24,157 nt of DNA from a virus: IMG/VR virus record IMGVR_UViG_3300012923_000014, positions 1-24,157 of that record, one strand, 5' to 3'. Within the stretch, counting starts at the first letter, position 1. The number at the start of each line of letters is the position of its first letter. Shown one piece after another: positions 1 through 24,157 of this stretch. The position numbers and the translations under genes were made by a program. The notes under the pieces were generated by a model. That model was not told where the DNA came from, did not search any database, and worked only from the letters and a program-made list of their open reading frames with translations.

Positions 1-830
1 TAACTGGTCTAACGCTGTCTGGCTTTACCAATGGTGTTCTTGTATCGAACAACTCGGGCGTTATAGGTGAAGTTTCCACGACCAATCATTCACTTCTGGT
101 GGGTAATAGTTCTGGGACTATATCATCTTTGGGTGTAGCAACCAATGGTCAAATACCTATTGGTTCAACCGGTGCCAATCCTGTTTTAAATACGATTACC
201 GCAGGGACTGGCATATCGGTGACCAATGGGGCAGGAACGATCACCATTGCATCTACCGGAGTTAGTCTTACCTTTGATGGTAATACAGGAAGCGCAACAC
301 CGGCAGCAGGGATACTCAACATTGTAGGAACTGGCGGTTTAACAACAACCGCATCGGGCAATACAGTAACTATTGCTGGTGGTTCTAATGTTCCTCAATC
401 AATAACTCTCAATCTTACTAACTCACAGATTAAGAACCTGCAAGCTACACCGATTCAGATTCTTGCTGCACAAGGCGCTAATACTATCGTTGTTCCTATC
501 AGTTCGGTAGCTTTCCTAAACTATGGCGGAAGTAATGCTTTCGTAGCTCCTTCAGGCTTAGGGATTGCTCTTTATTTTACTAATGTGAACACCGGCAGTA
601 CTCTCTTAGCTCCTGTATCTTCAGGAGGTGCCTTTTCTAAAACCACAAGTAACTATCAGATAATATCTATTCCTCAGAACAATGCTGGTACTCCAACTGC
701 GTCTTGTATTAACCAACCTCTTTTTGTGGCGATTGATCAGACTGCAAGTGGAGAAATTACCGGGAATGCAGCCAATGACAATACCATAAGTATTCGTCTT
801 GAGTATTTTGTATTAACGGTACCTCTTTGA
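1..830 (+). CDS. Tail-fibre-like virion protein, 5' truncated by window edge
   Basis: The frame is open from base 3 with no stop, so the gene starts outside the window; the internal GTG at 99 is not its start. The visible 275 residues are rich in Gly, Thr, Ser, Asn and Ala. The first part carries two loose copies of a repeat around 'NGVLVSNNSG' and 'NGQIPIGSTGANPV', followed by 'TAGTGISVTNGAGTITIAS'. Such beta-rich repeats are common in phage tail fibres and other trimeric beta-structured virion proteins. The last 140 residues lack the repeat and could form a globular tip domain. It ends just before a possible promoter and a GC-rich hairpin, which suggests the end of a tail operon. The structural class is fairly safe; receptor binding is inference. 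Confidence 0.6.
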   Translation, partial: TGLTLSGFTNGVLVSNNSGVIGEVSTTNHSLLVGNSSGTISSLGVATNGQIPIGSTGANPVLNTITAGTGISVTNGAGTITIASTGVSLTFDGNTGSATPAAGILNIVGTGGLTTTASGNTVTIAGGSNVPQSITLNLTNSQIKNLQATPIQILAAQGANTIVVPISSVAFLNYGGSNAFVAPSGLGIALYFTNVNTGSTLLAPVSSGGAFSKTTSNYQIISIPQNNAGTPTASCINQPLFVAIDQTASGEITGNAANDNTISIRLEYFVLTVPL

Positions 831-834
831 TTTG

Positions 835-843
835 TGTTATACT
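835..843 (+). promoter_or_regulatory. Possible extended -10 promoter for the small exported genes
   Basis: TGTTATACT fits an extended -10 (TG, one base, TATACT at 838-843). No good -35 is visible at 17 bp. It lies just after the tail gene stop and about 85 bp ahead of the ATG at 928. A similar GTTATACT occurs ahead of the gene at 10247. Confidence 0.3.
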
Positions 844-887
844 AGGTTTTCCCTTTATATACTACGGTATGTAAAGTGGGCTTTATA

Positions 888-910
888 TCCCCCCGGATTA
901 TCTGGGGGGA
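888..910 (+). terminator. GC-rich hairpin before the 928 gene
   Basis: TCCCCCC (888-894) pairs perfectly with GGGGGGA (904-910) around a 9-base loop. No strong T-run follows, so it may be a weak terminator for the tail genes or an RNA structure next to the AAGGAG ribosome site of the following gene. Confidence 0.4.
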
Positions 911-927
911 ATTTAAGGAGATAAAAT

Positions 928-1248
928 ATGAAATCTTATCTTATACTCATGCATCTTCTGAGCTGTCTTTGCCTTAAAGGTATGAATACTCCTCCGTCTT
1001 CGCCTCAACGCTACGCCCATGCTTCGCATAATGCTACGCAGGGCACAGCAGGACAAAATCTCCCACAACCCTTTATTGTAAATGCCGCCCCAATGTCTCC
1101 TTATGCCGTAGCAACGCAGTGTCATCTATCGGTAAAAGCCTATAAGAAGCAAAACAATGCTTTTATACGGGTAAGCCTCTATTATAACAACCTAAAAATC
1201 ATGCAGAATGATTATGATCTTAATCTTCAGGAGATAGCAAAACTGTGA
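928..1248 (+). CDS. Small exported protein of unknown function
   Basis: A good ribosome site (aaggag, 7 bases before ATG) supports the start. The 106-residue product begins MKSYLILMHLLSCLCL, a short signal-peptide-like leader, followed by a Pro/Ser/Asn-rich stretch (about residues 20-60) and a C-terminal part with charged and aromatic residues. I recognise no domain and no clear lipobox. The leader closely matches that of the next gene (shared pattern MK-x-x-LIL-x-HLL), so the two probably form a pair of exported accessory proteins. They sit just after tail genes, outside the replication and head modules, which fits morons: cargo acting on the host envelope or against competing phages. That role is inferred from position and leader only. 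Confidence 0.5.
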   Translation: MKSYLILMHLLSCLCLKGMNTPPSSPQRYAHASHNATQGTAGQNLPQPFIVNAAPMSPYAVATQCHLSVKAYKKQNNAFIRVSLYYNNLKIMQNDYDLNLQEIAKL

Positions 1249-1257
1249 GGATAATCT

Positions 1258-1629
1258 ATGAAGACTTCTCTTATATTGGTTCACCTTCTTATGTCTCTTC
1301 CTTTTCAAGCCGCTGACTCAAGTAGAACTAACAATGCCCAAAGCTCTTCTGAACTACGGGGAAGGGCTTCTTCTGCTATACCAATTTTGCCCGTGCCAGC
1401 ATCTTCTGGTATGAGCAGTACATTTCCTGATGATGAACGTCCTAGGCGCGGTGTATTTGAACCTCATATGCGTCGTGTTGAAGAAGACTTTATACGCCAG
1501 ATTCATTTTAAAACTACCATTACTCGAAGCGGGACTAACGCAAACTTCGCAGATACTTTTGAAATAGAGATAAGAGGGTATTTGAGAGAGAAGATAGTTT
1601 TAAGGCAGCTTGTTAAGGTTATTCTTTGA
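1258..1629 (+). CDS. Small exported protein, paired with the preceding gene
   Basis: The gene follows its neighbour by 9 bases with gagga before the ATG. The 123-residue product starts MKTSLILVHLLMSLPFQAA, a typical signal peptide with likely cleavage after the Ala pair near residue 19. A low-complexity Ser/Pro/Arg stretch (20-70) leads to a charged C-terminal half with a possible amphipathic strand pattern near 'DTFEIEIRGYLREKIV'. No domain is recognised. Its last 11 bases overlap the convergent minus-strand gene. Function unknown; an exported accessory protein is the best description. Confidence 0.5.
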   Translation: MKTSLILVHLLMSLPFQAADSSRTNNAQSSSELRGRASSAIPILPVPASSGMSSTFPDDERPRRGVFEPHMRRVEEDFIRQIHFKTTITRSGTNANFADTFEIEIRGYLREKIVLRQLVKVIL

Positions 1630-1876
1630 TCTTTTTAAGGCACTCTTCCAGAAATTTAACATCTTCGAATCGAGGTTTCAATGCCTGTATCACCAATTCT
1701 TCAACGGCCATCCAATTAGGATTTATTTCATCTTCTGCTGTTTGAATAAAAAGCCGGCTGGCTGTCCCTTCATCATTCAAGTGGAGAATGCATAATGTTT
1801 TATACGGTGCAGCGTCATATTTAGTCGGAGGAGCCGTATAACGAATTATCATTATTACTCTTTTTAAAAGAGGCAT
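1619..1876 (-). CDS. Hypothetical 77-85 aa protein
   Basis: Reads leftward after the HNH gene. The longest form is 85 residues, but its ATG at 1876 lies inside a 9-bp inverted repeat and has no ribosome site. The ATG at 1852 (MIIRYTAPPTKYDA, 77 residues) has a weak aagag upstream and is the more likely start. The protein is mixed alpha/beta in composition with an acidic middle and a Lys/Glu-rich end (EECLKKIKE). No family recognised. Same strand as ERF and HNH, so it may be the last gene of that unit. Confidence 0.45.
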   Translation of the reverse strand: MPLLKRVIMIIRYTAPPTKYDAAPYKTLCILHLNDEGTASRLFIQTAEDEINPNWMAVEELVIQALKPRFEDVKFLEECLKKIKE

Positions 1877-1911
1877 GCAGCTTGAAGAGGCTTTCTTATG
1901 TTCTGCATGCC
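1872..1911. repeat. 9-bp inverted repeat with 22-base loop
   Basis: GGCATGCAG (1872-1880) and CTGCATGCC (1903-1911) are perfect complements, each holding a GCATGC palindrome. No T-run follows on either strand. It lies between the HNH gene and the small minus-strand gene and covers the latter's upstream ATG. Confidence 0.5.
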
Positions 1912-1942
1912 CACATAAAATATCTTGAAGTATACATCAATA

Positions 1943-1993
1943 CTACGCCTGGTCCAAATAGTCGTGTTTTTGGATATTTGAACCAAGCCGTAG
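1943..1993. repeat. Long imperfect hairpin beside the HNH gene
   Basis: Bases 1943-1960 pair with 1975-1993 through about 16 bp (CTACG with CGTAG at the base, GGT with ACC, CAAATA with TATTTG at the top), interrupted by a bulge and mismatches, around a 14-base loop. It starts 6 bases past the HNH stop codon and lacks a T-run, so it is not an obvious terminator. Confidence 0.45.
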
Positions 1994-1999
1994 AAGCTA

Positions 2000-2524
2000 T
2001 CATGAACTATTCAACATCTCGATAACATAAGGTCTTTTTTTGATTGCCCATAACAATTGAGGGCGAATTTTATGTTTCTGTCTTATTTCTTTTTGGGACA
2101 ATCCATTTTTTATATCTTTTGCTATTTCTAGATGACGCTTTTTTGCTTTTTCCGTTCTTGCTTGTCTACATGGCCCATACCCGTTTTTTAATCTTCCTTT
2201 TATTTTGGCATCTTGCATATTGTTTTTGTGGGTAGCAAGCATTATGTGAGTAGGATTAACACAAGATGGATTGTCGCAAGAGTGGCAACAAAAAAGAGTA
2301 GGAGGGATAGGAGAATTATAATAAAGTACCCATGAAAGTCTGTGAGCCAAATATGAATATTGTTTTTTTTCTAATTGAACAACAATTGATCCGTATCCAG
2401 GCTTATTTTTTCTTGCTTTCCATTCCCAACAATCATCTTTACCACGTTTTTCGAATTTACTATAAAATCGTTCTTTTAGATCATTAAAACTCTCCTTGCT
2501 TAACGCAAAGAGGTCGAAGGCCAT
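2000..2524 (-). CDS. HNH endonuclease, homing-type
   Basis: The 174-residue protein carries an HNH nuclease core of the zinc-stabilised phage type: 'HRLSW' near residue 61, then CCHSCDNPSCVNPTHI (79-94) with the catalytic His-Asn-His around H81, N90 and H93 and Cys pairs placed to bind zinc, then the usual 'KNNMQDAKIKGR' tail. Residues 125-165 (LSQKEIRQKHKI) look like a helix-turn-helix DNA-binding module, common in homing nucleases. Expected activity is a site-specific nick or double-strand cut. It begins 9 bases after the ERF stop on the same strand with aagg before the ATG. It is free-standing: no intron or intein boundary is visible around it. It could be a selfish homing gene, or could act on the capsid introns in trans; the second idea is speculation. 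Confidence 0.85.
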   Translation of the reverse strand: MAFDLFALSKESFNDLKERFYSKFEKRGKDDCWEWKARKNKPGYGSIVVQLEKKQYSYLAHRLSWVLYYNSPIPPTLFCCHSCDNPSCVNPTHIMLATHKNNMQDAKIKGRLKNGYGPCRQARTEKAKKRHLEIAKDIKNGLSQKEIRQKHKIRPQLLWAIKKRPYVIEMLNSS

Positions 2525-2533
2525 TTTTATACC

Positions 2534-3241
2534 TTACTTGTGTGATTTAGGATTATTACGAGATTCTTTTATTTCTCTGACTCTGTTTATAGCAGTTATG
2601 AATTTTGATTTTGGCATGTCCGCAAGCGCATGTATCTTAAGACCATTTAACACCATCTCAGTGATGTCCGTATATTCTGCAAGCTCATACTCTAACTCTT
2701 CTAATTGCTCTCGCGTGATTGTTATATGAGATTCTTCTTTTGGATTATATTTTGTGTTCAGCGAAGTTCCCTTCTTTGTCTCTTCACGCACACTGCCCAT
2801 AACCAATTCACCATCATCATCCTCATCCGAGGTGATCACACCAGTTATCGCTGCGTAGGTATAACGCTTCAGATAAGTAATACATGATCCCAAGGACTGG
2901 ATATCATTCTTCACGGGTAGGATACGCATTGATGTACGCATAAATTGCCCTGAAGAATGACACAGGATGCAATGTAATATATTTGCCCCGTCTTCATTGG
3001 GCAGAATCTGGTGGATCACACTCAGGCCGTATTTGGTTAATGCGGGACGCGATGCCCGCACAATATCTGCCAGGTCTGCGTAACGTGATTTGAAGAATGG
3101 GTTCTCTGATGACAGACCGGCAACACGCATCTCTGATTGTGCTTTAGCCAATGCTGCAAAGAGTTCTTTTAGGTCTAACGATTCGTTGGGACTATTATTT
3201 CGAGGTGCTTTTGGTAACAATACTTCTTGGGTTATTTCCAT
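2534..3241 (-). CDS. erf: ERF-family single-strand annealing recombinase
   Basis: Residues about 25-145 match the ERF annealing domain: 'LFAALAKAQSEM', the signature 'NPFFKSRYADLADIVRAS', 'LGSCITYLKRYTYAAITGV' and then an acidic DEDDDGE. ERF proteins bind single-stranded DNA and anneal homologous strands, serving phage recombination and circularisation of terminally redundant genomes. The length (235 aa) fits the family. The C-terminal 90 residues are charged and helical, as is usual for the variable tail. It is the first gene of a leftward unit; a TATAAT lies about 37 bp upstream on the minus strand. Minor start uncertainty: the site before the ATG is only gaga. Confidence 0.88.
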   Translation of the reverse strand: MEITQEVLLPKAPRNNSPNESLDLKELFAALAKAQSEMRVAGLSSENPFFKSRYADLADIVRASRPALTKYGLSVIHQILPNEDGANILHCILCHSSGQFMRTSMRILPVKNDIQSLGSCITYLKRYTYAAITGVITSDEDDDGELVMGSVREETKKGTSLNTKYNPKEESHITITREQLEELEYELAEYTDITEMVLNGLKIHALADMPKSKFITAINRVREIKESRNNPKSHK

Positions 3242-3277
3242 CTCATTTTTCTCTGTTTGTGTGTAATTCTACGTATA

Positions 3278-3283
3278 ATTATA
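3278..3283 (-). promoter_or_regulatory. Likely -10 box for the leftward ERF unit
   Basis: On the minus strand the sequence reads ctgcTATAATtatacg, with TATAAT at 3283-3278, about 37 bases before the ERF ATG. No convincing -35 is present. The A/T-rich gap between the divergent ERF and winged-helix genes is where a divergent control region would be expected. Confidence 0.4.
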
Positions 3284-3367
3284 GCAGATTTGATAGCTTG
3301 GAAAACTAAAATGAAAATTTTTCTTGCTGATTTAATACGATGCGCTATGCTTTATCTAATTTATTGA

Positions 3368-3396
3368 CAAAAAAAAAGAGGGCTGTGAAAGCCCTC
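3368..3396 (-). terminator. Rho-independent terminator, minus strand
   Basis: GAGGGCT (3378-3384) and AGCCCTC (3390-3396) form a 7-bp stem with a 5-base loop. Read on the minus strand it is followed directly by a run of nine T. It would stop leftward transcription entering from the rightward operon before it reaches ERF, insulating the divergent units. Confidence 0.65.
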
Positions 3397-3467
3397 CAAA
3401 TAATTAGTTTTGCTAGACCACACAATCAGAAAATTGTATCTAACAGAACCAAAGCGAAAAGGTTAAC

Positions 3468-4718
3468 GTGAATCAACCCGGTCAATCAGATCAAACCCGA
3501 AAAGATCAACCCGAAAAAAAGAATATAGTGGAAAAGACCCCTTGTCAACAGTACATTCTCCAATATCCAACACAACTCGTGTATGACTTAACCGATTCTG
3601 AACTCACCGTTCTGGATAGAATTCTTTTCTATGTAGCCCGCTATGGGAATACGATACAATTCAATCAGACCTACTTTGGAGAACAACAAGGATTCACACG
3701 TCAAACTGCAAATAGGGCAATAGCGAAATTCAAAAAACTTGGCCTTATCCTCATTAAACAGCGACGTATAGGTTGTGGCATTCTTTCGATCACCAACTAC
3801 TTTTCATTGCCTAGAGTGCGTGCAATATTATCACGTTTTTTCAATGCATATCCTGTGTTCAAGATTGGCATTTCTATGTTACTATCAGAATATGTTACAG
3901 CCTATAAGAATAAGACTTCTTCTCCGGATCCGGCCAGACGGTTATTTAGAATTGGTCTTAATAGAAGTGCCGTAAACAAAGCATACCAAAGAAGCGATAA
4001 AAAAGTGAATGAAGTTACAATCAGAAAGATTTTGGATATTGAACGGGCTTTGGTTGCCAGGGGAGAGAGCCTGGATACCATGGACACGGAGAAGCTTGCT
4101 GCTTTTTCGGATGAATGCCTAGATTCTGTCTCCATGCAAATGAAAAAAGCACATCCTAAACAACCGTTTGCCTTTTTTATGCATCTTTGCATGAAGTGGT
4201 GCAAAGAAAACAATCAGGAACCTATATTTGCCAAAGCCGATGCATTGCGCCAGCTCAATCTGCTTTCTAAGTTTAGAGCCAGCCGGCCGGCTAGTATTGC
4301 AGAGCAAATAAAAGCAAAAGAGCCACAACGGAACAGCTATAGCCAGCAAGTACGCGATACGATGGCTCGTGAAAGAGCAGCCGCTGAAGAACGGGTAAGA
4401 AGATTTTCAGAAGTTCAGCTCGTTGATGAGATCGCTGGTATGAAGTGGCACGTTGAGAATCTAACCGAACGTTCGCTGAAGGGTGAACCTGGCGCCCCGA
4501 TGGCATTGATGATGGCCAAAGGAACTCTGGCAAGACGAGAGCATGAGCTGTCTGCCTTATTGAATCCCCCTAAAACCAACCAAACTTCAACGGAGATAAA
4601 AGTTTCCCCTGTTAGACATACGAACGCTGCACCCCCTACCCAAATCGTTAACCATATGGCAAATTTATTCACGGATGGATTAAACGGAGACGAGAGTGAC
4701 GAAGACGTACTTGATTGA
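3468..4718 (+). CDS. Winged-helix DNA-binding protein, possible replication initiator
   Basis: GTG start with aaaagg 6 bases upstream. The 416-residue protein has an N-terminal winged-helix pattern at about residues 35-115: 'LTDSELTVLDRILFYVARYG', then 'TRQTANRAIAKFKKLGLIL' as recognition helix plus wing 'QRRIGCGILSITNYF'. This layout is seen in phage and plasmid replication initiators and DnaD-like or O-like proteins. The rest is helical and charged: a basic middle (SPDPARRLFRIGLNR) and a Glu/Arg-rich coiled stretch near 290-370. It leads the rightward operon opposite ERF and is followed by a RusA-like gene, a usual replication/recombination arrangement. A transcription regulator is the alternative. 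No helicase or primase motifs seen. Confidence 0.6.
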   Translation: MNQPGQSDQTRKDQPEKKNIVEKTPCQQYILQYPTQLVYDLTDSELTVLDRILFYVARYGNTIQFNQTYFGEQQGFTRQTANRAIAKFKKLGLILIKQRRIGCGILSITNYFSLPRVRAILSRFFNAYPVFKIGISMLLSEYVTAYKNKTSSPDPARRLFRIGLNRSAVNKAYQRSDKKVNEVTIRKILDIERALVARGESLDTMDTEKLAAFSDECLDSVSMQMKKAHPKQPFAFFMHLCMKWCKENNQEPIFAKADALRQLNLLSKFRASRPASIAEQIKAKEPQRNSYSQQVRDTMARERAAAEERVRRFSEVQLVDEIAGMKWHVENLTERSLKGEPGAPMALMMAKGTLARREHELSALLNPPKTNQTSTEIKVSPVRHTNAAPPTQIVNHMANLFTDGLNGDESDEDVLD

Positions 4719-5112
4719 AGGTGACTTTATGCCTCTAGCCCGCCATAGGGCTTCAAGAGGCAAGCTTTTTGACGCATGGGCTCACAGCCATTTGATTTTC
4801 ACGAGTGTGCTTGAAACACAACACATGAAGCAACGTTTCTTTGAGTCTCCTATAGCAATAAAGGCTATATTCTTCCTTGACTTCCCTGAAGGTATGGGAG
4901 AGAAAAGAAGGCAAGAACGTAATAACAGATTCCATATGACACGACCTGCATTAGGAGCTCTTACAAAGGCCATAGAAGATCTGTGCACTGGTTTGCTTTT
5001 TGAGGATCCTGCTATAATTGTATCGATGCTCATAGAAAAACGACTGAGTATTATTCCACGCCTTGAGCTCATTATAAGCGAGGTAAAAGATGCCAAAAGA
5101 GATGGTAGTTAA
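4696..5112 (+). CDS. RusA-like Holliday junction resolvase with degenerate active site
   Basis: The 138-residue length and layout match RusA resolvases: an N-terminal strand 'YLIEGDFMPLARHRA' (the family's G-x-P-x-x-x-R-x-R region), a central basic loop, and 'RPALGALTKAIEDL' (83-96) followed by 'FEDPAII' (102-108) and 'IEKRLSI'. RusA normally has K-P-D-x-D-N at the first of these sites and D-D at the second; the Asp residues bind metal for cleavage. Here the first pair is Ala and Gly and the second is Glu-Asp, so the catalytic set is largely missing. The GTG start overlaps the preceding gene by 23 bases and has ggaga upstream. It may bind junctions without cutting, or may be decaying. Confidence 0.55.
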   Translation: MTKTYLIEGDFMPLARHRASRGKLFDAWAHSHLIFTSVLETQHMKQRFFESPIAIKAIFFLDFPEGMGEKRRQERNNRFHMTRPALGALTKAIEDLCTGLLFEDPAIIVSMLIEKRLSIIPRLELIISEVKDAKRDGS

Positions 5113-5647
5113 GAGGAAACGCCATAAAGGGAGGATCGACAATGATCGTTCCAACGGCCCAATCCCCCAACATAGTATGGAAAAGGCAAATGGTACAAAA
5201 ATAGAGCTGTTAGATGAGTACTATAATTACAATAGTCAGAGATTAGTTCCGGTGACGATAGCAACATTGATAAGATTAGCAGAAAATGCCGAGAAGTGGG
5301 CGTACACCACAGAGAAGGGCTATAAAATACAAGACTTTATGATACTGCAAGGCATATCAGAATATAGATGGGCCCGATACTGCCAAATGTGTCCTCGGTT
5401 ACAAGAAGCAAACGATAACATGCTTACCATTTTAGGGTGCAGAAGAGAGGCCGGCCTGATAGAACGTAGATTTGAACCAGGATCAACGATATTCATGATG
5501 CCTAAGTACGACAAGGATTGGGCAGATATGTGCAAATGGCGGGCAAGTTTGAAGCCTAAAGAGGTGGAACATAAGGGTGGTGAGACGTTTGTGGTGATAG
5601 AGAAATATCCAGAAAGTGATTTGGTTCCAAAGAAAGAACAAGAATGA
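5090..5647 (+). CDS. Putative DNA-binding protein, possible small terminase subunit
   Basis: Start overlaps the RusA-like gene by 23 bases, with gaggt upstream. The 185-residue protein has a basic N-terminus (VVKRKRHKGR), a helical middle (about 60-130) with an HTH-like 'IQDFMILQGISEYRWARYCQ', and then 'GLIERRFEPGSTIFMMPKYD'. Phage small terminases often have an N-terminal HTH of this sort and a C-terminal part that ends with a description-poor strand region, and the gene lies upstream of the large terminase, though 1.9 kb away. I offer this as a possibility only. The last 34 bases of the gene recur as a direct repeat at 5906-5939. Confidence 0.4.
   Translation: MPKEMVVKRKRHKGRIDNDRSNGPIPQHSMEKANGTKIELLDEYYNYNSQRLVPVTIATLIRLAENAEKWAYTTEKGYKIQDFMILQGISEYRWARYCQMCPRLQEANDNMLTILGCRREAGLIERRFEPGSTIFMMPKYDKDWADMCKWRASLKPKEVEHKGGETFVVIEKYPESDLVPKKEQE
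5612..5645 (+). repeat. 34-bp direct repeat, copy 1
   Basis: Bases 5612-5645 are identical to 5906-5939. This copy encodes the C-terminal residues ESDLVPKKEQE of the preceding protein. The two copies flank the gene at 5644. Confidence 0.85.
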
Positions 5648-5907
5648 ACTGGAAAAAGATAAATAATCGTCACGAACTTCCTAAAGATGGTCGACCGTTT
5701 TTAGCCTTTTTTAAGGGAAGAATATGCCTGGCCAACTATGAGAAAGAAGAATGCCGTTATTACGTTGTGTGGGATCCCGCTGAATACGGTCAAGGAATGC
5801 AACTTTCTCAAGAAAGAGAGAGTAAAATAAAACTTATTATAGAGCTCCCACAAGAATTGCATCCATTTGATTTGGAAGCCGATGTTATTAAAAATGAATC
5901 CCGATGA
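5644..5907 (+). CDS. Hypothetical protein inserted between direct repeats
   Basis: The ATG overlaps the preceding TGA (ATGA), so translation is probably coupled. The 87-residue product starts 'MNWKKINNRHELPKDGRPFLAFFKGRICLANY' in outline: a W/K/P pattern near the start, 'GRPFLAFF' and later 'YYVVWDP', which resembles DUF551-type small phage proteins (W-x-x-v-x-x-x-x-P then a short beta core). The gene is bounded on both sides by the same 34-bp repeat, as if the cassette arrived by, or could be lost through, recombination between the copies. Function unknown. Confidence 0.55.
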   Translation: MNWKKINNRHELPKDGRPFLAFFKGRICLANYEKEECRYYVVWDPAEYGQGMQLSQERESKIKLIIELPQELHPFDLEADVIKNESR

Positions 5908-5939
5908 AAGTGATTTGGTTCCAAAGAAAGAACAAGAAT
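5906..5939 (+). repeat. 34-bp direct repeat, copy 2
   Basis: Identical to 5612-5645. Read from an ATG at 5893 it would encode a 15-residue peptide ending in the same ESDLVPKKEQE in the same frame, so a remnant of a gene end has been kept here. It also supplies the purine-rich stretch before the ATG at 5941. Confidence 0.85.
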
Positions 5940-5940
5940 A

Positions 5941-6186
5941 ATGTATGAGGGTCATTGCGATAAATGTGGAAAATCTCTCGGAGAGTTTACCGGTGAAATA
6001 TCTGGTGTTATGGGACCAGATAAAGAAGATGATACGGAAGATTATTTATATGAATTATGTAAGACATGTGCTGAATATTATGATCAATCTATTGAACGGT
6101 TAAAGCTCAATTTTTTAGTTGATTGGTTAAATATTGATACACCACATTTATCACAGCTGGGACGGATAGATAGAAAGAAAGAATAA
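5941..6186 (+). CDS. Small double-CxxC protein, likely zinc-binding
   Basis: An 81-residue acidic protein with 'CDKCG' (7-10) and 'LCKTCAEYYDQSIERL' (about 40), the spacing of a four-cysteine zinc ribbon. It belongs to a group of small proteins in this window built on CxxC, a 20-40 residue spacer, and CxxC followed by a short helix (see 7340, 17738 and the intron 3 ORF at 19640). The ribosome site is weak. Function unknown; in phages such proteins are often nucleic-acid or host-protein binders, but nothing specific shows that here. Confidence 0.6.
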   Translation: MYEGHCDKCGKSLGEFTGEISGVMGPDKEDDTEDYLYELCKTCAEYYDQSIERLKLNFLVDWLNIDTPHLSQLGRIDRKKE

Positions 6187-6188
6187 GA

Positions 6189-6293
6189 ATGAATCCAGAT
6201 AGCTACTGCGCTTTATGTAATGCTGAATTGAGAAGCTTTCACCGATACTATTTCAATTATGACGCTGCTACCTTATTCAAGGATAATGAATGA
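6189..6293 (+). CDS. 34-residue CxxC peptide
   Basis: A short ORF starting MNPDSYCALCNAEL and ending at a TGA that overlaps the next gene's ATG (ATGA at 6290-6293). Purine-rich aagaa precedes it. The Cys-x-x-Cys resembles the first half of the neighbouring double-CxxC proteins, so it may be a shortened relative. The tight coupling on both sides argues that it is translated. Confidence 0.45.
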   Translation: MNPDSYCALCNAELRSFHRYYFNYDAATLFKDNE

Positions 6294-6481
6294 GCGATAA
6301 AACATTCACCGTTAAAACATATGTCGATGGAAATATAGAAACCTATGAGAATTGTGACAAGGATTTCATAATCACTTTGTTGACATGTCCCGCTTGTGAG
6401 ACTTCAGACTTTGCTATGCAGATATGTGGAAGAGATTTCATCGACACAGTAAATTTCTTCAGGGAAAATGATGGAAAGTAA
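6290..6481 (+). CDS. Hypothetical 63 aa protein
   Basis: Good aagga site before the ATG, and stop/start overlap with both neighbours. The product 'MSDKTFTVKTYVDGNIETYE' has a beta-hairpin-like start, then CPAC (33-36) and a later single Cys. It has only one CxxC, unlike its double-CxxC neighbours. Function unknown. Confidence 0.55.
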   Translation: MSDKTFTVKTYVDGNIETYENCDKDFIITLLTCPACETSDFAMQICGRDFIDTVNFFRENDGK

Positions 6482-6974
6482 AATATACGATATAGAAAAA
6501 CTCAATAAAGCAGCAAAAGAGTTTAAACAATTTATGGATAAAAAATATGAGAATAAAGGAGAAGATAAAACTCGTGAGCAAGTACGCGCAGATAGCCTGA
6601 AAGAGATCAGTGAACTTGAGAAGAAATACAGAGTTACTTGTTCTAATGCAGGAATACTTAATGATTTGCTGAAGTATAAAGACTTTATAATCGACAACAG
6701 TTCTGATCTTGCTAAGGGTAGGTTGCTTAATGTGTTATTGCAGCGGCAGAGAGATTATTTTACTATCTATTCTTCGAATCAGGCGCATGATTTTTATGCA
6801 AATCTTGCTGAAGTATACAAGCAAGACATCTTTGGGATGCTTTCCTTTCTCATTCGTTCTGTGGAACAAGAGTTTAAAACTGAATCTGAAAAAGAAATAG
6901 AGCTAGTATTTGATAATAAATGCACACCTGATGAGATAGAAGAATATCGGAAAAAGGCAGACGATGGAAAATAA
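6468..6974 (+). CDS. Hypothetical helical protein, 168 aa
   Basis: Overlaps the preceding gene by 14 bases and the next by 11. Strongly helical and charged (about residues 5-55 rich in Lys and Glu, likely coiled coil), followed by 'LLNVLLQRQRDYFTIYSS' and an acidic C-terminus ending 'EEYRKKADDGK'. No known domain. Its place in the coupled early operon suggests a phage-specific accessory or replication-linked role, which is inference. Confidence 0.6.
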   Translation: MMESKIYDIEKLNKAAKEFKQFMDKKYENKGEDKTREQVRADSLKEISELEKKYRVTCSNAGILNDLLKYKDFIIDNSSDLAKGRLLNVLLQRQRDYFTIYSSNQAHDFYANLAEVYKQDIFGMLSFLIRSVEQEFKTESEKEIELVFDNKCTPDEIEEYRKKADDGK

Positions 6975-7197
6975 CCATAAGTATGATATAGCCATCTTCT
7001 TTGAAGGTGGTCCCAATAACGGCATGATAATCTATAAAGCTAACTACGAAGACCTTACCTATGCATTATCAACCTACTATAGCGATAACTTTTATATATT
7101 TAACAAGTTTAATTGCGATTTTAAAGACGATGAAGAAGTGATTATTAATCTATCTCAGGTACAATTTATCCGTGTTAGGAAGGAAAACAAAAAATGA
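6964..7197 (+). CDS. Hypothetical 77 aa protein
   Basis: Starts within the end of the preceding gene and overlaps the next ATG by ATGA. The product is rich in aromatic and acidic residues ('DIAIFFEGGPNNGMIIYKA'), with a predicted beta pattern. No family recognised. Confidence 0.55.
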   Translation: MENNHKYDIAIFFEGGPNNGMIIYKANYEDLTYALSTYYSDNFYIFNKFNCDFKDDEEVIINLSQVQFIRVRKENKK

Positions 7198-7343
7198 ATA
7201 CTATTGATATTCAAGCCCTCGAGAAGAAAGTATTGGCGTTGGTTACATTTGTCACCTCGCATTTATCGCAACTCGAGCAGGTTAAAAAAGATATACAGGA
7301 TATTATGGCTCAGATTGCGCAATTGAAACTTGCAAGTAAATGA
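7194..7343 (+). CDS. 49-residue coiled-coil peptide
   Basis: Bases 7194-7197 (ATGA) couple it to the gene before, and 7340-7343 (ATGA) to the gene after; aagga lies upstream. The peptide is a heptad-patterned helix (LEKKVLALVTFVTSHLSQL and then QLEQVKKDIQDIMAQIAQL), so probably a short coiled coil. This size, position and composition resemble small holin-accessory, spanin-like or assembly peptides, but no signal or membrane segment is visible. Confidence 0.5.
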   Translation: MNTIDIQALEKKVLALVTFVTSHLSQLEQVKKDIQDIMAQIAQLKLASK

Positions 7344-7525
7344 TGTTTCCTATCAAGAGCGCTTGTCTTTATTGCGATAAAGAACTTGATGAGAATTGTC
7401 CTCATTTCTTTCTTGATACTACACGGAAAATAAGAATCAATTTCTGTCCCCCCTGCGCAGTGAAGATGTTAATAATGACTGGAGTATTTTCAAAAGAACA
7501 GACCGATAAAATGTTTTCAGTATAA
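7340..7525 (+). CDS. Small double-CxxC protein, likely zinc-binding
   Basis: 61 residues with 'CLYCDKEL' (9-16) and 'FCPPCAVKM' (about 35-43), four Cys spaced as a zinc ribbon followed by a short helix. It matches the intron 3 ORF (19640) in plan: CxxC, Leu/Glu-rich turn, His-x-Phe, then FC-x-x-C and a Met/Ile helix. Coupled by ATGA to the gene before, and 15 bases ahead of the large terminase, so it is co-transcribed with packaging genes. Confidence 0.6.
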   Translation: MMFPIKSACLYCDKELDENCPHFFLDTTRKIRINFCPPCAVKMLIMTGVFSKEQTDKMFSV

Positions 7526-7540
7526 AACCGGGGAGGGAGT

Positions 7541-8911
7541 ATGGATCAAATAAAAGGACTGAAGCCTGAAGCACAAGTACATCTGAACAAGTTCAAACCA
7601 CGACCCTATCAATTACCAATCGTCGATGCTATAGAAAATAAGGGCTATAAACGTGTCATTGCCATTATGCCCAGGCGTGCTGGCAAAGATCTAACTGCTT
7701 TTAATCTCTGTATACGCCAATGTATCCGCAAATCATGCGTAATCTATTACATTTTCCCTACCTATGCTCAAGGTAAAAAAGTTATCTGGGACTCAGTTAC
7801 CAATGCTGGCGAACGTATACTGGATTACATTCCTGAGAGTCTTGTTGAAAGCAAGAACTCTCAAGAAATGAAGATACGCTTTAAGAATGGATCGTTACTT
7901 CAGATAGTAGGGAGTGATAACTATGATTCGCTTATGGGAACTAACCCGCAAGGCGTAGTCTTCTCAGAATACGCCCTACAAGATCCAAGAGCCTACCAGT
8001 ACATTCGCCCCATACTTGCGGCGAACTTAGGATGGTGTCTGTTTATTACAACGCCACGCGGCAAAAATCATGCGTATGAGCTGTATCAGATTGCATTGCA
8101 CTCTGAGAACTGGTTTGCCATGAAGCTTACCTTAGATGATACTAATCACATTCCTCTTGAAGAGATCGAGCGTGAGCGCGCTGAAGGTATCATGTCAGAG
8201 GATTTGATCCAACAAGAATATTTTTGCTCATTTGATATGGGCGTAGAAGGAGCATACTATGCAAAATATATGGATAAAATGCGCATTGATGGGCGTATCG
8301 GTGACGTGCCTTATGAGCCAGGATTCAAAACCCATACTAGTTGGGACCTCGGTGTCCGTGATTCGACCACGATTATTCTGTGGCAATCAATCGGAACCAC
8401 CATTAGAATCGTGGACTGTTACGAGAACTCCAAAGAAGGCTTGGACCATTATGCCAAGGTACTCGCATCGAAACCATATCTATACGGTAAACACATTGCC
8501 CCTCATGACATTGCCGTCAGGGAACTTGGCTCGGGAATGACCCGTATCGAGAAAGCAAAGCAACTAGGTATAAAATTCACGATAGCGGATAATATATCCA
8601 TCGTTGATGGTATAGAAGCCGTACGCTCAACGCTCAATAAGGTGTGGATAGATCAGAAATGCGTGCCACTTATAAAGGCGCTTGAGAACTATAGACAGGA
8701 GTATGATGTTAAGAACAGGGTCTACAAATCACAGCCTTTACATAATTTTGCTAGCCATTTTGCTGATGCAATGCGTTACCTTTGTGTTTCTCTTCCAAAG
8801 ACGCGAGATGGTCTTAGTTCCGAAGAGCTGGATAGACGATATCAAGATGCCGTTATGGGATCTGGATCGGGACTTCCACATATGTTTCGAGACGATTTAG
8901 GACGGTATTAA
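7541..8911 (+). CDS. terL: Terminase large subunit
   Basis: The DNA-packaging motor. The 456-residue protein has an N-terminal ATPase with Walker A 'PRRAGKD' (44-50), Walker B 'GVVFSEY' with the catalytic Glu at 143, and coupling motif 'FITTPRG' (168-174). The C-terminal RNase H-like nuclease has acidic metal ligands in 'SWDLGVRD' (D269, D274), 'APHDIA' (D323) and 'FADAMRY' (D409). Both halves look intact, so it should cut and pump DNA into the procapsid through the portal at 10701. Length is usual for the family. The ribosome site (ggaggg) is among the strongest in the window. Family assignment is very safe. Confidence 0.95.
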   Translation: MDQIKGLKPEAQVHLNKFKPRPYQLPIVDAIENKGYKRVIAIMPRRAGKDLTAFNLCIRQCIRKSCVIYYIFPTYAQGKKVIWDSVTNAGERILDYIPESLVESKNSQEMKIRFKNGSLLQIVGSDNYDSLMGTNPQGVVFSEYALQDPRAYQYIRPILAANLGWCLFITTPRGKNHAYELYQIALHSENWFAMKLTLDDTNHIPLEEIERERAEGIMSEDLIQQEYFCSFDMGVEGAYYAKYMDKMRIDGRIGDVPYEPGFKTHTSWDLGVRDSTTIILWQSIGTTIRIVDCYENSKEGLDHYAKVLASKPYLYGKHIAPHDIAVRELGSGMTRIEKAKQLGIKFTIADNISIVDGIEAVRSTLNKVWIDQKCVPLIKALENYRQEYDVKNRVYKSQPLHNFASHFADAMRYLCVSLPKTRDGLSSEELDRRYQDAVMGSGSGLPHMFRDDLGRY

Positions 8912-8913
8912 AA

Positions 8914-9153
8914 ATGAGAAAAACGGTAACATTTCATATGGTATGCGGCAAAGCTTTTAGCACGGATTCTGATAATCCTGAAGAATTATTAAAATGGTTT
9001 CGCGATGGCCCTGAAAGTGGTTTTTTTTCAAGAAAGCCACAAATTATAGGGATTATTGATGCTTCTAGAAAATCAAATGACTATTTCATCAACACTTCTA
9101 ATGTTTGCGTTGTTGAAATATCAGATATAAAAGAACCATCTGCGATAATATAA
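8914..9153 (+). CDS. Hypothetical 79 aa protein
   Basis: Begins 2 bases after the terminase stop, so probably translated by coupling, as its own ribosome site is weak. The product starts 'MRKTVTFHMVCGKAF' with alternating hydrophobic residues typical of beta strands, then 'LLKWFRDG' and 'IIGIIDAS'. No known family. Confidence 0.5.
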   Translation: MRKTVTFHMVCGKAFSTDSDNPEELLKWFRDGPESGFFSRKPQIIGIIDASRKSNDYFINTSNVCVVEISDIKEPSAII

Positions 9154-9163
9154 AAAGGACAGT

Positions 9164-9358
9164 ATGAAGCACATTGATCTAAATAATTATCAACCACATC
9201 CTGAATCAATCACCATGAAGCTCGGAAGACATATAATCGTTCAATTAAAAGATTATGCAGTTAAAGAATCTATACGAAAACAACAAAAAATAACGACCAC
9301 TGAGCTTATAAAAGACGCAATAAGATACACATATCCATTTATAAAGGATTTAAGATGA
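9164..9358 (+). CDS. Small ribbon-helix-helix-like protein
   Basis: Good aagga before the ATG. The 64 residues contain a strand 'ESITMKLGRHI', a helix 'IVQLKDYAVKESIRKQQ' and a second helix 'TTELIKDAIRYTYPFI', the order seen in Arc/MetJ-type ribbon-helix-helix regulators, which bind DNA as dimers. It may be a phage regulator. Its stop overlaps the GroES start (ATGA). The fold call rests on pattern only. Confidence 0.5.
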   Translation: MKHIDLNNYQPHPESITMKLGRHIIVQLKDYAVKESIRKQQKITTTELIKDAIRYTYPFIKDLR

Positions 9359-9624
9359 ATATAATACCTGCATGTGAACTTGTTCTTGTGGTAAAAGATG
9401 CTATTTCAGAAAAGAGTGAGGGCGGTATCATTCTAAAGCCAGAAAGTGATGATAGTACTACAAGAACTGGTATTGTTATGGCAATAGGTAGAGCAATCGA
9501 TCAAAAATGGACTGGTATTTCCAAGAAGAAGCGTGTGCTTTTCAATAAATATGCGGGCATTTCTTTGAAGAATGATCAGATTCTGTTGAAAGAAGAAGAA
9601 ATATTAGCGATTGTAGAGGAATAA
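9355..9624 (+). CDS. groES: GroES-like co-chaperonin
   Basis: 89 residues matching GroES: a first strand 'ACELVLVVKD', the GroEL-binding mobile loop 'EKSEGGIILKP' with its Ile-Ile-Leu anchor, 'RTGIVMAIGRA', and 'KRVLFNKYAGISLKNDQILLKEEEILAIVEE'. GroES caps GroEL and several phages encode their own version to fold large capsid proteins (T4 gp31 is the known case). It sits between packaging and head genes, in keeping with a capsid-folding role. The roof-loop region is short, as in many phage copies. The mobile loop is intact, so interaction with host GroEL is likely. Confidence 0.9.
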   Translation: MNIIPACELVLVVKDAISEKSEGGIILKPESDDSTTRTGIVMAIGRAIDQKWTGISKKKRVLFNKYAGISLKNDQILLKEEEILAIVEE

Positions 9625-9626
9625 AA

Positions 9627-9878
9627 ATGACTGGATGGATTTCTGTAAAAGAAAGATTACCAAATCCTGATATGCCGCTATTGGTTCACAATGAAAAGTT
9701 TGGCTGCCACTATTTTAAGTCATTCTATAGTTTGGGCTACGGTGGTTGTTTTTTGACGGATTCACGCGATGTGCCGCAAAATGTTCCTATTGAAGTTACT
9801 CATTGGATGTATGTTCCAGATGTTCCGTATTGGAATACTCCTGATGGCTTGAGATGGAAAAGAAGTAAAAAAGATTGA
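9627..9878 (+). CDS. DUF551-like protein
   Basis: 83 residues opening with 'WISVKERLPNPDMPLLV' and containing 'VTHWMYVPDVP', the two conserved stretches of the DUF551 family found widely in phages. Function of the family is unknown. gagga lies before the ATG. It is the last gene of the long operon. Confidence 0.75.
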   Translation: MTGWISVKERLPNPDMPLLVHNEKFGCHYFKSFYSLGYGGCFLTDSRDVPQNVPIEVTHWMYVPDVPYWNTPDGLRWKRSKKD

Positions 9879-10145
9879 ATTAAAAATGGCCGCCAACTCA
9901 GCGACCACACGTTCATATGTTTGAAATCAAATCTATTTAAGCCAACATTTTGTTTACATTGCTTCTCCTTTCTTTTTTAGGCGATGTACCGTGAAGATGA
10001 AGATGAGTGTTAAAAACAAGTAAATGGATAATTGTTTAATAACATTCTTTCTTCTAACGCAGAAGAAAGTTTATAAGAGTATATAAGATATTTATAATTT
10101 GTGTGTGTGAGAGTTAGAGAAATCTCTCATATACCTCCTTGGGTG

Positions 10146-10182
10146 CCCCTCGAGACACATCACCTCGAGGGGGTTTTGCTTT
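10146..10182 (+). terminator. Rho-independent terminator after the early/packaging operon
   Basis: A perfect 9-bp stem, CCCCTCGAG (10146-10154) with CTCGAGGGG (10164-10172), a 9-base loop, then gttttgctttt. A textbook terminator for the operon ending at 9878. Confidence 0.85.
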
Positions 10183-10202
10183 TGTAAAAAAGAAATATGG
10201 GT

Positions 10203-10208
10203 TATACT
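10203..10208 (+). promoter_or_regulatory. Possible -10 box for the head operon
   Basis: TATACT at 10203-10208 with TTGTAA 15 bp upstream, directly after the terminator and 39 bases before the gene at 10247. The core GTTATACT matches the one at 836-843. Spacing is short, so only a candidate. Confidence 0.35.
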
Positions 10209-10246
10209 GTATTTATATTGATTTATAAAACCCTGAAGGGACTATC

Positions 10247-10624
10247 TTGAGTGATAATTACGCAGAAAAAGATATATTAGAACTTGAAGAAGAATCTAAG
10301 AAGCTTAATGGAAGACTCAATGAGGTAAGCAATAAGATAAAGGATCTAGAGCGCTTATTTCATAAAAACAACATGTATTTCCCTTTTTGTAAGTTTTTAT
10401 GCATAGAGGATAAATTGGATGTTTTTTTGTCATGGGAAGCCGATGAAAACATAAGAAGTACCTTCAGGCTTTATTTAGTCAAAATATCTGAAAATAACAC
10501 CCTTACTTTTAAACATGTTTTTATAGAGACCAAGCTATCCGAGCGTCTTAAATATGTTGTTTTTTTGGACGCTTTTCTTGAAGACTTTACCCATTGTTTA
10601 AAAGAATTAAACCAATCTCTTTAA
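10247..10624 (+). CDS. Hypothetical coiled-coil protein, TTG start
   Basis: TTG start with gaaggga 6 bases upstream. The 125-residue product has a heptad helix at about 8-38 (ILELEEESKKLNGRLNEV), then an aromatic beta-rich half ('MYFPFCKFLCIEDKLDVFLSW'). First gene after the terminator, ahead of the portal. Unknown function. Confidence 0.55.
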   Translation: MSDNYAEKDILELEEESKKLNGRLNEVSNKIKDLERLFHKNNMYFPFCKFLCIEDKLDVFLSWEADENIRSTFRLYLVKISENNTLTFKHVFIETKLSERLKYVVFLDAFLEDFTHCLKELNQSL

Positions 10625-10700
10625 TTCTTGCTTTAGCGTGATCCCCTTCGTAGACTGGGTCTAGACTTCTAAAAGGGAGACAACCATTTTATTTCCACAA

Positions 10701-12758
10701 TTGGGCCCGCAATATTACGACGAAAAAGATAAAGGCATACTCTCCCGCATGGAAGCGTTCTATGCCGAATCTATAACCGTAAATCAATCCTTTTGGGGAG
10801 AGGCTGATACAGATACTAGATTTGAATCAGGTGATCAGTCTTTATGGAATGACCTCTATGGCAACCTTCCCGCCAATCGTAAGCGTACGTTCAACTTTAA
10901 TCGTATACGACGTGTAGTGCAGATGATTACTGGCCATCAAAGACGCAATCGCAAGTCTACTGTAGCTATCCCTATAGAAAATGCGGACGACAATACGGCA
11001 GATCAATTCACCAAGGTGCTTAGCTGGGTGCACCGTCAAGAAGGAGTCCTTGAGACTATCTCAGAATCATTCCAAGGCTCTCTAATCACCGGTATGAATC
11101 TGCTGCAAGTATGGTTAGATTTTCGCTCTGATCCTGTTTCAGGCAATATTCGTGTAGATAACTGTAGTTACAATAGTTTTCTTATCGATCCTTACTTTAG
11201 AAAAGCCGACCTGTCCGACTGTAATGCCCTTTGGAAACGATCGTTCATAAATAAACGTGAAGCTCTCTCATTGATGCCTGACAAAGAAGAAATGATCATG
11301 AGCCTTTATGGACAGGATACTCGTGATGGTAAATTCCAATTCATGCCAGAAAACTATGCCTTCTCAGGACTTAAAAACCTTCTTTCATATGATGAGTTTT
11401 ATTATCGTGACTATCGCACTCAGCGCATGCTCATCGATTCACAAACCGGTGAGACAACAGAATGGCGCGGCAATGATGAAGAGAAACTTAAACTATTTCT
11501 TCAATCGTACCCATCAGTCACTGTTGTTCAACAAGAAATTCCAACCGTCAAACTTGCAATTGTCTTGCAAGGGAAAGTCATGTTCAACGACAGAAATCCT
11601 TTAGGAATCGATACCTATCCTTTCATACCAGTATGGTCCTATTATAGGCCAGAAATGCCCTATTTCCCTTATCGAATTCAAGGAGTTGTTCGTGGTTTAC
11701 GTGATGCTCAGTATCTTTACAATCGCCGTCGCGTTATCGAGCTTGACATTTTGGAGTCTCAGATAGCCTCCGGATGGAAATATAAAGAAAATGCCCTTGT
11801 GAATCCAAAAGACATATTCATGAGCGGCCAGGGCAAAGGTCTTGCCCTTAAAGACGAAGCACAGATGACCGATGTTGAACAAATACTACCACCTCAGATT
11901 CCACCATCAATGATTCAATTATCGGAGCTCTTAGCCCAAGAAATTATGCAAATTTCGGGTGTAAATGAAGAACTACTCGGCAGTAGTGATGATAGTAAAG
12001 CCGGCATTCTCTCTATGCTCAGACAAGGCGCTGGCTTGACCACTCTTCAAAGTCTCTTCGATAATTTAGATCGAGCACAAAAGCAACTTGGTGAGATCAT
12101 GGTAGAGATAATTCAAAACAACTTCACACCGGGTAAAGTTAAAAAGATTCTCAATGGCGAAGAGCCAGCCAGACAGTTTCATGATAAAGCGTTCGGTAAA
12201 TACGGCTGCGCTATAGAAGAAGGGCTTAACACTACCACTCAAAAGCAGATGCAGTTTGTTCAACTCTTGCAACTTCGTGAGACTGGCGTTCCCGTGCCTG
12301 ATGATGTGTTGCTTGAAGCGTGTACTATCCAAGACAAGCAAAAGCTTATTCAATCCATCCAACAACAACAACAGCAACAACAGCAAATGCAAATGTCCCA
12401 AGCTCAAGCTGCTATGCAAGAACAGGCCGCCCGTACTGAACTTGCTCATGCCCGTGCTGAAGCTGATCGTGGCCTTGGCGCAGAACGGTATAGCCGTATC
12501 GATGAGAATCAAGCCCTTGCTGAAGAGCGTCGCGCAGCGGCTATTAAAGATAATGATATTGGACTCTTGAATTTGATAAAAGCGTTGAAAGAGATTGATA
12601 CAGTTGAAATTGATCAGTTACATAAGCTAATGTCGCTTTCTTCTATGCTACAAAACGGCACAGAAGCGGCGATTGCTCCTAGTACGTCTTTAGTAAAACC
12701 AAAGACAGCTAGGCCTAAATCGAATCAAGCGCCTGCGCGGAGTGTTCCCGCGAGGTAG
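10701..12758 (+). CDS. Portal protein, P22-type
   Basis: The 685-residue protein is the dodecameric ring through which DNA enters and leaves the capsid. P22 gp1-like features are 'NRRRVIELDILESQIASG' in the stem/crown region and 'FNFNRIRRVVQMITGHQRRNRK' near residue 50. A Gln-rich stretch (about 550-570, from CAA/CAG repeats near 12354-12395) leads a long helical C-terminal barrel region. Position after terL and before scaffold and capsid is the expected order. Start: the TTG at 10701 has its nearest ribosome site (gggag, 10675-10679) 21 bases away, but an in-frame ATT at 10686 lies 6 bases after it and would add ILFPQ; an AUU start is possible. Confidence 0.9.
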   Translation: MGPQYYDEKDKGILSRMEAFYAESITVNQSFWGEADTDTRFESGDQSLWNDLYGNLPANRKRTFNFNRIRRVVQMITGHQRRNRKSTVAIPIENADDNTADQFTKVLSWVHRQEGVLETISESFQGSLITGMNLLQVWLDFRSDPVSGNIRVDNCSYNSFLIDPYFRKADLSDCNALWKRSFINKREALSLMPDKEEMIMSLYGQDTRDGKFQFMPENYAFSGLKNLLSYDEFYYRDYRTQRMLIDSQTGETTEWRGNDEEKLKLFLQSYPSVTVVQQEIPTVKLAIVLQGKVMFNDRNPLGIDTYPFIPVWSYYRPEMPYFPYRIQGVVRGLRDAQYLYNRRRVIELDILESQIASGWKYKENALVNPKDIFMSGQGKGLALKDEAQMTDVEQILPPQIPPSMIQLSELLAQEIMQISGVNEELLGSSDDSKAGILSMLRQGAGLTTLQSLFDNLDRAQKQLGEIMVEIIQNNFTPGKVKKILNGEEPARQFHDKAFGKYGCAIEEGLNTTTQKQMQFVQLLQLRETGVPVPDDVLLEACTIQDKQKLIQSIQQQQQQQQQMQMSQAQAAMQEQAARTELAHARAEADRGLGAERYSRIDENQALAEERRAAAIKDNDIGLLNLIKALKEIDTVEIDQLHKLMSLSSMLQNGTEAAIAPSTSLVKPKTARPKSNQAPARSVPAR

Positions 12759-12793
12759 TGGTGCGCAAGCACTAATAGTGCATGACGCACTAT
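12759..12793 (+). repeat. Two tandem hairpins after the portal stop
   Basis: The first (12759-12774) is a 6-bp stem capped by a GCAA tetraloop. The second is a perfect 7-bp stem, ATAGTGC (12775-12781) with GCACTAT (12787-12793). No T-run follows, so they may protect the portal mRNA or mark processing rather than terminate. Confidence 0.5.
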
Positions 12794-12894
12794 ATAGAGG
12801 TTAACCCTTGTTCGTATGTCGCGGAGTCTACTACATTGTGTGATGTGATAGCTGAGCACCGACGACAGAAGAACAGTTACTACCGGAGCCAAAA

Positions 12895-13170
12895 ATGGCA
12901 AAACGATATCATAGCGGCAAGTCGATGGAAAAACATGAATACTACGCAGGTGAAGAATCGCGTAGAAAGCAGGAGCATGAAGATGGTGGCATGATCAGCG
13001 AAGATCATTCAGCTATCGCTAATCTTCCGCAAAGCGTCATGATGAAGCCTTATCCAAAACCTGATGGCTATATGCCAGAAGATCTTGATGACACTATACG
13101 TGGCATTGATGAACAAGTGGCTATGGACAACAACAAGCGTAAGGCTCATTTCAAGCCAAAAAAGGTTTGA
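12895..13170 (+). CDS. Small capsid-region protein with DHSAIANLP motif
   Basis: 91 residues, with ggag before the ATG. The order is a basic/acidic start (MAKRYHSGKSMEKHEYY), then 'GGMISEDHSAIANLP', then 'MMKPYPKPDGYMPEDLDDTIRGID' split over about residues 48-72, and a Lys-rich end. I have an impression of similar proteins beside the head genes of uncultured tailed phages; no function is known to me. A shortened relative lies at 13411. It may be a minor capsid or assembly protein. Confidence 0.6.
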   Translation: MAKRYHSGKSMEKHEYYAGEESRRKQEHEDGGMISEDHSAIANLPQSVMMKPYPKPDGYMPEDLDDTIRGIDEQVAMDNNKRKAHFKPKKV

Positions 13171-13177
13171 TGTGATT

Positions 13178-13321
13178 ATGCCTAGACCTAAGGGCAAAGC
13201 TGAACGCATAGCGTGGGCTATACTCGGCAAACCATTAGCGATGCAAAAAAGTAAGAAATCGCCCAAGCGTGCAAAGGTCGAAGAACGCTTAGTGTTCGAA
13301 GAAACTACACGCGTTAGGTAA
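13178..13321 (+). CDS. Small basic protein, 47 aa
   Basis: Starts 7 bases after the previous stop (MPRPKGKAERIAWAILGK), with aagg upstream; a GTG at 13172 is an alternative. Strongly basic in the middle (QKSKKSPKRAKVEERL). It could bind DNA or the capsid interior. A 13-bp inverted repeat follows it. Confidence 0.5.
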   Translation: MPRPKGKAERIAWAILGKPLAMQKSKKSPKRAKVEERLVFEETTRVR

Positions 13322-13335
13322 GACTTATTCTTTCT

Positions 13336-13396
13336 ATTAGTGGGCATAACCGAGTAAAAATATTTTTTGATTTGTATCCTTGGTATGCCCACTAAT
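13336..13396. repeat. 13-bp perfect inverted repeat upstream of the 13411 gene
   Basis: ATTAGTGGGCATA (13336-13348) and TATGCCCACTAAT (13384-13396), with two further pairs after a one-base bulge and a loop of about 30 A/T-rich bases. It ends 5 bases before the ribosome site of the next gene. No terminal T-run. Confidence 0.65.
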
Positions 13397-13410
13397 TAAT
13401 TGGAGAATTT

Positions 13411-13626
13411 ATGATAAAGCAAGCTGATCCCCGTCGCTGGCAGGAGCGTGCTGATGGTGCAATGGTCCGCGAAGACCATTCTGCTATGGCAAACTTGTCT
13501 CCAGAAGGATTCCAAAGAGAAATCCCTCACCATGACATTGCCCACGACCCGAGAAGAGGCTATGGACATCCTTTGATGGAAAATATGACTATAGCTTTTT
13601 TTGATGGCGTAAAAGGAAAGAGATGA
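13411..13626 (+). CDS. Small capsid-region protein, paralogue of the 12895 gene
   Basis: 71 residues sharing 'DGAMVREDHSAMANLS' with the 'DGGMISEDHSAIANLP' of the 12895 product, including the preceding Arg/Gln/Glu-rich helix (RRWQERA versus RRKQEHE). The two look like a local duplication that has diverged at the C-terminal end. ggag lies before the ATG. Function unknown. Confidence 0.55.
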   Translation: MIKQADPRRWQERADGAMVREDHSAMANLSPEGFQREIPHHDIAHDPRRGYGHPLMENMTIAFFDGVKGKR

Positions 13627-13940
13627 ACAAGAAGCTTATGAAAAGTATCAAGGATGCACATAAAGAAAAACATCCTAAAAAGAAACATAGAAAAGCTCCA
13701 AAAGGTGACGAAAAACATCATAAACATGAGAAAAAAGCGATTGCCAAAGCAATGAAACATAAGAATGTTTTAGGTGCCGGAGCTAAAAAAAGAAAACATC
13801 TTGGGAAGAAGGATAAAGTTGCTGTTGTCATGAAAGAATTTAGTCGTGGTACATTAAATAGTGGGAGCGGTGCTAAAGTTACCAATCCCAAACAGGCTCT
13901 TGCAATCGGATATTCAGAAGCGAGACGTGGTAAAAAATAG
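13623..13940 (+). CDS. Lys/His-rich protein with DUF6496-like C-terminus
   Basis: The ATG overlaps the previous stop (ATGA), with aaagga upstream. 105 residues: the first 60 are almost all Lys, His, Glu and Ala, and the last 40 read 'KVAVVMKEFSRGTLNSGSG' followed by 'NPKQALAIGYSEAR', the pattern of the small DUF6496 family often met in phages. The high charge suggests binding to DNA or RNA inside the head. Role unproven. Confidence 0.65.
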   Translation: MNKKLMKSIKDAHKEKHPKKKHRKAPKGDEKHHKHEKKAIAKAMKHKNVLGAGAKKRKHLGKKDKVAVVMKEFSRGTLNSGSGAKVTNPKQALAIGYSEARRGKK

Positions 13941-13956
13941 ATCTCTCATTTTTTCC

Positions 13957-13996
13957 TGTCTAGGTAGAAAGGCACAAAGTCCTAACTACCTAGACA
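13957..13996. repeat. 11-bp perfect inverted repeat at the convergent junction
   Basis: TGTCTAGGTAG (13957-13967) and CTACCTAGACA (13986-13996), with an 18-base spacer. It lies after the plus-strand head genes and before the end of the convergent cargo gene, so it may end or shield either transcript. A second 7-bp hairpin (14032-14050) covers the stop codon of the minus-strand gene. Confidence 0.55.
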
Positions 13997-14045
13997 AGCC
14001 AGTGCGATCCCTAACCACAGAGACCACTAACAATAGGAGGAGATC

Positions 14046-14393
14046 CTATTCTTTGTATTTACATTTATCACAGCACTTGCAAGGCTCAAAACGGGTATTT
14101 TCAAGCCATGACGGTATCCCTGGAAGATACTCTCCTCCAGTTTTCTCATCGAGCATTTCTTCTATAGCCATAGCCCATTCATAATACAGACAATAGTCGC
14201 TTATTAAAGAACCCGCGCGCCATAATATTTCTTCATTTTTTGTCTCGTTATACCATCTTCTCAAAATTATATGGCATACATTCATGGCCTCTGCACCAGT
14301 CATAAGTTGTTGCATATACCGATGTTCACTTCCTCTACAGTCAATACGAGTGCCTACGAGATCTATGTTATATTCGTATTTTTTGGTTTCCAT
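14046..14393 (-). CDS. Hypothetical protein with C-terminal Cys cluster
   Basis: Good AGGAGG site 6 bases before the ATG. The 115-residue acidic, helical protein has aromatic-rich helices ('YCLYYEWAMAIEEML') and ends 'CKCCDKCKYKE', a Cys cluster that could bind metal. No family recognised. Convergent with the head genes and just downstream of the large exported protein on the same strand, so both may be cargo acquired together. Confidence 0.6.
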   Translation of the reverse strand: METKKYEYNIDLVGTRIDCRGSEHRYMQQLMTGAEAMNVCHIILRRWYNETKNEEILWRAGSLISDYCLYYEWAMAIEEMLDEKTGGEYLPGIPSWLENTRFEPCKCCDKCKYKE

Positions 14394-14435
14394 GATTCCT
14401 CCTGTATAATGTAAGGATACAGAAAATAGAAAAAG

Positions 14436-16244
14436 TTACAAATCACTACCTTGGTTTATCTTATTCTGGATGACTTCTATCTTCTTTTGCTCCATGGCGA
14501 CGTAGTGATTCTTGATCATACGCTCTGCTTCTAAATCGTGCACCGTTATAGAACGTGGCGCAGGTGGAAAGAATGAAATATCGGGCAGAGTTTCATCTTG
14601 TGCTATAAAAACAGGAGCAGAAGAAGAGGTATATATATCACTCAATGCTGTTCCTATTACTCCTGCTTTTAGTGATTTATCCACCCATCCTGTTCCTTTG
14701 CCTTTAGGTTTTACAAATCCTTCTGGCCCACTTAATTTCTTTGTCTGGGGACAAACCGTAAGGCGTACCTCATTGATGCCACAATTAAGGATCTCGCCAT
14801 TATTATCAACTTCAGCCCATTTTTGTAATCCTGTTTTAGGACAATCATAGGTGAAGATATGTTTCCCATTCTTCGGATGCTGACCGTGCCAAACGCCTTT
14901 TTCTACGCTTTCTATGGCCATTTTGACATTTTCAGGAGTGTAATCTCGGTAATGTCCCCACTGATCCTTGTAACCATGAGGATCATCACCTTGTCCTGGT
15001 TGTGGACCTGGTTGATATATTTTTTTGCCGAGTTTAAGCGGGTTATCAGATGGTTGAAGCTGTGCTGGTAAGTTAGAATGAGGCGTAATATGAGTGGTAA
15101 CTGGCGTATGAACTTCAGTATGAGTTGCAATTGGCGCGTGTACTGTTTCGTGTATTTGACGATGGGCAAGAGAGTCTTTAGCCGCTTTTGTTGCTACTTC
15201 TTGCGCATCTTTTCCAAGTGTTTTTCCTAAATTTTGTATAATATATCCGGTCATTTTATAGGTGCTATAAAATGCTAAACCTACTACAGCGACAGGAATT
15301 ATATACGGAGCAGCGATAGCGATAGCTCCCACTATCATCCCGGCCTCTTCTGGTTTTATAGAAGGCCCTGATGGAGCAGGCGCTGGACAAGGAGCCGATG
15401 GTGGAACAGGCAAAGGTTTAACAAACGATTTGGGCGTCATTAACTCATTTAATGTAGATATCTTATTAGGATTATGAATGGTGAACTTAGGCATACCGCC
15501 TGTTAATGGCAGAGTTGTTGCTGGCGCTGGAGTAGGGACTGCTACAGGAATAGCTGGCATAGTACCTGCAAGGCCGCCAACAATCCGCTCAGAAGAACTT
15601 ATTATAATCGATGTGTTATTAGAAGTAATAGAGGGAGCGGGTGTGGCAGTAGTAGTCGGAATTGGTGCAGAAATTACCCGTGCTTCGCTAGAAGCTACGT
15701 AGGGCGCAGCCGGAGCAGGGGCTGTCACTATTGGAGCCGGTGTAGGGGCTACAACAACTGGTGCCGCTGCCACTCTTTGATTTGCAAGAACTTGCGCTGC
15801 TGCTTGGGGAGTGTGTCTAACGTTTCCTGGGAACCCCGCTAAATGAACTGTGGCAGTAGAAGGCTGTTGTATGGTCAAGTCGCCAAACATCTCAAAGAGT
15901 TCAGGCCACCCTGTCTTTGATGCCTCAACACCATATTGCTCTTGCATTAGCTTTAAATGAGCTTTTTTGGGGATTCTCCAATCAGGTTGATCGTTGCGCG
16001 TTAGATCACTGAGAAGATTGATTATGCTCCCACCCGTTGATGAGCCTACACTTGAAGAAGAGTTGCCGCCACCACCTCCATTAGCATGAGTATGCTGAAA
16101 TTCAACCTGAGGCATTTGTATTGGTTTTACCGGGTCCGGATTTACCAACTCTACCGTAAATCCTGGTTCAGGAACATCTCCTGCGTAGCCCAAACTAGAG
16201 AGAAGCGAAAGAGAAATAAGAAAAACGCGAGACCTATTGTTCAT
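14436..16244 (-). CDS. Large exported cargo protein, possible toxin-like C-terminus
   Basis: Start chosen at 16244 because MNNRSRVFLISLSLLSSL is a clear signal peptide (cleavage probably after Ala near 21) and aagga lies upstream; the open frame continues to 16373 but that part is a Cys/Phe-rich artefact. The 602-residue protein has a Gly/Ser linker (about 50-70), a helical stretch, a long Pro/Ala/Thr/Val-rich region (about 160-290), a hydrophobic segment (about 302-328, 'AIAIAAPYIIPVAVVGLAFY') and a C-terminal domain (about 420-500: 'KDQWGHYRDYTPENVKMAIESV', then a His/Gly-rich core and 'IFTYDC') that resembles nuclease-type ends of polymorphic toxins in composition only. It lies against the head genes, a usual moron position. 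Exported effector is the best guess; the toxin idea is weak. Confidence 0.55.
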   Translation of the reverse strand: MNNRSRVFLISLSLLSSLGYAGDVPEPGFTVELVNPDPVKPIQMPQVEFQHTHANGGGGGNSSSSVGSSTGGSIINLLSDLTRNDQPDWRIPKKAHLKLMQEQYGVEASKTGWPELFEMFGDLTIQQPSTATVHLAGFPGNVRHTPQAAAQVLANQRVAAAPVVVAPTPAPIVTAPAPAAPYVASSEARVISAPIPTTTATPAPSITSNNTSIIISSSERIVGGLAGTMPAIPVAVPTPAPATTLPLTGGMPKFTIHNPNKISTLNELMTPKSFVKPLPVPPSAPCPAPAPSGPSIKPEEAGMIVGAIAIAAPYIIPVAVVGLAFYSTYKMTGYIIQNLGKTLGKDAQEVATKAAKDSLAHRQIHETVHAPIATHTEVHTPVTTHITPHSNLPAQLQPSDNPLKLGKKIYQPGPQPGQGDDPHGYKDQWGHYRDYTPENVKMAIESVEKGVWHGQHPKNGKHIFTYDCPKTGLQKWAEVDNNGEILNCGINEVRLTVCPQTKKLSGPEGFVKPKGKGTGWVDKSLKAGVIGTALSDIYTSSSAPVFIAQDETLPDISFFPPAPRSITVHDLEAERMIKNHYVAMEQKKIEVIQNKINQGSDL

Positions 16245-16349
16245 AGGAATCCTTGGTTTTATGAGGTTAAAATCAACTGCTGCTTCACCACTAAACCAAT
16301 AAACTAACTTTAATAGGAAAAAAAACAATTTCAATAAAAACAACAAAAC

Positions 16350-16420
16350 GCAACACGCGCAACAAAAATGCAACAGTGTGTTTTTGCAAAAAAGCGTGCT
16401 ATTCTCATTAAAAGTGTTGC
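16350..16420. promoter_or_regulatory. Hexamer array in the divergent control region
   Basis: GCAACA occurs at 16350, 16359 and 16370, and its complement TGTTGC at 16415. Between them lies a perfect TTTTTGCAAAAA palindrome (16381-16392). This is the gap between the cargo gene and the head genes, so binding sites for a regulator are plausible. No promoter hexamers can be called with confidence. Confidence 0.3.
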
Positions 16421-16446
16421 AAAATGGTAAAAAGGGGCATATAGCA

Positions 16447-16935
16447 ATGACAGAAAAAAGGAAGGAAACTGTTGGGAAGCTGTCTTCGGAATTGCTGCAA
16501 AGAGATATTTACGCCGATCATTCAGCCGGCGAACAAATGCAAGCACAGTTATCAGATTATGAGAGCAACCTCTTTGATCGTGTTGTTCATGGCAAAGCTG
16601 TTTATGCTGGTGATTTTTATTTGGTTGTTATCGCTAAGCGTGAAAAACTAATGCCAAATGCCTTTCGGCTCTATTATTTTCATAGAATAAGCTGTCCGTC
16701 TCCCGATTATGATCAGACTGTGTATAAATATCATAGAAAAGATGAGCAATTAGAGTTCTTATGGGTGATTCCAGCCAAGCCAGTCATTAAAGATATGATT
16801 GCCAATAGACTAGATCTAGACACCTCTCTTTATCAACTGTTGAAGTTTGTTATTGAATTTGTTGACGGAACTCTCGATAAAAAAGCACGAGAGCTTAATG
16901 GTGAACCGTTAATCACCATAGCCCCTATAGTATAA
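16447..16935 (+). CDS. Conserved-looking head-region protein
   Basis: Start at 16447 from aaggggc upstream; a longer frame from 16378 has no ribosome site. 162 residues: a charged N-terminus (MTEKRKETVGKLSSELLQRD), 'VVHGKAVYAGDFYLVVIAKREKLMPNAF' split over about 50-77 as beta strands, and 'EFLWVIPAKPVIKDM' further on. No named domain. It lies just before the scaffold and shares its operon, so it probably serves head assembly. Confidence 0.5.
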   Translation: MTEKRKETVGKLSSELLQRDIYADHSAGEQMQAQLSDYESNLFDRVVHGKAVYAGDFYLVVIAKREKLMPNAFRLYYFHRISCPSPDYDQTVYKYHRKDEQLEFLWVIPAKPVIKDMIANRLDLDTSLYQLLKFVIEFVDGTLDKKARELNGEPLITIAPIV

Positions 16936-16945
16936 AAGGAAGAAG

Positions 16946-17707
16946 ATGGAAGAAGCCAAAAATGCGGTTGATATAGTGACTCCAAATGCCCAAGATATAT
17001 TAGAGATACCACGGATGGAGTCCGAACCATCAACTCCAGCACAGGAACAAGTCGCTGCTCCAGCTCCGCAAGAAGAACAACAAAGAGCAAAAGATAAAGA
17101 ATCTAATATGCTCTATTTAAGAAAGCTGGCTGATCAGGCTTCCCGTGAGCGTGATGATGCATTAAGACGGCTTCAAGAGTTTGAGTATCAAAAATTAGCA
17201 AAAGTTGAGTCACTTGATGAAGATTTTTCTATAAAAGATGATGAACTTGTAGAAGGTAAACACTTAACTAAGTACGCTAAACGTATAAAACAGCTTGAGC
17301 AGCAACAAAAGCAGTACATACAACAGACTACTGAGTCTACCGCTGAAATGCGGCTAAAATCCCAGTATCCGGACTTTGATAAAGTTATGACTATGGAGAA
17401 CGTGCAAATGTTCAGCTCTGCATATCCTGAGCTTGCCAAGACTATAAACTCATCCAATGATCTTTATGAGAAAGCATCATCTGCGTATACTCTTATCAAG
17501 AAGTTTGGCATCTATAATGATCAGCCCTTTGAAGCAGATAAGCAGAAAGCTCTTGCAAATGCTTCTAAGCCGAGACCTCTTGCAAGCGTTTCCCCGCAAC
17601 AAGGCGATTCGCCTATGCAACGCGCTAATGCTTTTTCTAATGGACTGACTAAAGAATTAAAAGAGCAGCTTCTAAAAGAGATGAATGAAGCGCGCAGAGA
17701 ATATTAG
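16946..17707 (+). CDS. Probable capsid scaffolding protein
   Basis: 253 residues: acidic Pro/Ala/Gln-rich N-terminus (1-55), long coiled coil (about 60-125, 'YLRKLADQASRERDDALRRL', then 'KRIKQLEQQQKQYIQQ'), and a helical C-terminal third ending in a Lys/Glu-rich helix (LTKELKEQLLKEMNEARREY). Position between portal and major capsid and the coiled-coil/acidic composition fit phage scaffolds, which co-assemble with the capsid protein and leave the procapsid. aagga precedes the ATG. Confidence 0.7.
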   Translation: MEEAKNAVDIVTPNAQDILEIPRMESEPSTPAQEQVAAPAPQEEQQRAKDKESNMLYLRKLADQASRERDDALRRLQEFEYQKLAKVESLDEDFSIKDDELVEGKHLTKYAKRIKQLEQQQKQYIQQTTESTAEMRLKSQYPDFDKVMTMENVQMFSSAYPELAKTINSSNDLYEKASSAYTLIKKFGIYNDQPFEADKQKALANASKPRPLASVSPQQGDSPMQRANAFSNGLTKELKEQLLKEMNEARREY

Positions 17708-17737
17708 AAAATAACTTAACGAGAATGAAAGAGATTA

Positions 17738-18034
17738 ATGTACCACGACCACATACCGAAGATTAAATCAAGCGATAGGCCATGGATCTCTTATTGTTCG
17801 TTATGCGATTTCGATTTTTGTTTGTTATGCCAGAAAGAAAACGGAGACACTCGATTTGTGTATTTTGAGAGATCAGTAATTAATTTATGCATAGACTGTA
17901 ATTGGGATATACAGGATTCAATAGAAGGTGCACGTTATAACCGAATCATGGAATTCTTTACACATTATGGTCGGCTGGATCATATATTAAAGAACCCTAA
18001 GGGTGTTCCTTTTGAAGATGAGCACAATAAATAG
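17738..18034 (+). CDS. Cys-rich small protein
   Basis: 98 residues with CSLC, CLLC and a later CIDC (about residues 20, 29 and 52), the same small zinc-ribbon plan as the genes at 5941 and 7340 but with an extra pair. Follows the scaffold by 30 bases and ends before the terminator at 18070. Function unknown. Confidence 0.55.
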   Translation: MYHDHIPKIKSSDRPWISYCSLCDFDFCLLCQKENGDTRFVYFERSVINLCIDCNWDIQDSIEGARYNRIMEFFTHYGRLDHILKNPKGVPFEDEHNK

Positions 18035-18069
18035 CCTTATTTTGTAGGCAGGATACTGCTTATGTAGGG

Positions 18070-18107
18070 ACCAGAAGTTTAAAACTCTTCTGGTTCTTTT
18101 CTTTTTT
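18070..18107 (+). terminator. Rho-independent terminator before the capsid gene
   Basis: ACCAGAAG (18070-18077) pairs with CTTCTGGT (18087-18094), followed by tcttttctttttt. It separates the scaffold unit from the major capsid gene, implying a separate promoter for the latter. Confidence 0.8.
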
Positions 18108-18141
18108 AATCAGTTTTTTGTATCTTATATTCATCTCAGAA

Positions 18142-18223
18142 GGCGTATCTGTGTCTCGCCAACACGTATCACTCGCGTATCGGGCTTCGCAAACCCTCTC
18201 TTCCGCGTATCACGCCTCGCAAG
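18142..18223 (+). repeat. Imperfect direct repeats in the capsid leader
   Basis: A unit close to GCGTATC, three to five bases, CTCGCnAA occurs at 18142, 18174 and 18204, with a short partial copy at 18163. Spacing is about 30 bases. It lies between the terminator and the capsid ribosome site (aaaggag, 18254-18260), so it is part of the untranslated leader or its promoter. Confidence 0.5.
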
Positions 18224-18266
18224 CGTCGAGTCTAAAAAAATCTTTTCATAATAAAAGGAGAAGACC

Positions 18267-20564
18267 GTGGCAATTACCACTACGTCTAGCCTTCCGGCAC
18301 CGGTTCAACAGAGTTTTAGTTATAAACTCTTGTCTGTCCCTGTGCCAAATATGATCCACAAGATACCGGCAATGAAGAAACAAATGCCGCGTAACGGTGG
18401 TACAACTTTACGTATGCGTCGATTAAGTTTAGTCGACCTTAAATCTTTTCTGATTGACTTGGAGTTCGAAGTGGCTTACGTTACGGCGTAAACTAACCGA
18501 TAACAAGGGGCAAGGTAAAGATGTTTAATATCTTCAAAAAAAAAGAAAACGATTCCGTTAAAATTTTCAACAAAGAAGATTCTTTCAACGGAGACTTTCG
18601 TTGTTTATGCGTAAAAAAACTATGTGAATCCCTCTATGACAAAGATGGTATTCATAGGAACGGTGGCCTTCGTATTTCCGATAAACTTATTCGCGCTTAT
18701 TTTTTTGCCATACCAGAACCAGATCATATAGATTTTGAAGATGTTAGAATTTGTCTAAACCGGCCTGAACGACTGAGTGAAAAGATATCTGAAATGTTAG
18801 CTCGAAGAGCAAAAGACAAATCAGATAATGCGACAGTCTGAACTCTACACGATAAGGTAGAGAGGGAACTCCGAAGAGGGATCCCCGCCTCGAAAGAGGT
18901 CATAAAAGTAACAGAATGATAACCCGTTGAATACAGCGATGGTACCACTAGGTAATTCTGGTGTAACTCCTCCCGCTCAAAATCTAACGGCTGTGGATAT
19001 CGATGCAAAGATCAGTTTTTACGGCACTTATGTTCAACTCAATGAGCAGGTGACTCTACAAAACCAAGACCCTAAAAGGTATGGGGTCTTTAAATCTTCT
19101 CTGATAGACTTGAAAGCCGAAGTAGCAATTAGCTAACCGGTAACAAGGGGCAAGATTATGATTACAGTAATTTCTGATCAATATGTATGCATACATAGAG
19201 CTCAATTAGCTTTTAAGAAAACGCAGAATTGCGTGGGAGCTGTGTATGAGATTACATGTGATGAGGATTCTAAGTGTCCTGATCAGCCTGATCGCAGCAA
19301 GCGAGAAGACCTTCACCATAAAGATTGCATTCCCTGGATAAAACACAATTGTTGGCATAGTTATAACCAGCGGGATAAGTGTGAACATAAAGAAGATTGT
19401 GATCTTATTGTTGGTGCTAGGATGCGGTGCTCAGAACATTGTGGAAACACAGTGAGGGAAGTGCAATAGGCTTCCTCGCCTCGTAAGAGGTCATACAAGT
19501 AACAGACTGGTACTTAACGAATGCGCAGCACGACTTGGTGTATCACTCCGTTAAATTGGCGGAGTATAAATCTTTCCTAATTGACTTGGAACCCGAAGTG
19601 TGCACAATAAGTGCATAACCGGAAACAAGGGGCAAGAGTATGAGTAAAATAATGATTTGTAAATATTGTTTCGTTGACCTTGCAAACGCAGAGACTTATT
19701 CTATGTCTAGTAAAGAACCCAATCGGCATTATTTTTGCCAAGAATGTATTCCTATGATGCGATTGGTTTCTGATTGTGTGAAGGATGCTATCAACGAACG
19801 TGTTTTTTTCGCTCTCGCATCTATGAGCGAACTTATTACTCGGCCTGAACGACTTAACGGAAAGACCTCTGATAAAGAGGGTGCGAAAGTCTGAACACGA
19901 TTCGATAAGATCGTGAGGAGGATCCGAAGAGGTTCTCCCGCCTGAAAAGGTCATACAAGTAACAGATTAGCAAACGGAAGATCAGCTAACTCGCGATATG
20001 CTAGCGAGTACTGCGTCGTTTATTAACTGCGTTGGTGGTGTAAACGGTGATATACCGACTGAAATCACTCGCTCTGATGTTGATGAAGTGGTGCGTACAT
20101 TGCTTGATAACAATGCGTACACCATCATGGATAACATTGAAGGTGAAGATAAGTTCGGTACAGCACCAGTTCGTGATGCATACTTTGCATTATGCTCGAC
20201 TAACCTGACTGGTAACCTTGATGCAGTATCTGGTTTCATTCAAAAGAACCAATATCCTGCACCAATGAATGCGTTACGTTCAGAATGGGGTGCAATTGGA
20301 AACCTCCGTTTCCTTATTTCATCCATTGGTTCACAAGTATTACAAGGCTCATCCCTTGGCAATACTGTGTACAACATATTCTGTGTGGGTATGGAAGCGT
20401 ATGCATGCATCGAACAAGATGGCTATAGCGCGAGCTTTATCTATCGCCCACCTATATATGATAGTCCATTAGCCTTAAACGCTTCTGTGGGCTACAAATT
20501 TGCTGAAGTGCCGCGTATCACTAACGACCTCTGGGTCATTAACCTACGCGCTACATTAGCGTAA
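18267..20564 (+). CDS. Major capsid protein, N4-gp56-type, split by three introns
   Basis: Coding segments are join(18267..18423, 18919..19073, 19510..19551, 19971..20564): 315 codons plus stop, GTG start after aaaggag. Spliced order: exon 1 'PVQQSFSYKLLSVPVPNMI' to 'TTLRMRR'; exon 2 'YNPLNTAMVPLGNSGVTPP' to 'LQNQDP'; exon 3 'VLNECAARLGVSLR'; exon 4 'QTEDQLTRDMLASTASF' to the end. These joins restore the family's typical R-R-Y-x-P-L, V-L-N-E-x-A-x-x-L-G and Q-T-x-D stretches exactly in frame. Exon 1 ends in the first base of the Tyr codon, and the other joins fall between codons. Without splicing, ribosomes stop in intron 1 at 18491. The protein forms the icosahedral shell. It lies after the scaffold and before virion genes, as expected. 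A frameshifted pseudogene is excluded by the intact joined frame. Confidence 0.9.
18424..18918 (+). ncRNA. Group I intron 1 of the major capsid gene
   Basis: 495 nt. P1: exon GUCGAU (18418-18423) pairs with guide GUCGAC (18432-18437), giving the standard U.G pair at the cut. P3: AUCUUUUC (18443-18450) with GAAAAGAU (18779-18786). P4: CUUG/CAAG (18458, 18504). P5: UCG/CGA (18466, 18498) topped by a UUACG/CGUAA hairpin. P7: A-C-GACUG (18769...18775, C bulged) with CAGUCU (18834-18839). P8: AUCUGA (18787) with UCAGAU (18821). P9-region hairpins include CUCUAC/GUAGAG and a GAAA-capped CCUC/GAGG near the end. The last base is G. P10 is weak (exon UAA with UUA). An ORF (18521-18841) lies mainly in the P6 loop. 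Confidence 0.9.
18521..18841 (+). CDS. Intron 1 ORF, unknown function
   Basis: 106 residues. Its ribosome site is the AAGGGGCAAGG of the ribozyme core (P4/P6), and its stop TGA is part of the P7 strand (AGUCUGA). The N-terminal half is Lys-rich (MFNIFKKKENDSVKIFNKED), with 'FRCLCVKKLCESLYD' and 'KLIRAYFFAIPEPDHIDFED' in the middle. The last 30 residues (NRPERLSEKISEM onward) are encoded by P7, P3 and P8. No LAGLIDADG, GIY-YIG, HNH or PD-(D/E)xK homing motif is visible. Product may be a maturase, a novel homing factor or passenger cargo. Confidence 0.6.
   Translation: MFNIFKKKENDSVKIFNKEDSFNGDFRCLCVKKLCESLYDKDGIHRNGGLRISDKLIRAYFFAIPEPDHIDFEDVRICLNRPERLSEKISEMLARRAKDKSDNATV
19074..19509 (+). 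ncRNA. Group I intron 2 of the major capsid gene
   Basis: 436 nt. P1: exon AAGACCCU (19066-19073) with guide GGGGUCUU (19083-19090), U.G at the cut. P10: exon 3 GUACUU with AGGUAU (19077-19082), six pairs. P3: UCUUCUC (19095-19101) with GAGAAGA (19303-19309). P4 CUUG/CAAG; P5 GCCG/CGGU topped by UAGC/GCUA. P7: U-C-G-C-AGCA (19292-19299, two bulged C) with UGCUCA (19428-19433). P8: CCU and CACC (19310-19317) with GGUG and AGG (19413-19421). Hairpins near the 3' end have GAAA and GUAA tetraloops. Ends in G. Pairings differ in sequence from introns 1 and 3 but keep the fold. Confidence 0.9.
19158..19469 (+). CDS. Intron 2 ORF, Cys/His-rich, unknown function
   Basis: 103 residues beginning 3 bases after the core AAGGGGCAAG. 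It has eight Cys and many His ('CIPWIKHNCWHSYNQRDKCEH', with spacing not matching a standard zinc finger), so metal binding is plausible. 'DQPDRSKREDLHHKD' is encoded by P7, P3 and P8 in the same frame as the RPER stretch of introns 1 and 3. Unlike those, it reads through the P7 strand and stops at 19469 in the P9 region. No known homing-nuclease motif. Confidence 0.6.
   Translation: MITVISDQYVCIHRAQLAFKKTQNCVGAVYEITCDEDSKCPDQPDRSKREDLHHKDCIPWIKHNCWHSYNQRDKCEHKEDCDLIVGARMRCSEHCGNTVREVQ
19552..19970 (+). ncRNA. Group I intron 3 of the major capsid gene
   Basis: 419 nt. P1: exon ACUCCGU (19545-19551) with guide GCGGAGU (19559-19565), U.G at the cut. P10: exon 4 CAA with UUG (19556-19558). P3: UCUUUCC (19571-19577) with GGAAAGA (19859-19865). 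P4 CUUG/CAAG; P5 CCG/CGG topped by UGCAC/GUGCA. P7: A-C-GACUU (19849-19855, C bulged) with AAGUCU (19887-19892). P8: CCUCU (19866-19870) with AGAGG (19876-19880). Hairpins near the 3' end: CACGAU/AUCGUG and a GAAA-capped CCU/AGG. Ends in G. A further GAGUAA/UUACUC pairing may close the ORF-bearing loop. Confidence 0.9.
19640..19894 (+). CDS. Intron 3 ORF, double-CxxC protein
   Basis: 84 residues beginning 3 bases after the core AAGGGGCAAG. 'MICKYCFVDLANAETYSM' and 'HYFCQECIPMMRLVSDC' form two CxxC pairs in the same plan as the free-standing phage protein at 7340. The C-terminal 'TRPERLNGKTSDKEGAKV' is ribozyme sequence, and the TGA stop lies in the P7 strand at the same site as in intron 1. 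No homing-nuclease motif. It looks like a phage small-protein gene carried as cargo. Confidence 0.6.
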   Translation: MSKIMICKYCFVDLANAETYSMSSKEPNRHYFCQECIPMMRLVSDCVKDAINERVFFALASMSELITRPERLNGKTSDKEGAKV

Positions 20565-20576
20565 TAAGGAGTAACC

Positions 20577-21776
20577 ATGGACGGAACTATAATTGGACAA
20601 GGTACCTTTTCTGCTTCATATTCTGGTGCTAACCCTAATACTGGTGTTGCAAGTAACCAAGCAGGTAATGCGGTTATCATTGCAATCCCTTCTGGTGTTG
20701 ATTGGCTCAAAGTGTATAACTACACAAAAGCCGGTCAAAACGGAGTAACTACCGCTTACTTTAATGGTACAGGGAATGCTTCTGTAGGTACCGAATTCTA
20801 TTGGCAGCGTGGCATGCCTGTTGGTGGCGGTATCGTTTATTACAAAGGCGCTACAACTGCAGTAGTAGGTGAAGATACAATGGTATCAGGAGGGTTTACG
20901 CTCTATGATCCATCAGGACAAACACCTGGTGCATTGCCATTGCTCAGTTCTCCTGTAGCAACCACTGCTTCTACAAACGCAACGCGTCCCGTAGTTAGCA
21001 CTGCAAATACAGCAGGATTAAGTGTGGGTTCTGTAGTGCGTTTGAATTCGACTGCGCAAAATGATGTGAATGGTATAGATTTTGTTGTTGGGGCCGTGAC
21101 CGCTAACACAAGCTTTACTTTACTCACATCAACTAACCCATTGGCTACCGCGCCGGGTGCAATAGGTGGTGCTGGATTTTATAGTATTGTTAACGTAAAT
21201 CCACTCTTCTATCCACGTCGTCGTGTTATCGTTAACATTACTCAAGCAAATCCTGCACAAGTAAGTACTGCGGTGCCTCATGGTATGACTGCTGGGCAAT
21301 CAATTCGATTCGAAATCCCTTCCCAATCAGGAATGGTTCAATTGAATTCAAATTCAGCAAACAACTATAGAACTGCAACAGTTGTGCAAGTAATCGATGA
21401 TTATAACTTTACCGTAAATATAGATACTACCAGTTTCCCTGCGTTTACATGGCCTACTATTGCGCAACAACCATCTTCATTCCCACAGTTCTCTCCTGTT
21501 GGTGAAGATACTGCTGCTGCATTAGTGAGCCCTTATGCGCAAGTGCCTAGCATTGGTGGTCAGCAAATCTTTAATACTAATACTGGAATCCTGGCCGACT
21601 CGACCGTTAATACCGGTTTCCTTGGCATGATTCTTGGTAGTGGTGGTAATGGAACTGCCTTGACTACACCAATAGTTGGACCCGCTGGCGCTGTACATTT
21701 TACTTCAGGAAACGTCATTGATGTTGCTGACAGTATGTACTGGGTTGCAGGCAAGTCTACTTACGGCGGCCTATAA
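20577..21776 (+). CDS. Virion structural protein with E1-FCCH-like domain
   Basis: 399 residues, with aaggag before the ATG, 12 bases after the capsid stop. It is Gly, Thr, Ser and Ala rich and beta-structured. A stretch at about 222-285 ('ITQANPAQVSTAVPHGMTAG', then 'GMVQLNSNS' and 'DDYNFTVNIDTTSFPAF') repeats the plan in the 22344 product and matches the phage domain often labelled E1-FCCH-like. Position after the capsid suggests a head decoration or completion protein. Exact role unknown. Confidence 0.65.
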   Translation: MDGTIIGQGTFSASYSGANPNTGVASNQAGNAVIIAIPSGVDWLKVYNYTKAGQNGVTTAYFNGTGNASVGTEFYWQRGMPVGGGIVYYKGATTAVVGEDTMVSGGFTLYDPSGQTPGALPLLSSPVATTASTNATRPVVSTANTAGLSVGSVVRLNSTAQNDVNGIDFVVGAVTANTSFTLLTSTNPLATAPGAIGGAGFYSIVNVNPLFYPRRRVIVNITQANPAQVSTAVPHGMTAGQSIRFEIPSQSGMVQLNSNSANNYRTATVVQVIDDYNFTVNIDTTSFPAFTWPTIAQQPSSFPQFSPVGEDTAAALVSPYAQVPSIGGQQIFNTNTGILADSTVNTGFLGMILGSGGNGTALTTPIVGPAGAVHFTSGNVIDVADSMYWVAGKSTYGGL

Positions 21777-21827
21777 TCCATCTATGCCTAAAGGCTACGC
21801 CGGACGCGGTTTGCTTTTTTCATGCGT

Positions 21828-21854
21828 GGGAGTGGGAGCGAAAGCTCTCCTCCC
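21828..21854 (+). terminator. Strong GAAA-capped hairpin between virion genes
   Basis: GGGAG (21828-21832) and GGGAGC (21834-21839) pair with GCTCTC (21844-21849) and CTCCC (21850-21854), with one bulged T and a GAAA tetraloop. Followed only by agtcttcgtaattttta, so a weak terminator or an mRNA-stabilising hairpin. Confidence 0.5.
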
Positions 21855-21885
21855 AGTCTTCGTAATTTTTATAGAAAGGAAATGA

Positions 21886-22326
21886 ATGACTCAAGTTCAA
21901 TCGACAAGCACACCAGTAAAGAAAATAAAAGAAAAACCTAATTTGAACTACCTCCGTGATAAACATGCGGAGATAGTACCAGGAATATTTAAATATTTTG
22001 AAGCACCAGGAGGCACCTTAAGTTTTACCTTTAGAGAATTCAAAGGTGAAAAGCCGATACGTTATGACCTCACTGATGGTGAAGTATATCGCATACCCTA
22101 TGGAGTAGCTAAACATCTTAATAAAGATGGTTGGTACCCTGAATATAACTTTGTTCCCGGTGACAAATCTATTCAGATGGGAGCTGCGGTAGCTGGCTTT
22201 GCAAATAATGCTTTTCAGAAGATAACCAGAAAAGTGCATCGCTATGCATTTCAAAGTCTTGAATTCACAGATATTGAGGATATACCCAATTCTGTGTCAT
22301 CAATAGTAACAATAGAGTCGGTTTAA
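21886..22326 (+). CDS. Conserved-looking virion-region protein, 146 aa
   Basis: aaagga before the ATG. The order is a Lys-rich start, then 'LNYLRDKHAEIVPGIFKYFE', 'GGTLSFTFREFKGE', 'LTDGEVYRIPYGVAKHLNKD' and an end 'FQSLEFTDIEDIP'. I have seen similar unnamed proteins next to head genes of uncultured phages; the memory is general and no function is attached. Likely a minor virion or assembly protein. Confidence 0.55.
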   Translation: MTQVQSTSTPVKKIKEKPNLNYLRDKHAEIVPGIFKYFEAPGGTLSFTFREFKGEKPIRYDLTDGEVYRIPYGVAKHLNKDGWYPEYNFVPGDKSIQMGAAVAGFANNAFQKITRKVHRYAFQSLEFTDIEDIPNSVSSIVTIESV

Positions 22327-22343
22327 TCTTAGGAGAGACCGTA

Positions 22344-22700
22344 ATGGGACGTTGTTTTGCTTATCCTAATCCCATATTCCAGCCTGCCATGCGGCTTATA
22401 GCAGCAATAACGAATGCTAATCCTGCTGTTGTAACCACTACCTTCGCGCATCTATACCTTACTGGGTTAATAGTTCGCTTAGATTTGCCACCAGCAGTGG
22501 GTATGCCGCAGGCTAATGGTATGACGGGCACCATTACGGTCCTTTCTCCTACGACCTTTTCTATCAATATAGACACGACATTATTTACGCCATTCGCTAT
22601 TCCCGCAATGCCTGGACCTCATGAAGATATATGTGCTCAAGTAGTACCTGTAGCGGAAGTAAATAGTTCGCTTGTGCAGGCCGTCCAGAATATACTGTAA
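22344..22700 (+). CDS. Small virion protein with E1-FCCH-like domain
   Basis: 118 residues, with ggaga before the ATG. 'ITNANPAVVTTTFAH', then 'LPPAVGMPQANGMTG' and 'TTFSINIDTTLFTPF' copy the order of the domain in the 20577 product (ITxANPAxV, GM near Asn, xxFxxNIDTTxF). It consists of little more than that domain, so it may attach to the capsid or neck in the same way. Function not known. Confidence 0.6.
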   Translation: MGRCFAYPNPIFQPAMRLIAAITNANPAVVTTTFAHLYLTGLIVRLDLPPAVGMPQANGMTGTITVLSPTTFSINIDTTLFTPFAIPAMPGPHEDICAQVVPVAEVNSSLVQAVQNIL

Positions 22701-22725
22701 TTAAAGAATCAAGAAGGAGACTAAT

Positions 22726-23832
22726 ATGTCATTAACGATAGCCCCAACAACTACGCTTCAAGCCATTCAGACGAAGGTGCGTCGTTTGACGCGATCTCCT
22801 TCACAAGCTCAATTAACCGATACCGATCTTCAGAATTATATTAATACGTTTGTGGTCTATGATTTCCCTGAGCATCTCAGAATGTTCAATCAGAGAACTA
22901 CGTATACATTTGTAACCAATCCAGGACAAGATCGTTATCCCACCGATATTGCATCATTCGCTGGTGTCACAACAAACCCATTGTATGATTTCCAGAACAA
23001 ATTTCTGACTATGCATGATCCTATCTATATAGCAGGATATCAATCATACTTCACTCAATCACGTGAGCAGTTCTATGGTATATATCCATTCACCAACTCT
23101 ATTCAATCAACGCAGATCTTTGGCAACGGCATAACACAAACATTCTCAGGCAACTTACAGATTATTCAGGGGCAACCAGGCGGTGGTGCTGTTCTCTTAC
23201 AGAATAACGTGCTTTTCTCTTCTATTGATGTAAATGGACTTGGCCTTGCGCTAACTGATGTGCCACTCGTAAGCCTCACAACTGGTAATAATACAGTTGA
23301 GGGAAATCTTTATACACCTCAAACACAGCCGGCCGTTCCGCCCACTACGGCTAATTTTGATCCAACTAACTTTATTAACTATGTGACTGGCCAATTTACG
23401 ATCACATTCCCAACACCACCTGCTAATGGTCAGGTAATTAATAGCCAGACCGTTCCTGTGGTTACTGCATTGCCACAAGCGCTTATGTACTATGACAATA
23501 CGTTCTTTGTAAGACCGGTTCCTGATCAAAGCTATAATATAAATTTTGAATGCTACATGAGGCCTAGTTTTATCATGGATACTACTGATAACCCTCAACT
23601 GAATGAATGGTTTCAATATATATCATATGGCGCCGCAAAGAAGATATTAGAAGACCGCATGGATATGGATTCTGTCCAGTTACTGATGCCTGAATTTAAG
23701 AAACAAGAAGCACTGTGTCTACGCCGTACCTTGATACAGTATACAAATGAACGGACGGCAACAATTTATACCGAACAAACCAGCTTCGGACCAGGTAATG
23801 GTCAATGGGGTTGGGGCGGAGGACCTTTTTAG
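22726..23832 (+). CDS. Virion protein, possible head-tail connector or tail component
   Basis: 368 residues, with aaggag upstream. A helical N-terminus ('LQAIQTKVRRLTRSPSQAQL', then 'DLQNYINTFVVYDFPEHLR') is followed by a long beta-rich middle and a helical part near 285-350 ('LNEWFQYISYGAAKKILEDR'). This helix-beta-helix plan recalls podovirus neck or tubular proteins, and the gene lies between head and tail genes. No definite family. Ends in a Gly/Trp-rich tail (GPGNGQWGWGGGPF). Confidence 0.5.
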   Translation: MSLTIAPTTTLQAIQTKVRRLTRSPSQAQLTDTDLQNYINTFVVYDFPEHLRMFNQRTTYTFVTNPGQDRYPTDIASFAGVTTNPLYDFQNKFLTMHDPIYIAGYQSYFTQSREQFYGIYPFTNSIQSTQIFGNGITQTFSGNLQIIQGQPGGGAVLLQNNVLFSSIDVNGLGLALTDVPLVSLTTGNNTVEGNLYTPQTQPAVPPTTANFDPTNFINYVTGQFTITFPTPPANGQVINSQTVPVVTALPQALMYYDNTFFVRPVPDQSYNINFECYMRPSFIMDTTDNPQLNEWFQYISYGAAKKILEDRMDMDSVQLLMPEFKKQEALCLRRTLIQYTNERTATIYTEQTSFGPGNGQWGWGGGPF

Positions 23833-23841
23833 GAGAGTAAT

Positions 23842-24157
23842 ATGGCATGGAATCCAAATATTCCGCAGGCAACTGATCAGATTAATGTGTCTCAAGGCGA
23901 TATTCTGCATAATTTTCAGGCCCTTGATCCGATATTTAATGGTGTTACAAACTTTGCCGCTATCTTTACTACACTCGGAGCGACACCAACTACGGGCGCA
24001 TCACAGTTATCTATCTTTGCAGCTGATGATTCATCAAGTAATCCCCAATTATTTATTGGACCGCCGTCTACCGGAACACCGACTAATATAACAGGTTCAG
24101 GTCAGGCTACTAATGGCTGGGCACGATTACCCTCGACGATACTTATTAAATGGGGCA
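23842..24157 (+). CDS. Tail protein, 3' truncated by window edge
   Basis: ATG after aggaga; open to the window end (105 codons). The N-terminus 'MAWNPNIPQATDQINVSQGD' and later 'ARLPSTILIKWG' resemble the short linker-plus-strand sections of phage tail-fibre or collar proteins, where L-P-S-G-I-x-I-x-W-G is common. The frame at the right edge would continue in phase with the truncated gene at 1-830 if the ends were joined, which is suggestive only. Confidence 0.55.
   Translation, partial: MAWNPNIPQATDQINVSQGDILHNFQALDPIFNGVTNFAAIFTTLGATPTTGASQLSIFAADDSSSNPQLFIGPPSTGTPTNITGSGQATNGWARLPSTILIKWG

Follow-up and report, generated by a model that had tools for sequence, protein, structure and literature searches.

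Three separately acquired group I introns of one phage lineage interrupt a single major capsid gene

The window, a 24,157-nt stretch of viral DNA, holds a major capsid protein (MCP) gene at 18267–20564, with a GTG start at 18267, a stop codon that ends at 20564 and three interruptions. Its four exons and the three group I introns between them are arranged as follows, insertion sites being numbered along the coding sequence:

18267..18423, plus strand: MCP exon 1, GTG start, 157 nt
18424..18918, plus strand: group I intron 1, 495 nt, insertion site nt 157
18919..19073, plus strand: MCP exon 2, 155 nt
19074..19509, plus strand: group I intron 2, 436 nt, insertion site nt 312, variant P7
19510..19551, plus strand: MCP mini-exon 3, only 42 nt
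19552..19970, plus strand: group I intron 3, 419 nt, insertion site nt 354
19971..20564, plus strand: MCP exon 4 including the stop, 594 nt

Left unspliced, the capsid frame meets a stop soon after exon 1. Cutting at the predicted sites, each with U.G at the 5′ cut and a terminal G, joins the exons into a coding sequence of 948 nt including the stop (not the 951 coding bases given in the initial annotation), which encodes 315 aa with no internal stop. The earlier description of three related stretches with shared blocks, whose removal from one frame leaves 315 stop-free codons, was therefore accurate. With slashes marking the cuts, the splice sites read GTCGAT/TAAG..AATG/ATAACC for intron 1, GACCCT/AAAA..ACTG/GTACTT for intron 2 and CTCCGT/TAAA..TTAG/CAAACG for intron 3.

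The joined product matches capsid profiles, as had been proposed: residues 2–272 align with the PHROG 1357 major head protein (E = 7e-30), and Pfam Phage_capsid_4 is matched at 8e-6, 0.2 bits under its cut-off. In other viral contigs, capsid homologues form one uninterrupted 945-nt stretch, with which all four exons are colinear, at 89–95% amino acid identity; for the homologues at about 93–95%, nucleotide identity is 76–79%. Their DNA runs on exactly across all three proposed joins (for example, GTATGCGTAGAT/ATAATCC, AACCAAGACCCT/GTGTTA and GTTTCTCTCCGT/CAAACC), which places the splice sites correctly to the base. Searches of viral contigs for the exact joined sequences of this strain found none, a result that is neutral for splicing. 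The three introns recur in a second contig (L077), which has 99.96% identity to the window over 8412 bases that include them.

Each intron carries the helices of a group I core:

18418..18437, plus strand: P1 of intron 1, exon GUCGAU (18418–18423) with GUCGAC (18432–18437), U.G at the 5′ splice site
18443..18786, plus strand: P3 of intron 1, AUCUUUUC (18443–18450) with GAAAAGAU (18779–18786), a covariation-supported helix in alignment A1 (below)
18771..18838, plus strand: P7 of intron 1, GACUG (18771–18775) with CAGUC (18834–18838), in a pseudoknot with P3
19066..19090, plus strand: P1 of intron 2, AAGACCCU (19066–19073) with GGGGUCUU (19083–19090)
19095..19309, plus strand: P3 of intron 2, UCUUCUC (19095–19101) with GAGAAGA (19303–19309)
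19293..19432, plus strand: variant P7 of intron 2, CGCAGCA (19293–19299) with UGCUC (19428–19432)
19546..19564, plus strand: P1 of intron 3, CUCCGU (19546–19551) with GCGGAG (19559–19564)
19571..19865, plus strand: P3 of intron 3, UCUUUCC (19571–19577) with GGAAAGA (19859–19865)
19851..19891, plus strand: P7 of intron 3, GACUU (19851–19855) with AAGUC (19887–19891)

P3, P4, P6 and P7 were located in all three introns. The initial annotation had credited every copy with P1, a terminal G, P3, P4, P5 and P7, and these stood, although P5 is well defined only in introns 1 and 3. The core of intron 2 is atypical, its P7 having a C-bulge, an extra base and the pairing AGCA/UGCU, a form common to 18 of 106 family members. 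In the window, P1 with U.G and the terminal G are fixed independently by protein continuity in all three introns; across the family, where P1 was chosen by an optimising search, their presence in 87 of 87 cores follows by construction.

Many introns sharing the 3′ motif are compact (~200–230 nt) and lack an ORF. We built alignment A1 from 27 such relatives, all from other viruses and none from the window. Its fold comprises P3, P4, P5, P6, P8, P9 and two further 3′ hairpins, with P7 added as the pseudoknot partner; 97.9% of cells are paired over 49 pairs, 35 of which have changes on both sides. The covariation score was 0.615, compared with 0.185 in shuffles and ~0.1 in slid controls, and compensated changes occur in all of P3, P4, P5, P6, P7, P8 and P9, bearing out the earlier reading that the P3 and P7 pairs covary. 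In P7, a G-C pair adjoining an unpaired (bulged) base is invariant (27/27), and the outer pair beside it varies among A-U, U-A and G-C. The P7 of T4 td likewise has a G-C beside an unpaired base. T4-like IA introns place P7.1/P7.2 between P7 and P3′; J7/3 is ~3 nt in nearly all family members and leaves no room for these elements, so the family does not belong to the T4-like subgroup IA.

A covariance model made from the A1 relatives (R1), and thus free of any window sequence, matched all three introns. For the 3′ and 5′ parts, respectively, it scored 109.9 bits (E = 1e-35) and 27.1 bits in intron 1, 59.9 bits (E = 5e-19) and 29.4 bits in intron 2, and 97.4 bits (E = 2e-31) and 18.3 bits in intron 3; the matches are split in two because ~130–250 nt of ORF sits in P6. 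The window introns are group I introns, as first proposed for this capsid gene, on the strength of fold and covariation and not of an Rfam label.

The initial annotation had expected a match to the Rfam group I model and had named its absence as evidence against the proposal. Rfam reported nothing for the window at its cut-off, and relaxing the threshold to E = 10 brought up no group I-like match. The group I model RF00028 gave a sub-threshold alignment (25.2 bits, E = 1.4e-4) covering P4, P7, P3′ and P9 in one compact relative and no match to the compact introns in six other carrier loci. Among controls, it found T4 sunY (105 bits), the three-intron cluster of Staphylococcus phage MR003 and a crAss-like intron, scored T4 nrdB under its cut-off and reported nothing in the T4 region holding td. 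R1 aligned weakly with T4 sunY (17 bits, E = 6e-5). Because RF00028 misses the T4 td region and R1 matches all three window introns, we read the Rfam silence as a gap in the library. A study of Bastillevirinae introns likewise describes some subgroups as poorly covered by RF00028 (PMC11878797).

The conserved intron 3′ end, AGGTCATAMAAGTAACAGA, occurs in at least 120 IMG/VR stretches; within the window, 3 occurrences with up to 3 mismatches were found against 0.01 expected. We surveyed the capsid gene by tblastn and splice mapping of its protein in 205 sequences (204 fetched loci and the window). This identified at least 111 introns that have a good P1, spread over about 43 positions along the 945-nt gene. 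As loci were drawn in two biased ways, by intron motif and by best capsid matches, these counts show range and not frequency. The site number is approximate, since a junction may be misplaced by one codon where the MCP is divergent, and the intron number is a lower bound for these loci, since automatic splicing fused introns in L107 and overlooked some in both L017 and L065, only L017 being corrected by hand. Many sites were seen once, among closely related capsid genes, and some lie only three to five nucleotides apart (309, 312 and 314); the site of intron 2, nt 312, is occupied in 20 loci. The arrangement in the window had been called rare, but many related capsid genes of this lineage hold two to five introns, the five-intron cases being L017 and a 39.8-kb phage contig within a Parachlamydiaceae-family genome (G027:C388).

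Exact 3′ motifs were resolved inside capsid genes in 79 of 133 cases; other introns split genes that, named by inspection, encode portal, terminase, tape-measure-like and ribonucleotide-reductase-like proteins. Among annotated phages, blastn with intron 1 gave no match, and a distant DNA search of 50,697 records with a compact relative produced a single good match, MW202674.1, whose annotation divides the coat protein into two genes on either side of such an intron. Relatives of the capsid were spread over bins of four different taxa. Parachlamydiaceae alone among the families had a second carrier (2 of 39 genomes, counting the probe); in the family of the Methylococcaceae bin, the probe itself was the one carrier among 121. 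This difference is too weak to name a host.

In each window intron, P6 is occupied by a small ORF in the sense direction:

18521..18841, plus strand: sense ORF of intron 1, 106 aa, starting 6 nt after AAGGGGCAAG and ending at a UGA adjoining P7 3′
19158..19469, plus strand: sense ORF of intron 2, 103 aa, 80% identical over 60 aa to the ORF of a relative at the same site (L065)
19640..19894, plus strand: sense ORF of intron 3, 84 aa, with CxxC..CxxC

The placement of these ORFs is tied to the ribozyme core. A start codon lies at or next to the P4′/P6 strand AAGGGGCAAG in 29 of 30 sense-type introns (90–450 nt in P6), usually as an ATG three bases past it and in frame with a stop-free insert; shuffled inserts gave such a start and frame in 0.33 of 30. 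The AAGGGG of P4′/P6 is placed where a Shine-Dalgarno sequence would be. The frame runs on through P6′, P7, P3′ and P8, and most ORFs stop at a UGA beside P7 3′ (ending ..QPERLSEKTSKEDAIV). The encoded proteins are short, mostly unrelated to each other and in several cases carry CxxC pairs; none had a clear family in profile searches. Neither Pfam nor PHROG matched the intron 1 ORF, and no significant match to a nuclease domain was found in either for any window intron ORF, the comparison of the intron 3 ORF with phrog_2255 HNH (E = 0.012) being not significant. By inspection, two introns carry an HNH-like sense ORF.

The intron 3 ORF and its counterpart in an intron of the terminase gene terL of another phage (L044) differ with a dN of 0.094 and a dS of 1.17, so the intron 3 ORF at least is selected as a protein. 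In introns of ~700–820 nt, the opposite strand encodes a LAGLIDADG protein with a single motif (PF00961, best E = 2.8e-5), which is also under purifying selection. Such selection was seen in two ORF pairs. Long sense proteins in these introns were rejected as genes, being the shadow of the antisense LAGLIDADG gene.

The three introns are separate acquisitions, of unrelated origins within one lineage. The initial annotation had instead suggested spread within the gene, with the three as recent duplicates of one intron copied inside this capsid gene. Near-identical core blocks, all within 1.6 kb, are what such copying would leave, but these blocks belong to the whole family. Spread inside the gene would make the introns alike, and they are not: core identities among the three are 0.705, 0.778 and 0.672, whereas each is 0.84–0.92 identical to introns at other sites in other phages. 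Family-wide, introns sharing a genome are no more similar (0.690) than random family pairs (0.693), and of 40 introns none was closest to another from its own genome, while 18 of 65 were closest to one at the same site. The nearest full-length relative of intron 3 is the terL intron of L044, its sister, which shares 80.5% identity with it across 380 nt that take in the ORF and has a wholly different guide and exon. Within-gene spread is thus unsupported, and we consider it very improbable.

A stronger competitor holds that the introns are old at their sites and that recombination has exchanged only their cores and cargo, with no recent jumps. When the 5′ and 3′ halves of the cores were placed separately, both had the same nearest neighbour in only 14 of 87 introns. 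This indicates that introns also recombine with one another, although short cores make halves difficult to place. Intron 2 combines a 5′ part that is 97% like an intron at site 516 (L103) with an ORF resembling that of L065 at its own site, 312. Guides match the site and are not common to close relatives at other sites: target pentamers of close relatives at different sites shared 1.94 of 5 bases, compared with 1.78 by permutation (150 of 1000 permutations as high). This dissimilarity argues against simple guide-conserving reverse splicing, and reverse splicing with an unchanged guide is unsupported as the sole route. On a tree of 87 distinct cores (178 columns), which is probably blurred by recombination, site labels changed 64 times, against a possible minimum of 40 and a shuffled mean of 70.9, indicating some but little site fidelity. 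Swapping between old introns would nevertheless still call for many insertions to fill about 43 sites, many seen once, in close capsid genes, and the match between intron 3 and the terL intron extends over 380 nt. We regard an account by swapping alone as a real possibility, but not the favoured one.

The introns could in principle be decayed and non-splicing, marking the broken capsid gene of a dead phage or an assembly chimera. However, L077 carries the same three introns, P1, P3 and P7 are intact in all three, the terL and portal frames of the window are intact, one intron ORF is under purifying selection and the capsid protein is conserved well beyond its DNA (93–95% versus 76–79%), which makes decay more improbable still than copying within the gene. 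Inteins, programmed translational bypassing and group II introns are other known ways for a phage gene to carry an insert. Here the inserts contain stops in the host frame, so they are not inteins; they are, at 419–495 nt, far longer than known bypass elements; no Rfam group II match was found in the window; and the covarying group I core with its P3/P7 pseudoknot speaks against all three, leaving them the least credible readings that we considered.

We are therefore highly confident that these are self-removing group I introns, separately acquired from one large phage lineage, with P6 as a cargo slot. That they splice in the cell we infer from their structure and from the conservation of the encoded protein. 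The guide strand of each intron would pair in P1 with the last 6–8 bases of the upstream exon, leaving U.G at the cut, and the intron would fold into a compact P3–P9 core. The usual two transesterifications, started by guanosine, would then join the four exons into one 315-aa frame, so that each capsid mRNA would need three splicing reactions. Ectopic transfer and recombination, and not duplication inside this gene, have probably carried the lineage from one phage, site or gene to another. P6 acts as the slot, holding in the window introns a small protein gene read from the core AAGGGG into P7 and, in longer relatives, an antisense LAGLIDADG endonuclease. A ribosome on an intron ORF might pass through P7 and block splicing of that molecule, in which case ORF translation and splicing would be expected to exclude each other. 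I-TevI in T4 td presents a comparable conflict between translation and splicing.

Whether guide, cargo slot and capsid tuning jointly make this distinct lineage a modular mobile platform is a more tentative proposal, which we put forward as possible but doubtful. If it is true, a variable guide of 6–8 nt between conserved ends would give access to dozens of sites in one essential capsid gene, the P4′/P6 strand would serve as a ribosome site for expressing assorted small phage proteins from P6, and mutual exclusion of translation and splicing, through the frame crossing P7, could tune capsid expression.

Multi-intron phage genes, capsid genes included, are already known. The introns of T4 td, nrdB and nrdD/sunY resemble those of the window in the U.G of P1, the P3/P7 pseudoknot, the bulged C and G-C of P7 and an ORF in a loop; they differ in host gene, cargo, 3′ end and the space between P7 and P3′, and sunY is detected by RF00028, which misses the window introns. 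Three group I introns in one gene, as in the window, have been described for orf142 of Staphylococcus phage Twort (Landthaler and Shub 1999, as cited in PMC11878797), and Rfam finds three in tandem in phage MR003; these lie in another gene and belong to another intron lineage, on which R1 scores at most 12.7 bits. In zeta-group crAss-like phages, group I introns divide the MCP gene into five fragments (Yutin et al. 2021, PMC7886860), so that there too a major capsid gene has several such introns. Those introns were recognised by endonuclease domains and occur in gut phages of 145–192 kb (PMC7886860), whereas the phages considered here combine a P22-like portal and a phrog_1357 capsid with introns that encode small non-endonuclease proteins and occupy about 43 sites. 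Bastillevirinae carry two or three group I introns per gene in DNA polymerase and terminase genes (PMC11878797), which are other genes, with introns detectable by Rfam/GISSD models.

As far as the searched literature shows, what appears to be new is a lineage that Rfam misses in the window and that is concentrated on one capsid gene at about 43 sites, its reshuffling between sites, genes and phages, the cargo slot, whose fixed reading frame is linked to the ribozyme core, and the antisense LAGLIDADG genes of its longer members. Dozens of filled and empty sites in one conserved gene allow a direct test of intron arrival and guide matching, and the family also allows a test of whether non-endonuclease intron cargo is selected. 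Environmental phage contigs often contain members of the family, which annotated phage records almost entirely lack, and standard annotation fragments this capsid gene, as it did in MW202674.1.

The covariance model R1, built from 27 compact intron relatives, none of them from the window, matched an intron at the coat protein locus of the public genome MW202674.1 (L211, 14377-19495) with a score of 150.6 bits. In the annotation of this genome, the P22-type coat protein is split into two CDS with a hypothetical protein in between. Among its full-length relatives, the one closest to window intron 3 was found outside capsid genes, splitting terL of another comparison locus (L044, reverse strand, approximately 10444-10883).

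Using Rfam, three group I introns were detected inside 950 bases of Staphylococcus phage MR003 (L209, AP019522.1 55542-58594), and the AP019522.1 record carries no intron annotation on them. Within the phage T4 region searched (L213, T4 136000-145000), the td gene region gave no match to the Rfam group I intron model RF00028 at E<=0.1, and nrdB gave only a sub-threshold match.

Sense ORFs with an HNH-like HHEDYSKPLDVIW.C..CH motif at the end were present in the major capsid gene introns of two comparison loci, L033 (insertion at coding nucleotide 902) and L038 (841); that of L033 had no Pfam match. Outside its introns, the window carries the following genes and small ORF:

2000-2524, minus strand, gene for a free-standing HNH endonuclease (PHROG 3593, E=1e-23; Pfam HNH_3)
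2534-3241, minus strand, Erf-like recombinase gene, adjoining the HNH endonuclease gene
17738-18034, plus strand, CxxC-rich small ORF of 98 aa, directly upstream of the capsid gene

The 98-aa ORF, which resembles the intron cargo ORFs in style, had no significant family match in Pfam and PHROG profile searches.

A capsid gene with five introns lies on a 39.8-kb phage contig (G027:C388; L219, L220) within a Parachlamydiaceae-family genome, which is a possible lead to a host.
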